Assembly: GCA_903857255.1 (NCBI GenBank)
Contig: CAIODY010000043.1
Coordinates: forward strand, 174,344-238,343
Reading direction: 5' to 3'
DNA from: an uncultured bacterium
GTDB lineage: Bacteria; Bacteroidota; Bacteroidia; Chitinophagales; CAIODY01
DNA: 64,000 bases
Both the position numbers and the translations under genes were made by a program. The notes under the pieces are model-generated. The model saw nothing but the letters and a program-made list of their open reading frames with translations. It ran no database searches and was not told the origin of the DNA. Below, in pieces: positions 1 to 64,000 of this stretch; the first letter of the stretch is position 1; every line of letters starts with the position of its first letter.

Positions 1-1
1 C

Positions 2-1378
2 CCTCAAAACCCTGATAGAACGCCGCAATCGCACAAATCGAAAATTACGATTGCATTCAAATCAGCCGAAGACCGACGTGGCGCACCTACTGCACAAATT
101 TTAACTGCTATAAGAAATAATGTGAAAGGATTAGCTGGTGTAAAAGTAATTGTAGATAAAGAACATGGTGGACCACCGACTGGAAAGCCTGTAAACATCG
201 AGGTTTCGGGCGATGATTTTGATTCGTTGATTGCCATTTCAGCCCGTGTGAAAAGTATTGTGAACAACAGCGGCATCAAAGGAATTGAAGAATTGAAAAG
301 TGATTTGGTGTTGAACAAACCCGAATTGAAAGTGAAAGTGGATGTGAACAAAGCTCAACGTGAAGGTGTAAGTGTTGGGCAAATTGCTGGCGCATTATAT
401 CAAGTGCTGAACGGAAATCGTGATTACGCCAAGTATCGCGATGCGGACGATGAAATTCCAATCATGGTGAAATTGGATAAAAAATATCGCGACAAGCCCG
501 AAGATTTGTTGAATTTAATCATCGCTTTCCGTGATTTAACGAACGGACAATTTCGTCAAATTCCATTGAGTAGTGTTGCCACAGTTGAGTTTGCAAATAA
601 CTTCAGTGGCATCAATCGTAAAAATCAAAAACGAGTTGTAACGCTTGGTAGCAACGTGTTAGAAGGATTTAATGCGAATGAAATTAATGCCGATTTGAAA
701 GAGGTTTTCAAAAATGTAAAGTTGCCTGAAGGTTATGAAATCAAACAAACTGGTGAGCAAGAAGACCAAGCGGAAACTGGTGCATTCCTTGGCAAAGCCT
801 TTATGGCAGCCATTGCATTGATGTTCTTGGTGATTGTAATTCAATTTAATTCAACATCAAAACCATTAATCATTTTCACTACCATTGCATTCAGTTTTAT
901 TGGCGTATTTATGGGTTATGCAGCAAGTGGCGACCCGATGGTGATTGTAATGACAGGCGTTGGTATCATGGCGTTGGCAGGCATTGTGGTGAAGAATGGC
1001 ATCATCTTAATTGAATTTATTGATGAGCTGAAAGCTCGTGGTCATCGTACTTTGGAGAGTGTAATCGAAGGTGGTGTAACGAGAATGACGCCAGTTTTAT
1101 TAACCGCTTGCGCTGCCATTTTAGGATTGATTCCATTGGCAATTGGTGTAAACATTGACTTCCCAGGCTTATTCACCCACTTCAAACCAAACATTTGGTT
1201 AGGCGGCGATAGCGTTGTTTTCTGGGGACCTTTGGCTTGGACAATCATTTACGGATTAGTGATTGCAACGTTCTTAACCTTGGTTGTTTCCCCTTCGATG
1301 TATGTGATTCGTTACAAATTAAAATTGAAACAAGAGCACAGAAGATTGAGAAAGAGAATTGAAAAAGGTAGTGAATAA
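2..1378 (+). CDS. RND efflux transporter permease, C-terminal part (5' end outside window)
   Basis: Frame 2 is open from the window start (PQNPDRTPQSHKSKITIAFKSAEDRRGAPTAQIL...), continuous with the listed ORF; AcrB/HAE1-like TM segments (MVIVMTGVGIMALAGIVVKNGIILIEFIDELKARG). Confidence 0.9.
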   Translation, partial: PQNPDRTPQSHKSKITIAFKSAEDRRGAPTAQILTAIRNNVKGLAGVKVIVDKEHGGPPTGKPVNIEVSGDDFDSLIAISARVKSIVNNSGIKGIEELKSDLVLNKPELKVKVDVNKAQREGVSVGQIAGALYQVLNGNRDYAKYRDADDEIPIMVKLDKKYRDKPEDLLNLIIAFRDLTNGQFRQIPLSSVATVEFANNFSGINRKNQKRVVTLGSNVLEGFNANEINADLKEVFKNVKLPEGYEIKQTGEQEDQAETGAFLGKAFMAAIALMFLVIVIQFNSTSKPLIIFTTIAFSFIGVFMGYAASGDPMVIVMTGVGIMALAGIVVKNGIILIEFIDELKARGHRTLESVIEGGVTRMTPVLLTACAAILGLIPLAIGVNIDFPGLFTHFKPNIWLGGDSVVFWGPLAWTIIYGLVIATFLTLVVSPSMYVIRYKLKLKQEHRRLRKRIEKGSE

Positions 1379-1400
1379 TAGTTTGTAAAGTTTTAAACAA

Positions 1401-1436
1401 AAAAATCCCGAAGCAGATATGTTTCGGGATTTTTTG
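1401..1436. terminator. Intrinsic terminator-like hairpin between convergent genes
   Basis: aatcccgaa...ttcgggatt stem followed by a T-rich run. Confidence 0.7.
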
Positions 1437-1438
1437 TT

Positions 1439-2518
1439 TTAGAATAATTTACCTTGCCTTCTGCTATCATTGATAAAAATTGAAGTATCAAGCGATGGAA
1501 AGTTTTTGTCAGCAAAATATTTTTTTTGTGATAGTTTAAATTGTTTGTTGATTATTTCAGCCCAATTGCCTTCGCCTCTCATGCGTACAAACGTGCGTTT
1601 ATCGCTCACACTGCCGCCATGCACCGATTCAATTTGATGAATACATTTTTGATAACGGTCAGGGAAATTTCTTTCTAACCAATCTTTAAAAATAAATTCT
1701 ACTTGGTCATTCAATCGCACTACAATATAATGAATGCTCAATGCGCCTGCTGCTGAAACTGCTTTTGCCAAATCAAAAATTTCGCTGTCGTTAATAGAAG
1801 GAATGATGGGTGCAACATTCACATTGATAGGAATTTTCTTTTCACTCAATAATTGAATTGTTTTCAAAACATTTTTTGCAGTTGAAGTTCGAGGCTCCAT
1901 TACTCGTTTTAAATCTTCGTTCAAAGTTGACAATGAAAATGTAACATGCACTAAATCCAAAGCAGCCAATTGTTCTAGCACATCAGCATCTCTTGCAATC
2001 AAAGCATTTTTAGTAATGATGCTAACAGGATGACGAAACGCTAAACACACTTTTAACAATTCACGAGTAATTTGAAATTTCTTTTCTGCAGGTTGATAAC
2101 AATCTGTATTTCCTGAAAGCATGATGGAAGATGATTGCCAATTGGGCTTTTCAAAACATTCACGTAAAAGTTGCGGTGCATTTTTTTTGATTAAAATATT
2201 TTGTTCAAACTCTTTTCCTGCGCTGTACCCCCTGTATTCATGCGTTGGTCGGGCGTAACAATAAGTACAGCCATGTTCGCAACCTTGATACGGATTCATG
2301 CTGTACAAGCCAGGAATGTCGGGGCTTTTCACCCAATTGATGATGGACTTCGGAAAAACCTCGATGTATTTAGTGTTTTGTTTTTGTTGTAAAATTTCGA
2401 GTTGTTCTTCTTCATCTAAAATATCATTTACATCCACAACCATTTCTTGTTGGTTGAAACAATTGTGTGGATTGATTTGTGCGCCTCTGCCTTTTAAATA
2501 AGTGTTGATACTTTCCAT
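1439..2518 (-). CDS. PA0069-like radical SAM protein
   Basis: CEHGCTYCYARPTHEYRGYSAGKEFE (CxxxCxxC cluster motif). Confidence 0.85.
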   Translation of the reverse strand: MESINTYLKGRGAQINPHNCFNQQEMVVDVNDILDEEEQLEILQQKQNTKYIEVFPKSIINWVKSPDIPGLYSMNPYQGCEHGCTYCYARPTHEYRGYSAGKEFEQNILIKKNAPQLLRECFEKPNWQSSSIMLSGNTDCYQPAEKKFQITRELLKVCLAFRHPVSIITKNALIARDADVLEQLAALDLVHVTFSLSTLNEDLKRVMEPRTSTAKNVLKTIQLLSEKKIPINVNVAPIIPSINDSEIFDLAKAVSAAGALSIHYIVVRLNDQVEFIFKDWLERNFPDRYQKCIHQIESVHGGSVSDKRTFVRMRGEGNWAEIINKQFKLSQKKYFADKNFPSLDTSIFINDSRRQGKLF

Positions 2519-2599
2519 ATCAATTTTGTTTTGGTTAATGTAAAAAGTATTTTCTGACTTTCATCGACAAACAATTTTAAATAGCTCGTCTGACTTTTC

Positions 2600-2607
2600 T
2601 ATCTTTG
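2600..2607 (+). promoter_or_regulatory. Bacteroidota-type -7 box TATCTTTG upstream of pdxA
   Basis: Matches TAnnTTTG; overlaps the TTG called as the ORF start, which favours ATG 2626 as the real start. Confidence 0.55.
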
Positions 2608-2625
2608 TTTCAAATAGATTTATTC

Positions 2626-3681
2626 ATGCGTATTGCAATTTCAATTGGTGATTTAAATGGCATTGGTGCCGAAGTGATTTTAAAAACTTTTAGCGAACAC
2701 ACTATTTTAAATAGATGTACCCCTGTGATTTATGCTTCGCAAAAATCTATGTCTTGGTGGCGCAAACATTTGCAATTAGAGAGTTTTAATTTCAATAGCA
2801 TTCCTTCTATTGATAAAGCAATTGCCAAACAAATAAATGTGGTGGAAGTGTGGAATGAAGATTTGGAAATAACGCCAGGTAAGGAATTACCAGTTACAGG
2901 AAAATACGCCATTAAATCGTTTGAAGCCGCTTGTAAAGATGTGGCAGCAGGCAAAGCCGATGCAATTGTTACTGCACCCATCAGCAAAAAAAATGTGAAA
3001 AGCAATGAATTTCCATACAGTGGTCATACTGAATATTTAGCAAAATTATTTGGTGGCAACGAAGCATTAATGATGATGGTGAGTGATACTTTAAGAGTTG
3101 GTTTGGCAACGGTTCATATTCCTGTGCAAGAAATTTCGCAAAATTTAACGATAGAAAAAGTGAGCCGAAAAATTGATTTATTGGCGCAATCATTACGAAA
3201 AGATTTTGCGATTGAAACACCTAAAATTGCTGTGTTAGGCGTTAATCCTCATGCTGGCGAAGGTGGCACCATTGGGCAAGAAGAAAAAACAATTTTAATT
3301 CCTGCCATTCAAAAAGCAAAGGATAAAAAAATAATGACGTTTGGTCCTTACAGCAGCGACGGTTTTTTTGGTAATGCTTCTTACAAACAATTTGATGCAG
3401 TGTTGGCTATGTATCACGACCAAGGCTTGATTCCGTTTAAAACATTAGCATTTGATAGTGGAGTAAATTATTCAGCTGGTTTGAGCATTGTGCGTACATC
3501 ACCTGACCACGGAACTGCTTTCGATATAGCAGGAAAAAATGAAGCCGATGAAAGTAGCTTCCGCAGTGCAGTTTTCGCAGCCATTGATATTGCCCGAAAC
3601 CGACAAGCTTATGCTGAAATGACTGCTAATCCGTTGAAAAGAAATCAGATGAAAATTGAACGTGCAGGCGGTGTAGCATAA
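2626..3681 (+). CDS. pdxA: 4-hydroxythreonine-4-phosphate dehydrogenase
   Basis: MRIAISIGDLNGIGAEVILK..., VTAPISKKN, GHTEYLA, MYHDQGLIPFK. Confidence 0.92.
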   Translation: MRIAISIGDLNGIGAEVILKTFSEHTILNRCTPVIYASQKSMSWWRKHLQLESFNFNSIPSIDKAIAKQINVVEVWNEDLEITPGKELPVTGKYAIKSFEAACKDVAAGKADAIVTAPISKKNVKSNEFPYSGHTEYLAKLFGGNEALMMMVSDTLRVGLATVHIPVQEISQNLTIEKVSRKIDLLAQSLRKDFAIETPKIAVLGVNPHAGEGGTIGQEEKTILIPAIQKAKDKKIMTFGPYSSDGFFGNASYKQFDAVLAMYHDQGLIPFKTLAFDSGVNYSAGLSIVRTSPDHGTAFDIAGKNEADESSFRSAVFAAIDIARNRQAYAEMTANPLKRNQMKIERAGGVA

Positions 3682-3700
3682 AATTTTTCGGATGTAAAAA

Positions 3701-4333
3701 TCAATCATTCAATTCTAAAAAATCTATTTCACCTAATCCTTTTCTTACCAATTCGATTTTATTGTTGGTGCAATCTAAAATGGTAGAAGCCACATTGCCA
3801 CCGGTTCCGCCGTCAATCATCAAATCAACTTGATGTTCATACAAGTTGTAAATTTCTTCTGGGTCGGTGTAATATTCTAACACTACATCCGTGTTGTGTA
3901 GCGATGTAGAAAGAATTGGCTGACCATGTTCTAAAATAATTTGTCGGCAAATTTCATTATCAGGAATCCTTATTCCTATTTGCTTTCGCTTGTTCAATAA
4001 AATTTTTGGTGTGTTTTTTCCAGCATTTAAAATGAACGTGTAAGGACCAGGCAAACATTGTTTCATGATGCGAAATAATTGATTGTTGAAGCCCAATACA
4101 TATTCTGACATTTGCGAAATATCAGCGCAAATTAAAGTGAGTAATAAATTTTTACCAGGTTGTACTTTTTTGAACTGATAAATTTTTTCAACTGCTTTGT
4201 GGCTGCCAATGCTGCATCCTAAGCCATACACCGTGTCGGTTGGATAAATCATAATGCCATCATCGTGCAATATTTCATGCACCATTTTTATTTTTCTTGG
4301 TTCTGGATTTTGAGGATGAATTTGTAACAACAT
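3701..4333 (-). CDS. YrdC-domain protein, YciO-like
   Basis: YPTDTVYGLGCSIGS; start trimmed to MLLQIHPQNPEPRKIK, which removes the overlap with the neighbouring gene. Confidence 0.8.
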   Translation of the reverse strand: MLLQIHPQNPEPRKIKMVHEILHDDGIMIYPTDTVYGLGCSIGSHKAVEKIYQFKKVQPGKNLLLTLICADISQMSEYVLGFNNQLFRIMKQCLPGPYTFILNAGKNTPKILLNKRKQIGIRIPDNEICRQIILEHGQPILSTSLHNTDVVLEYYTDPEEIYNLYEHQVDLMIDGGTGGNVASTILDCTNNKIELVRKGLGEIDFLELND

Positions 4334-4343
4334 AATTTGATTA

Positions 4344-5396
4344 TCAGTGGTTAAATGTTTTTCTAAAATCATCCCACGACTTTGTTTTGAAAGCATTTTC
4401 CCCATAAAAATGCAAAACCGTATTCAGCATTTGTGGTGTATAAAATCGGGGCAATGCATCTAATTTTTTCAAATCTTCATCTAAAAAAATGGTTGTTGGT
4501 AAAATGAGTTGATTGCCACTTAATGCCAAAGCCAATGTGTTGATGGGCATTCCCACCAATTCGGTATATTTGTAAACACTATTCATCAACTGAATGGAAT
4601 CTTTTGTTTGTACATTAAAATCAATGTAGTAATAATTTTTGTTGAGGTAAGTTGCAATGGCTGAATCAGCAAACACTGATTTTTTCATCACCTTGCAAGC
4701 GTTGCACCAATCAGTGTTCATGTTAATTAACCATTTGCGTTTTTCTTTTTTGTTTAGCTTTTCGGCTTCTTCAAAAGTGTATTTTTTTAACACTACTTTT
4801 TTATTCAATTTTGTAGTATCAAAAAATGAAGTGTTGAAGTATTGATTAAACTCTTGAAACGCACAATTCATATACACATTCTCAACAAAATAAATCAGAA
4901 TTGGCTCAATAGTTTTTTCATCTAAATAGCCCGGAATATTTGCCTGACTTTTTAATTCGTTGAATAAAAAAATGGTGGTTGGATACGATTGTTGATTGCC
5001 CATCAGCTTGTAAGCCAATTGGTGTATAGGTCTTGAGCCACTACCTTTGTTTACATACAAGGTATCTTTAAAATAAATACTGTCTTTGGTTTCAGCATTA
5101 AATTTTACTGGGTAATAACTTTGATTGATATAGTCAACTAAAAACTGATTGCTGTAAGTAGTTGCCATCATGCGTTTGCACCAGCCACACCAATCAGTGT
5201 AAACATCAATTAAGAAAGGCTTTGGTGTTTTTTTATTGGCTTCAAATGCTTCTTTAAAATTCATCCAATGCACTTTCGATGTGGGTTCTTCGGCAGGAAA
5301 ATTGGGATGTAATAATTGTGCAAATAGCGGCGAATTACTTACTATTATTATCAATAAAAGAAAAAATCTTTTTATCACGTTGAATATTTTTTGCAA
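4344..5396 (-). CDS. Tandem thioredoxin-fold protein, exported
   Basis: Hydrophobic N-terminal signal; two Trx-like motifs, DWCGWCKRM and DWCNACKVM. Confidence 0.8.
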   Translation of the reverse strand: MQKIFNVIKRFFLLLIIIVSNSPLFAQLLHPNFPAEEPTSKVHWMNFKEAFEANKKTPKPFLIDVYTDWCGWCKRMMATTYSNQFLVDYINQSYYPVKFNAETKDSIYFKDTLYVNKGSGSRPIHQLAYKLMGNQQSYPTTIFLFNELKSQANIPGYLDEKTIEPILIYFVENVYMNCAFQEFNQYFNTSFFDTTKLNKKVVLKKYTFEEAEKLNKKEKRKWLINMNTDWCNACKVMKKSVFADSAIATYLNKNYYYIDFNVQTKDSIQLMNSVYKYTELVGMPINTLALALSGNQLILPTTIFLDEDLKKLDALPRFYTPQMLNTVLHFYGENAFKTKSWDDFRKTFNH

Positions 5397-5481
5397 AGTA
5401 ATTCAATTTATGCAGAAGTGCCAAAACCAAAGCAACCATAAATTAAATGCACTTACTCGAAATTCTAAACCAATGTAAGCG

Positions 5482-5489
5482 TACTTTTG
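5482..5489 (+). promoter_or_regulatory. -7 box TACTTTTG upstream of rlmN
   Basis: Matches TAnnTTTG; favours ATG 5510. Confidence 0.5.
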
Positions 5490-5509
5490 TACTGCAAAAT
5501 TTTATTGAC

Positions 5510-6547
5510 ATGGATGCAAAAAAAGAAATCAGAGATTTAACCTTAGATGACATAAAAAATGAACTGCAAACCATTGGTGAAAAGGCTTTCAGGGCGCAAC
5601 AAATATGGGATTGGTTATGGGTAAAACAGGTTCGCAGCATTGATGACATGAGCAATTTATCAAAAGAATTGCGTCAGCATTTGAAAAATGAATTTGCTTT
5701 CAGAACAATTACAATTGATAAAATTCAGGTGAGTGAAGATGGCACACAAAAATTTCGCTTTAAAACTTTTGATGGTCATTCCATCGAAGGTGTTTTGATT
5801 CCGACTACCAATAGATTAACTGCTTGCATCAGTTCGCAAGTGGGTTGCAGCCTTACTTGCAAGTTTTGTGCAACAGGAAAATTAGGCAGAATCAGAAATT
5901 TATATTTCGATGAAATTTTTGACCAAGTAGCAATCATCAATCAAAAAGCGATGGAAGTGTACGACAAAAAATTAACTAATATTGTTTACATGGGCATGGG
6001 CGAACCTTTACTGAATTATAAAAGTGTGATGAAGTCAATTGATTTTATCACATCGCCAAAAGCAATGGCAATGAGCCCTTCGAGAATTACGGTGAGTACG
6101 GCTGGCATCGCTAAACAAATCAGGCAATTGGCTGACGATAATGCCAAATTTAATTTAGCCTTATCCTTACATGCAGCAGATGATGCCAAGCGCAGCAAAA
6201 TGATGACCATCAACGATTCCAACAATTTGAAAGAATTGGTGGAAGCATTGGACTATTATTTTAAGAAAACAAAAATTGCTGTAACCTACGAATACATTTT
6301 GTTTGAAGGCATTAACGATACGTTGGAAGATGTGATGAACATTGCAAAAATGTGCAAGCGCATTCCATCGAAAGTAAATGTAATTGAGTACAACACGGTT
6401 GATGGCACTGGTTTTAGAAAACCCGATGAAGAAAGTTTTGATAAATTTATTGAGCAATTACAAAAAAACAGGGTGAATGTAAGAGTGAGAAAAAGTCGTG
6501 GTAAAGACATTGACGCCGCTTGCGGACAATTAGCAAACAAGGGATAA
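5510..6547 (+). CDS. rlmN: 23S rRNA (adenine2503-C2)-methyltransferase
   Basis: CSLTCKFCATGKLG and MGMGEPLLNY motifs. Confidence 0.93.
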   Translation: MDAKKEIRDLTLDDIKNELQTIGEKAFRAQQIWDWLWVKQVRSIDDMSNLSKELRQHLKNEFAFRTITIDKIQVSEDGTQKFRFKTFDGHSIEGVLIPTTNRLTACISSQVGCSLTCKFCATGKLGRIRNLYFDEIFDQVAIINQKAMEVYDKKLTNIVYMGMGEPLLNYKSVMKSIDFITSPKAMAMSPSRITVSTAGIAKQIRQLADDNAKFNLALSLHAADDAKRSKMMTINDSNNLKELVEALDYYFKKTKIAVTYEYILFEGINDTLEDVMNIAKMCKRIPSKVNVIEYNTVDGTGFRKPDEESFDKFIEQLQKNRVNVRVRKSRGKDIDAACGQLANKG

Positions 6548-6580
6548 GATGATTTGAAAGCATAAAAGTTTATAAAGAAA

Positions 6581-7144
6581 ATGACGATGAATAAAAATTG
6601 GTTAAAGAAAATTGATAGCAGTTGGACTTTGTTTTTAGATAGAGATGGTGTGTTGAATCACGATGTAATAAATGATTATGTTCGCAACTGGAATCAGTTT
6701 CATTTTTTCGAAACCACTTTGCCTGCAATGAAAATTTTAGCAGAAAAATTTTCAAAAATTGTGGTGGTTACTAATCAACGAGGTGTAGGGATTGAACTAA
6801 TGTCGCAAAAAGATTTGGATAATATACATGCCAATATGATTGCTGAAATAGAACAACATAACGGCAGAATTGATAAAATTTATTTTTGCACCGATACTGA
6901 CCGTGAAAACAGCACTCACCGAAAACCAGCAACAGGAATGGGTTTGCAAGCTCAACAAGAATTTCCTGACATTGATTTTAAAAAATCAATCATGGTGGGT
7001 AACAATAGTAGTGATATGAAATTTGGTAGAAACTTGGGAATGAAAACTGTTTTTATTGACGATAAAAAAAAATTCGATGGAAGATTAACCGAAGAAATGG
7101 ATTTGATTTTCGACAACCTTTTGGAATTTGCTGAAGCGTTGTAA
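6581..7144 (+). CDS. HAD-IIIA hydrolase, D-glycero-manno-heptose bisphosphate phosphatase-like
   Basis: LFLDRDGVLNHDVINDYVRNWNQF, VTNQRGVGI, MVGNNSSDMKFGRN. Confidence 0.8.
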   Translation: MTMNKNWLKKIDSSWTLFLDRDGVLNHDVINDYVRNWNQFHFFETTLPAMKILAEKFSKIVVVTNQRGVGIELMSQKDLDNIHANMIAEIEQHNGRIDKIYFCTDTDRENSTHRKPATGMGLQAQQEFPDIDFKKSIMVGNNSSDMKFGRNLGMKTVFIDDKKKFDGRLTEEMDLIFDNLLEFAEAL

Positions 7145-7149
7145 AGAAT

Positions 7150-7911
7150 TTATTTCAACTCTAACAACACAGGGCAATGGTCACTGTGTTTTACATCGGG
7201 CATTATTTGCGCCGATTTTAATTGGGCATCCAATTCTTTTGAATTGTTGATGTAATCAATTCGCCAGCCTTTATTATTGTTTCTTGCATTCGCTCTAAAG
7301 CTCCACCAACTATATTGATGAGGGTTTGGATTGAAATGGCGAAACGAATCTGTAAACCCAGTAGCAAAAAATTTATCCATCCATGCTCGTTCTTCAGGCA
7401 AAAAACCTGATGAATCTTTGTTGCCTTTTGGGTCGTGAATATCAATTTCTTTATGGCAAATATTATAATCGCCTGCGACCACCAATTTTGGATTTTCTTT
7501 TTTTGTTTTTTCGATAAAAGGCAAATAATCATTTAAGAAATTCATCTTCACATCCTGCCGTAAATCGCCACTGCTGCCACTTGGGAAATAAGTATTCACA
7601 ATCATCACATCGCCAAATCTTGCACGAATCACTCTGCCTTCTTTGTCATATTCTGGAATGCCGCATCCAATCTGCACTTCATCAGGTTTTTGTTTGGAGA
7701 AAATTGCAACGCCACTATATCCTTTTTTTTCAGCCGAATGCCATTGTTGATGATAACCCAAATGCTCAAACAAAGAACAATCCACTTGGTCTTGCATAGC
7801 TTTTAATTCTTGCACACATACTACATCAAAATTATTTTGTTCGAGCCATTGCCCAAAACCTTTTCCCAAGGCTGAACGTATGCCATTCAAATTGTAAGAA
7901 ACGATTTTCAT
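7150..7911 (-). CDS. xth: Exodeoxyribonuclease III
   Basis: MKIVSYNLNGIRSALGKGF, CVQELKA, HSDHCPVLLEL. Confidence 0.92.
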   Translation of the reverse strand: MKIVSYNLNGIRSALGKGFGQWLEQNNFDVVCVQELKAMQDQVDCSLFEHLGYHQQWHSAEKKGYSGVAIFSKQKPDEVQIGCGIPEYDKEGRVIRARFGDVMIVNTYFPSGSSGDLRQDVKMNFLNDYLPFIEKTKKENPKLVVAGDYNICHKEIDIHDPKGNKDSSGFLPEERAWMDKFFATGFTDSFRHFNPNPHQYSWWSFRANARNNNKGWRIDYINNSKELDAQLKSAQIMPDVKHSDHCPVLLELK

Positions 7912-7941
7912 GTGGTCAAATTAATGGTAAAAATTAAATTA

Positions 7942-10053
7942 CTATTTCAACATTTGATACATTGCAAAGCTGCTACCATAAGCTATTACAGTCATGTAAG
8001 CAATTTGAAATGCTGCCCACTTCCAGCTACCAGTCTCACGTTTTACTACGGCAATGGTACTCATACATTGCATGGCAAAAGCATAAAACAAAAGCAAAGA
8101 AAATACTGTAGCTATTGTAAATACAGGTGTTCCGGTATCATCACGTTTGGCAGAAAGCATTTTTTGTTGTAACGTTTTTGAGTTGTCTTGTGCGTTGCCA
8201 ACGCTATACAGAGTACTCATGGTGCCAACAAAAACTTCACGAGCTGCAAATGATGTAATTAGTGAAATGCCAATTTTCCAATCATAACCTAACGGACGAA
8301 TAACCGGCTCGATAATTTTTCCTAAGTGCCCAGCATAGCTATTTTCCAGTTTTTTGGCTAAATATTCATGTTCTAAAACCAATTTATTTTCAGGATGATT
8401 TTGAATTTCAGAATCGTATTTATTTTTCAATTCCACCATTTTTTTCAATGGTCCGTAGCTCGACAAAAACCAAAGAAAAATCGAAATGGTCAAAATCACT
8501 TTGCCAGCTTGCCAAGCAAATATTTTTGCCTTTTCAATCATGGTTGAAAAAACATTTCCCCATCTCGGCATTCGATAAATCGGCAATTCCATAATGAAAA
8601 AGCTTCGCTCTTTTGCTTTGATAAAAATTCGCAAAATCATCCCAACAATTATCGCCGAAAAAAATCCGAGCAGGTACAAACCCATCATAGCAAAGGCTTG
8701 TATGCTGAAAATGCCGTAATAAACTTTGTGTGGCACAACCAAACTCACCAACAAAATATACACTGGCAATCGAGCCGAACAACTCATCAATGGTGTTACC
8801 AAAATGGTAATCAATCTATCTTTTTTATTTTCGATAGTTCTTGCACTCATGATGGCTGGTACAGCGCAAGCCATGCCACTGATTAATGGCACAACACTCC
8901 TTCCATTCATCCCAACTTTTCGCATCAACTTGTCCATCATAAAACTCACACGAGCCATATAGCCGCTATCTTCGAGTAATGTGATAAAGGCAAACAGCAA
9001 CATGATTTGTGGAATGAAAACCACGATGCCGCCCAAACCAGCAATAATTCCATTCGTTAATAAATCGGTGAAACCGTTATCAGGCAAATGATTGGTGAGG
9101 TAAGTGGTCAAAGCTCTTACGCCGCTATCAATCCAATCCATTGGCACTTGCGAAATGGAAAAAATTAATTGAAACATTAAAAACATCACGGCTAAAAAAA
9201 TCAAGTAGCCATAAATTGGGTGCGTAACAATTTTGTCAATTCTGTTTGGTTTCCAATTTTCAGTTTGCACACTCGATTCTTTTACGCAATCGTGCAAAAT
9301 GGAATTTATTTTTTCGTAGCGCAATAAAGTTTCTTCGCCTTGCAATGCACTGCTGTTAAAGCTTTGAAGCTGCAATACTTTTTTTGTTTGCTCTTTTGCA
9401 GCAGCATCTAAACAAAAAATATTGATGAAATGATGGGCTGTAAGCAATGCTGCATAATCACTTTTTATGTTGTGCATTTGCTTCATTTCGGCTACCACAG
9501 CCGATTGCAGAATGGTGGCATCAACAAAATAATTTTTTGAAACTGATTGTGGAATCAAAATTTGTTTTTTCAATTCTTCAATGCCTTCATTTTTTCGAGC
9601 ATTAATGGGAATAATTTTTACACCTAATTGTTCACTCAATTTTTTTATTTGAATGTGCAAACCCTTTTCCTGTGCCACATCCAGCATGTTTAATGCAATG
9701 ATGGTGGGGATTTTTAAATCAATAATTTGCGAAGCGAATAATAAATTGCGTTTTAAATTAGAAGCATCTGCCAGCACAATAATCAAATCGGGATACGATT
9801 CATTCTGTGGATTTAATAAAACATCAAAAGCAACATATTCATCCATCGAACGTGGATAAAGGCTGTAAGTGCCAGGTAAATCAACCACTTCAGCAATGGT
9901 GCTGGCATCCAAATGAGCAAAGCCAACTTTTTTTTCAACCGTTACACCTGGATAGTTTGCCACTTTTTGTCGCATACCTGTTAGTGCATTAAACAATGAT
10001 GTTTTGCCACAATTGGGATTACCTACTAATGCTATTTTGAGTTTGTTTGTCAA
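7942..10053 (-). CDS. feoB: Ferrous iron transporter B
   Basis: GNPNCGKTSLFNALTG, DLPGTYSL, nucleoside-recognition gate domains. Confidence 0.95.
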   Translation of the reverse strand: MTNKLKIALVGNPNCGKTSLFNALTGMRQKVANYPGVTVEKKVGFAHLDASTIAEVVDLPGTYSLYPRSMDEYVAFDVLLNPQNESYPDLIIVLADASNLKRNLLFASQIIDLKIPTIIALNMLDVAQEKGLHIQIKKLSEQLGVKIIPINARKNEGIEELKKQILIPQSVSKNYFVDATILQSAVVAEMKQMHNIKSDYAALLTAHHFINIFCLDAAAKEQTKKVLQLQSFNSSALQGEETLLRYEKINSILHDCVKESSVQTENWKPNRIDKIVTHPIYGYLIFLAVMFLMFQLIFSISQVPMDWIDSGVRALTTYLTNHLPDNGFTDLLTNGIIAGLGGIVVFIPQIMLLFAFITLLEDSGYMARVSFMMDKLMRKVGMNGRSVVPLISGMACAVPAIMSARTIENKKDRLITILVTPLMSCSARLPVYILLVSLVVPHKVYYGIFSIQAFAMMGLYLLGFFSAIIVGMILRIFIKAKERSFFIMELPIYRMPRWGNVFSTMIEKAKIFAWQAGKVILTISIFLWFLSSYGPLKKMVELKNKYDSEIQNHPENKLVLEHEYLAKKLENSYAGHLGKIIEPVIRPLGYDWKIGISLITSFAAREVFVGTMSTLYSVGNAQDNSKTLQQKMLSAKRDDTGTPVFTIATVFSLLLFYAFAMQCMSTIAVVKRETGSWKWAAFQIAYMTVIAYGSSFAMYQMLK

Positions 10054-10228
10054 TTATCTGAAATGAAAACACAAATATCCGAATTAAAGTTTTAAATTTT
10101 TGGAATAGCAATTTTTATTGGGAAACAATTTTATAAAAGACTCCGTTAAAGTGCACAAGTCAAAAATTTTCTGATAAAAATCATTTTCTCTTTTGACGCA
10201 AGTCATAATTCAAAGTAGCATCAACAAA

Positions 10229-10236
10229 TAGTTTTG
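10229..10236 (+). promoter_or_regulatory. -7 box TAGTTTTG upstream of paaB
   Basis: Matches TAnnTTTG, 13 nt before ATG 10250. Confidence 0.5.
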
Positions 10237-10249
10237 CTTGCAAAAAATT

Positions 10250-10543
10250 ATGTCGAACAACAATAATCAGTTCCCACAATGGGAAGTTTTCATACAAGAA
10301 AAAAGTGGAAGTCCGTTTGAACATGCAGGCAGTGTTCATGCCACTGATAAAAAAATGGCGTTGCAAAATGCTCGTGATATTTATACGCGAAGGCTTGAGG
10401 GCAGGGCGTTGTGGGTGGTGATGACGGATAATATTGCCTCCACAACCCGTGATGATGAAGAAGAATTTTTCGACCCAGCGGAAGATAAAATATATCGCAC
10501 ACCCAACTTTTACAAAATGCCAGCAGGCACTACTAATCTATAA
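10250..10543 (+). CDS. paaB: 1,2-phenylacetyl-CoA epoxidase subunit PaaB
   Basis: QFPQWEVFIQEKSGSPFEHAGSVHATDKKMALQNARDIYTRR. Confidence 0.9.
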   Translation: MSNNNNQFPQWEVFIQEKSGSPFEHAGSVHATDKKMALQNARDIYTRRLEGRALWVVMTDNIASTTRDDEEEFFDPAEDKIYRTPNFYKMPAGTTNL

Positions 10544-10561
10544 TTTAACAACAAATTTATC

Positions 10562-11320
10562 ATGAACACAAAAGAGGCATTATATAATTTCTGTTTGAGA
10601 TTAGCCGATAACAATATTGTATTAGGTCAGCGCTTGGCTGAATGGTGCAGCCGCGGACCCATACTGGAAGAGGATTTGGCGATGACCAACATTTCGTTGG
10701 ATTTATTTGGCGAAGCTGAAAGCCTTTATGAATACGCTGTTTCGTTGATGGACAACAATTCAACAGCCGACCATTTAGCATTTTTAAGAAGTGAAAGAGA
10801 ATACTTCAACAACTTGTTGGTGGAACAACCCAATGGTGATTTTGCTCAAACGATGATGAAACAGGTTTTGTTTTCAGCATTTGCAAAACACTTGTATGAA
10901 GCATTATGTAACAGCCATGATGAAACCTTGAAAGGATTATCTGCAAAGGCTTTGAAAGAAACAAAATATCATCTACGCCATAGCAGCGAATGGATTATTC
11001 GCTTTGGTAATGGCACTGAAGAAAGTATACGTCGTACTCAATTTGCATTAAATAAATTGTGGCGTTTTACTGATGATATGTTTGTGATGAATGATGTGGA
11101 CGAAGAATTAATTTCGATGGGCATCAGTTTTAATTTGGATGATATTCATGCTAAATGGAAATTCACTATCAGCGAAATTTTTGCTGAAGCTAATTTGCAA
11201 ATACCTGATGCCAATAATGTGATAACTGGCGGCAGCAAAGGCTTTCACACCGAACATTTAGGACATTTACTTTGCGAAATGCAATATTTACAACGTGTAC
11301 ATCCGGGCGCAACATGGTAA
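10562..11320 (+). CDS. paaC: 1,2-phenylacetyl-CoA epoxidase subunit PaaC
   Basis: LADNNIVLGQRLAEWCSRGPILEEDLAMTNISLDLFGEAESLYEYA; KALKETKYHLRHSSEWIIRFGNGTEES. Confidence 0.9.
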   Translation: MNTKEALYNFCLRLADNNIVLGQRLAEWCSRGPILEEDLAMTNISLDLFGEAESLYEYAVSLMDNNSTADHLAFLRSEREYFNNLLVEQPNGDFAQTMMKQVLFSAFAKHLYEALCNSHDETLKGLSAKALKETKYHLRHSSEWIIRFGNGTEESIRRTQFALNKLWRFTDDMFVMNDVDEELISMGISFNLDDIHAKWKFTISEIFAEANLQIPDANNVITGGSKGFHTEHLGHLLCEMQYLQRVHPGATW

Positions 11321-11823
11321 ACCTTGATTCACCATTAACCAACGAAAAAGTTTGGAAAATTTTAAATCAAATTCCCGACCCAGATATTCCTGTGGTGAGC
11401 ATTGTGGAGTTGGGCATTGTGAGAAATGTAGAAAACAACGATGCTGAAAAATGGATAGTAACGATTACACCAAGTTATTCAGGTTGCCCAGCCATGGCGG
11501 TTTTCAGAGAGGATATCAAAACTGTTTTATTGGAAAGTGGAGCGAAAGAAGTAGAACTAAAAATTTCATATTCGCCTGCCTGGACAACTGATTGGTTGAG
11601 TGAAACCACTCGTGAAAAAATGCGGAAGCATGGCATTGCACCACCTGAAACTAATTCATCGCAATCTGTTGAATTATTTGCTGATTCTAAAAGAAAAATT
11701 ACTTGCCCACATTGTGGTAAAAACGAAACACATCGCACTTCGCAATTTGGCTCAACGCCTTGCAAAGCTTTGTGGTATTGTGATTCATGCCATCAGCCAT
11801 TTGAATATTTTAAGTGTTATTGA
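11314..11823 (+). CDS. paaD: 1,2-phenylacetyl-CoA epoxidase subunit PaaD
   Basis: DUF59-type N-terminus (IPDPDIPVVSIVELGIV) plus zinc ribbon CPHCG...GSTPCKALWYCDSCHQPFEYFKCY; ATGGTAA overlap with paaC. Confidence 0.9.
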   Translation: MVNLDSPLTNEKVWKILNQIPDPDIPVVSIVELGIVRNVENNDAEKWIVTITPSYSGCPAMAVFREDIKTVLLESGAKEVELKISYSPAWTTDWLSETTREKMRKHGIAPPETNSSQSVELFADSKRKITCPHCGKNETHRTSQFGSTPCKALWYCDSCHQPFEYFKCY

Positions 11824-11826
11824 AAA

Positions 11827-12222
11827 ATGAAAAGAGATATTTCAGATAAAACCGACATCAAAATATTGGTAGATTCTTTTTATGCAAAAGTAAAATCGGA
11901 TGAATTGCTTGGCAAAATTTTTGATGACATCATGCAAGTAAATTGGGAAAAGCATTTGCCCAAAATGTATGATTTTTGGGATAATATTTTGTTCCGAACC
12001 AACAATTATCATGGTCGTCCGTTTCCACCACATTTGGATGTGAATGATAAAATCGCCTTAACCAACGAACATTTTCAGCGTTGGATAAATTTATTCTACA
12101 CCACTGTTGATGAGCATTTCATTGGTAAAAATGCAGAAGAAATAAAATTCAGAGCCAACTCCATCAAGCAGATTTTTAATTACAAAATCAATTTCATTAA
12201 TCATCATCAAAGCCAAATATAA
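11827..12222 (+). CDS. Group III truncated hemoglobin
   Basis: LVDSFYAKVKSDELLGKIFDD...WEKHLPKMYDFWDNILFRTNNYHGRPFPPHLDV; starts 3 bp after the paaD stop. Confidence 0.87.
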   Translation: MKRDISDKTDIKILVDSFYAKVKSDELLGKIFDDIMQVNWEKHLPKMYDFWDNILFRTNNYHGRPFPPHLDVNDKIALTNEHFQRWINLFYTTVDEHFIGKNAEEIKFRANSIKQIFNYKINFINHHQSQI

Positions 12223-12284
12223 ACTGACAACAATCATTTTCAAAAATTGATTTGCCTCATGTTTTTTAGAAAGAAACAAAAGCA

Positions 12285-12309
12285 TTTTGTGAAATTATTT
12301 TTCACAAAA
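12285..12309. promoter_or_regulatory. Perfect 10-bp inverted repeat TTTTGTGAAA-N5-TTTCACAAAA
   Basis: Read directly; 13 nt upstream of ATG 12323; no T-run after it. Confidence 0.5.
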
Positions 12310-12322
12310 AATCTGTTTCAAA

Positions 12323-13705
12323 ATGTTTATCCAACAACTTTATACCAACTGTTTAGCGCAAGCCGCTTATTATATTGAATCGAATGGTGAAGCCGCAATC
12401 ATCGACCCATTAAGGGATACAGCAGATTACCTTACTTTATTAAAATCAAGAAATGCAAAATTGAAATACATTTTTGAAACGCATTTTCATGCTGATTTTG
12501 TGAGCGGACATTTAGATTTAGCCAAGCAAACTGGTGCACAAATAATCTTTGGACCTGATGCAAAACCTAATTATGAAGCACGAATTTGCCGCGATAATGA
12601 AAAACTTTTGTTGGGCGATTGTGTGCTGCAAGTGTTGCACACACCGGGTCACACCATTGAATCCATCTGTGTTTTATTGTTTGATGAACAACATAAATCG
12701 CACAGTTTATTTAGTGGCGATACTTTGTTTGTGGGCGATGTTGGTCGCCCTGATTTGTTGAGTGGAAATTTATCGAAAGAAGTTTTAGCCAGCATGTTGT
12801 ATGATTCAATTCAACAAAAAATAATGCCGCTAAATGGTGACGTGATTGTATATCCTGGGCATGGAGCTGGTTCTCCTTGCGGAAAAAATTTAGGCAAGGA
12901 AACCAGCTCTACTATTGGCATTCAGAAGAAATTGAATTATGCTTTACAACCAATTACAAAAGAAAAATTCATTGAAATAGTTACTGCTGACCAACCTGCT
13001 GCGCCAGCTTATTTTTTTAAAGATGCAGCGATAAATAAAAATGGTTACGAAAGTTTTGAAACCGTTTTACAAAAAGAAATGAAAGATTTATCTGCCGAGC
13101 AAGTGGCTGAATATATCCGCAAAGGTGCGGTGGTGCTGGATGTGAGAAACAATAATGATTTTGCCAATGCACATATCAAAGGTGCTATCAACATTGCACT
13201 GAATGGAACATTCGCTATTTACACAGGTTCTATTATTTCATTAACGCAACCGATTGTGTTGGTTTGCGACATGGGAAAAGAGAAAGAACCACTTACAAGG
13301 CTTGCCCGTGTTGGGTTTGAGAATGTAGTGGGTTATTGGGATGGTGATGTTCACTTTTTAATTTCGCATGAAATTGAAATCAGCAAAATAAAAACGATTG
13401 CCGTGGATGAGTTGAATGAAGTGTTGACGAATGAAAAAATGGTGGTGTTGGATGTGCGATTGAAAAATGAATTTGATGTACAACATTTAAAAAATGCCAT
13501 CAACATTCCGTTGAATGAATTGCAAGATAGAATTGCCGAATTAAACCCCAAAGATGAATTGTTGATTTACTGCGCAGGCGGCTACCGAAGCATGATTGCA
13601 GCTTCTATTTTAGAAAAAAACGGTTTCAAAAAACTGATTAATTTGAATGGCGGAATTAATGCGGTGAATAAATACAAACCCGAAATGATTTTGCAAATGG
13701 CTTGA
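12323..13705 (+). CDS. MBL-fold persulfide dioxygenase fused to two rhodanese domains (CstB-like)
   Basis: FETHFHADFVSGH (MBL), LDVRNNNDFANAHIKGAINI and LDVRLKNEFDVQHLKNAINIP...YCAGGYRSM. Confidence 0.88.
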   Translation: MFIQQLYTNCLAQAAYYIESNGEAAIIDPLRDTADYLTLLKSRNAKLKYIFETHFHADFVSGHLDLAKQTGAQIIFGPDAKPNYEARICRDNEKLLLGDCVLQVLHTPGHTIESICVLLFDEQHKSHSLFSGDTLFVGDVGRPDLLSGNLSKEVLASMLYDSIQQKIMPLNGDVIVYPGHGAGSPCGKNLGKETSSTIGIQKKLNYALQPITKEKFIEIVTADQPAAPAYFFKDAAINKNGYESFETVLQKEMKDLSAEQVAEYIRKGAVVLDVRNNNDFANAHIKGAINIALNGTFAIYTGSIISLTQPIVLVCDMGKEKEPLTRLARVGFENVVGYWDGDVHFLISHEIEISKIKTIAVDELNEVLTNEKMVVLDVRLKNEFDVQHLKNAINIPLNELQDRIAELNPKDELLIYCAGGYRSMIAASILEKNGFKKLINLNGGINAVNKYKPEMILQMA

Positions 13706-13784
13706 TTTTTTTATGCTTTCAGAGCAATTCTTTTAAAATCAAAACCTTTTCTGCTTTTATCTATGAAAATTCCCTTCTAAAACT

Positions 13785-13792
13785 TACCTTTG
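13785..13792 (+). promoter_or_regulatory. -7 box TACCTTTG upstream of atpD
   Basis: Matches TAnnTTTG, about 85 nt before ATG 13877. Confidence 0.5.
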
Positions 13793-13805
13793 CGGCTCGA
13801 AAAAA

Positions 13806-13833
13806 GTGAATGGTGAATGGTCAATTGTGAATC
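13806..13833. repeat. 7-bp tandem repeat, four units (GTGAATG GTGAATG GTCAATT GTGAATC)
   Basis: Read directly in the atpD leader. Confidence 0.8.
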
Positions 13834-13873
13834 CATCATTTTAGAAAATATTTTTACCAACAATTCAATATAA

Positions 13874-15385
<1,512 letters not shown>

Positions 15386-15400
15386 AAGCTTACAAAATGG

Positions 15401-15442
15401 TTCGACAGGGCTCACCATGACGGTCATCCTGAGCTTGTCGAA
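15401..15442. repeat. Imperfect palindrome TTCGACAGGGCTCACCATGAC/GTCATCCTGAGCTTGTCGAA (REP-like)
   Basis: Arms largely complementary; a related arm is at 63981-64000. Confidence 0.75.
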
Positions 15443-15463
15443 GGATAAAATAAAAAGAAAACA

Positions 15464-15487
15464 CTTTGCGTCTTTGCGCCTTTGTGT
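15464..15487. repeat. 8-bp tandem repeat, three units (CTTTGCGT CTTTGCGC CTTTGTGT)
   Basis: Read directly in the atpD-atpC spacer. Confidence 0.75.
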
Positions 15488-15504
15488 GAAAAACAAAAAA
15501 CAAA

Positions 15505-15747
15505 ATGACACTTGAGATTCTAACTCCAGAAAAAAAATTCTTCAGCGGCGATGCAGAAAGCGTTATGCTGCCTGGTGCTGATGGAAAGTTTGAAATATTG
15601 AAAGACCATGCGCCATTGATTTCATCATTGAAAGAAGGTGAAATTCGTATTCGCCAAAATGGAAAAGATACTTCGGTAAAAATTAAAAGTGGTTTTGTTG
15701 AAGTGTTGAACAACAAAATTAACGTGATGGTAGAAGGTGCTGCATAA
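15505..15747 (+). CDS. atpC: F0F1 ATP synthase subunit epsilon
   Basis: MTLEILTPEKKFFSGDAESVMLPGADGKFEILKDHAPLIS. Confidence 0.92.
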   Translation: MTLEILTPEKKFFSGDAESVMLPGADGKFEILKDHAPLISSLKEGEIRIRQNGKDTSVKIKSGFVEVLNNKINVMVEGAA

Positions 15748-15752
15748 TTCAG

Positions 15753-15788
15753 TTTTTAAAGTTCATCAAGTACATAAAGTTTTTAAAG
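15753..15788. repeat. 9-bp tandem repeat, four units (TTTTTAAAG TTCATCAAG TACATAAAG TTTTTAAAG)
   Basis: Read directly; related array at 43110-43145. Confidence 0.7.
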
Positions 15789-15823
15789 AAAAGCCAATTC
15801 AAATTTTGAGTTGGCTTTTTTCA
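15789..15823 (+). terminator. Terminator after atpC
   Basis: aaagccaattcaaa/ttttgagttggctttttt stem plus T-run. Confidence 0.7.
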
Positions 15824-15948
15824 TAAAAATCAGTTGCAAAAATTCAACAAGTGTTTACATTAATAGCCTTTTAAAAAAATCTTATCCATAACCACATTTC
15901 TTTTTTTCATTGCAAAAACATTTCTTTGCAAAAATTTAACCGAACCGA

Positions 15949-18291
15949 ATGGCAAAAAATTTATTGATTGTTGAGTCGCCTGCGAAAGCAAAAACTATTG
16001 AAAAATATTTGGGTGAAGATTTTAAAGTAGTGAGTAGCAAAGGACATATTCGCGATTTGGCAAAAGGCGACAAAGGTGTTGATATTGCTAATGGTTTCAA
16101 GCCTAATTATATTATAAGTGAAGACAAAGCTGATGTGGTAAAGGAACTGCAAAAGTTGGCTAAATCATCGCAAGAAGTTTGGCTGGCAACGGATGAAGAC
16201 CGTGAAGGAGAGGCAATTAGCTGGCACTTATGCGAAGCTTTAAACCTGGATGTAAAAAACACAAAGCGAATTGTTTTTCATGAAATTACTAAGTCTGCCA
16301 TTCAGGAAGCGATTACTAAACCACGAAAAGTGGATATCAATTTAGTAGATGCACAACAAGCACGAAGAGTGTTGGATAGAATTGTGGGCTTTGAATTATC
16401 CCCTATTTTATGGCGTAAGCTTTCGGCTGGAAGTGGCTTGAGTGCTGGTCGTGTACAATCTGTAGCGGTAAGATTAATTGTAGAAAAAGAAAGAGAAATT
16501 TTAGAACACAACACTAAGTCATTTTATAAAGTAGTTGCTTATTTTTTAGCTGAAAACGATGGCAAACTAACTCCATTCAAAGCAGAATTGTCAAAAAAAT
16601 ATGACGATAAAAAAGATGCAGAAACATTTTTACAAAGTTGCATCAACGCAAAATATACAGTCACAAAAATTGAAGTAAAACCAGGGAAACGTACACCAGC
16701 AGCACCTTTCACCACTTCAACTTTGCAGCAAGAGGCTTCGCAAAAATTGTACATGTCTCCAGTTATTACAATGATGGTTGCACAACGGCTTTATGAGGCT
16801 GGGCATATTTCATACATGAGAACGGACTCTGTAAATCTTTCTACACAGGCACTAAGCAATATTCAGAGCCAAATTGAGAAAATGTATGGTAAACAATATC
16901 ATCAACATAGAAGTTATCAAAGCAAAACAGCCAATGCTCAAGAAGCGCATGAAGCTATTCGTCCTACTGAAATGAAAAATGTAGATATTGATGTGGATAG
17001 TGACCAATTGCGTTTATACCAATTAATTTGGCGTAGAACAATTGCATCACAAATGGCTGATGCAGAATTGGAAAGAACAATTGCTGAAATTACAATTTCT
17101 ACCAACAATTCTATTTTGCAAGCAAAAGGCGAAGTAATAAAATTTGATGGTTTTTTGAAAGTGTATATGGAAAGTGTAGATGAAGATTTAGATGATAATG
17201 ATGAAAAGGATAATGCTCTTTTACCTCCATTAAAAAAAGACCAGCAAGTAAAACTAAAAGAGTTAGTTGCTACACAACGTTTCACAAAACCTGCTTCAAG
17301 ATATACGGAAGCTGGATTAGTAAAGAAGTTAGAGGAATTAGGAATTGGTCGCCCATCCACTTATGCTCCAACTATTAATACAATTATCAAAAGAGGTTAT
17401 GTAGAGAAAAAAATAAAAGAAGGAATAGAAAGAAGCTATGAAGTTTACAAATTGAACGACCAAGGTTCAATAAAAATGGAAACAAAAACCGAAAACACTG
17501 GGGCAGAAAAAAATAAACTATCTCCAACCGATTTGGGATTATTAACTAATGATTTTTTGGTTGAACATTTTAAAGGAATTTTAGATTATTCATTTACTGC
17601 AAAAGTAGAAGCCGAGTTTGATGAAATTGCAGATGGCAAATTGAAGTGGCCAAAAATGCTCGACACATTTTACAAACCATTTCATGGAATTGTAGAGCAT
17701 ACCATTGAAAATGCTGAAAGAGTGAGTGGCGAACGTGATTTGGGTATCGACCCTAAGAGTGGTAAAAAAGTAATTGCACGTATGGGGCGTTATGGTCCAA
17801 TGGTACAAATTGGTGAATCAACAGAAGATGAGAATGATAAACCAAAGTTTTCTAAACTTAAGCCCAATCAAAGTATCAGTACAATAACTTTAGAAGAGGC
17901 ATTAGAATGTTTTGCATTGCCACGAGTGGTTGGTCAATTTGAAGAAAAAGATTTAACAGTGAATATTGGTCGCTTTGGCGCTTATTTAGCACACGATGGC
18001 AAGTTTTATAGTTTGAAAAAAACGCATGACCCCTACACTATTACTTCGGCGGAAGCCATTGAAGTGATAGAAGAAAAACGCAACAGCATTTTACGAGTTT
18101 TTGAAGGCACTGATATTTCTATTGTTGTTGGTCGATGGGGACCTTACATTAAAGCAGGTAAGAAAAATGTGAAACTACCTAAGGATGCTGATGTGAAAAA
18201 AATTAAGTTGGAAGAAATCATGCCTTTAATAGAAGCTGCACCCGAAGCCAAACCACGTGGTTGGGCGGCAAGAAAAAAAGCGAAAAAATAA
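15949..18291 (+). CDS. topA: DNA topoisomerase I
   Basis: MAKNLLIVESPAKAKTIEKYLG, DEDREGEAISWH, YEAGHISYMRTDS. Confidence 0.96.
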   Translation: MAKNLLIVESPAKAKTIEKYLGEDFKVVSSKGHIRDLAKGDKGVDIANGFKPNYIISEDKADVVKELQKLAKSSQEVWLATDEDREGEAISWHLCEALNLDVKNTKRIVFHEITKSAIQEAITKPRKVDINLVDAQQARRVLDRIVGFELSPILWRKLSAGSGLSAGRVQSVAVRLIVEKEREILEHNTKSFYKVVAYFLAENDGKLTPFKAELSKKYDDKKDAETFLQSCINAKYTVTKIEVKPGKRTPAAPFTTSTLQQEASQKLYMSPVITMMVAQRLYEAGHISYMRTDSVNLSTQALSNIQSQIEKMYGKQYHQHRSYQSKTANAQEAHEAIRPTEMKNVDIDVDSDQLRLYQLIWRRTIASQMADAELERTIAEITISTNNSILQAKGEVIKFDGFLKVYMESVDEDLDDNDEKDNALLPPLKKDQQVKLKELVATQRFTKPASRYTEAGLVKKLEELGIGRPSTYAPTINTIIKRGYVEKKIKEGIERSYEVYKLNDQGSIKMETKTENTGAEKNKLSPTDLGLLTNDFLVEHFKGILDYSFTAKVEAEFDEIADGKLKWPKMLDTFYKPFHGIVEHTIENAERVSGERDLGIDPKSGKKVIARMGRYGPMVQIGESTEDENDKPKFSKLKPNQSISTITLEEALECFALPRVVGQFEEKDLTVNIGRFGAYLAHDGKFYSLKKTHDPYTITSAEAIEVIEEKRNSILRVFEGTDISIVVGRWGPYIKAGKKNVKLPKDADVKKIKLEEIMPLIEAAPEAKPRGWAARKKAKK

Positions 18292-19173
18292 TTGAGCAAC
18301 AACATTAAAAATACTGAACTAAAATCGTTGGTGGCATTGTTAGATGACCCCGATGAAGAAGTATTTGAAAATGTTTTTAATCGGTTGTGTGAATATGGAC
18401 CAGCCGTTATTCCATCATTAGAAAGTGAATGGATGCACAATTTGGATGAAATGGTGCAGGAGCGATTGGAAACTTTAATTCACACCATTCAATTTGATTA
18501 TGTAAAAAGTGAATTGAAAACTTGGGCTTTAAATGATTCGAAAGATTTATTGAAAGGCTTGCTCATCATCAATAAATATCAATATCCTGACGCTGACAAT
18601 CAAAAAATAATTGAGCAAATTGAACTGCTCAAAAAAAATATTTGGATTGAATTGAATTATCAACTCACACCATTGGAACAAGTGAGGGTGTTTAATTTAA
18701 TTTTCTTCAAACACAGTAAATACGAACCGAACATTGAGAATATTCATGACCCGAAAAATAATTTCATCAGCCATATTTTAGAATCGAAAAAAAGTAATCC
18801 AATCGGTATTGCTTTGTTGTATCTATTGTTGGCGCAACAGCTTCGGATGCCGATTTACGGCGTTTGTTTAAAACAATATTTCATTCTTTGTTTTATTGAT
18901 GCTGATATTTTTCATACGGATAGCAGCATGATGAATGCACAGGATATTTTGTTTTACATCAATCCTTATAACAAAGGTGCAATCTTTAATAATCAGGAAA
19001 TTCATGCTTATCTGCGCCGCATGAAATTAGAACCAAAAGACAAATATTTTTATCCAGCCAGTAATATTGAAATAGTGAAAGAACTGCTGGACACCATTTT
19101 GCAAAACTTTGAAATGCAGGGTGAGAAAGAGAAAGCCGAAGAAATTTTTTTTTTAAAGGGCATACTTTCCTAA
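18292..19173 (+). CDS. Transglutaminase-like (SirB1-type) protein, TTG start abutting the topA stop
   Basis: LLDDPDEEVFENVFNRLCEYG... NPIGIALLYLLLAQQLRMPIYGVCLKQYFIL. Confidence 0.7.
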   Translation: MSNNIKNTELKSLVALLDDPDEEVFENVFNRLCEYGPAVIPSLESEWMHNLDEMVQERLETLIHTIQFDYVKSELKTWALNDSKDLLKGLLIINKYQYPDADNQKIIEQIELLKKNIWIELNYQLTPLEQVRVFNLIFFKHSKYEPNIENIHDPKNNFISHILESKKSNPIGIALLYLLLAQQLRMPIYGVCLKQYFILCFIDADIFHTDSSMMNAQDILFYINPYNKGAIFNNQEIHAYLRRMKLEPKDKYFYPASNIEIVKELLDTILQNFEMQGEKEKAEEIFFLKGILS

Positions 19174-19257
19174 AAGAAATTCATTTTTAAAATGGGTGCG
19201 TAGAATTACAAAAATTTGTTGTTGTTCGTGGTGTTGATTCGGTACATCTTTGTATCG

Positions 19258-19430
19258 CAATCAAATTTAAAACTATGAAAATTTAAACTTGGTTGCTGAA
19301 ACAACAGTTTGCTCCTTTTTTTTCCTGAATCTTAATCGTGTTGATAGAGAGCATTATTAAGAAAGAAAAAACTAAGAAAACAAAGCGGACTTTAAAGCTA
19401 CTCAAATTAATTTTTGAGTAGCTTTTTCTT
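19258..19430 (+). ncRNA. Candidate small RNA or leader with two tandem terminators
   Basis: GTTG-N20-CATCTTTG promoter-like signal at about 19221-19252; hairpin 19285-19310 then T8 at 19316-19323; second 13-bp-stem hairpin 19394-19425 with a T-rich tail; no credible CDS. Confidence 0.35.
19394..19430 (+). terminator. Strong terminator hairpin upstream of the SET-domain gene
   Basis: aaagctactcaaa-ttaatt-tttgagtagcttt then tttctttt. Confidence 0.75.
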
Positions 19431-19434
19431 TTTG

Positions 19435-19442
19435 CTACATTT
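19435..19442 (+). promoter_or_regulatory. -7 box TACATTTG for the SET-domain gene
   Basis: Matches TAnnTTTG, directly after the preceding terminator. Confidence 0.5.
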
Positions 19443-19459
19443 GAAATTAAAGAATAAAA

Positions 19460-19843
19460 ATGCGACATGAAGCATTAATAATTTTAAAAACAAAAAACAA
19501 AGGAAGGGGGGTTTTTACTGACCAAGCTATTGTTGAAGGCGAAGTGATTGAAATTGCACCCATGTTGGTGTTGCCTGAAGCCGATAAATTGTTGGTTGAC
19601 AAAACTCATTTGTACAATTATTATTTTTTGTGGGGAAAAGAAAATAAGCAAATTGCTATTGCATTGGGCTATGGAAGTATCTACAATCATAGCTTTCAGC
19701 CTAATGTGGCTTACAAAATGGATTTTGAAAATGAAACCATCACCTTTGTTGCTTGGCGTAATATTGAAAAGGACGAAGAACTTTTTATCAACTATAATGG
19801 TGATGAGGATAGCAACGACCTTTTGTGGTTTGATGTAAAATAA
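19460..19843 (+). CDS. Small SET-domain protein (putative lysine methyltransferase)
   Basis: KGRGVFTDQAI, YNHSFQPNVAY, EKDEELFINYN (three SET motifs). Confidence 0.85.
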   Translation: MRHEALIILKTKNKGRGVFTDQAIVEGEVIEIAPMLVLPEADKLLVDKTHLYNYYFLWGKENKQIAIALGYGSIYNHSFQPNVAYKMDFENETITFVAWRNIEKDEELFINYNGDEDSNDLLWFDVK

Positions 19844-19882
19844 AAAGCAGTAACAATTTTTTGTTACTGCTTTTTATTTTAC
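19835..19882. terminator. Perfect 22-bp inverted repeat with TTTT loop between convergent genes (bidirectional terminator)
   Basis: gtaaaataaaaagcagtaacaa-tttt-ttgttactgctttttattttac. Confidence 0.85.
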
Positions 19883-19893
19883 CATTCACTTTT

Positions 19894-21537
19894 TCAATTC
19901 AAATTTCCAATCGTTTTATCTTTCGGATATTTTACTGAATAGCTCAATCGTAAAGTTTTATTTTCTTGTGATTTCAAATCAAATCGCCATTGCAATTGTC
20001 CTTTGTCTTTATCATCCGAAGCATTTGATTTTTCCAACAATTCAATTTCAATGTCTTTATCGGTAGTAATTGGATATTGGTCAAGCATGATTAAACTCAC
20101 TGCATCTTTCTTGGTGTTACGAACAGTAATATCATAAGTGAAGCTTTCTTTTCGAGTTGAGCCAATTACTTTTCGAGCTGAATAATCTTTCACTTTAGTT
20201 CGTTTGATAATTATTTTTTTATCACGTCCCATGCTGAAACTCAAGGTATCACGGGTGTTTCGAGTATCCACAAAGCTTTGCCCAACATAAGTTCCTTCAA
20301 AGAAAATGTTGGCATTAGCAGGTAGTAAATTCAATTTTTCCCAATCTGTAATTCGAGCTAGCAAGAAAGCATCTTTATCCAATTTTGGCACTGCATAATA
20401 TTGATAAGTAGCTGGCAATTCATAATCAATCATACTTACCAAATGCGTTTTGCCATCACTTGGAATGTCATATTTCAAATCAATTTCAAAAGTTGCATTC
20501 AGCTGCGATTCAGTAACGGTTGTATATGCAGCTAATGAATTTGTTTGTTCAACATTCTGATAAACATCTGCGGCTTTCTTATCCAAACTGTATGCTTTCA
20601 TTTTCGGTGCAGCCATAGATTCATTTCTTGTCATTGCAGCAGCTGGCGCATTACTATAAGTATTATAATAACTTGGTTGATAAAAACTTAAATACCAAGG
20701 CTGTAATACAGGGCTGGTACCGCCCTCGTTCGGATTACCAGTGCTGATAGTCAGCTTCACATCGCTCCATGCTAAGCCAGTATTATTCCATACTTGTGCT
20801 TTGTAATACAACTTAATTTTGCTTTGCACATTTTCACAACGCAAATCATAAATCGGATTCCAACCAGCATTAGCGTTGACATAACTCATGTTGAAATCAG
20901 CATTGGTAGCAGTATTGGCGAACACTTGCAAAACTACTTCACCTGTTGGTTGATTTTGTTTGGCGTTTTCTTGCGCTAATTGACTGTTCAGTTGATTTAT
21001 TTTTTCTTGATTTTTTTTGTCCTTCAAATCCAAATCTAAAATATCAGCTTTCAATTCTGTGGATTTTTTAAAATTGAAATCCATCAACTTTTGTAATTCC
21101 AATACAGATAACCCAACATTAGCACCACCAACGATTTTGTTGGCTTGCAAAATGGAAAGAGCCTCATTATCAACCTGACGTTGATTATCAATTTTTGAAT
21201 TAATCAGCGTTACAATTTCCAATGAATCTTCAATCATTTTCACTCTTGGTGATTTTTGATTTTGATTCATGTAGTTGATACGATATTCGGTGGATTGAAT
21301 AGTTACTCCGTTCACACTTCCTACTTGTAAAGTTTGTTGATTCAAATTAGCAGGCAAGCCTTCAACTATTACTGTTGATGAGCCTTGCGGCAAAACTGCA
21401 CTAAAACGATTGTTGATTTCAGCACCTTGTAAATAAACAGTTGCAGAATTGATTTTTGCTTTCACTTTGATTTCTTTTTCAGCAAAAACAGAAATACTTG
21501 TTGCAATAAAAATTGCAGATAAAAAAACTGACTTCAT
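19894..21537 (-). CDS. MuiA-like DUF4139 protein, exported
   Basis: Signal peptide; KINSATVYLQGAEINNRF...; C-terminal DUF4139-like region. Confidence 0.82.
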   Translation of the reverse strand: MKSVFLSAIFIATSISVFAEKEIKVKAKINSATVYLQGAEINNRFSAVLPQGSSTVIVEGLPANLNQQTLQVGSVNGVTIQSTEYRINYMNQNQKSPRVKMIEDSLEIVTLINSKIDNQRQVDNEALSILQANKIVGGANVGLSVLELQKLMDFNFKKSTELKADILDLDLKDKKNQEKINQLNSQLAQENAKQNQPTGEVVLQVFANTATNADFNMSYVNANAGWNPIYDLRCENVQSKIKLYYKAQVWNNTGLAWSDVKLTISTGNPNEGGTSPVLQPWYLSFYQPSYYNTYSNAPAAAMTRNESMAAPKMKAYSLDKKAADVYQNVEQTNSLAAYTTVTESQLNATFEIDLKYDIPSDGKTHLVSMIDYELPATYQYYAVPKLDKDAFLLARITDWEKLNLLPANANIFFEGTYVGQSFVDTRNTRDTLSFSMGRDKKIIIKRTKVKDYSARKVIGSTRKESFTYDITVRNTKKDAVSLIMLDQYPITTDKDIEIELLEKSNASDDKDKGQLQWRFDLKSQENKTLRLSYSVKYPKDKTIGNLN

Positions 21538-21701
21538 GATTATTGGATTTTTAAATTTTCATTTTAGATGCAAACACCTTGCCGATTGCATAAAATGAAG
21601 TTGGTAATAAATTGTAAAAGTAAAATTAAGTGAATCTAACTTTGCATTGTTGGGTTTTAATTATCATTATTCTTCACCAAAATAATCGCTGTCGATTTTC
21701 T

Positions 21702-21745
21702 TGAGTTAGTAAACTTGTTGAGTGGAGCAACAAGTTTTGGTTGTG
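21702..21745. repeat. Hairpin-bearing dispersed repeat, copy 1
   Basis: AAACTTGTTG-agtggag-CAACAAGTTT then TTTGGTTGTG. Confidence 0.5.
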
Positions 21746-21752
21746 TAAAATA

Positions 21753-22310
21753 TTAAATCAAAAACAACTTTTCCAAAACTGAAGATTTTAAATATTTATT
21801 TAAAATCGGAAAAATTTTGTTTACATTTTTTTCAATGGAATCTTCTTCTGAATCACCACCACAATAATTGATTAATGTCTTTCCGATATTTTGGTTTGAT
21901 TTATATTCTTCAATAATTGAATTAACATGTTCAACAACAACAATAAAATGTGCTAATTCGTTCTTGTCAACTTCGTTAATTTTAAATTTATCATCAGCAA
22001 TAAAAATTTCAATAGCTTTATTTTTGAAAAGAATAAAGTTGAACAATGGTTCTTTGGGATTGAAGGCTCCTACTCTTCCTATATTATGAGCACTATATTC
22101 TCGATTCATTTTTAATTCACTTAACGCATAACTTACAATGTTTTTACGCCTTCTTGATTCTTGTCTAATGGTTTGTATCCAACTTAAAAGAAACGCTGAA
22201 AGTGCTCCAATAATTGCTGATAAAATAGCTATTTGTAAAGCATTGGCAGTTGAATCGCCGTAATTTTCATTTGTTTGAAAAAACACTATATCAATAAGTT
22301 GTAAAGTCAT
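21753..22310 (-). CDS. Hypothetical protein with one N-terminal TM segment
   Basis: ALQIAILSAIIGALSAFLLSW TM helix; no family recognised. Confidence 0.65.
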   Translation of the reverse strand: MTLQLIDIVFFQTNENYGDSTANALQIAILSAIIGALSAFLLSWIQTIRQESRRRKNIVSYALSELKMNREYSAHNIGRVGAFNPKEPLFNFILFKNKAIEIFIADDKFKINEVDKNELAHFIVVVEHVNSIIEEYKSNQNIGKTLINYCGGDSEEDSIEKNVNKIFPILNKYLKSSVLEKLFLI

Positions 22311-22338
22311 TTCTTGATTTTAAATTTTTGCTTTTGAA

Positions 22339-24204
22339 TTATCCTTTCAACCCCAACTCCTTCAATTGTTTTTCAGCAATTGTTGATGGAGAATCCATCA
22401 TTACGTCTCTGCCTGAATTATTTTTTGGGAATGCAATAAAATCACGAATAATTTCACTGCCACCTAATAAGGCACATAAGCGGTCAAAGCCAAATGCCAA
22501 GCCACCATGCGGTGGTGCGCCATATTCAAATGCGCCTAATAAAAATCCAAATTTATGATTGGCTTCTTCTTCACTCATGCCTAAAGCTTCAAACATTTTT
22601 TGTTGCAAATCTTTTTGGAAAATACGAATAGAACCACCGCCTAATTCATTCCCATTCAAAATCAAATCGTAAGCGTTGGCTTTAATTTTTGAATATGGAT
22701 GTTCTAAATATTTCTCCAGATTTTCCACTTTCGGGCTGTTGTTCACCATGATGTCAATATGCTCGGGCTTTGGCGAAGTGAACGGATGATGACGAGCCAC
22801 CCATCGACCTGCACCGCCGCCATCTTGGTCTTCCAATGCAAATTCAAACAATGGGAAATCATACACCCACAACAATTTGAATTCATCCGGTTTGCGGAAA
22901 CCTAATCTCGTAGCTATTTCCATGCGCAAATCAGAGGTTGCTTTACGGGTTTTTTCTTCAGTGCCTGCTAAAATTAAAATCAAATCATTGGGTTTTGCAT
23001 TGCAAAATGTTGCTAACGATTTTAATTTTTCGGCATCATAAAATTTATCAAACGAACTCTTGAAAGTTCCGTCAGCAGCGCATTTCACAAAAGCCAAACC
23101 ACCCATCCCAATTTGCGGACGCTTCACCCATTCTATCAATTCATCCGTTTGTTTACGTGAATATTCAGCCGCATTCGGAACACAAATTGCTAAAACTGTT
23201 TCGGCATTTTCAAATATAGGAAATGGGTCAATTACTCCCATATGCTTCGCTAGATACTCGGTTCTTCTTGAAGCTTGTTCTGCCAAGTCTAGATTATGAA
23301 GACCAAAAACTGTTTTTATGTTTTGAATTTTCATTTCAAAACGAATATCAGGTTTGTCATTACCATAATTCCACATCGCATCATCCCAAGTCATTCGTGG
23401 TACAACTTCAGTGTAATCAATATTTTTAACCGTTTTGAACAAATGCTTTATCATGCCTTCAAACATTTGCAAAATATCTTCTTGTTCTACAAAAGCCATT
23501 TCGCAATCTATTTGTGTAAATTCTGGTTGACGGTCAGCCCTCAAATCTTCATCACGAAAGCATTTCACAATTTGATAATAACGGTCGTAACCACTCACCA
23601 TCAACAACTGTTTGAACGTTTGTGGTGATTGTGGCAAGGCATAAAACTCACCCTGATTCATGCGGCTTGGCACCACAAAATCTCTTGCACCTTCTGGCGT
23701 TGATTTAATTAAGAAAGGTGTTTCAATATCTAAAAATCCTTGGTCGTGTAAATAATTTCTCACCTCACGATTCACTGCATAACGCAGCATCATATTTTGT
23801 TTTACAGGATTTCTACGCAAATCCAGATAACGATATTTCATGCGCAAATCTTCACCACCATCCGTATCATCTTCAATGGTGAAAGGCGGTGTGAGTGAGG
23901 CATTCAGCACATTCAATTCAGTTACTTCCAATTCAATTTCACCTGTGGCGATGTTCAAGTTTTTGCTGCTGCGTTCAATCACATTTCCTTTTGCCTGAAT
24001 CACAAACTCCCTGCCCAAAGCAGTTTTCAGCAATTCTGGTTTTTTTGATTCATCTAAAACAATTTGCGTAATGCCATATCTATCGCGTAAATCAATAAAA
24101 GTTAATGCGCCCATTTTGCGGATTTTCTGAATCCAACCACAAAGTGTTACAACCGTTGCTGCATCAGTTATTCGCAACTCTCCACAAGTTTTTGTTCTGT
24201 ACAT
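22339..24204 (-). CDS. aspS: Aspartate--tRNA ligase
   Basis: [47 protein letters not shown]. Confidence 0.96.
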
Positions 24205-24311
24205 TTTTTAAAAATTGAACAGCAAAAATAAGGCTTGAAAAAAAGTTTGGCTAACTTTTATAAATAATTGTGTGAAAGGAAGTTCACCAATATTTTACCT
24301 TCGCAAAAATT

Positions 24312-25010
24312 ATGAGCAAAAATAAACTCCAGCAATTCGCCGATTTAGACACTTTTAAAAACGTGTTGCAATATGGTTTATTGCAAAAAACAAATTTCCC
24401 ACACAAAGGAAAATGGGCGAAAGAATATTTTAATAATGAAAATCCAATTGTGCTGGAACTGGCTTGTGGCAAGGGCGAATACGCTATTGGATTGGCTGAA
24501 ATAAATCCGAACAGAAATTATATTGGCGTTGAAATTAAAGGCAATAGAATTTGGACTGGCTCGAAAACCGCTACCGACAAAGGTTTGCAGCAAGTTGTTT
24601 TTTTAAGAACTGAAATTGAATGGCTCACCGATTTTTTTGATGATGGAGAAGTAAGCGAAATTTGGATTACATTTTGCGACCCGTATCTCTCTACCACCAA
24701 GGCTCACAAGCGATTGACCTCTCCACGATTTTTAAATTTGTATCAACAAGTTTTGAAAAAGGGCGGAACGATAAATGTGAAAATTGATGACGAAACTTTG
24801 TATCAATTTACGCTCGATGTTTTGGCAGGAAAAGAACCCATCGAAAAATATCCTTGCGATGTAAGTGTGTTTGAATTATTAGAAAACAGAAATGATATTT
24901 ATAATGACGGCAAGCCCTTACCAGAAGCCTTACACATCAAAACTTACTACGAAAAAAAGCATTTAGAAAAAGGTAAAAAAATCAAGTACATACAATTTAG
25001 AAAGCGATGA
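24312..25010 (+). CDS. trmB: tRNA (guanine46-N7)-methyltransferase
   Basis: LELACGKGEYAIGLAEINPNRNYIGVEIKGNRIW. Confidence 0.9.
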   Translation: MSKNKLQQFADLDTFKNVLQYGLLQKTNFPHKGKWAKEYFNNENPIVLELACGKGEYAIGLAEINPNRNYIGVEIKGNRIWTGSKTATDKGLQQVVFLRTEIEWLTDFFDDGEVSEIWITFCDPYLSTTKAHKRLTSPRFLNLYQQVLKKGGTINVKIDDETLYQFTLDVLAGKEPIEKYPCDVSVFELLENRNDIYNDGKPLPEALHIKTYYEKKHLEKGKKIKYIQFRKR

Positions 25011-25050
25011 ATTTTATTCGTAAATTCACAACAACAAAATTGAATCAACC

Positions 25051-25464
25051 ATGAAGAAACTACTTTTCCTATTTGCTGCAATAATTTTTTGCAGCCAATT
25101 AAAAGCTCAAAACATCAAAATGTTTCAAACCGATTCATTGAGTAAAATCGGTGATGACACTACGTTTGAAAACATTTACGTAAAAAAAATTGCTGATGAT
25201 TCATTAAGTACTTCATCGGTGATTGTGATAAAAAAAGAAGTGAAGTTGCATTATCATGCCAATCATACTGAGAACATTATCATCATTTCAGGCGAAGCTG
25301 ATATGGTGATTAACAATTTGTTGGTGTCGGTACGCAAAGGCGATATGATAAATATTCCAGCCAATTCGCTGCATTCAGTAAAAGTTACTTCGGCAAAACC
25401 TTTGAAAGTTATTTCTATTCAATCACCACATTTTGATGGAAAAGATAGAATTTATATGGAGTAA
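25051..25464 (+). CDS. Exported cupin-domain protein
   Basis: Signal peptide; KLHYHANHTENIIIISGEADMVINN...KGDMINIPANSLHSV. Confidence 0.8.
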   Translation: MKKLLFLFAAIIFCSQLKAQNIKMFQTDSLSKIGDDTTFENIYVKKIADDSLSTSSVIVIKKEVKLHYHANHTENIIIISGEADMVINNLLVSVRKGDMINIPANSLHSVKVTSAKPLKVISIQSPHFDGKDRIYME

Positions 25465-26115
25465 TCAATGCTGCATTTTTTCGCCGAAAGCCAAGTCACC
25501 AGCGTCTCCCAAGCCTGGCACGATATATTTATCCTCATTTAAAATTGGGTCAATCACAGCTGTCCACAAAGTGCAATTGGGTAAACTTTTTTCTACAAAA
25601 TCAATTCCAAATTGACTGGCAATGGCACTCACAATATGAATATGTTTGGGTTTTCCCATCGCTTCTAATTTCTTTAAAGTGGCTACCATGCTGGCTCCTG
25701 TGGCAAGCATCGGGTCGCAAACAATCAACACTCGGTTTTCTAACGATGGGCAGGCAGTGTATTGCAAATCAATTTCAAAACTTCCATCGGCATGATGTTT
25801 TCGATACGCCGAAATAAAAGCATTGTCGGCTTTATCAAAATAATTCAACAAGCCTTGATACATCGGCACAGCAGCTCGAAGAATATTTGCCAATACAGGC
25901 TGCTCCTGCAATACAGGGCAATCAGCTATAGCTAATGGCGTTTGAGTTTTCTCGATTTTATAGGACATCGTTTTGCTGATTTCATACGCCATGATTTCGC
26001 CCAACCGCTCCAAGTTGCGACGGAAGCGCATTCTATCGGTTTGCACAGTTGTATCTCTTAATTCGGCAACGAATTGATGAACAAGCGAATTGTTTTTTGA
26101 AAGATTGTGAAGCAT
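25465..26115 (-). CDS. upp: Uracil phosphoribosyltransferase
   Basis: LANILRAAVPMYQGLLNYF, VLIVCDPMLATGASM; start trimmed to MLHNLSKNNS. Confidence 0.9.
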   Translation of the reverse strand: MLHNLSKNNSLVHQFVAELRDTTVQTDRMRFRRNLERLGEIMAYEISKTMSYKIEKTQTPLAIADCPVLQEQPVLANILRAAVPMYQGLLNYFDKADNAFISAYRKHHADGSFEIDLQYTACPSLENRVLIVCDPMLATGASMVATLKKLEAMGKPKHIHIVSAIASQFGIDFVEKSLPNCTLWTAVIDPILNEDKYIVPGLGDAGDLAFGEKMQH

Positions 26116-26220
26116 TGACTTTAAATTAAAATTGCGAAGCGTAAAGTTGAAAATAATTTTTGTTCCAATCAATTTAAAATTCGCAACATCACACAACTCC
26201 ATTATTTTCGTTTCGTAAAA

Positions 26221-28632
26221 ATGAAAACCTTTTTTCTAATTTTTTTGCTTTCGCTTTCGCAAATAGTTTGGGCTGATGACCAAATTAATTTGAAAGCCAT
26301 TCGTGTACAACAAGCTCCAAACTTGGATGGGAAGCCTGATGACGAGTGTTGGAAAAATGCAACACCAGTAAAACTAAATTATCAAAACGAACCTCGACCA
26401 GGAAATTTACCTACCGAAAACACCGAAGTGAAAATGGTTTACGACAACAATGCCATTTATTTTTTAGCAATTTGCTACGATAAACATTTGGATAGCATTC
26501 AACACAAACTCACTCAAAGAGGAACAGTTTGGGGCAACACAGAAAATTTTTACATCTTCTTGGATACGTATCATGATGGTGTAAACGCTTACGGATTCGG
26601 TGTTTCGGTGGATAATGTGCAAGATGATTTCAAAGCATCACAAAATGGTGAAGAGCTGGATGACGACTGGGATGCAGTGTGGGAAAGTAAAACGAGCATT
26701 TTGGAAAATGCTTGGTGTGTCGAAATAAAAATTCCTTACTCGGCAATTCGATTTCCGAAAAAAGAAATTCAAGATTGGAGTTGCGATTTGGTTCGTGAAA
26801 TTCGGCGCAAAAAAGAAATCACAAGTTTCACTACAACAGCGCCAACCATTCAAGATTTCATCCCTTATTTTAATCCGATAAAAGGCGTTGAAAAAATTGA
26901 ATCACCATTGCGATTATCGCTTTCACCTTATTTATCCGAATATTACTTTTTGCAAGGAAATCATACTGGGCAAGCATTTCGAGGTGGTGCTGATGTAAAA
27001 TACGGCATCAACGAAAGTTTCACTTTGGATATGACTTTGATACCAGATTTTGGGCAAGTGGTGTCGGACCAAGTGGTGAAAAACCTTACGCCGTACGAAG
27101 TGCAGTATCAAGAACGTCGACCATTTTTTTTAGAAGGCGCAGAATTATTTTCAAAAAATGATTTATTTTATTCTAGAAGAATTGGTGATTTATCGAGCTA
27201 CAACACCTATCGGAAAAGCGATACAGCGTTTAGTGCCACCAATCCGCCCACGCAAACTCAACTCATCAACGCATTTAAAATCACTGGAAAAACGAAAGAA
27301 AATTTATCCATCGGTTTGTTTAATGCGGTTACAAATAATTTGTACGCAGATGCAAACGACATCAACAACAACTCGAAAAAAATATTGTACGAACCATTAA
27401 CCAACTACAATATTTTTGTTGTAGAAAAAACGTTGAAAAACAACTCCCATCTGGGTTTCATCAATACCAATGTTATACGAACGGCACAAGGAAATGATGC
27501 CAACGTAACTGGTGTTGATGCAAAAATTTTAGACAAAAAAAGTAAGTATGCTTTTGCTTTTCAAGAAAACATCAGCAATATTTTTTTGAAAAATGGAACT
27601 GATTTTAGTCAAGCAAAATCAATTACTGGAAACAGAACTGTTACTTCATTTGGTAAAATTGCAGGCATGTGGCAATGGGGCTACAACCTTGATGCAACAA
27701 GCAGTTCGTTCAATTCAAATGATTTGGGTTATTTGGCAAAGAACAATTACATCCATCACAATTTGTATTTGCATCAATTTATTACAAAGCCATTTTGGAA
27801 AATTTTGAACATGAATAATTTGTTGGCACTGGACCAAGAAAATTTGTTTGACGGACAAAAATATGCTTACACACAAATCAGCGAACGAACAAAATTAGAT
27901 TGGAAGAATTATTTAACGATGGTAACTTATTTTTGGGTGAAACCCTTTGTGTCAAAGGATTTCTACGAACCACGAGTAGATGGTTGGTTTTATAATATTC
28001 CGAAAGTTTATCAAAGCGGAATTTATTTTTCGTCTGATTATCGCAAAACTTTAGCGATTGATGCAGGCACAAATTTTAGATGGTTGGATGAAAAAAACAG
28101 AAACAAAATTGATTACGAAATCACTCCACGATTAAAACTCGGCAAAAAGTTTTTGCTGATTTATGGCTACACTTATGCGCTGGCAAGCAATCAACGTGGT
28201 TGGGTGCAAAATGATGGCGACCAAATTAATTTTGGCAAACGCAATGTGATTGAAATTAGCAATTCACTCAACTTTAGTTATGTGTTTACTAACCGAATTT
28301 CATTGAGTGTAATAGCCCGTCATTACTGGAGTGGCGGACGATACAGCCAATATTATTTGTTGCAAAAAGATGGCTCGATGCAGAATATTGCCGACAATTT
28401 AAATGCAGATTTTGATTTCAATGCTTGGACATTGGATGCAGTTTTTACCATGCAATTTGCGCCTGGAAGTTTCTTGACTTTGGCTTGGAAAAATTTGGTA
28501 GAAGAAGATGGCATCGTGCCGAAATTCACTTATATCAGCAACATCAACAATACTATTAATCAGCCATTGGCTAATTCATTTTCATTAAAAGCGATTTATT
28601 ATTTGGATGTAAATAAATTGAGAAAGAAATAA
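26221..28632 (+). CDS. DUF5916 / CBM9-like N-terminal outer-membrane protein
   Basis: Signal peptide; PNLDGKPDDECWKNATPV; VVKNLTPYEVQYQERRPFFLEGAELF. Confidence 0.82.
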   Translation: MKTFFLIFLLSLSQIVWADDQINLKAIRVQQAPNLDGKPDDECWKNATPVKLNYQNEPRPGNLPTENTEVKMVYDNNAIYFLAICYDKHLDSIQHKLTQRGTVWGNTENFYIFLDTYHDGVNAYGFGVSVDNVQDDFKASQNGEELDDDWDAVWESKTSILENAWCVEIKIPYSAIRFPKKEIQDWSCDLVREIRRKKEITSFTTTAPTIQDFIPYFNPIKGVEKIESPLRLSLSPYLSEYYFLQGNHTGQAFRGGADVKYGINESFTLDMTLIPDFGQVVSDQVVKNLTPYEVQYQERRPFFLEGAELFSKNDLFYSRRIGDLSSYNTYRKSDTAFSATNPPTQTQLINAFKITGKTKENLSIGLFNAVTNNLYADANDINNNSKKILYEPLTNYNIFVVEKTLKNNSHLGFINTNVIRTAQGNDANVTGVDAKILDKKSKYAFAFQENISNIFLKNGTDFSQAKSITGNRTVTSFGKIAGMWQWGYNLDATSSSFNSNDLGYLAKNNYIHHNLYLHQFITKPFWKILNMNNLLALDQENLFDGQKYAYTQISERTKLDWKNYLTMVTYFWVKPFVSKDFYEPRVDGWFYNIPKVYQSGIYFSSDYRKTLAIDAGTNFRWLDEKNRNKIDYEITPRLKLGKKFLLIYGYTYALASNQRGWVQNDGDQINFGKRNVIEISNSLNFSYVFTNRISLSVIARHYWSGGRYSQYYLLQKDGSMQNIADNLNADFDFNAWTLDAVFTMQFAPGSFLTLAWKNLVEEDGIVPKFTYISNINNTINQPLANSFSLKAIYYLDVNKLRKK

Positions 28633-28693
28633 AATTCGGCTTCATTTCTGCATTTTAAAATTTACTTTTGCCTTCTCAAAAAAAATAAACAAA

Positions 28694-29668
28694 ATGAGTC
28701 AAGGAGCAATTTCAAAATTCATGGCGCATCATTATCGCCACTTCAATTCGGCAGCCATGATGGATGCCGCAAAAGCTTATGTAACGCATTTGGATGAAGG
28801 TGGCAAAATGATGATAACCCTTGCTGGTGCTATGAGTACAGCCGAGTTGGGTATTTCATTAGCCGAAATGATTAGGCAAGATAAAGTGGCAATTATCAGT
28901 TGCACAGGTGCTAATTTGGAAGAAGATGTGATGAATTTGGTAGCGCATTCGCATTACAAACGTGTGCCTAATTATCGTGAATTATCACCCAAAGAAGAAT
29001 GGGATTTGTTAGAGAATCATTACAATCGTGTTACAGATACTTGCATCCCCGAAGAAGAAGCATTTCGTCGTTTGCAAAAACATATTCATGCCATTTGGAA
29101 AGATGCGAACGATAAAGGCGAAAGATATTTTCCGCATGAATACATGTACAAAATGTTGTTGAGTGGTGTGCTGGAACAATATTATGAAATTGACCCGAAA
29201 GACTCATGGATGCTGGCTGCGGCGCAAAAAAATATTCCGATTGTAGTACCAGGTTGGGAAGATAGCACGATGGGAAATATTTTTGCTTCGTACGTGATTA
29301 AAAACGAGTTGAAAGCAAGCACCATGAAAAGTGGTATTGAGTATATGGTGTGGTTAACCGAATGGTACAGAGCTAATTCATCGGGCAAGGGCGTTGGTTT
29401 TTTCCAGATTGGTGGCGGCATTGCAGGCGATTTCCCGATTTGTGTTGTGCCAATGATGTATCAAGATTTGGAATGGCATGATGTTCCGTTTTGGAGTTAT
29501 TTCTGCCAAATTAGCGACAGCACTACATCTTACGGTTCTTATTCAGGAGCAGTTCCTAACGAAAAAATTACTTGGGGCAAATTAGATATTACGACGCCAA
29601 AATTTATTGTTGAAAGTGATGCTACGATTGTTGCACCGCTGATGTTTGCTTGGATATTGGGTTGGTAA
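28694..29668 (+). CDS. Deoxyhypusine synthase family protein
   Basis: LAGAMSTAELGISLAEMI; EDSTMGNIFASYVI; EKITWGKLDITTPKFIVESDATIVAPLM. Confidence 0.85.
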   Translation: MSQGAISKFMAHHYRHFNSAAMMDAAKAYVTHLDEGGKMMITLAGAMSTAELGISLAEMIRQDKVAIISCTGANLEEDVMNLVAHSHYKRVPNYRELSPKEEWDLLENHYNRVTDTCIPEEEAFRRLQKHIHAIWKDANDKGERYFPHEYMYKMLLSGVLEQYYEIDPKDSWMLAAAQKNIPIVVPGWEDSTMGNIFASYVIKNELKASTMKSGIEYMVWLTEWYRANSSGKGVGFFQIGGGIAGDFPICVVPMMYQDLEWHDVPFWSYFCQISDSTTSYGSYSGAVPNEKITWGKLDITTPKFIVESDATIVAPLMFAWILGW

Positions 29669-29673
29669 AAAAT

Positions 29674-30129
29674 TTACACACCAAATTGTGATAAGTGATG
29701 GTCTAAATGTTTGTAAAACATGGTATTCCATTGTTGCTTGCTCAAGACACCAAACGAATGAGATGTTTTACCATCAAAATGTGCTTCGCCCAATTCTTGC
29801 GTTTTGTTGATGAAAACAACTAAGCGTTGTTTTTCAAAAGCAAAATCTTTGTTGTCTTTGATAATAAAATCAGGACCTGTTCTGATATTTTTCGGATAAG
29901 GTTTTTCACCCACCACCGTATTTTTTGCCATCAGTTTGATGAACCATTTCATCACCGCATTAGGTTGAGGATATTTATTGTCGTACACATATTCATACGT
30001 AACGCAGCAATGCGCCATCATTTGCCCAACAGCCATTTTGCCCCACAAAGGTTGTGTGTTGGCATTTAATTTATTGATTCTGCCAATGATTTCTTCCGAA
30101 ACTGCTTTGTCGAAAATGTTTTTAATCAT
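29674..30129 (-). CDS. DUF1569-like protein
   Basis: LWGKMAVGQMMAHCCVTYEY...FGVLSKQQWNTMFYKHLDHHLSQFGV. Confidence 0.75.
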   Translation of the reverse strand: MIKNIFDKAVSEEIIGRINKLNANTQPLWGKMAVGQMMAHCCVTYEYVYDNKYPQPNAVMKWFIKLMAKNTVVGEKPYPKNIRTGPDFIIKDNKDFAFEKQRLVVFINKTQELGEAHFDGKTSHSFGVLSKQQWNTMFYKHLDHHLSQFGV

Positions 30130-30261
30130 AATGAATATTTATGGTGGATATCAAAGATAAACCATCGGAATCGAAACAAAAAGTGTTGCCAACAACTCAA
30201 AAATAGGAGGTATCAGCTTTTACTTCATTTGCTCTACCGATAAAAATAGTATAAAATGAGC

Positions 30262-31146
30262 TTACCCAAACTTCACCGAAGTCATGGTCAATGAACCACC
30301 AACAGCTTTATCATTAAAAAAAGAAACGGAATCATTTTTTTCTTGTAAACCCAAAGTATAAATCAATGGGAAATAATGGTCGGGCGTAGGAATGGCTAAT
30401 GTTGCTGACTTTCCCATTTTTTCATAATCAATCATTGCTGGATGATTACCTTCTGAAATATTTTTTTTGAAAATTTTATTCATCTCAATTGCCCAATCAA
30501 AGCCATATTCGGGTTCATTGATTTTATCCCAAGCCACCATTCCTAAATTGTGCACCATGTTGCCGCTACCAATAATCAGCACTCCTTTTTTCCGCAACGC
30601 TGCTAATTCTTTTGCCAACTCATAATGGTATTGAGCAGGTTTGTAAAAATCAATGCTCAATTGCAACACAGGAATCTTTGCATCGGGATACATTTGTTTC
30701 ACCACACTCCAAGTGCCGTGGTCTAATCCCCAATCGTGATTCAACGAAACATCGGTACTATGAATTAACTGTTTAGTTTCGGTTGCTAAGGCAACATTGC
30801 CAGGCGCAGGATATTCTACATCAAATAATTCTTTTGGAAAACCACCAAAGTCGTGAATCGTTTTCGGATGTTCCATGGCTGTAACGGCAGTGCCACGAGT
30901 GAGCCAATGTGCCGAAATGCACAACACAGCAGTTGGCGTAGGAATTTCTTTTCCTAACAATTTCCAACGCTTACTAAACTCGTTATCTTCAATTGCATTC
31001 ATCGGCGAACCATGCCCAACAAACAGCATAGGCATTTTATCGGTAGCAAAAAAAGTATCGGTCAGGTTGTTGAATTCGTGTAGTTTCATAGCAGATGCAG
31101 CAAAGGGTAAAGCGGTTAATAATTGTATAAATCGTTTTCGGTTCAA
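30262..31146 (-). CDS. ygiD: 4,5-DOPA extradiol dioxygenase family protein (YgiD-like)
   Basis: MLFVGHGSPMNAIEDNEFSKRW, CISAHWLTRG, HDFGGFP; TTG start. Confidence 0.88.
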   Translation of the reverse strand: MNRKRFIQLLTALPFAASAMKLHEFNNLTDTFFATDKMPMLFVGHGSPMNAIEDNEFSKRWKLLGKEIPTPTAVLCISAHWLTRGTAVTAMEHPKTIHDFGGFPKELFDVEYPAPGNVALATETKQLIHSTDVSLNHDWGLDHGTWSVVKQMYPDAKIPVLQLSIDFYKPAQYHYELAKELAALRKKGVLIIGSGNMVHNLGMVAWDKINEPEYGFDWAIEMNKIFKKNISEGNHPAMIDYEKMGKSATLAIPTPDHYFPLIYTLGLQEKNDSVSFFNDKAVGGSLTMTSVKFG

Positions 31147-31160
31147 TGATAATGTTCTTG

Positions 31161-31219
31161 TAAGTTGGCTTGTTAATCTCGGTTGATGATATCAACAAGT
31201 AAAGTATCGTTTGGTTGTG
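31161..31219. repeat. Hairpin-bearing dispersed repeat, copy 2
   Basis: CTTGTT...CAACAAGT...TTTGGTTGTG order shared with 21702-21745. Confidence 0.45.
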
Positions 31220-31238
31220 CTTTGTTTAAAAATGATGC

Positions 31239-32186
31239 TTATTCAATGGCAGTTAAATTTCGTTTTGCTTCCACAAATTCGTTCCAAATTTCATCCACAA
31301 TTGCTGCGGCAGGTTTTATTTCTTTTATCAACGAAGCGGCTTGCCCAATTTCCAATTCGCCTTCGTTCAAATCACCTTCAAACATGCCTTTCTTGGCTCG
31401 TCCACGACCAAGCATTTCCTTCAACATATTTTCATCAGCACCATTTTTTTCTGCTAAAAAAACTTCGTCAAAAAATTTGTTTTTGATGAGTCGAACAGGT
31501 GTTAATTTCTTCAAAGCCAACATCGTATCGCCTTCATTTATATTTATCACACTTTGCTTAAAAGCCGCATGAGCACTGCTTTCTACGCTGGCAACAAATC
31601 GGCTTCCAATTTGCACACCTTCGGCACCCAAGGCAAAAGCCGCCAGCATGGCTCGTCCAGTAGCAATTCCACCAGCAGCAATGATTGGAATTTTTACCGC
31701 TTCTTTCATCGCAGGGATTAAACAAAGTGTGGTTGTTTCTTCTCGACCGTTATGACCGCCTGCTTCAAAACCCTCACCCACCACAGCATCTACGCCAGCC
31801 TCTTCACTTTTTTTTGCAAATTTTGCGCTGCTTACCACATGCACCACTTTGATACCATGTTGTTTTAAAATGCTCGTCCAAGTTTTTGGATTGCCAGCCG
31901 AAGTGAATACCACAGGCACTTTCAAGTCGATAATGATTTGAATATGCTTTTCAATATCAGGATATAACATCGGCACATTCACCGCAAAAGGTTTGTTGGT
32001 AACGGCTTTGCATTTTTCGATATGCTCTTTTAAAATTTCGGGATACATACTTCCGCTGCCAATGATGCCCAATCCGCCTGCATTACTCACTGCCGAAGCC
32101 AGTTCCCAACCGCTGCACCAAATCATGCCAGCCTGAATGATAGGATATTTGATTTGAAATAAATCGCAAATTCTGTTGTTGTTCAT
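31239..32186 (-). CDS. Nitronate monooxygenase-like flavin oxidoreductase
   Basis: YPIIQAGMIWCSGWELASAVSNAGGLGIIGSG; EGFEAGGHNG; PIIAAGGIATGRAM. Confidence 0.88.
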   Translation of the reverse strand: MNNNRICDLFQIKYPIIQAGMIWCSGWELASAVSNAGGLGIIGSGSMYPEILKEHIEKCKAVTNKPFAVNVPMLYPDIEKHIQIIIDLKVPVVFTSAGNPKTWTSILKQHGIKVVHVVSSAKFAKKSEEAGVDAVVGEGFEAGGHNGREETTTLCLIPAMKEAVKIPIIAAGGIATGRAMLAAFALGAEGVQIGSRFVASVESSAHAAFKQSVININEGDTMLALKKLTPVRLIKNKFFDEVFLAEKNGADENMLKEMLGRGRAKKGMFEGDLNEGELEIGQAASLIKEIKPAAAIVDEIWNEFVEAKRNLTAIE

Positions 32187-32233
32187 AAATTCAATTGAAG
32201 TTGCAAGATAGAAAAGCAAGGAAATTTTTTCTC

Positions 32234-32241
32234 TACTTTTG
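32234..32241 (+). promoter_or_regulatory. -7 box TACTTTTG only 5 nt before ATG 32247
   Basis: Matches TAnnTTTG. Confidence 0.45.
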
Positions 32242-32246
32242 CTCTC

Positions 32247-33233
32247 ATGAATAAAATTTCTGCGGCAATAAAAAACTTTAAAAGCAAGCATGTAGCGGTG
32301 ATTGGCGATGTGATGATGGACCATTATATCACTGGAAAAGTGGAACGCATTTCGCCCGAAGCACCTGTGCCTGTGGTGAGTGTGAATTCATTTGATGACC
32401 GAGCTGGCGGCGCAGCCAACGTGGCTTTGAACATTTGTGCACTAGGTGCAAAATGCAGTTTGTTTAGCATTATTGGCAATGATGTGCATGGCAAAAAACT
32501 GACTTCAATTTGCAAATCGAAAAAAATAAATACCGAAGGATTGATTGCTTCATCGAACAGAATGACAACGCTGAAAGCCCGTGTAATTGGCAACAATCAT
32601 CAGTTGCTGCGTTTCGACCATGAAACGACCGAAGATATTTTATCTGTTGATGAACAAAAATTGATTGCTGCGTTCAAAAATTATTCAAAGAAAAATAAAT
32701 TGGATGCGGTTGTTTTAGAAGATTATAACAAAGGTGTTTTAACGAAAAATTTAATTCACGAAATCATTGCATACTGCAACAAACAAGGCATTCCAACCTT
32801 AGTTGACCCAAAAAAGAAAAATTTTTTCGAGTATAAAGATTGCACACTGTTCAAACCAAATTTGAAAGAAATAAAAGATAGTTTGCATGACATTTCTATT
32901 CAACCCGAGTTAAAAAATTTACAACAAGCATCAAAGCTTTTGCAAAAGAAAATCGGCAACAAAATCAGTGTGATTACATTGGCAGAAAAAGGAATTTTCT
33001 TTCATCAAAAAAACAATAGTGAAATTGTTCCTGCGCATATTCGCAACATCGCCGATGTGTCGGGCGCAGGCGATACAGTGGTTTCTGTTTTAGCCTTGGG
33101 ACTGGCTTCGCAAATGGATTTGCACGAGATTGCATGGCTTGGTAATTTAGCCGGTGGCTTGGTTTGCGAAGAGCCAGGTGTTGTTACTATCGATTTGAAA
33201 AAGCTGGAAAGTGAAATCACTAAAATTAAATAA
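32247..33233 (+). CDS. D-glycero-beta-D-manno-heptose-7-phosphate kinase (HldE N-terminal domain type)
   Basis: VAVIGDVMMDHYITGKVERISPEAPVPVV; NIADVSGAGDTVVSVLALGLA. Confidence 0.9.
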   Translation: MNKISAAIKNFKSKHVAVIGDVMMDHYITGKVERISPEAPVPVVSVNSFDDRAGGAANVALNICALGAKCSLFSIIGNDVHGKKLTSICKSKKINTEGLIASSNRMTTLKARVIGNNHQLLRFDHETTEDILSVDEQKLIAAFKNYSKKNKLDAVVLEDYNKGVLTKNLIHEIIAYCNKQGIPTLVDPKKKNFFEYKDCTLFKPNLKEIKDSLHDISIQPELKNLQQASKLLQKKIGNKISVITLAEKGIFFHQKNNSEIVPAHIRNIADVSGAGDTVVSVLALGLASQMDLHEIAWLGNLAGGLVCEEPGVVTIDLKKLESEITKIK

Positions 33234-34697
33234 ATGTCGGCTTCTCTTTTTCTGCTTTTCATTTTAATTTATTTCGTTGGATTGTATGCCGTTGCTTGGT
33301 ACACTTCTCGTGGCGCAAGCGAACATTCTTTTTTCATCGGTGCAAGACAAAGCAACTGGATGATTGTAGCTTATGGCATGATTGGTACGTCATTAAGTGG
33401 TGTTACATTTATGAGTGTGCCTGGCAAAGTTGAGGCAGCTCATTTCACTTACTTTGGCGTTGTAATAGGCTATTTTATTGGTTATTTCGCCGTTGCTTAT
33501 ATTTTGTTGCCGCTGTATTATCGTTTGCAACTCACTTCTATTTATAATTATTTATTGCAACGTTTCGGCAATACGAGTTATAAAACTGGCTCCTTATTTT
33601 TTATTGTAAGTCGCACAATGGGCGCAACAATTCGCATGTACTTAGTGATAAATGTTTTGCAACTTTTTATTTTAGATGCATGGCATATTCCATTTGCAGC
33701 CACCACAGCGGTTATTCTGTTGATGATTTGGTTGTACACTTTTAAAGGTGGCGTAAAAACAATTGTATGGACTGATATGCTGCAAACCACTTTTATGTTG
33801 CTGGCTCTATTTATTTGTGTATTTTATATCAAAGCCGATTTGGCGTTCGATTGGAACGGTGTTTGGCAAAATTTTACTTCAAAAAATTACAATGAAATTT
33901 TGAATACAGATTATAATAGTGCAGGATTTTTCATGAAACAGATTTTAGGCGGAGCCTTTGTAACCATTGCCATGACTGGGCTCGACCAGGAGATGATGCA
34001 GAAAAATATCAGTTGTAAAAACTTAGGTGATTCTCAAAAGAATATGATTTCATTCAGCTTTATTTTGTTGCTGGTGAATTTTGTTTTTTTGATTCTGGGC
34101 GGATTATTGTATTTATATGTGGAAGCGCATCACCTTGTGAAACCTGCATTAACGGATAATTTATTTCCGACCATTGCATTGAATTATCTGCCACCAATTG
34201 TTTCCATTCTTTTTATTATTGGATTAATCAGTGCATTATTTCCAAGTGCCGATGGTGCTATCACAGCTCTCACAACTTCCGTTTGCATTGATGTTTTGCA
34301 AATAGATAAAAATGAAAATTTAGATGATGTCCGCAAAAAGCTTATCCGTAAAGGCGTTCAGCTCGTTATCATTTTTGCATTCTTGCTTTGCATTTTATAT
34401 TTCAAATGGTTAAATCAATTGGCTGTGATTGATACGTTGTTGAAAATTGCATCTTACACTTATGGTCCGTTGCTTGGTTTATATGCTTTTGGTTTATTTA
34501 CAAAAAAACAAATTACCGATAAATACGCATGGATAGTGTGTTTAGCAGCTCCAACATTGTGTTATTGCTTAAATGATTATCAGCAAAAAAATCATTTACT
34601 TGGCAGTTATCAAATTGGTTTGGAATTATTAATCATCAACGGAATGCTTACCTATTGCGGCTTGTGGCTGATTTCGAAAAAAAAAGCTGCTCTGTAA
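33234..34697 (+). CDS. Sodium:solute symporter family protein
   Basis: SSF-type multi-TM protein; ASEHSFFIGARQSNWMIVAYGMIGTSLSGVTFMSVPG. Confidence 0.88.
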   Translation: MSASLFLLFILIYFVGLYAVAWYTSRGASEHSFFIGARQSNWMIVAYGMIGTSLSGVTFMSVPGKVEAAHFTYFGVVIGYFIGYFAVAYILLPLYYRLQLTSIYNYLLQRFGNTSYKTGSLFFIVSRTMGATIRMYLVINVLQLFILDAWHIPFAATTAVILLMIWLYTFKGGVKTIVWTDMLQTTFMLLALFICVFYIKADLAFDWNGVWQNFTSKNYNEILNTDYNSAGFFMKQILGGAFVTIAMTGLDQEMMQKNISCKNLGDSQKNMISFSFILLLVNFVFLILGGLLYLYVEAHHLVKPALTDNLFPTIALNYLPPIVSILFIIGLISALFPSADGAITALTTSVCIDVLQIDKNENLDDVRKKLIRKGVQLVIIFAFLLCILYFKWLNQLAVIDTLLKIASYTYGPLLGLYAFGLFTKKQITDKYAWIVCLAAPTLCYCLNDYQQKNHLLGSYQIGLELLIINGMLTYCGLWLISKKKAAL

Positions 34698-34834
34698 CCG
34701 CATAAATACTCGACTACATTTTAAGTTGCTAATGTTGTTTTATAAATAATTTAACAACTCATTTACCTGCATTTACAATTGGTTTAAAAAAATAAATGGC
34801 TGATGCTAATATTACTGAATTAATTTAGCAACCC

Positions 34835-36136
34835 ATGAAAAGCCGTTCTATACGCTTTGTTGTATTATTTGGGTCATTAGTCGTAGTTGGGCTATTGGCG
34901 ATACAAATCTATTGGGTGAAGAATGCGCTGGATTTAAAAGACCGTGAATTTAACAGCAATGTGCAAATGGCTTTGATGAAAGTAGTGAACCAAGTAACCA
35001 ACTTTGGCGGCGACACTACACAAATTGTTGAACCCATCAAACAGTTGCCCGACAATATGTATGTGGTAACTATCAACGAAAAAATTACACCCACTATTTT
35101 AGAAACTTTATTGAAACGCCAATTTGAAATGCATCATTTAGATATGGATTTTGAATATGGCATTTATGATTGCAATACTAACAATGTGGTGTATGGCAAT
35201 TACATTAATTTTGATGAAATAAAAGCGGCGTTTCAACAAACCTCATTCCCCAAAAAGCAGATGAATGCTACATTTCCGAAGTTGTTGAAAGATGAATATT
35301 ACTTTTTGGTTCGATTCCCCACCAAAAAAACTTTTATGGTGGAGCAAATGGGATTTTGGGTTTTTAGCACCTTGGTTTTAGTGTTGGTGATTTTATTTTT
35401 TACTTACGCTGTGTTTGTCATTTTAAAGCAAAGAAGATTGAGTGAAGTGCAAACTGATTTCATCAACAACATGACGCATGAATTTAAAACACCGCTTTCC
35501 ACCATTTCTATTTCCACTGATGTGTTGCTACAACCCAATATTGTCAACAATCCTGAACGATTGATGAGTTATGCCACCATTATTCAAGATGAAGCCAACC
35601 GATTAAAAAATCAGGTGGAAAGAGTTTTGCAAATGGCAAAACTGAACAAACAAAAAATTAAAATTAACACCGAACTTTATGATATTCATTTGCTGATAAA
35701 AGATGCAGTAGAAAAATTAAAATTATTGATTTACAATAAAGGCGGCAAAATAAATTTAGAATTGCATGCGGCTGAAAGCCTTGTAAACCTTGATAAATTG
35801 CACATGCAAAACATTATTTACAATTTGTTAGATAATGCGATAAAATATTGTGATGAAGAACCAGTTATTACTATCAGCACACAAAATGTAAAAAAAGGCA
35901 TTGAAATTGCGGTATCGGACAATGGCATTGGAATTCCTGCCGATTCGCAACCGATGATTTTTGATAAATTTTATCGAGTGCCTACAGGCAATGTACATGA
36001 TGTAAAAGGATTTGGGCTCGGACTAAATTATGTGAAAATTATGACCGAAGCACACAAAGGAATCGTACGATTGAAAAGTGAAGTAGGTAAAGGCACAACC
36101 ATTTTTATCACCTTGCCAATTGAAGAACGAAAATAA
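34835..36136 (+). CDS. Two-component sensor histidine kinase
   Basis: MTHEFKTPLSTISIS (HisKA), DNGIGIP, GFGLGLNYV. Confidence 0.93.
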   Translation: MKSRSIRFVVLFGSLVVVGLLAIQIYWVKNALDLKDREFNSNVQMALMKVVNQVTNFGGDTTQIVEPIKQLPDNMYVVTINEKITPTILETLLKRQFEMHHLDMDFEYGIYDCNTNNVVYGNYINFDEIKAAFQQTSFPKKQMNATFPKLLKDEYYFLVRFPTKKTFMVEQMGFWVFSTLVLVLVILFFTYAVFVILKQRRLSEVQTDFINNMTHEFKTPLSTISISTDVLLQPNIVNNPERLMSYATIIQDEANRLKNQVERVLQMAKLNKQKIKINTELYDIHLLIKDAVEKLKLLIYNKGGKINLELHAAESLVNLDKLHMQNIIYNLLDNAIKYCDEEPVITISTQNVKKGIEIAVSDNGIGIPADSQPMIFDKFYRVPTGNVHDVKGFGLGLNYVKIMTEAHKGIVRLKSEVGKGTTIFITLPIEERK

Positions 36137-36165
36137 ATATCATTAAACTAAAAAATAGAATACAG

Positions 36166-36861
36166 ATGAAAAACAAAATTCTTTTAGCTGAAGACGACCA
36201 AAATTTAGGTTTTGTAATTAAAGATTTATTGCAAGGCGAAGGGTACAAAGTAGAATGGGTGAAAGATGGCAATGCAGCCTTGAAATCGTTTGTGAATGGC
36301 AGTTTTGACTTGTGTGTATTGGATGTGATGATGCCCAAAAAAGATGGCTATTCACTTGCCGAGGACATCAGGAAAAGCGATAAAAAAACACCGATTATTT
36401 TTCTTACCGCCAAAGGCATGAAAGAAGATGTGATAAAAGGATTTAAAGCTGGCGGCGATGATTATATCACCAAGCCATTTAACACCGAAGAGTTTAAACT
36501 TCGTGTGATGGCTATGTTGAAACGCACTAAAGGTGAAGAAAAATTGGAAGAGTTGAAACAAAATTATACAGTAGGCAAATATAAATTTGACCATAAAAAT
36601 TTGACGCTACAGTTTGAAAAAGAAGAACCGATGAATCTTACTGCGAAAGAAGCTGACATCATGCAAATCTTTTGTCATCATATTGGAGAAGTGGTTACTC
36701 GTGAAGATATTTTAAAACGAGTTTGGGGCGATGATGATTATTTTATTGGCAGAAGTATGGATGTATTTATCAGTCGTTTACGTAAATATTTAAAAGATGA
36801 CGAACGCCTGCAAATAGTGAATATACATGGTGTTGGCTTCAAAATGTTATTGGAAAAATAA
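36166..36861 (+). CDS. OmpR/PhoB-type response regulator
   Basis: ILLAEDDQNLGFV, CVLDVMMPKKDGYSL; winged-helix C-terminus. Confidence 0.94.
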   Translation: MKNKILLAEDDQNLGFVIKDLLQGEGYKVEWVKDGNAALKSFVNGSFDLCVLDVMMPKKDGYSLAEDIRKSDKKTPIIFLTAKGMKEDVIKGFKAGGDDYITKPFNTEEFKLRVMAMLKRTKGEEKLEELKQNYTVGKYKFDHKNLTLQFEKEEPMNLTAKEADIMQIFCHHIGEVVTREDILKRVWGDDDYFIGRSMDVFISRLRKYLKDDERLQIVNIHGVGFKMLLEK

Positions 36862-36906
36862 AACAGATTTTGGATTTTTTGTTGACTGAAAACTTTGAAC
36901 TGATTA

Positions 36907-38322
36907 CTATTTTCCTTTTCCTTGAAAAATAATCAACACGGTGTAAATCATGATTTTAAAATCCAAAGCCAACGACATATTTTCGATGTATAACAAATCG
37001 AATTTCATGCGTTCAACCATTTCATCTACATTGCTGGCATAGCCAAATTTCACCATTCCCCAACTGGTTAAACCGGGTTGTACTTTTTGCAAATGCTTAT
37101 AAGCTGGCGAAAGCTCCACTACTTTTTCTATGTAATATTTTCGTTCGGGTCGTGGACCAACTAAGCTCATATCGCCTTTTAAAATGTTGATGAATTGTGG
37201 CAATTCATCAATGCGCCATTTGCGCATCACTTTTCCCCAAGGTGTAATTCGGCTGTCATCGTGGCTTGATAATGCTGGTCCATTTTTTTCAGCATCAACA
37301 TACATGCTTCGAAATTTCAGAATGGAAAATGGCTTATTGTTTTTACCAATTCTTTCTTGCAAATAAAAAATATTTCCAGCCGATGAAAGTTTTACTTTGA
37401 TAGCAGCAAAAATCAAAATTGGGGAAGTGATGATTAATGCAAGCAACGAAGCTGCCACATCAAAAATGCGCTTGATTTGGCGTTGCCAATCAGGCATCAA
37501 TTCAGGATGAATACCTATCAAAACCGCACCCATCACATGATTCATCTTTACACTGCCACTCAAAATATCATACATATCGGGTATGATGCTGATGTTAACA
37601 GGTTGGTCAGCCAATGAATTAATTAAGCTATTTAATTTTTCATGTTCACTGGTTTCAACCGCAATAATTACTTCTTCAATTTGATGTTGTTGAATAATTT
37701 CACTCAAATTTTTTAGTGTTCCTAAATTGCTTAAATATTTACTCAATCCATTTTTTCCATTTTCATCAGTATAAATAAATCCTTTGAACATATAGCCCAA
37801 TGAGCGTTTGCGGTTATCAATCTCTTTAAAAATATCAATCGCTAATTTATTGCCGCCTAATATTAAAGTGTTGTAACCAACTTTTCTATTCACTAATTGT
37901 CGCTTGGCTTGTGTGAGCAAAATGTAGCGAAATAAAAAAGTGATGAAAAAACTAAAAGCCCAAACCGCTAAAAAAGATTGGTAATAACCCGAAACATTTT
38001 TTACATAATCATCCAACAAAATAACGAAGAACAAAACAATGCTGCCGATTAAACTGATGAAGAATGTTTTGGTAAATTCATTCAATCGCGATTTGCGATA
38101 CACATCCGTATAAGCACCCGAAACGAAATGTAAGATAATCCAAAACAAAGGCACCAAAGCTAAGCCCCACAATAGTTTTCGGTCGTTGAGATAACTGACT
38201 TGAAATGGCGGAATTAATTTTTCGATGTAGGCTTTTCGAAAAATAAAAAATAACAACCATGCAGCCAATGATGCGGCATAATCAAAAAACAGGTAATAAT
38301 ATTTGCTGCGTTTTGGTGTCAA
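36907..38322 (-). CDS. Polyprenyl glycosylphosphotransferase (undecaprenyl-phosphate sugar transferase)
   Basis: KRIFDVAASLLALIITSPILIFAAIKVKLSS; KFRSMYVDAEKNGP; DELPQFINILKGDMSLVGPRPE. Confidence 0.92.
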   Translation of the reverse strand: MTPKRSKYYYLFFDYAASLAAWLLFFIFRKAYIEKLIPPFQVSYLNDRKLLWGLALVPLFWIILHFVSGAYTDVYRKSRLNEFTKTFFISLIGSIVLFFVILLDDYVKNVSGYYQSFLAVWAFSFFITFLFRYILLTQAKRQLVNRKVGYNTLILGGNKLAIDIFKEIDNRKRSLGYMFKGFIYTDENGKNGLSKYLSNLGTLKNLSEIIQQHQIEEVIIAVETSEHEKLNSLINSLADQPVNISIIPDMYDILSGSVKMNHVMGAVLIGIHPELMPDWQRQIKRIFDVAASLLALIITSPILIFAAIKVKLSSAGNIFYLQERIGKNNKPFSILKFRSMYVDAEKNGPALSSHDDSRITPWGKVMRKWRIDELPQFINILKGDMSLVGPRPERKYYIEKVVELSPAYKHLQKVQPGLTSWGMVKFGYASNVDEMVERMKFDLLYIENMSLALDFKIMIYTVLIIFQGKGK

Positions 38323-38329
38323 TTTTTTT

Positions 38330-39217
38330 TTAACGGCTGATTACTTTGATGTTGTCAAAATAAAAATTTACTGGCGAAGTAATATCGCCATAAGTGTTGC
38401 CAGCCTTCAATATCAATTGATACGAAGTGCCTTGCAATTGACTTACAGCATCTGAAATATCGATATAAACTTTATTCCAAGTTGATGAAGCTTTAAAAGT
38501 TTCGTGCCAATATTTTGTTGCAGTAGTTGATGTTGTTGATAGTAACCCAACTGTAAATGGATAATCGCATTTGTAATTCATTTCAACAAAAACCGTTGAA
38601 CTACTTAACAAAGCCCATGAGGTTGAGGTAACAACTTCTACTGTATCACGTGTCGGGTCCAAAGTTATTTTTCCATACCAACCCTCAAAGCTATTAGCAG
38701 TAATGTTTTCACGAACCATGTTAGTGTCGCCCATCAATTTATTAAAGGAAGAGCCCAATTCAAAATCTTCTTTCATTCTAAATTTTAAACTATCTACATA
38801 ATGAGCTTTGGGTGTCATTTCATAAGTTTTTCCTTCTTGCAAAGTGAGTGTGTCAAACCACGAAGAATAAAATGGATATTGAATGTGCATGGTGGTGATG
38901 CCATCTTTCATGATGCCAGGCGACAAAATAATTTGCGATTTCCCGTCTGCTAAAATTGCTGAATTTAATATCACAGGGATATTACACGGCAATTGATAAG
39001 CACCTAAATTTTGATTGTTAACATAAACCCACACATCAGTTACTTTGCTGCTTGCGCTGCCTTGTGCAGCATAATTGGTGGTGATATTAAATGGTTCAAT
39101 GTGAAAATAACATGGCGTTGGCGATGCTTTATGACAGCTCGAAATACTGATGAATAAAGGCGTTGCAAACCCAATGACAATTAGTAATAAAACAGAAGAA
39201 GAAATTTTTTTCATCAA
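38330..39217 (-). CDS. Putative lipoprotein
   Basis: Signal with lipobox-like SISSCHKA; no family recognised. Confidence 0.65.
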   Translation of the reverse strand: MMKKISSSVLLLIVIGFATPLFISISSCHKASPTPCYFHIEPFNITTNYAAQGSASSKVTDVWVYVNNQNLGAYQLPCNIPVILNSAILADGKSQIILSPGIMKDGITTMHIQYPFYSSWFDTLTLQEGKTYEMTPKAHYVDSLKFRMKEDFELGSSFNKLMGDTNMVRENITANSFEGWYGKITLDPTRDTVEVVTSTSWALLSSSTVFVEMNYKCDYPFTVGLLSTTSTTATKYWHETFKASSTWNKVYIDISDAVSQLQGTSYQLILKAGNTYGDITSPVNFYFDNIKVISR

Positions 39218-39262
39218 TTCAGTCGCAGATTTCGGTTACAATTTATGAGTTCTTAACGAAAG

Positions 39263-40234
39263 TTAAATTGGATTATTGCGTTTGATTTCATCCAATATTT
39301 GATAGCCAATCATCATGGCGTTGAAACCATCAGCAAATGGTACTTTGGTTTCGGTATCATTTAACATAGCATCTCTGAATAATTCGAGTTCCATTTTTAT
39401 GGCATTGTTTTCATCCACTTTTGGTGCTTCAAAATGAATGAATTTTTGTTTGTCGTTGCCCATTTCTACTGGTATTGCCCAATCATCATTTTCGGCTGTT
39501 GTACTCAATCTGCACACTTCAGTTTTCTTTTCTAAAAAATCAATCCCGATATAAGCATCAGGCTGAAACAAACGCATTTTCCGCATTTTTTTTAATGAAA
39601 TTCTGCTGGCTGTAATGTTGGCAACGCAACCATTATCAAACTCTAATCGAGCATTGGCAATATCAAATGTGTCGCTCACAATTGCCACACCACTTGCGCT
39701 GATTTTTTTCACACTCGATTTTACGATGGATAAAATAATATCAATGTCATGAATCATCAAATCCAGTATCACAGCCACATCTGCGCCTCGTGGATTGAAT
39801 TGTGCCAACCGATGGCACTCAATAAACATGGGATTTAATTGCCGATTTTGAATAGATAAAAATGCAGGATTAAATCGTTCAACATGCCCCACTTGCCCTT
39901 TTACACCTGCTTCCTGAATGAGCTGCAATAAATGTTTTGCTTCTTCTAAAGTGTTGGTTAAAGGTTTTTCTACAAACACATGCTTTTTCTTTTTCAAACA
40001 CAATACAGCATTTTCATAGTGCGTTGTAGTTGTGCTGGCAATATCAATCGCATCGCAAGCATCAATTAATTCTTCCCGATTTAAAAACCTGCGAACGCCC
40101 ATCTGTTCAGCCTTTGCAGCATTGTCACCAAATGGGTCGAAGAAACCAACCACCTCAATTTCTGCAATTAACAACCATTGTTGCAAATGAATTCTTCCTA
40201 AATGACCTGCACCAAATACGCCAACTTTAAGCAT
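39263..40234 (-). CDS. Gfo/Idh/MocA family oxidoreductase
   Basis: VGVFGAGHLGRIHLQQW; HVFVEKPLTNTLEEA. Confidence 0.92.
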   Translation of the reverse strand: MLKVGVFGAGHLGRIHLQQWLLIAEIEVVGFFDPFGDNAAKAEQMGVRRFLNREELIDACDAIDIASTTTTHYENAVLCLKKKKHVFVEKPLTNTLEEAKHLLQLIQEAGVKGQVGHVERFNPAFLSIQNRQLNPMFIECHRLAQFNPRGADVAVILDLMIHDIDIILSIVKSSVKKISASGVAIVSDTFDIANARLEFDNGCVANITASRISLKKMRKMRLFQPDAYIGIDFLEKKTEVCRLSTTAENDDWAIPVEMGNDKQKFIHFEAPKVDENNAIKMELELFRDAMLNDTETKVPFADGFNAMMIGYQILDEIKRNNPI

Positions 40235-40287
40235 TGTGTTATAAAAATGAACAACAAATGTAAGCAGAATTTTTTTTGAGCATCGTG

Positions 40288-40863
40288 TTATTCGTTTAGC
40301 AATTGCTCTACAATTTTTGGTAAGTATTCATGCTCTAATGCATGAATTTTTTTTGATAAAGTTTCAATAGTTTCATTTTCATCCACTGAACATTTCGCTT
40401 GAAAAATTATTTTGCCTTCATCATAATTTTCGTTTACAAAATGAATGCTGATGCCACTTTCATTTTCATTTGCTTCAATTACTGCTTCATGTACAAATCG
40501 CCCAAACATGCCTTTGCCGCCGTATTTAGGCAACAGCGCAGGATGAATATTGATGATTTTGTTTGGAAAATTTTGAATCAACCAATTTGGGATTTGTAAC
40601 AAAAAACCAGCTAACACAATAAAATCAATTTGATGTTGTTGTAAAATTGGCAACATTTTTTCAGCGGTTTTTAATTCCTCTTTATTGATTAAAAATGTAG
40701 CTACATTCATGGTTGCAGCTTTCTGCAAAACCAAAGCATCGGGTTTATTACACACTACCAATTTTATTTCAACTGCTGAATGATGCTGAAAATATTGCAT
40801 TAATTGTTGAGCATTGCTGCCGTTTCCGCTTGCGAAAATGGCGATGTGTTTTTTGTTTTTCAC
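40288..40863 (-). CDS. purN: Phosphoribosylglycinamide formyltransferase
   Basis: IAIFASGNGSNAQQLMQYF; FIVLAGFLLQIP; INIHPALLPKYGGKGMFG. Confidence 0.92.
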   Translation of the reverse strand: MKNKKHIAIFASGNGSNAQQLMQYFQHHSAVEIKLVVCNKPDALVLQKAATMNVATFLINKEELKTAEKMLPILQQHQIDFIVLAGFLLQIPNWLIQNFPNKIINIHPALLPKYGGKGMFGRFVHEAVIEANENESGISIHFVNENYDEGKIIFQAKCSVDENETIETLSKKIHALEHEYLPKIVEQLLNE

Positions 40864-40970
40864 TTTGCAAAGTTGCTGACTAAACTTAAATTTTTTTAAG
40901 ATTTTTCTGAAAAATTAAATCGTCAAAGCCTAACGAATTGCTTATTTTTGAGCCACAAAAAAAACTGGGT

Positions 40971-41387
40971 ATGAGCCAAAACCAACGCCCCATCAGAGTT
41001 TTAGTAGCTAAAGTAGGATTAGACGGACATGACCGTGGTGCAAAAGTTATTGCTTCGGCACTTCGTGATGCAGGTATGGAAGTGATTTACACAGGCTTAC
41101 GTCAAACGCCTGAAATGGTTGTGAATGCTGCATTACAAGAAGATGTGGATGCTATTGGTGTTAGCATTTTAAGCGGCGCACACAATACTGTTTTTCCAAA
41201 ATTAATTGAGTTGATGAAAGAACGTGAAATGCAAGATGTGTTGCTCACTGGTGGTGGAATTATACCCGATGATGATGCAAAAAAATTAAACGAAATGGGC
41301 GTTGGGAAATTATTTCCACCAGGTACTAATACCAGTGATATTGCGGATTACATCAAAATTTGGGTGAAGGAAAAAAGGAATTTTTAG
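40971..41387 (+). CDS. Methylmalonyl-CoA mutase cobalamin-binding subunit
   Basis: [43 protein letters not shown] (DxHxxG motif). Confidence 0.93.
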
Positions 41388-41395
41388 TTTTTATT

Positions 41396-43108
41396 TTGAA
41401 AAAAAAATACTGCAATATTTTCAGGAAAATTCAATTTGCACTTTGCAATTTAACATTTGCAATTTTGATTACTGGTTGCGCCAACGTGGTTGCTCCAACT
41501 GGCGGAGCAAAAGATACTTCGCCACCTAAACTTATTTTTTCGACTCCGAAAAAAGGTGCTACAAATTTTCATGAGAAATCTTTTCGTGTAAATTTTGATG
41601 AGTTTATAAAATTAAAAGACAAGGAAGTTTTAGTATCGCCGCCATTGAAAACCGCTCCCAAAGTAAAATTGGGGGGCAAATCAATTTTGGTAAACTGGAA
41701 AGACACTTTGAAAGAAAACACCACTTACACATTTCTTTTTGGCGATAACATTCAAGATATAACAGAAGGCAATACGCTCAATAATTTTCAGTTTGTATTT
41801 AGCACCGGCGATGTAATTGACACTTTAACTTATTCAGGAAAAGTATTAGAAGCCTCAACTGGCAATGCTTTGGAGAATGTTTCAGTAATGTTGTACAAAG
41901 AAAATTTGGATTCAATTCCATCCAAACAAAAACCATACTACTTGGCTAAAACCAATAAGGAAGGAGCTTTTCAATTCAATTATTTGAAAGAGGGCAAGTA
42001 CAAAATTTTCGCACTGAAAGATGAAAACTACAATTTGCTGTATGATTTGCCGAATGAAAAAATTGGATTTTCTGATACTTTAATTTCAGTTGGAAAATTT
42101 TTCAAGCCAATTACTTTGCAATTGTTTGAAAATTTTCAAAACAAAAAACAACAAATAAAATCGGTAAAAAGATTAGATGCGATTAGTTATTTAATTCAGT
42201 TTGATAAAAATATTCAATCGCTGAAATGCATAACAGATAATCACTACAACGATTTTGTTTCGGTTGTTAAAAGTGATTCATTGCAAATTTATTTCAGAAA
42301 AAAAATCACAACTGATTCTTTATCGTTGCATATTTTTACTGAAAATTTAGACACGATTTTGAAAATTGAAACCATTACCGATTCAATGGCTTGGAAACGA
42401 ACAAGGTTGAATGCAATGGCAAATTTTCAAATAAAATCATCAACTGGAAAAACTGATGAATCGAAAGGAAGACAAAGCTCTTTGAGCAATTTAGCAAAAA
42501 AAGAAGTAGTGAAATTTGCTGATGAATTGAATTTTAATCAGGCCATATTTTTAATTTTCAATCACCCAATTGCAAGAGAAAATTTGCAAACATCTTTTCA
42601 ATTAATTGAAGATACTGGAAAATATAAAACCACGTTGAAGCCGCAACTATTGAATGACAGTGCATTTCAGCAGAAAGTAAAAATCAATTACAATTTTAAA
42701 GAAGACCATTTGTATGAATTAATTGGTAGAAAAAATCAGTTGATTGATGTTGCAAATATTCAAAGCGATTCGTTCCACATTTCTTTCATTTACAAAGCGC
42801 AACGGCATTTTGGAAATATTTTATTGGATATAAAAACTGATTCATTACCACCTCATTTTATTGTGCAACTATTGAATAACAGTGGTGTTGAAGTAGCTCG
42901 TGAAAAATTTTCGAACAAAAAAATTAGTTGGAATAATTTACCACAAGGGAAATACAACATTCGAATTTTGAATGATGAAAATGGAAATGGAAAGTGGGAT
43001 ACTGGAAATTATTTTTTGCGTCAACAACCTGAATCGTATCTTCGTTATGCCAACGATGTTTTAGTAAAACCCAATTGGGACACCGAGTTGGAGTGGAAAA
43101 TAAAGTGA
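41396..43108 (+). CDS. Ig-like-domain lipoprotein
   Basis: LITGCANVVAPTGGAKDTSPPKLIFSTPKKGATNF; start probably TTG 41396. Confidence 0.78.
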   Translation: MKKKYCNIFRKIQFALCNLTFAILITGCANVVAPTGGAKDTSPPKLIFSTPKKGATNFHEKSFRVNFDEFIKLKDKEVLVSPPLKTAPKVKLGGKSILVNWKDTLKENTTYTFLFGDNIQDITEGNTLNNFQFVFSTGDVIDTLTYSGKVLEASTGNALENVSVMLYKENLDSIPSKQKPYYLAKTNKEGAFQFNYLKEGKYKIFALKDENYNLLYDLPNEKIGFSDTLISVGKFFKPITLQLFENFQNKKQQIKSVKRLDAISYLIQFDKNIQSLKCITDNHYNDFVSVVKSDSLQIYFRKKITTDSLSLHIFTENLDTILKIETITDSMAWKRTRLNAMANFQIKSSTGKTDESKGRQSSLSNLAKKEVVKFADELNFNQAIFLIFNHPIARENLQTSFQLIEDTGKYKTTLKPQLLNDSAFQQKVKINYNFKEDHLYELIGRKNQLIDVANIQSDSFHISFIYKAQRHFGNILLDIKTDSLPPHFIVQLLNNSGVEVAREKFSNKKISWNNLPQGKYNIRILNDENGNGKWDTGNYFLRQQPESYLRYANDVLVKPNWDTELEWKIK

Positions 43109-43109
43109 G

Positions 43110-43145
43110 TGGATAAAGTTCATCAAGTTTTTAAAGTTTATAAAA
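43110..43145. repeat. 9-bp tandem repeat (TGGATAAAG TTCATCAAG TTTTTAAAG TTTATAAAA)
   Basis: Read directly; related to 15753-15788. Confidence 0.65.
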
Positions 43146-43153
43146 AATAAAAA

Positions 43154-43570
43154 ATGAGCAACGAAAAAATTACAACAAACAAAGCACCAAAGCCAGTTGG
43201 CTTGTATCCACATGCACGAAAAGTGGGCAATCTTTTATTTTTAAGTGGCATTGGTCCACGAACTGTGAATGATGAAATTCCAGGTTTGCAATTAGATAAA
43301 AACGGAAATTTTATTACTTTCGATTTTGAAGCGCAATGCAGAAACGTGTTTGACAATGTGCGAATTGTTTTAGAAGAAAGTGGCAGCAGTTGGGATAAAT
43401 TGGTTGACGTTACAATTTTTTTAGTGAACATGAAACGCGATTTTCATACCTACAATAAAGTATATGCCGAGTATTTTAAGGAGGCACAACCATGCCGAAC
43501 TACGCTTGAAATCAATAGTTTGCCAACACCAATTGCTATTGAAATAAAATGTATTGCTACAATTGATTAG
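43154..43570 (+). CDS. RidA family protein
   Basis: GLYPHARKVGNLLFLSGIGPR; PCRTTLEINSLPTPIAIEIKCIATI. Confidence 0.88.
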   Translation: MSNEKITTNKAPKPVGLYPHARKVGNLLFLSGIGPRTVNDEIPGLQLDKNGNFITFDFEAQCRNVFDNVRIVLEESGSSWDKLVDVTIFLVNMKRDFHTYNKVYAEYFKEAQPCRTTLEINSLPTPIAIEIKCIATID

Positions 43571-43610
43571 AAAATTAATTGCTAAAACATATCTTCGCTA
43601 ACCAATTAAT

Positions 43611-43683
43611 GACTTTGTAGCTCAGTTGGTAGAGCAATTCACTCTTAATGAATGGGTCGAGAGTTCGAGCCTCTCCGAGGTCA
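43611..43683 (+). tRNA. tRNA-Lys (anticodon CTT)
   Basis: Full cloverleaf: acceptor GACTTTG/CGAGGTC, D arm GCTC..GAGC, anticodon stem ATTCA/TGAAT with loop CTCTTAA, T arm GAGAG-TTCGAGC-CTCTC; CCA not encoded. Confidence 0.95.
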
Positions 43684-43699
43684 CTCTTTTAAAAAAAAT

Positions 43700-44167
43700 A
43701 TGGATTCAATTAACAAAGAACCGCTTACGCTTACTGAATTAAAACAAAAACGCAAAGCGGTTAAAAACGTGAATGTAGAGCGAAAGAAAAAACTTTCACG
43801 ATTGGATAAAATGGCGATTTGGATAACTGACCATGTAGGCACAATGGGATTTTTCATCATCATTTTTATTTGGACGGCAATATGGTTAGGTTGGAATACT
43901 GTTGCGCCGCCAAGTTCACGATTTGACCCTTTTCCTGCTTTTGTGTTGTGGTTGTTTATGTCGAATATGATTCAAATTTTTTTGATGCCGCTGATTATGA
44001 TTGGTCAAAATTTACAATCGTCACATGCCGAAGCCAGAGCAGAAGCTGATTTTGAAGTGAACACAAAAGCTGAATTGGAAATTGAAACTATTATTTTGCA
44101 TTTGGAAAAACAAAATGAAATGATTGTGAAAATTTTAAACCAAATTCAACAATCACAAAATAAATAG
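43700..44167 (+). CDS. DUF1003 membrane protein
   Basis: WITDHVGTMGFFIIIFIWTAIWLGWN...PFPAFVLWLFMSNMIQIFLMPLIMIGQN. Confidence 0.85.
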   Translation: MDSINKEPLTLTELKQKRKAVKNVNVERKKKLSRLDKMAIWITDHVGTMGFFIIIFIWTAIWLGWNTVAPPSSRFDPFPAFVLWLFMSNMIQIFLMPLIMIGQNLQSSHAEARAEADFEVNTKAELEIETIILHLEKQNEMIVKILNQIQQSQNK

Positions 44168-44183
44168 CAGAGTTAAGGTGTAT

Positions 44184-44762
44184 TTAAACTTTTATTGCAG
44201 ACCAATTTTCACCCCGTTTGATTCTGTATAATTGCATTTCGCTGATGCCGTATTGCTTGGCAATGAGGCGCAATCGGGTTTTGCGATTGGGGTCGAAAAT
44301 TTGTTTTTTCAATCTGATAACTTGTGTAATAGTTAATTTCTTTCCATCGCAAGTTTTCTGTCGCTCACCGTTTCTTTTTTTTGCAGCAATTACCTTTGGG
44401 CTTTTTCTTTGATGCGCTAACATCTCTTCACGGGTTGCCCATTTTAAATTTGTAACTGAATCATTGCTTCGATTGTAATCTAAATGCAAAACAAAAATTT
44501 GGTCATCTGATATTTTCTCTAAAAAAGCAGTAGCCACAGTTCGTCCTAAAAACAAGAAATTGGATTTTTTCTTTCCATTCACAAAAGTAGAATATTGAAA
44601 AATTCTATAGTTATCTACTGTTGCTCCTTTCAAGAGTCGTCCATTTTCCATTTTATCGGTGAAACTAATCAGCCGACCATAATTGGAGATAGCATAACGT
44701 TTTTTTGATGACGGATGTAATTGAAATTCTTTAAAAATTTCCAACGCAAAAAACTGCAGCAT
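44184..44762 (-). CDS. NUMOD4/HNH-like protein with C-terminal HTH-like region
   Basis: YAISNYGRLISF (NUMOD4-like); VLHLDYNRSNDSVTNLKWATREEM (degenerate HNH_3-like). Confidence 0.65.
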   Translation of the reverse strand: MLQFFALEIFKEFQLHPSSKKRYAISNYGRLISFTDKMENGRLLKGATVDNYRIFQYSTFVNGKKKSNFLFLGRTVATAFLEKISDDQIFVLHLDYNRSNDSVTNLKWATREEMLAHQRKSPKVIAAKKRNGERQKTCDGKKLTITQVIRLKKQIFDPNRKTRLRLIAKQYGISEMQLYRIKRGENWSAIKV

Positions 44763-45102
44763 GATTAAAATGGTTTGTCGTAAATAATCTAAAGCAAAAA
44801 TAATACATTATTGCTTGAATGATGCGATGGTAAATACATTTAAGTTTTTGGAAGGTGTGTGGGTTTAAAGGTTTATGGCTTTGCTAAAATCCAAAAATTA
44901 AAAACTATTGGTCCGCCTGATGGTCTTCTATCTCTTCAAAAGCAGTCCTATTTTATTTGCTTCACAAATACTCATCATAAAAAATGTGCAATGCTTTCAT
45001 TATTTCAATTTGTGGTATTCGGTTGTTGTTGCAATTAAAGTTAATTGCCAATTAGTATGTTAGCCAAAAATTGAAACTGATTCTTCCGCTTCATTATACA
45101 AA

Positions 45103-45582
45103 TCACCTTTCCAACTTTTCCAAATTCTTGGTAAAATCATACCTTAAATCTTCATGCAGCGTTGGAATTATTTTGTTGATTTTTTTTAATTGCATGGCGT
45201 ACAAATTAGTAAGAGCTTGCGTTTTATGAATGGGTATGCCGGATTCTTTTAATTGCAGACAATAAAAAATTAACAATTCTATTTCAACAGTTTTTGAGCC
45301 AGTGTAGCGAATATATTTAGCAGTGAAACGCAATATTTTTCGCAAACTTTTTTTAACCAAATACAAATTGTTGCTTTTGTCAATCATTTCAAAGCCTGTT
45401 ACAATTTCTTCTTTCACTCCATTTATATAAGCCAATTCATCTTGCTCTTCAAACAAAAGATAAGTGAGCAACTCTTTATTTTCTTTTTTAAATCGGCTCA
45501 ATCGCAAACACAATTCCACTAATTTTGTATGATGCGATTGTTTTAATTCTTCTTTCAACTCCTGAACTGTGGCGGTTTTCAT
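45103..45582 (-). CDS. Hypothetical protein
   Basis: 159-aa ORF ending 12 bp before the adjacent OMP gene, same strand. Confidence 0.7.
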   Translation of the reverse strand: MKTATVQELKEELKQSHHTKLVELCLRLSRFKKENKELLTYLLFEEQDELAYINGVKEEIVTGFEMIDKSNNLYLVKKSLRKILRFTAKYIRYTGSKTVEIELLIFYCLQLKESGIPIHKTQALTNLYAMQLKKINKIIPTLHEDLRYDFTKNLEKLER

Positions 45583-45594
45583 GGCATTAATAAT

Positions 45595-46719
45595 TTAAAA
45601 GGCTTCGCCAATAGTTAAATAGCTGCCATGCGTATTTGGTCCAACAGCAAAATCGAATCGTACATTAATTCTGTCAGATGAATTCAATAAATATCTTACA
45701 CCGCTACCAACCGTCCAGCGCAAATAATTAAAATCAAAATTGGTGATGGAATTATTCACTTCACCCAAATTGCCAAACACTACCAAGCCAAATCTGTTAT
45801 AAATATGAATGCGATTTTCGACACAAATGTTGGCTAAAAATTTATCTCTGTATCTGCCTTCATACAAGCCTCTCATAATAGTTGAGCCGCCCAATTGCGA
45901 CAATTCAGTAAAAGGAACTTCAACACCATTGTTCATTTGTAAATTTAAATCGAAACACAATACATCCCATTTGGTGAGTGAATTAAATTTCATGGCATCA
46001 ATAAATATGCGATGAAATGTAGCATCACCGAAGAAAACTTTATTCCAGTATAAGTAAGTTACATCCACCATCATTCCCTTTTTTGCGGAATAAATATTAT
46101 CACGAGTATCATACAAAAATTCTGTGCCGATTGATTTATAGAAGCCGCCATTTCTGCCAGCAATGCTGGTGTTGGTAGCTAATTGACCGTTGATGTCACC
46201 AAATCTAAGTTCAGGAAAATCGTTCATTTCGGTTTTCAATCCACCATAAATTTTGCCATAAACTTTTGTCATTAAATTAAAGATGAGTCGCTTGTAGTTG
46301 GTGTAAAATTTTTCGGAAACATCTTTGGTGATATTTCCATTGCCCCAATAATCCCACGAAAAATTGGTTACATCCAATTCGCCTTCGCTATAATATTTTC
46401 TGTTTTTGAAATAAAGGTTGAAAGGTAACAAAACCAGAAACTGTTTTTTCTCGGTGTACGACATTACCCACGATACTTGCGATGCTGGAGTTTTTTCATT
46501 TCTTCCATTCAATGAAAAATTGGTTGTGCCTGCCAATCCACCACCCCAGCCAGTTTCGGGTCGTATGTAAACAATAGGAAACGAACGAACAAAAAATTTA
46601 TTCGTTGTTTTTTCTACCACCGTATCTGCTGTAATTGTTTTTAGTGGCTCTTGTGCAACTGATTTTTGTAAATCAGCAAAAATGAAAATCAAGCAAAAAA
46701 ATAAAATGAGAAAACGCAT
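45595..46719 (-). CDS. BamA/TamA-like surface antigen outer-membrane protein
   Basis: Signal peptide; YIRPETGWGGGLAGT; FTELSQLGGSTIMRGLYEGRYRDK. Confidence 0.83.
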   Translation of the reverse strand: MRFLILFFCLIFIFADLQKSVAQEPLKTITADTVVEKTTNKFFVRSFPIVYIRPETGWGGGLAGTTNFSLNGRNEKTPASQVSWVMSYTEKKQFLVLLPFNLYFKNRKYYSEGELDVTNFSWDYWGNGNITKDVSEKFYTNYKRLIFNLMTKVYGKIYGGLKTEMNDFPELRFGDINGQLATNTSIAGRNGGFYKSIGTEFLYDTRDNIYSAKKGMMVDVTYLYWNKVFFGDATFHRIFIDAMKFNSLTKWDVLCFDLNLQMNNGVEVPFTELSQLGGSTIMRGLYEGRYRDKFLANICVENRIHIYNRFGLVVFGNLGEVNNSITNFDFNYLRWTVGSGVRYLLNSSDRINVRFDFAVGPNTHGSYLTIGEAF

Positions 46720-46794
46720 AGCAGATAAATGGAGAAATTTTACACAAATGAAAGGAATATTTTTTCCTACTTTTAACGAAAGTAAAAAATTAAC

Positions 46795-48594
46795 ATGAGT
46801 TACACTCGATTATTCGATATTCTTCCGCATCAATTGCAATTTCATCCAAAGCAAGATTGCTTTGCTGCAAAAGAAAATGGTGCATGGCGCAAATACAGCA
46901 CAGCCGATACTTTGCAGCAGATTGAGAAATTAGCTGTAGGATTGATAGTGAATTTGGGATTGAAAAATTTTCCAATCGCTGAACAAAAAATGAAAGTTGC
47001 CATCATCAGCAATAATCGCCCTGAATGGAATTTTGCAGATAATGCTTTATTAAAATTAGGTGTGGTAAATGTGCCGATTTATCCAACGATTACAGATGAA
47101 GAAATGGAATTTATTTTCAACGATGCACAAATAATTTATGCTTTTGTGAGCGATGATAAATTGGCTGCAAAAGTAAAAGGCATTCAAGCACAAGTTCCTT
47201 CATTGAAAGAAATTTTCACGTTTAATAAAGTGGATGGATTCCGCCACTGGACTGAATTACAAGTTGAACCAACTGCTGAACAAATTCAATCGTTGAAAAA
47301 AATCAGTGATGAAATTGCGCCCAAAGATTTAGCAACCATCATTTACACCAGCGGCACAACAGGCAAACCAAAAGGTGTGATGTTGAGTCATAGAAACATT
47401 GTGGCAAACATCGAATCGTGTGTGCCCATTTTATTAAAACCATTAAGCGATAAAGACACTGCATTGAGCTTTCTTCCGCTTTGTCACATATTCGAGCGCA
47501 TGGTTTCTTACTTATTGATGACCGAAGGTGTGAGTATTTATTATGCGGAAAGTATGGACACCATTGCTGATAATTTAAAAGAAATTTCACCGCAGGTTTT
47601 CACCACTGTTCCAAGATTATTAGAAAAAGTGTATGACCGAATAATGGCTGTGGGCGCAGAACAGACGGGCATGAAGAAAAAAATATTCGATTGGGCAGTT
47701 GATTTAGGATTACGTTATGACCACGATGGAAAAAATGGTTGGTTGTATGCATTGCAACTTTCGATTGCCGATAAATTGGTTTTCAGCAAATGGAGGGCAG
47801 CGTTGGGTAATAGTGTAAAAATAATTGTTTCTGGTGGAGCTGCTTTGCAACCTCGATTGGCAAGGATTTTCACGGCGGCTGGTGTGCCCGTATTAGAGGG
47901 TTATGGCTTGAGTGAAACATCACCAGTGATTGCGGTGAATCGCCCAGAGCCTTACGGTGCTTGTTTTACAACCGTTGGTCCTGTGGTTGATGGCGTTGAA
48001 TTAAAATTTGCTGATGATGGAGAAATTTGTGTGAAAGGCGAAAATGTGATGATGGGTTATTACAAACAACCCGAAAAAACTGCTGAAACTATTGATGCAG
48101 CAGGTTTTTTCCACACTGGTGATATTGGCACTTTGGTTGAAAATAAATTCCTGAAAATTACCGACAGAAAAAAAGAACTCTTCAAAACCAGTGGTGGCAA
48201 ATATGTTGCGCCGCAACCGTTAGAAAACAAATTGAAAGAATCGGTTTACATCGAACAAGTGATGGTGATTGGCGAAGGAGAAAAATTTGTTGGCGCTTTG
48301 ATTATCCCAAATTTTGTGGAGTTAAAAAAATGGTGCATTGCCAACAATGTGGATACAAAAACCAACGAAATAATTTGTCAGAACAAAGCTGTACAAGCCA
48401 TGTACAGAAAGGTAATTGACGATATGAATGTCAATTTCAATCATGTAGAACAAGTGAAAAAATTCAGATTATTACCCATTGATTGGTCAGTAATTGGTGG
48501 CGAATTAACACCAACTTTAAAACTAAAACGCAAGGTGATTTTAGAACATTGCAAAATGTGTGTAGAAAGTATGTATCGAACAACGGAAAAATAA
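46795..48594 (+). CDS. Long-chain fatty acid--CoA ligase
   Basis: TIIYTSGTTGKPKGVMLSHRN; EGYGLSETSPV; GFFHTGDIG. Confidence 0.94.
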   Translation: MSYTRLFDILPHQLQFHPKQDCFAAKENGAWRKYSTADTLQQIEKLAVGLIVNLGLKNFPIAEQKMKVAIISNNRPEWNFADNALLKLGVVNVPIYPTITDEEMEFIFNDAQIIYAFVSDDKLAAKVKGIQAQVPSLKEIFTFNKVDGFRHWTELQVEPTAEQIQSLKKISDEIAPKDLATIIYTSGTTGKPKGVMLSHRNIVANIESCVPILLKPLSDKDTALSFLPLCHIFERMVSYLLMTEGVSIYYAESMDTIADNLKEISPQVFTTVPRLLEKVYDRIMAVGAEQTGMKKKIFDWAVDLGLRYDHDGKNGWLYALQLSIADKLVFSKWRAALGNSVKIIVSGGAALQPRLARIFTAAGVPVLEGYGLSETSPVIAVNRPEPYGACFTTVGPVVDGVELKFADDGEICVKGENVMMGYYKQPEKTAETIDAAGFFHTGDIGTLVENKFLKITDRKKELFKTSGGKYVAPQPLENKLKESVYIEQVMVIGEGEKFVGALIIPNFVELKKWCIANNVDTKTNEIICQNKAVQAMYRKVIDDMNVNFNHVEQVKKFRLLPIDWSVIGGELTPTLKLKRKVILEHCKMCVESMYRTTEK

Positions 48595-48662
48595 TTTTGT
48601 TATTAACGAATACATTTCAAATCAACAATCTGCAATTTAAATTTGCAATAAAAATATAGAAA

Positions 48663-49304
48663 ATGCATCCTTACAAAGAAATTTTTGACAACAACAAACG
48701 CTGGGTGGAAGCGCAATTAAAGAAAGACAAACATTTTTTCGACAAATTAGCCAGCGACCAAAAACCCGAATTTTTATACATCGGTTGTAGCGATAGTCGT
48801 GTGCCAGCCAACGAAATTATGGGCTTAGAACCGGGCGAAGTTTTTGTGCATCGCAATGTCGCGAATGTGGTCAACGGAATTGACCATAATGTGAATGCGG
48901 TGATTCAATATGCGGTGGAATATTTAAAAGTGAAACACATTATTGTGTGTGGACACTACGGCTGTGGCGGCATTCAGGCCGCGATGACTTCGCAGGACAT
49001 GGGCGAATTAAATGCTTGGCTGCGCAATATCAGAGATGTTTATCGTTTGCATCAAGATGAATTGGATGCCATTGCGGATGAGAAAAAACGCTACGACAGA
49101 TTGGTGGAATTGAATGTGCAAGAGCAATGTGTAAATGTGATTAAAACAGCTCATGTTCAAAAATCGTGGTATCATAATAACAGCCCAGAAGTGCATGGTT
49201 GGGTGTTTGATTTGCACAATGGTTTGCTGAAAGATTTGGAATTAAACATGAAAGAACAAATCAAAAAAATCCAGAAAATTTACGACTTGAAACAAGGTAG
49301 TTGA
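48663..49304 (+). CDS. Beta-class carbonic anhydrase
   Basis: YIGCSDSRVPANEIMGLEPGEVFVHRNVAN; VCGHYGCGGIQAA. Confidence 0.95.
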   Translation: MHPYKEIFDNNKRWVEAQLKKDKHFFDKLASDQKPEFLYIGCSDSRVPANEIMGLEPGEVFVHRNVANVVNGIDHNVNAVIQYAVEYLKVKHIIVCGHYGCGGIQAAMTSQDMGELNAWLRNIRDVYRLHQDELDAIADEKKRYDRLVELNVQEQCVNVIKTAHVQKSWYHNNSPEVHGWVFDLHNGLLKDLELNMKEQIKKIQKIYDLKQGS

Positions 49305-49344
49305 GCCTTGTTTTTTTCTACTAAAAAAAATCCAATTTTATCGT

Positions 49345-49352
49345 TACATTTG
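49345..49352 (+). promoter_or_regulatory. -7 box TACATTTG upstream of pdhA
   Basis: Matches TAnnTTTG. Confidence 0.5.
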
Positions 49353-49385
49353 CGGTTCTCAAAAAATCAGAGGTAAGCAGCGGCT

Positions 49386-50375
49386 ATGTCGAAAATTACT
49401 AAAGAAACTTATTTGTACTGGTACGAACTGATGCAGCGCATGCGTAAGTTTGAAGAAAAAGCTGGGCAATTGTATGGTATGCAAAAAATCAGAGGCTTCT
49501 GCCATTTGTATATTGGGCAAGAAGCTGTAGCTGCTGGAATAATGAGTGTTTTGAAACATGAAGATGGAATTATTACAGCCTATCGCGACCATGCTTTGGC
49601 TTTGGCAAAAGGCATCACAGCCAATGCTTGTATGGCTGAATTGTATGGCAAAGTAACTGGTTGCAGTAAAGGTAAGGGTGGCAGCATGCACTTCTTTTCG
49701 GCAGAACATAAATTTTTCGGAGGACATGGCATCGTAGGCGCACAAATAGGTACTGGCGCAGGTTTGGCGTTTGCCGAACAATACAACGGTACCGATAATG
49801 TGATTGTTACTATGTTTGGGGATGGCGCAGCTCGTCAAGGAATTTTGCATGAAACATTCAACTATGCGATGCTTTGGAAATTGCCTGTGATTTTTATTTG
49901 CGAAAACAATGAATATGCCATGGGTACTTCAGTTGAGCGAACAAGCAATGTACATGATATTGTAAAATTAGGATTGGCTTATGATATGCCTTCGGCACAA
50001 GTGGATGGAATGAATCCAGAAGCGGTTCATGAGGCAATGGAATTAGCGGTGGATAGAGCAAGAAAAGGCGATGGGCCTACATTTTTAGAAATTAAAACGT
50101 ATCGCTACAAAGGTCATTCAATGAGCGACCCTGCAAAATATCGCAGCAAAGAGGAAGTGGAAGAATATAAATTGAAAGACCCTGTGGAAGTAATTCGTAA
50201 GAAAATTTTGGAAAAGAATTTTGCCACAGAACAACAATTGGAAGAAATAGATAACGGTGTGAAATTAGAGATTGAAGAGTGTGTGAAATTTGCTGAAGAA
50301 TCACCGTATCCTGATAATGACGAATTGCTGAAAGATATTTATGCACAGCAAGATTATCCATTTATTATGGATTAA
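49386..50375 (+). CDS. pdhA: Pyruvate dehydrogenase E1 alpha subunit
   Basis: MRKFEEKAGQLYGMQKIRGFCHLYIGQEA; GDGAARQGILHETFNYA. Confidence 0.93.
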   Translation: MSKITKETYLYWYELMQRMRKFEEKAGQLYGMQKIRGFCHLYIGQEAVAAGIMSVLKHEDGIITAYRDHALALAKGITANACMAELYGKVTGCSKGKGGSMHFFSAEHKFFGGHGIVGAQIGTGAGLAFAEQYNGTDNVIVTMFGDGAARQGILHETFNYAMLWKLPVIFICENNEYAMGTSVERTSNVHDIVKLGLAYDMPSAQVDGMNPEAVHEAMELAVDRARKGDGPTFLEIKTYRYKGHSMSDPAKYRSKEEVEEYKLKDPVEVIRKKILEKNFATEQQLEEIDNGVKLEIEECVKFAEESPYPDNDELLKDIYAQQDYPFIMD

Positions 50376-50424
50376 TGTTTTTGAGAAACAACTTTACAAC
50401 ATAACAATTAACGAAAAATAAAAA

Positions 50425-51105
50425 ATGGCTGACAATCAAGAAAACGTAAGCAACATCGAAGCAGGATTAACAGAATCTTACTCGAAAGTAGAACACTATA
50501 TTGTGAACAATAAAAAGACTGTGAGCTACATTGGTGGCGGAGTTTTGGGTTTGGTGTTATTAGTCATTGCATTCTTTTGGTGGAAAGGCAACAGAGAAAA
50601 AGAAGCGCAAAGCAAACTATTTTATGCACAACAATTGTTTGAAGTAGATTCCTTCAAATTGGCATTAAAAGGCGATGGCGCACACTATGGTTTTTTAAAA
50701 GTGAAAGATAAATATGGCATGACCAAAGCCGCTAATCTTTGTAACTATTACATTGGCGTTTGTTATCTTAAAACTGGTGATGCAAAAAAAGCATTAGATT
50801 ATTTGAAATCATTTAGCACAGGCGACGAAGTAGCTCAAAGTCAAGCCTACAGCATGATTGGCGATGCTTATTCAGAAACGGGTGATATGAAAGCAGCCAT
50901 TGATTTTTACAAAAAAGCTGCGGATAATTTGGATAATGAATCATTAACGCCATTTTATTTAATAAAAGCAGGCATGGCTTTAGAGCATGAAAAAAATGCA
51001 AAAGAAGCTAAAGAAATGTACGAAAAAATAAAGGAAAATTATCCTAATTCTCAAGCTGGACGGCAAGTTGAAGCATATATTGCTCGTTGTGAAGCGCAAT
51101 TATAA
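50425..51105 (+). CDS. TPR protein with N-terminal TM segment (YfgM-like)
   Basis: VSYIGGGVLGLVLLVIAFFWWKG; TPR-like repeats. Confidence 0.8.
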   Translation: MADNQENVSNIEAGLTESYSKVEHYIVNNKKTVSYIGGGVLGLVLLVIAFFWWKGNREKEAQSKLFYAQQLFEVDSFKLALKGDGAHYGFLKVKDKYGMTKAANLCNYYIGVCYLKTGDAKKALDYLKSFSTGDEVAQSQAYSMIGDAYSETGDMKAAIDFYKKAADNLDNESLTPFYLIKAGMALEHEKNAKEAKEMYEKIKENYPNSQAGRQVEAYIARCEAQL

Positions 51106-51126
51106 AATTTAAAAACTGATTTTTAA

Positions 51127-51158
51127 AAGCCCTTTTTCGAGAGGGCTTTTTTATTTTT
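51127..51158 (+). terminator. Terminator-like hairpin
   Basis: aaaagccctttttcgagagggcttttttattttt. Confidence 0.65.
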
Positions 51159-51170
51159 ACAGCATTGATA

Positions 51171-52130
51171 ATGCAAGAAACAATTATTGATACCGACATT
51201 GAAATGGCTGCAAAGCTGCTATTGGCAGGCGATTGCGTTGCTATCCCAACTGAAACTGTATATGGTTTGGCTGGTAATGCATTGAATGAAGAAATCGTAT
51301 TGAAAATTTTTGAAGTAAAAAATCGACCGCATTTCGACCCATTAATTGTTCATTGTGATTCTATTGAATCAGTGAAAAATTATGTAAAACATTTGCCTGA
51401 TTGGGCTTTGCAGTTGATGCAAAAATTTTCACCAGGACCTATCACTTTTTTGTTAGAGAAAAAAAATAACATTCCTGATTTAGTTACAAGTGGCTTAAAC
51501 ACAGTAGCCATAAGGATTCCAAAGCATCCGTTGACTTTGCAATTATTGCAACGATTAGATTTTCCGTTGGCTGCACCCAGCGCAAATCCTTTTGGATACA
51601 TCAGTCCAACATCAGCTAAGCATGTAAAAGACCAATTGAATGGAAAAATAAAATTCATTTTAGATGGTGGAAATTGCCATGTTGGTGTTGAATCAACTAT
51701 CATAGGTTTGGAAAATAATTTACCAACAATTTTTCGTGTTGGTGGTGTAGCGATAGAAGATATTGAAAATGAAATTGGAAAAATTCAGGTTAAAACTTCC
51801 TCATCTTCACCTCATGCGCCAGGCATGTTACTTTCACATTATGCACCTCGAAAGCCTTTATTATTGGGCGATGTAGAAAATGGTTTAGCTATATACAATT
51901 CAAAAAAAATCGGATTAATTTCTTTTCATAAAAATTATGATGCCGTAAAAAAAGAAAATCAAATTCAACTTTCTGCAAAAAAAGATTTGCATGAAGCCGC
52001 AAAAAAATTATTTGCTGCCATGCGAAAATTAGATGAAAGTGACGTAGAAATAATTCTTGCCGAACGATTTCCAGATGAAGGTTTGGGAAGAGCAATTAAT
52101 GATAGATTACAAAGAGCATCGGTTCATTGA
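51171..52130 (+). CDS. L-threonylcarbamoyladenylate synthase (Sua5 type)
   Basis: IPTETVYGLAGNAL; FEVKNRPHFDPLIVH (KxR); AAPSANPFGYISPT (SxN); C-terminal Sua5 domain. Confidence 0.92.
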   Translation: MQETIIDTDIEMAAKLLLAGDCVAIPTETVYGLAGNALNEEIVLKIFEVKNRPHFDPLIVHCDSIESVKNYVKHLPDWALQLMQKFSPGPITFLLEKKNNIPDLVTSGLNTVAIRIPKHPLTLQLLQRLDFPLAAPSANPFGYISPTSAKHVKDQLNGKIKFILDGGNCHVGVESTIIGLENNLPTIFRVGGVAIEDIENEIGKIQVKTSSSSPHAPGMLLSHYAPRKPLLLGDVENGLAIYNSKKIGLISFHKNYDAVKKENQIQLSAKKDLHEAAKKLFAAMRKLDESDVEIILAERFPDEGLGRAINDRLQRASVH

Positions 52131-52132
52131 AT

Positions 52133-53671
52133 TTAATTCCCCCAACTTTCTCTATCCAAACTTCTGTATTGGATGGCTTCGGCAAGATGTTCTATTTTAA
52201 TATCTGGGCTGCCTGCTAAATCAGCAATGGTACGACTTACCTTTAAAATTCTATCATACGCACGAGCGGATAAACCTAATTTTTCCATCGCAACTTTTAG
52301 TAAATTTTCACCGCCCGTTGTTATCACACAAATCTCTTTCAATTTTTTGGAAGTCATTTGCGCATTGCAGTGAGTATCTTTGCTTTCCTTAAATCGCTCT
52401 TGCTGAATTTCACGAGCTTTAATCACGCGTTCTCTTACTGCTTCACTTTTTTCCGAAACACGATGTGATGTGAGTTCGTTGAATGACACGGGAGTTACTT
52501 CAACATGCAAATCAATTCTATCTAAAAGTGGTCCTGAAATTTTGTTTAAATATTTTTGCACCACACCTGGCGCACAAACACATTCTTTGTCAGGATGATT
52601 GAAAAAGCCACATGGACAAGGGTTCATAGCCGATACTAACATAAATGATGCAGGATAATCCACCGAAAATTTTGCTCGTGAAATTGTAATTCTGCGTTCT
52701 TCCATTGGTTGTCGCAACACTTCTAAAACTGTTCTTTTAAATTCAGGCAATTCATCTAAAAACAAAACACCATTATGCGCCAATGATATTTCACCAGGCT
52801 GCGGATTGTTACCACCACCAACAAGAGCAACATCGCTGATGGTATGGTGTGGCGAACGAAAAGGTCGAACAGAAATTAATGAAGAGTTGACTGGAAGCTT
52901 TCCAGCAACACTATGAATTTTTGTAGTTTCTAATGCTTCATGCAAATCAAGCGGTGGAAGAATAGTTGGCAAACGCTTAGCCAGCATGGTTTTCCCTGCA
53001 CCCGGTGGTCCAATTAAAATTGCATTGTGTCCGCCAGCGGCTGCAATTTCTAAAGCTCGTTTAATATTTTCTTGTCCTTTTACATCAGCGAAATCAAAAT
53101 CCAAACTTTGTTGTTGTTCTAAAAATTCACGTCGTGTATCAATTTCTATTTTTTCTAATTGTAAATCCCCGTTAAAAAAGTCAATTACCTCTTTAATATT
53201 TTCTGCGCCATACACCTCCAAGTTATTGACAATAGCAGCTTCACGAGCATTTTCTTTTGGCACAATCAAGCCTTTAAATTTTTCTTGTCGTGCTTGAATA
53301 GCAATTGGCAACGAACCTTTTATTGGTTGCAATTTTCCATCCAATGATAATTCGCCCATCAAAATAAAATCTTTCAACGCATCGCCATTCACTTGTTCGC
53401 TGGCTGCTAACAAACCCATCGCAATCGTTAAATCGTACGCAGAGCCTTCTTTGCGAATATCTGCAGGTGCCATATTAATCACCACTTTGCGCCTTGGCAT
53501 TTTATAATCGCACATTTTCAAAGCACTTTCGATGCGGTGCATGCTTTCTTTCACAGCACTATCAGGCAAGCCAACAAGAAAATATCCAACGCCTTCTGTG
53601 AGATTTACTTCTATTGTAATTGTCATGGCATTAACGCCATAAACTGCGCTGCCAAAGGTTTTTACGAGCAT
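52133..53671 (-). CDS. YifB/ComM family Mg-chelatase-like AAA ATPase
   Basis: AILIGPPGAGKTMLAKRLPTILPPL; FRSPHHTISDVALVGGG; CPCGFFNHPDKECVC. Confidence 0.93.
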   Translation of the reverse strand: MLVKTFGSAVYGVNAMTITIEVNLTEGVGYFLVGLPDSAVKESMHRIESALKMCDYKMPRRKVVINMAPADIRKEGSAYDLTIAMGLLAASEQVNGDALKDFILMGELSLDGKLQPIKGSLPIAIQARQEKFKGLIVPKENAREAAIVNNLEVYGAENIKEVIDFFNGDLQLEKIEIDTRREFLEQQQSLDFDFADVKGQENIKRALEIAAAGGHNAILIGPPGAGKTMLAKRLPTILPPLDLHEALETTKIHSVAGKLPVNSSLISVRPFRSPHHTISDVALVGGGNNPQPGEISLAHNGVLFLDELPEFKRTVLEVLRQPMEERRITISRAKFSVDYPASFMLVSAMNPCPCGFFNHPDKECVCAPGVVQKYLNKISGPLLDRIDLHVEVTPVSFNELTSHRVSEKSEAVRERVIKAREIQQERFKESKDTHCNAQMTSKKLKEICVITTGGENLLKVAMEKLGLSARAYDRILKVSRTIADLAGSPDIKIEHLAEAIQYRSLDRESWGN

Positions 53672-53743
53672 GGGAATAAATGGATTTGATTTTATCTAAA
53701 CAAAACATTTTATAAATATAGTAGATGGTTTCTGAAAAATAAA

Positions 53744-53780
53744 AAAAGCGTAAACTTTCGATTTGAAAATTTACGCTTTT
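53744..53780 (-). terminator. Terminator downstream of rpsJ
   Basis: On the - strand: AAAAGCGTAAA-loop-TTTACGCTTTT followed by a T-rich run. Confidence 0.75.
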
Positions 53781-53802
53781 AAAATATGCTTAGTAAAATC
53801 TG

Positions 53803-54108
53803 TTATGCTTTAATTTCTACTTCAACGCCGCTTGGCAATTCTAATTTCATTAAGGCATCAACAGTTTTTGAGGTAGATGAATAAATATCCATCAAACGCT
53901 TGTGCGTACACAATTGAAATTGGTCACGTGATTTTTTATCAACGTGTGGGCTACGGTTAACCGTAAAGATTCTTTTATCGGTTGGCAACGGAATAGGACC
54001 GCTAACTACGGCTCCTGTGGCACGAACTGTTTTCACAATTTTTTCAGCAGATTTATCTACCAAATTGTGGTCGTACGATTTTAATTTAATTCTGATTCTT
54101 TGCGACAT
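53803..54108 (-). CDS. rpsJ: 30S ribosomal protein S10
   Basis: [25 protein letters not shown]...[28 protein letters not shown]. Confidence 0.97.
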
Positions 54109-54146
54109 AGTTAAAGAACGTTTGTATGTTTTTTGTTTTGGGAGTG

Positions 54147-54154
54147 CAAATGTA
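54147..54154 (-). promoter_or_regulatory. -7 box TACATTTG upstream of rpsJ
   Basis: Reverse complement of caaatgta, between rpsJ and fabI. Confidence 0.5.
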
Positions 54155-54199
54155 GTTTAATCCTTTTGTTTTGCCAACTATTTTGAAAATTATTTTTGA

Positions 54200-55000
54200 T
54201 TAAGAATTTAAAACACTTTCAGTAATGCCAGTCATGCTGTAACCGCCATCGTGGAAAAGGTTTTGCATGGTTACCATTTTGCTGAAATCGCTGAACAACA
54301 TGGTGCAGAATTTTGCACAATCATCAGCACTTGCATTGCCTAATGGGCTCATTTTATCAGCAAAGCCAAAAAATTTATCAAAGCCTTGAATTCCGCTACC
54401 AGCACTTGTTGCAGTGGGGGATTGAGAAACTGAATTAATTCTTACTTTATTTTTTACACCATAGTGATAGCCAAAACTGCGAACAATACTTTCCAACATG
54501 GCTTTTGCATCAGCCATATCGCTGTAAAAAGAATAAGCTCGTTGGGCAGCAATATAGGTTAATGCTACCACCGAACCACCTTCGGAAATGGCATCCATTT
54601 GATAAGCAGTTTGCAATAATTTATGCAATGAAATAGCCGATACATCCAATGTTTTATTCAAAAACTCATAGTTCAAATCGGTGTACGGGCGATTTTTACG
54701 CACATTCACACTCATGCCAATACTGTGTAAAATGAAATCAATTTTACCTCCTAATTTTTCTTGTGATTGTTCTAATAATTTTTGTAAATCTTCAACTGAT
54801 GTTGCATCAGCAGGAATCACTTCGGTGTTGCAAGCCGCAGCTAATTTATTGATTTCACCCATTCGCAAAGCAATTGGCGCATTGGTTAAAATAATTTTTG
54901 CACCTTGTGCATGGCAGTTTTCAGCCACTTTCCAAGCAATGCTGCGCTCATCTAATGCGCCAAAAATAATTCCACGTTTGCCTTCTAATAAATTGTTCAT
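54200..55000 (-). CDS. fabI: Enoyl-ACP reductase
   Basis: LLEGKRGIIFGALDERSIAWKVAE; YIAAQRAYSFYSDMADAKAMLES. Confidence 0.92.
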   Translation of the reverse strand: MNNLLEGKRGIIFGALDERSIAWKVAENCHAQGAKIILTNAPIALRMGEINKLAAACNTEVIPADATSVEDLQKLLEQSQEKLGGKIDFILHSIGMSVNVRKNRPYTDLNYEFLNKTLDVSAISLHKLLQTAYQMDAISEGGSVVALTYIAAQRAYSFYSDMADAKAMLESIVRSFGYHYGVKNKVRINSVSQSPTATSAGSGIQGFDKFFGFADKMSPLGNASADDCAKFCTMLFSDFSKMVTMQNLFHDGGYSMTGITESVLNS

Positions 55001-55084
55001 GATTGATTTTTTTTGAATTCCCAAAGAAAAGAAATTTACTCGACTTGTTTTAAAAAAATAAGCATCGCGTTGATTTTATAAAAA

Positions 55085-56077
55085 TCAAATCAATAGCCAG
55101 TGAAATTTGGTTTGATGCAATGTGTTATACTCTAAAGTTGGTGCTGGAAGCTTAATTACGTTCATCAGCATAAAAAGATTTCGGAGCATCCGATGCTTAG
55201 TTTTGATTTTTGTAAAATCAATATCAGGCGATAAAAAAAACTGACGATAACGTGTAAGGCTGCTATAATCAACAGGTTTAAAGGCATTGCCAGCATAATA
55301 ATCATCCAAAGGTTTTCCATTCACATCATAACTCCATGAATTTTTTACTGCCCCAAACATATTATCAGCGCCATATCCTACCGCTACATTCAACCATTTT
55401 GGAAAATGATTTTCTTTGTTTAAAAATGAAGCAATGTTAAAACTCAACCAATACGATTGTGCATTGTAATCTTTCAAAATCCGCTCTGGCAGCGATGCCC
55501 CGTATAATTCATTGGCTCGTTGTTCTAAAGTTGCATCATCATAAGTTCTTCGGGTGGTTGAAAATTTCAACCGAACACGTTGGTCTCTCCACAATAATTC
55601 ATTGCCCAGAAACAAGCCAGCACCAAAGGTATTAGCCGTTGCATCACCTGGTGAAAATCCCCATTCTTTCGATAAGCCATCCAAAATTTCGATGGTTAAT
55701 TGCAAAGTAAAACCCCATGCAGCTCCGTAAATAGCGGCTTTGCGCTGCGATACACCAGCCCATTGATACATGGTGGATGCGATAAATGCTTCGTTGTAGG
55801 CAGTCCATGAATGACCGCATTTGTCCATTTGCAACCATTCTTTATCGTCATTAAAAAAATGAAAACTGCTTCGTGGATAATTGGCGTACCAAGCATAATT
55901 TAACCCAATCATCGCAACGCCAAAAGTGCCTGCACATGTGCCATTCACTTCCCAAAACCGATGTTTGTTGAATGAATCAACAGGCGTAATAAATTTTGAA
56001 ACTGAAAATTTTTGTTGTGAAAATGATGCGTTGAAAACAAAAAAATTGAACAGAAAAGCTAATAAAATTTTCTTCAT
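55085..56077 (-). CDS. DUF2279-like exported protein
   Basis: Signal peptide; KCGHSWTAYNEAF...LSKEWGFSPGDATANTFGAGLFLGNE. Confidence 0.78.
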   Translation of the reverse strand: MKKILLAFLFNFFVFNASFSQQKFSVSKFITPVDSFNKHRFWEVNGTCAGTFGVAMIGLNYAWYANYPRSSFHFFNDDKEWLQMDKCGHSWTAYNEAFIASTMYQWAGVSQRKAAIYGAAWGFTLQLTIEILDGLSKEWGFSPGDATANTFGAGLFLGNELLWRDQRVRLKFSTTRRTYDDATLEQRANELYGASLPERILKDYNAQSYWLSFNIASFLNKENHFPKWLNVAVGYGADNMFGAVKNSWSYDVNGKPLDDYYAGNAFKPVDYSSLTRYRQFFLSPDIDFTKIKTKHRMLRNLFMLMNVIKLPAPTLEYNTLHQTKFHWLLI

Positions 56078-56089
56078 AAAATTTAAGTT

Positions 56090-57172
56090 CTACAAAAATT
56101 TATCGCCTTTCATGCGCTTAACATCCGATGTAAAATCTTTGATTTTTTGTTCTTGCGATTTGTCGCAAATCAGCAGTGCATCAGGCGTATCAACCACTAT
56201 GTAATTTTCCAACCCTTGCACAATCACCAATTTTTTATCAGGTACATTAATGATATTATTGTGTGCATCGTAAATCATCACATTTTTTCCTGCTACTGAA
56301 TTGCCATGATAATCATGCGGCGTTAATTCATATAGCGAAGCCCAAGTGCCTACATCGCTCCAACCAAAACTGGCTGGAATCACACGAACGCCTGTAGCTT
56401 TTTCCATCACGCCCACATCAATAGAAATATTGGTGCAAAGGGTGTAAGCATTTTCAACAAATGCTTTTTCATTTTTGTTATTCAGTTTTTTTTCGTAACC
56501 AATAAAAGCCTCAAACACTTCAGGTAAGTATGTTTCAAAAGCTTTTACAATTGTTTTTACGTTGAATAAAAACATGCCGCTGTTCCATAAAAATTCACCA
56601 GTTTTAATAAATTGTTCGGCTAATTCTATGTTAGGTTTTTCAAAAAAAGTTTTCACTTTATGAATGCCATTTTCATTTTCATCCAAATATTGAATGTAGC
56701 CATAACCTGTATCAGGTCGGGTTGGTTGAATGCCAATAGTGAGTAAATGATTGTGTTTACTTACAAATTCCAAGCCTTTTCGCAACACTTCCAAATAAAC
56801 ACTTTCTTTCAAAATGTAATGGTCAGATGCTGCAACGATGATATTTGCTTTCGGATTTTTTAGTAGAATTTTTAATGAAGCATAAGCAATACAAGGTGCA
56901 GTATTTTTTCGTTGAGGCTCCAACAACACTTGTTCATCAGCGATTTCGGGCAATTGTTCTTTTATAATTGAAGCATATTGTTCGTTCGATACAATTAAAA
57001 TATTTTCTTTTGGGCAAACTGCCTGAAAGCGTTCAAATGTTAATTGCAACAGCGATTTACCAGTGCCTAAAAAATCTAAAAATTGTTTTGGAAAAGCGTT
57101 GCGACTTACAGGCCAAAAACGGCTACCAATACCGCCTGCCATGATTACCACATAATTATTCTTTTGTTCCAT
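56090..57172 (-). CDS. Mannose-1-phosphate guanylyltransferase
   Basis: VVIMAGGIGSRFWPVSRNAFPKQFLDFLG; SFGWSDVGTWASL. Confidence 0.93.
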   Translation of the reverse strand: MEQKNNYVVIMAGGIGSRFWPVSRNAFPKQFLDFLGTGKSLLQLTFERFQAVCPKENILIVSNEQYASIIKEQLPEIADEQVLLEPQRKNTAPCIAYASLKILLKNPKANIIVAASDHYILKESVYLEVLRKGLEFVSKHNHLLTIGIQPTRPDTGYGYIQYLDENENGIHKVKTFFEKPNIELAEQFIKTGEFLWNSGMFLFNVKTIVKAFETYLPEVFEAFIGYEKKLNNKNEKAFVENAYTLCTNISIDVGVMEKATGVRVIPASFGWSDVGTWASLYELTPHDYHGNSVAGKNVMIYDAHNNIINVPDKKLVIVQGLENYIVVDTPDALLICDKSQEQKIKDFTSDVKRMKGDKFL

Positions 57173-57188
57173 TGGGCTGCAAAGTTAA

Positions 57189-57821
57189 TTAAAGAATTTG
57201 AGCAAATAATTTTTCAATCGTCCAATCTTTAGTCAAATGAAATGCTTGCAAACCAACTTTTTTTGCACCTTCCACATGCTGAATCGAATCATCAATAAAT
57301 AAAGTTTTGCTAGGCTGCAAATTATTTTGTTGAATTACAAACTCAAAAATTTCCGCATCAGGTTTTCGCAAATGAATTTGATTAGAAAAATAACAATGAT
57401 TGAAACTATTTTCCAAACTATGTTCTGGTGTTTGTGTGGCAATCATTTCAAAAACTTTTGGCAAATGAATACCATTGGTGTTGCTCAATAAATACAATGG
57501 AAATTTCGTTTTTAAAATTTCTAAAGTTGAAAATTTTATTGGCTCCATACCAATCAACATAGCATTCCAAGCAGCATCAATTTCTTCATCTTTTAATTGC
57601 GATGAAATATTTTCACGAATAAAATTTCTGAAAATTTCATTGTTCACATTTCCTTTTTCAAATTCATCAAACACTTGTGATTGCGCTGCTTGCGAATAGG
57701 CAGCATCAAAATCTTTCATGCCTAATTTCATAAAAGCATCCGAAGTTTTTCGGTAATCAATATCAAATAACACACCTCCTAAATCGAAAATAATAGTGTT
57801 GATGGAAGAAAAATCGAGCAT
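57189..57821 (-). CDS. HAD family (subfamily IA) hydrolase
   Basis: IIFDLGGVLFDIDYRKT; LFIDDSIQHVEGAKKVGLQAF. Confidence 0.88.
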   Translation of the reverse strand: MLDFSSINTIIFDLGGVLFDIDYRKTSDAFMKLGMKDFDAAYSQAAQSQVFDEFEKGNVNNEIFRNFIRENISSQLKDEEIDAAWNAMLIGMEPIKFSTLEILKTKFPLYLLSNTNGIHLPKVFEMIATQTPEHSLENSFNHCYFSNQIHLRKPDAEIFEFVIQQNNLQPSKTLFIDDSIQHVEGAKKVGLQAFHLTKDWTIEKLFAQIL

Positions 57822-57901
57822 TGTTTTTTATAAAAATGAACCGCAAAGCAACAAAGATTTTACGCCAATTGAAAGCCCGAAATAAAAATAGATTGTTAAA
57901 A

Positions 57902-58810
57902 CTAAAATGCCGATGGTAAAAAATTATTCGCTGATTTTGCCATCCATGAATTGTATTGCAAGTAAAACAATTGATGCCGAAGTGTCCATTGATTGGGTAA
58001 AATTAAATTTCGGCGAATAAATAATTCTTCGGTTTTTATGGGTTGAGTTGACGCAATATGACAACCATTTACTGCGCTGGCGCACGACTCGAAACCTGCA
58101 TCAGCAGACATTTTCCACCATTCTTTTTTGAATGGCGAAAATCTGCCGAAAGGCAAAGCTAAATGTTTTATTGCACCACAATGTTTTTCAATTTCATTTT
58201 TTGAAACAGAAAATTCTTCTGCAATTTTTTCAAAATTTTGTTGGCTTACATCAATGTGGGTATGCGTATGCGAACCAATTTCATGACCCAATTTTTGAAT
58301 CATTTCCACCTCGTTCCAATTTATAAATTCAATCGGCACAGCAAAGCGCAAATTGTTGTCGGCATATTTTTTTATGACATCAAAATTCGTTTCACCAATT
58401 ACCGATGGACAAAGAAAAAAACAGGCACTAATTCCAAATTCGGAAAATACTTTTGCCAATGTTGTATTGCTTTTATAACCATCATCGGAGCTGAAACAAA
58501 TGTAGGGTTTATCAATGTTTCCAGCCTTTATTCTATTCACAGCTTCTGAATAAGAAATAAAAGTGTGCTGCTTTGAAAGTGTCTGCAACAGTTTCCTGAA
58601 CGATGCAATTTCATCATCAAATAAATGATGCAAAAACAAAAATTGCACTCGATTTTTTTGCATCAATTTTTTATCAATTCCAAAAATTGAAGTGAACGGC
58701 GCAGCAACATTTATCGCCACATCGCGTAATTTGTTTTTTGCCGTGTAATGCTGAAAATGCTTTACTGTGGCATAATTGGTGGCGAAAGAATGGGTTTCGT
58801 TCATTTGCAA
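57902..58810 (-). CDS. Polysaccharide deacetylase family protein
   Basis: ICFSSDDGYKSNTTLAKVF; EIGSHTHTHIDVS. Confidence 0.87.
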   Translation of the reverse strand: MQMNETHSFATNYATVKHFQHYTAKNKLRDVAINVAAPFTSIFGIDKKLMQKNRVQFLFLHHLFDDEIASFRKLLQTLSKQHTFISYSEAVNRIKAGNIDKPYICFSSDDGYKSNTTLAKVFSEFGISACFFLCPSVIGETNFDVIKKYADNNLRFAVPIEFINWNEVEMIQKLGHEIGSHTHTHIDVSQQNFEKIAEEFSVSKNEIEKHCGAIKHLALPFGRFSPFKKEWWKMSADAGFESCASAVNGCHIASTQPIKTEELFIRRNLILPNQWTLRHQLFYLQYNSWMAKSANNFLPSAF

Positions 58811-58811
58811 T

Positions 58812-59927
58812 TTATTGGGTGATGAATGTTAAATTTTGCTGAATAAAATTTTCTTCTTCAAATTGAGTTTCAAATTTTAATTGCGCTGCCGACATGCTTT
58901 TATAAATTGCTGGTTCAAAAATTTGATTTAATTTTTCACTTAATTCAATAGTATTTCTGCTATCCACTTTGAAGCCATTCACACCATCTTTCACCAATTC
59001 GGCAATGCCACCAATAGGCGGCACAATCACTGGCAAACCGTACGCCATGGCTTCAATCACAGTTAATCCAAAAGTTTCATTCGCTAAATCAACTCTTGTT
59101 AAATTCAGTACCACATCTGCTTTTTGATAAAATGGATGCACATTATTTTGCTTCGAAAATAGTGTGGTGTTGGATGTAATTTTTTTTGAAACAAAATACT
59201 CGTCTATTTTTTTTTGACCTGCATTTATCACCAATTCAAAATGCAAATGCGAATTGACTTCGGCTAATTTTAAAAACTCGTTGGTGCCTTTGTAATCCTT
59301 TAACGAACATATCATCAGCACATTTTTCAATTCTGTTTTTTCTTTTTTAAACAATTTTGCTTGCTCGATAAAATCATTTTCGATGGCATTAGCGATAACA
59401 CAATTTTCAATGTTGAAATTATATTTTGATGCCACAAAATTTGAAACATAGATGATTTTGGAAGCCGAAATTTTTATTACAAAATTTAACAACAAATCGA
59501 GCAATCGCTGATTGGTATTGGTTTCGTGAATATGATAAACCACTTTACAACCTTTTATTTTGCCAGCCAACGCTGCGCCAAAAGGCAGAATGGTGTTGCA
59601 ATAAACAATGTCATCTTTTTGTAAAAAAGAATAGGCTTTAAAAAACAACGTGATTTGCGAATAAAAAAATTTGGTCAAGCGAATAAAAACATTTTTGTTA
59701 AATTCGTAGTAATAATTGTGGTATTCCAAATTTGGCAAATCAGACAAAAATCCATTTGTCCAATTCACAAACAAGACAGTTTTCACACCTTTGTTTTGCC
59801 ATCCTTTTATCAGCTGCTTCAACACTTTCGGGCTTCCGCTAAAGTCATTTAATAAATGAAAGGCAACAATTCTCATCAACAATTTATTTGAACAAAGAAA
59901 CAATTTTTTGCGAAGAATTTTGAACAA
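58812..59927 (-). CDS. Glycosyltransferase family 4 protein
   Basis: ANETFGLTVIEAMAYGLPVIVPPIGGIAELVKDGVNGF. Confidence 0.9.
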   Translation of the reverse strand: MFKILRKKLFLCSNKLLMRIVAFHLLNDFSGSPKVLKQLIKGWQNKGVKTVLFVNWTNGFLSDLPNLEYHNYYYEFNKNVFIRLTKFFYSQITLFFKAYSFLQKDDIVYCNTILPFGAALAGKIKGCKVVYHIHETNTNQRLLDLLLNFVIKISASKIIYVSNFVASKYNFNIENCVIANAIENDFIEQAKLFKKEKTELKNVLMICSLKDYKGTNEFLKLAEVNSHLHFELVINAGQKKIDEYFVSKKITSNTTLFSKQNNVHPFYQKADVVLNLTRVDLANETFGLTVIEAMAYGLPVIVPPIGGIAELVKDGVNGFKVDSRNTIELSEKLNQIFEPAIYKSMSAAQLKFETQFEEENFIQQNLTFITQ

Positions 59928-60033
59928 GCGAAAATGTGATTTCGTAATAACTCAATGGCACAACTCAATTGATGAAAATAGTTCAAACATCAAAAACAAT
60001 AATTATTTTAGAGGTCAATAAACTGAAAACCGA

Positions 60034-60762
60034 ATGAAACATTTGCAACAAATTCCGTTGGAAAAAATTTTATTTATTGATATCGAGACTGTGCCATTGG
60101 TGCAAAATTTTGATGAATTAAATACTGAATTGCAAGCGCAATGGCTTCGCAAATATCAATACATCAAGCACGATGAAAACATGGAAGCAAATGCTGGATA
60201 TGGCTTACAAGCTGGTATTTATGCCGAGTTTGGAAAAATTATTTGCATTTCTGTCGGCAGAATAAAATTTGTAAACGATGAAAAAATTTTGAGTGTAAAA
60301 TCTTTTTTTGGGGATGATGAAAAAATATTGCTCGAAGAATTTACTAAAATGTTGCAGCATCAAAACACTTTCAAATTTATTTGCGGACATAATATTAAAG
60401 AGTTCGACATCCCATTTATTGCTAGGCGAATGATGATTAACCAATTGCCGATGCCCAATATTTTAGATGTTTCGGGTAAAAAAAGTTATGAAGTTGAGCA
60501 TTTGATTGATACGCTCAATTGTTGGAAATTTGGCGACTACAAGCATTATACATCGCTGGCTTTGCTAACGGCTGTGATGAATATCCCAACGCCAAAATCG
60601 GATATGGAAGGTAAAGATGTGGCTCGGGTTTATTACGAAGAAAATAATTTAAAGCGCATTGAAAAATATTGCAAGCAAGATGTGATTGCTGTGGCGCAAT
60701 TGTTTTTGAAATTCAGACTGGAAGCGGTTTTACAAGAAACCAACATCAAATTAAGCGAATGA
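60034..60762 (+). CDS. Predicted 3'-5' exonuclease (PolB-like, RNase H fold)
   Basis: ILFIDIETVP; CGHNIKEFDIPFIARRM; YCKQDVIAVAQLFL. Confidence 0.85.
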   Translation: MKHLQQIPLEKILFIDIETVPLVQNFDELNTELQAQWLRKYQYIKHDENMEANAGYGLQAGIYAEFGKIICISVGRIKFVNDEKILSVKSFFGDDEKILLEEFTKMLQHQNTFKFICGHNIKEFDIPFIARRMMINQLPMPNILDVSGKKSYEVEHLIDTLNCWKFGDYKHYTSLALLTAVMNIPTPKSDMEGKDVARVYYEENNLKRIEKYCKQDVIAVAQLFLKFRLEAVLQETNIKLSE

Positions 60763-60789
60763 TTTTTTGCTAAATTTACCACAAACAAA

Positions 60790-60817
60790 AAGCCCCTTCA
60801 ACTTTGTGAAAGGGCTT
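60790..60817 (+). terminator. Terminator-like hairpin
   Basis: AAGCCCCTTCA-actttg-TGAAAGGGCTT. Confidence 0.6.
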
Positions 60818-61010
60818 GATGCTTTTCTTCTCATTTTTATAACTAAAATCTTATAATACTAAAACAACATTGCGTTTCAAAACGTTGCATGGGTTGTGAA
60901 ATATTTTTCATTGTTTTAACACTAAAATACTGGAAATGCTTATCTAAAAAGAGTTTTAGGCGATTTTTAATTCTAAAATATTTTTACTGAAATTGAATTA
61001 TTTTCACAAA

Positions 61011-61847
61011 ATGAAACTAATTGCAGATAGCGGCTCTACAAAAACTGATTGGTGTGGCTTGGAGAACGGTGAAAAAACTTTTTACAAAACACAAGGCATC
61101 AATCCATTTTGGATGACTGAAAACCAAATTCAGCAGATTATTCAATTGGAGTTATTGCCTCAAATCAGCCATTCACAAGGGTTTTCAGAAATTTATTTTT
61201 ACGGTGCAGGTTGTGTTGCGGATAAAATAAATGTCATTAAAAACATTCTACAAACTTTTTTTCATGCTAATAAAATTGAAGTCCATTCCGATTTATTAGC
61301 TGCTGCACGAGCAACCGCAGCCAAAGAAAAAGGATTGATATTAATTATTGGAACTGGCTCTAACAGCGGATTGTATGATGGCGAAAAATTTATTCAACAG
61401 ATTCCTTCACTTGGTTTTTTATTGGGTGATGAAGGAAGTGGAAGTTGGTTGGGTAAAAGAATTGTGGCTGATTATTTCAGGAAAAATTTACCAGAGAAAA
61501 TGTATGAATCGGTAGATAAAATGATGCCTGAAAAATCATTTACTGAATTTAATGCTCTGCTAAAACAACAAATTTTACAAGGCAGATTTTTAGCACAATT
61601 TGCTGTAGCTTTGAAAGAGCATAGCAATACGGAATACGCCAAAAGCATTGTTAATAGAGGATTTGAAAGCTTGTTTGACAATGTGATGGTGCATTATGAT
61701 GGCTTTGAAAAATATCCTTTGTATGCCGTTGGAAGTGTGGCGTTTCATTTTGCCGATGAACTAAAAAATGTTGCAAAAACATTCAATTGCACATTTGAAA
61801 AAATTATTCAATCACCGATGGAAGATTTGGTGAAATTCCATGAGTAG
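61011..61847 (+). CDS. BadF/BadG-type N-acetylglucosamine kinase-like ATPase
   Basis: LIADSGSTKTDWCGLENG; LIIGTGSNSGLYDG; LGDEGSGSWLGKRI. Confidence 0.87.
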   Translation: MKLIADSGSTKTDWCGLENGEKTFYKTQGINPFWMTENQIQQIIQLELLPQISHSQGFSEIYFYGAGCVADKINVIKNILQTFFHANKIEVHSDLLAAARATAAKEKGLILIIGTGSNSGLYDGEKFIQQIPSLGFLLGDEGSGSWLGKRIVADYFRKNLPEKMYESVDKMMPEKSFTEFNALLKQQILQGRFLAQFAVALKEHSNTEYAKSIVNRGFESLFDNVMVHYDGFEKYPLYAVGSVAFHFADELKNVAKTFNCTFEKIIQSPMEDLVKFHE

Positions 61848-61866
61848 TTTGTTCTAAATTTGAACC

Positions 61867-62307
61867 ATGAAGTTTTTTCTACTAACAATTTTGTCCATTA
61901 CAATTTTTAATTTCTGCCAAGCACAAACTATTGTGCCGTTGGCGAATACCATGTGGACGAAAAAAGGAATCCATCCAAGCCCACCAAAAACAATTGCTGT
62001 TCCAGATAATTTTTCAATTTGTCGACAATTTTCAACCGAAGGTATTTCTTTTACTGATAGTACATTTGAATGGACTGAACTTCATCCAATCTCTAACACT
62101 ATTAAAGGAGAAGAAACCAACAAATTTTATAGAGTTTCAAAAGTTCTAAATGAAAACACAGAAGAAATTGAAGTCTGGAATATTCGTAAGAAAAAGAAAG
62201 TTAGCTCTTTCAAACTAAAAATTACTTTTCTTTCCGAAAATAAAATTAAAGTTGAAGGAGCATATATTACCACTCGTAAACACAAAATAATTTTACAGAA
62301 AATTTAA
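61867..62307 (+). CDS. Hypothetical exported protein
   Basis: Signal [20 protein letters not shown]; no family recognised. Confidence 0.6.
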
Positions 62308-62318
62308 TTAATGAAAAC

Positions 62319-63896
62319 ATGAGCGAAAAAATAAAAGAAGCCGTTAAAAAAACAACCGATTCAGGTATTGAAATAAAAGAGTTGTATAACACACTTCCTG
62401 ACAATTTTAATGTGGCTGAAAAGCCTGCTGAATATCCGTTTACAAGAGGGGTGCAAAAAACTATGTATCGTGAACGCTTCTGGACTATGCGTCAATACGC
62501 AGGTTTCAGCACTGCCGAAGAATCGAACAAGCGTTATCATTTTTTATTGGGGCAAGGCACAACAGGCTTGAGTGTGGCGTTTGATTTACCTACACAAATT
62601 GGTTATGATAGCGACCATGCGTTGGCGGATGGCGAAGTGGGAAAAGTGGGTGTTGCTATTGATTCATTAAAAGACATTGAAATTTTGTTTGACGGAATAA
62701 AATTGCAAGACATCACCACCTCCATGACCATCAATGCTTCGGGGTTTATTTTGTTAGCAATGTATATCGCGTTAGCAAAAAAACAAGGAGCAGATTTATC
62801 ACAAATCAGTGGCACCATTCAGAATGATATTTTGAAAGAATACGCTGCCCGTGGCACTTACATTTATCCGCCAAAGCCCAGCATGCGAATCATTACAGAC
62901 ATCTTTGAATATTGCAGTAATGATTTACCAAAGTGGAATACCATTTCCATCAGCGGTTATCATATTCGCGAAGCAGGAAGTGATGCGGTGCAAGAGTTGG
63001 CATTTACTTTAGCCAACGGCAAAGCCTACTTGAAAGCCGCATTGGATAAAGGTTTGGATATTAATGTGTTTGCCAAGCGATTGTCTTTTTTCTTCAATGC
63101 ACACAATAATTTGTTTGAAGAAGTGGCGAAGTTCAGAGCCGCAAGACGAATATGGGCAAACATTACAAAGGAATTGGGCGCAACAGATGTGAAAGCACAA
63201 ATGTTGCGATTTCATACACAAACAGGTGGTAGCACTTTAACAGCACAACAACCTGAAAACAATATCATTCGTGTAACTATGCAAGCATTGGCTGCGGTAT
63301 TAGGCGGTACACAATCCTTACACACCAATGGTTTTGATGAAGCACTTTCATTACCAACCGAAAAAGCAGCAAGAACGGCCTTACGTACACAGCAAATTAT
63401 CGCCAACGAAAGCGGCGTTGCAGATACAGTTGACCCATTGGCTGGAAGTTTTTTTGTGGAAAATTTAACCACAGAATTAGAAACTGCTGCATGGAAATTA
63501 ATTGAAAAAATTGATGCCATGGGCGGCTCGGTGGCAGCCATAGAACAGGGTTTTATTCAAAATGAAATTGCACGAAGTGCTTATGAATATCAAAAGAAAA
63601 TTGAGAACAGCGAAAAAATAATTGTTGGCGTAAATAAATTTCAAGCAAAAGAAGAAGCACAAAATGATTTGTTTAAAATTGATGAAGCAGTTCAGAAATT
63701 TCAAATTGATAAACTGAAAAAAGTAAAAGCTGAACGTGATAATGAAAAAGCAAAACAGCTTTTAACAAAATTAGAATCAGTAGTTCGAAGCTCTGAAAAC
63801 CTCATGCCTACTGTGATTGAATGTGTGGAGGCTTACGCTTCATTGGGTGAAATTGCTGATGTTTTAAGAAAAGTTTTTGGCGAATATCAAGGATGA
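62319..63896 (+). CDS. Methylmalonyl-CoA mutase large (catalytic) subunit, no B12 domain
   Basis: [53 protein letters not shown]; ends at 525 aa without DxHxxG. Confidence 0.94.
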
Positions 63897-63899
63897 ACA

Positions 63900-63931
63900 A
63901 TTTGAAAATGTGGTGATTTGAAAATTTGAAA
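63900..63931. repeat. ATTTGAAA repeat units downstream of the mutase gene
   Basis: Three ATTTGAAA units at 63900, 63916 and 63924. Confidence 0.6.
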
Positions 63932-63980
63932 ATGAAATACAGATACTTCATTCTTTAACATTATAATCAAATTAAACGTA

Positions 63981-64000
63981 GTCATGGTGAGCTTGTCGAA
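63981..64000. repeat. REP-like half element GTCATGGTGAGCTTGTCGAA, cut by the window end
   Basis: Reverse complement TTCGACAAGCTCACCATGAC matches the arms at 15401-15442. Confidence 0.7.

Follow-up and report, generated by a model that had tools for sequence, protein, structure and literature searches.

A paaBCD-truncated hemoglobin gene string in a Chitinophagales genome as the probable distal half of a split operon for aromatic ring oxygenation

The genes paaB, paaC, paaD and trHb (group III truncated hemoglobin) described here appear to be the distal half of an operon, hmgA-hppD-paaABCD-trHb, that has been broken between paaA and paaB, because this operon is unbroken in a relative from the same genus. 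They form a tight string in one direction (10250-12222) within a window of 64,000 nucleotides (C43:174344-238343), which comes from a metagenome-assembled genome (MAG; G000) of 2.97 Mb, 134 contigs and 96.9% completeness. Taken as a whole, it is fairly probable that the split operon encodes ring oxygenases for aromatic amino acids that are expressed under oxygen limitation, with the globin protecting these enzymes or feeding them oxygen. Within this reading we infer the partnership of subunits across contigs, the regulator and its signal, the substrate, the electron donor and the role of the globin. The features of the window are as follows.

7942-10053, minus strand: feoB, divergent neighbour outside the operon (TIGR00437, 542 bits; TTG start)
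10100-10115, no strand: approximate junction where homology with the feoB promoter of the relative ends (window compared with L105 by eye)
10171-10183, plus strand: FNR-like dyad 1, CTGATAAAAATCA (genome-wide tandem pattern)
10193-10205, plus strand: FNR-like dyad 2, TTGACGCAAGTCA, centred near -41 relative to the presumed transcription start
10229-10236, plus strand: -7 box TAGTTTTG of the Bacteroidota type TAnnTTTG, exactly 36 bp from the start of dyad 2
10250-10543, plus strand: paaB, 97 aa, bridging subunit (TIGR02157, PF06243)
10562-11320, plus strand: paaC, 252 aa, structural subunit (TIGR02158; PDB match)
11314-11823, plus strand: paaD, 169 aa (TIGR02159, PF01883, PF23451)
11827-12222, plus strand: trHb, 131 aa (2ig3 match, heme-pocket residues)
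12285-12309, plus strand: intergenic stem of 10 bp with a 5-nt loop, downstream of trHb (-13.7 kcal/mol, z -3.6)
12323-13705, plus strand: metallo-beta-lactamase (MBL)/rhodanese protein of the persulfide dioxygenase type (PF00753 + PF00581)

All three Paa proteins exceed the cut-offs of their NCBIfam equivalog models, with 120 bits for PaaB (TIGR02157, cut-off 85), 278 bits for PaaC (TIGR02158, cut-off 133) and 187 bits for PaaD (TIGR02159, cut-off 108). The best PDB matches of PaaC are the PaaC chains 4iit_C and 3pvr_B (E 1e-70 to 1e-68), and PaaD carries an FeS_assembly_P domain plus a zinc ribbon. The coordinates of an earlier account of this DNA, called the sequence-only reading below, are all correct, and so are its 7-bp overlap ATGGTAA of paaC and paaD (here 11314-11320) and its trHb start 3 bp past the paaD stop (here an ATG at 11827 after a TGA). 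Its description of feoB as divergent upstream, with paaA and paaE missing from the neighbourhood, also holds, and neither gene is found anywhere within the 64-kb window. The stem beyond trHb is perfect, lacks a clear T run and could be the transcript end; the MBL/rhodanese gene that follows is probably separate from paaBCD-trHb in this genome. On the other side, sequence to the right of the approximate junction at 10100-10115 presumably arrived with, or was made for, paaBCD-trHb. The feoB start codon is apparently TTG in both genus members (window 10053, L105 1318).

There are two full PaaA genes in the window genome according to TIGR02156, at C86:62227-63093 and C43:134436-135299. The first scores 486 bits against a cut-off of 280 and is the last gene of an hmgA-hppD-paaA run, which is followed by a gene for an unrelated RNA-binding protein. 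Its di-iron ligands E45, E75, H78, D129, E158 and H161 (ligand list from PMC4498308) and its lysine-bridge residues K71 and E52 are invariant in 65/65 aligned PaaA rows. In the same-genus relative G031 (Chitinophagales bacterium isolate Jr-16oct17-254, contig CANFST010000024.1), hmgA, hppD, paaA, paaB, paaC, paaD and trHb form a single run of seven genes (L042 5381-10936), wherein a 27-bp spacer separates paaA from paaB and the gap between paaD and trHb is again 3 bp. Contiguous paaABCD also occurs at L055, L119, L155 and L185, where hmgA-hppD is present too, and at L115 together with tryptophan dioxygenase (TDO), and so we infer that the operon was split in the window genome rather than fused in G031. 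Comparison of the two species shows purifying selection on all seven genes, in the proximal as in the distal half (dN/dS 0.01-0.19), which suggests that the Paa complex is in use. PaaA from contig C86 would assemble with the PaaB and PaaC that the window encodes, and PaaD would help to load the complex with iron.

The sequence-only reading had offered two alternatives, namely that paaA is unlinked or that these subunits serve another oxygenase. The first was borne out on contig C86, and the second is contradicted by the seven-gene operon of G031, wherein paaA is joined to paaBCD-trHb, so the window subunits appear to be those of an ordinary PaaA from the same clade. A candidate for such another oxygenase is PaaA2 (441 bits with TIGR02156), because the contig of the window also carries paaA2-B2-C2 (C43:134436-136484; L005 9347-11560), at a distance of about 50 kb. 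However, PaaA2 comes with B2 and C2 partners of its own, and in the PaaA tree a very long branch separates it from every canonical PaaA protein. It is thus extremely unlikely that the window paaBCD serves PaaA2 or some other oxygenase unconnected to the PaaA of C86. The same reading had named as evidence against itself a paaA-paaE cluster elsewhere that carries a separate paaBCD, and this did not turn up; the paaA2-B2-C2 cluster has neither paaE nor an adjacent paaD.

PaaD exceeds its cut-off in 96 of the 150 genomes sampled from the order, and by coordinates trHb directly follows paaD in only two of these, G000 and G031. No such adjacency occurs in the other 79 loci fetched from wider genome contigs, and G057, from the sample of six genomes of the family, has this paaD without trHb. 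The trHb at L048 was excluded from the count, since it lies 3.5 kb from paaD on the opposite strand. Conservation of the adjacency, which the sequence-only reading had made a point to check, is thus found in both genus members with this paaD and fails in the other 94 paaD-bearing genomes. The adjacency is seen only in two species of one genus.

The association with hmgA-hppD extends further. In the PaaA tree there is a clade of seven (SH-aLRT 95), six of which occur with hmgA-hppD and one (L115) with TDO, which points to a link between hmgA-hppD and paa that is much older than the link to trHb. The operon is also present at L176, where paaB was missed by our ORF filter. A single clade for all hmgA-linked PaaA proteins was considered, but six of the seven group together and L119 falls outside, although the clade of all seven is not rejected (p-AU 0.09). 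The L119 locus (2973-10468) is a supercluster with the order hmgA-hppD-kynurenine monooxygenase (KMO)-TDO-paaABCD, and this run covers tyrosine and tryptophan catabolism and probably that of phenylalanine too. Compared with the tyrosine/homogentisate operon hmgA-hppD, the gene order is the same in G031, L155, L176 and L185, but here the operon is fused to paaABCD and, in the window genus, also to the globin gene. A literature search for homogentisate together with phenylacetyl-CoA epoxidase returned single-genome surveys only. The fusion of paaABCD to homogentisate/tryptophan catabolism in one Bacteroidota clade is new.

The -7 box that had been noted before paaB is accompanied by two FNR-like dyads, and the combination of a dyad, 36 bp and TAnnTTTG occurs once in the 64 kb versus a mean of 0.01 in shuffled sequence. 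There are exactly three matches to the tandem dyad in the window genome, located before paaB, hmgA and ccoG (C70:29049), and two in G031, before hmgA and ccoG. The other four family genomes have none, and there are none in any of the six when the pattern is reversed. The hmgA promoter on C86 comprises the dyads TTGACCTAAATCA and TTGACAATCGTCA and the -7 box AATATTTG. The common layout, with two dyads 22 bp apart and a -7 box 36 or 37 bp further on, was scored to a maximum of 24 as dyad, 22 or 23 bp, dyad, 35-37 bp and -7 box. Scores of 21-24 are reached before paaB, before hmgA in G000 and G031 as well as in less closely related Bacteroidota (L155, L176 and L185), before TDO in another of these (L115) and before ccoG (two genomes), and none of 500 shuffles of each promoter reached its score. 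At L055 and L119, the outer hmg-linked members, the layout is absent and the score is at chance level. A fourth and weaker match in the window genome (L006 17933), which fell outside the six-genome tandem-pattern search, has an imperfect first dyad and precedes a frame for a CcoI/FixI-type copper ATPase. We take these genes to be ccoG and ccoI from our own reading of their sequence features.

Activators of the CRP/FNR family usually bind some 41 bp before the transcription start. In several promoters, those of cbb3 genes included, the spacing between the conserved dyad and the -7 box is constant, as is characteristic of FNR/FixK-type control. In this respect the promoters resemble the FNR/FixK regulon of the cbb3 oxidase (ccoNOQP, ccoGHIS), with an FNR-like dyad near -41 before ccoG and ccoI, but in the window genome the same tandem layout also precedes aromatic ring oxygenases. 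Sites reported for the family are TTGATnnnnATCAA (FNR/DNR) and TTGACnnnnGTCAA (HcpR) (PMC1274295). Since both halves of the operon carry the same low-oxygen-type layout as ccoG, they are probably still co-expressed, and trHb with them. Thus, when oxygen is scarce, a CRP/FNR-family activator probably induces high-affinity respiration, the ring-cleaving enzymes and the globin jointly. Literature searches on Bacteroidetes brought up nothing relevant on FNR in connection with homogentisate or with cbb3 promoters and their binding sites. An FNR-like promoter layout common to the paa/hmg halves and cbb3 genes is likewise new, as is the genus-specific globin.

Two other assignments of this promoter were rejected. 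It might be a copy of the hmgA promoter, but their local alignment score of 22 is equalled by 148 of 1000 shuffles, so the layout is common and common descent is unsupported. The dyads are also not attributed to feoB, because they are missing before feoB of G031, which adjoins another gene upstream, and because their spacing matches paaB alone.

The promoter also bears on whether the split is real. The source is a MAG in 134 contigs and the only relative with all the genes has them joined, as would be expected if the operon were whole in the real organism and had been divided by an assembly error. We consider this very unlikely, in that both breakpoints are internal to contigs rather than at contig ends, and a chimeric join would not create the complete promoter of paaB, whose sequence is unlike both the hmgA promoter and the paaA-paaB spacer of G031. 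Chance is a further alternative, wherein the layout merely reflects an AT-rich genome and the globin follows paaD by accident; the adjacency is, after all, known from one genus only. This is hardly credible given three exact tandem dyads versus none with the pattern reversed, the shuffles described above, and a globin kept at the 3-bp gap in both species with 92% identity and a dN/dS of 0.19. The split operon offers a clean natural case of an operon broken apart with both pieces retaining one promoter layout, and for Bacteroidota it links ring oxygenases that consume oxygen with the cbb3 regulon of low-oxygen conditions.

The proteins resemble the 1,2-phenylacetyl-CoA epoxidase PaaABCDE of E. 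coli and Klebsiella (PDB 3PW1, 4IIT), in that PaaA to PaaD score over or near equivalog cut-offs and PaaA of the window genome keeps all di-iron ligands and the lysine bridge. Unlike in that system, the genes sit with hmgA-hppD rather than paaFGHIJKZ, the operon is in two parts, and PaaE, PaaK and PaaZ are not recognised. A catalytic PaaA with its di-iron ligands is present together with PaaB and PaaC, and what the complex lacks is a recognisable PaaE reductase. Activity in vitro depends on PaaE, and activity in vivo on PaaD (PMC4498308). The best PaaE match in the window genome reaches 82.6 bits against a cut-off of 420.8 and is a reductase without a 2Fe-2S domain, and a non-orthologous reductase may replace PaaE. 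PaaK has no match in this genome, and the best PaaZ match scores 98.7 bits against a cut-off of 562.8; G031, G057 and G054 likewise have no PaaZ over cut-off. Phenylalanine hydroxylase (PF00351) is absent from all six genomes of the family sample. The standard phenylacetate pathway therefore appears incomplete in the window genome. PaaZ is present in other hmg-linked genomes (G150-G154), and so a complete route may exist there that has decayed or been replaced here.

Without PaaK or PaaZ, phenylpyruvate would have to be the source of phenylacetyl-CoA, whose epoxide would have no known exit. The complex would oxygenate an aromatic CoA ester that originates from the breakdown of aromatic amino acids, with phenylacetyl-CoA as the default guess, alongside the tyrosine route through HppD and HmgA. 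The simplest account is that this ester derives from phenylalanine by way of phenylpyruvate, without PaaK, and that another reductase serves as electron donor. It is rather improbable that PaaABCD has become a separate ring oxygenase of tyrosine/phenylalanine-homogentisate catabolism, no longer phenylacetate-catabolic, which operates without PaaE under the cbb3 regulator with the globin as its oxygen-delivering or NO-shielding partner. A 2026 survey proposes PaaA/PaaC as markers of the phenylacetate pathway (PMC13186573), and the present case suggests that these two alone are no marker of a complete pathway.

The globin is barely over the Pfam Bac_globin cut-off (22.0 versus 21), and its best PDB match is the group III hemoglobin Ctb of Campylobacter (2ig3, E 3e-11). 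Residues Y19, H43, W51, H69 and W86 align with heme-pocket positions of Ctb that we take to be TyrB10, HisE7, TrpE15, HisF8 and TrpG8, as expected of a group III member. The two proteins are alike in this match, in these residues and in the expected CRP/FNR-family control, but Ctb of Campylobacter jejuni stands alone and the window trHb appears translationally coupled to an oxygenase operon. Among 28 trHb loci of the order sample, six have a RIC/ScdA neighbour and six an Rrf2-type regulator. Two matches to a dyad plus -7 box, at the trHb loci L087 and L101, were not taken as trHb promoters, since each is on the opposite strand and over 1 kb distant from the gene. Literature searches found no paper that links truncated hemoglobin to phenylacetate or phenylacetyl-CoA.

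In the proposed mechanism the globin would either shield the iron centres from NO or buffer and deliver oxygen to them. A tenable alternative, which we rate as somewhat short of probable, is that it was recruited for NO protection, removing NO that would poison the di-iron PaaA as well as HppD and HmgA, both Fe(II) dioxygenases, and that an NO-responsive regulator of the FNR type (HcpR/DNR/NssR class) recognises the dyads. This departs from the split-operon reading given at the outset solely in the job of the globin and in the signal. The paa-linked pair belongs to a 95-supported set of 12 in the trHb tree, seven of which adjoin RIC/ScdA or Rrf2 (NsrR-type), and these neighbours favour NO protection. 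In addition, TTGACnnnnGTCAA has been reported as the site of HcpR for delta-proteobacteria and cyanobacteria (PMC1274295), and nitrosative stress induces Campylobacter Ctb, which is controlled by NssR of the CRP/FNR family (PMC4601167). However, the co-targets ccoG and ccoI indicate oxygen rather than NO, such that cbb3 co-regulation of the paa-trHb halves favours an oxygen role, and the NO dioxygenase function of Ctb is itself uncertain (PMC3820574). With either role, a group III globin of disputed function gains defined and testable candidate partners.

The second Paa set has features of its own. The di-iron residues of PaaA2 are intact and the set is preceded by an MBL-rhodanese gene. A PaaD-like partner, D2, is encoded on another contig (C134:39528-39968; L041 10517-11008), where it adjoins genes for an acyl-CoA dehydrogenase and a reductase, and this second type of PaaD looks common across the order. 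MBL-fold/rhodanese genes thus adjoin both Paa sets of the window genome (window 12323-13705, L005 7829-9235). A relative of the window gene is located directly behind paaD in L185 (10465-11889), giving the order hmgA-hppD-paaABCD-MBL, and these proteins are possibly a further oxygen-dependent sulfur enzyme tied to Paa operons.
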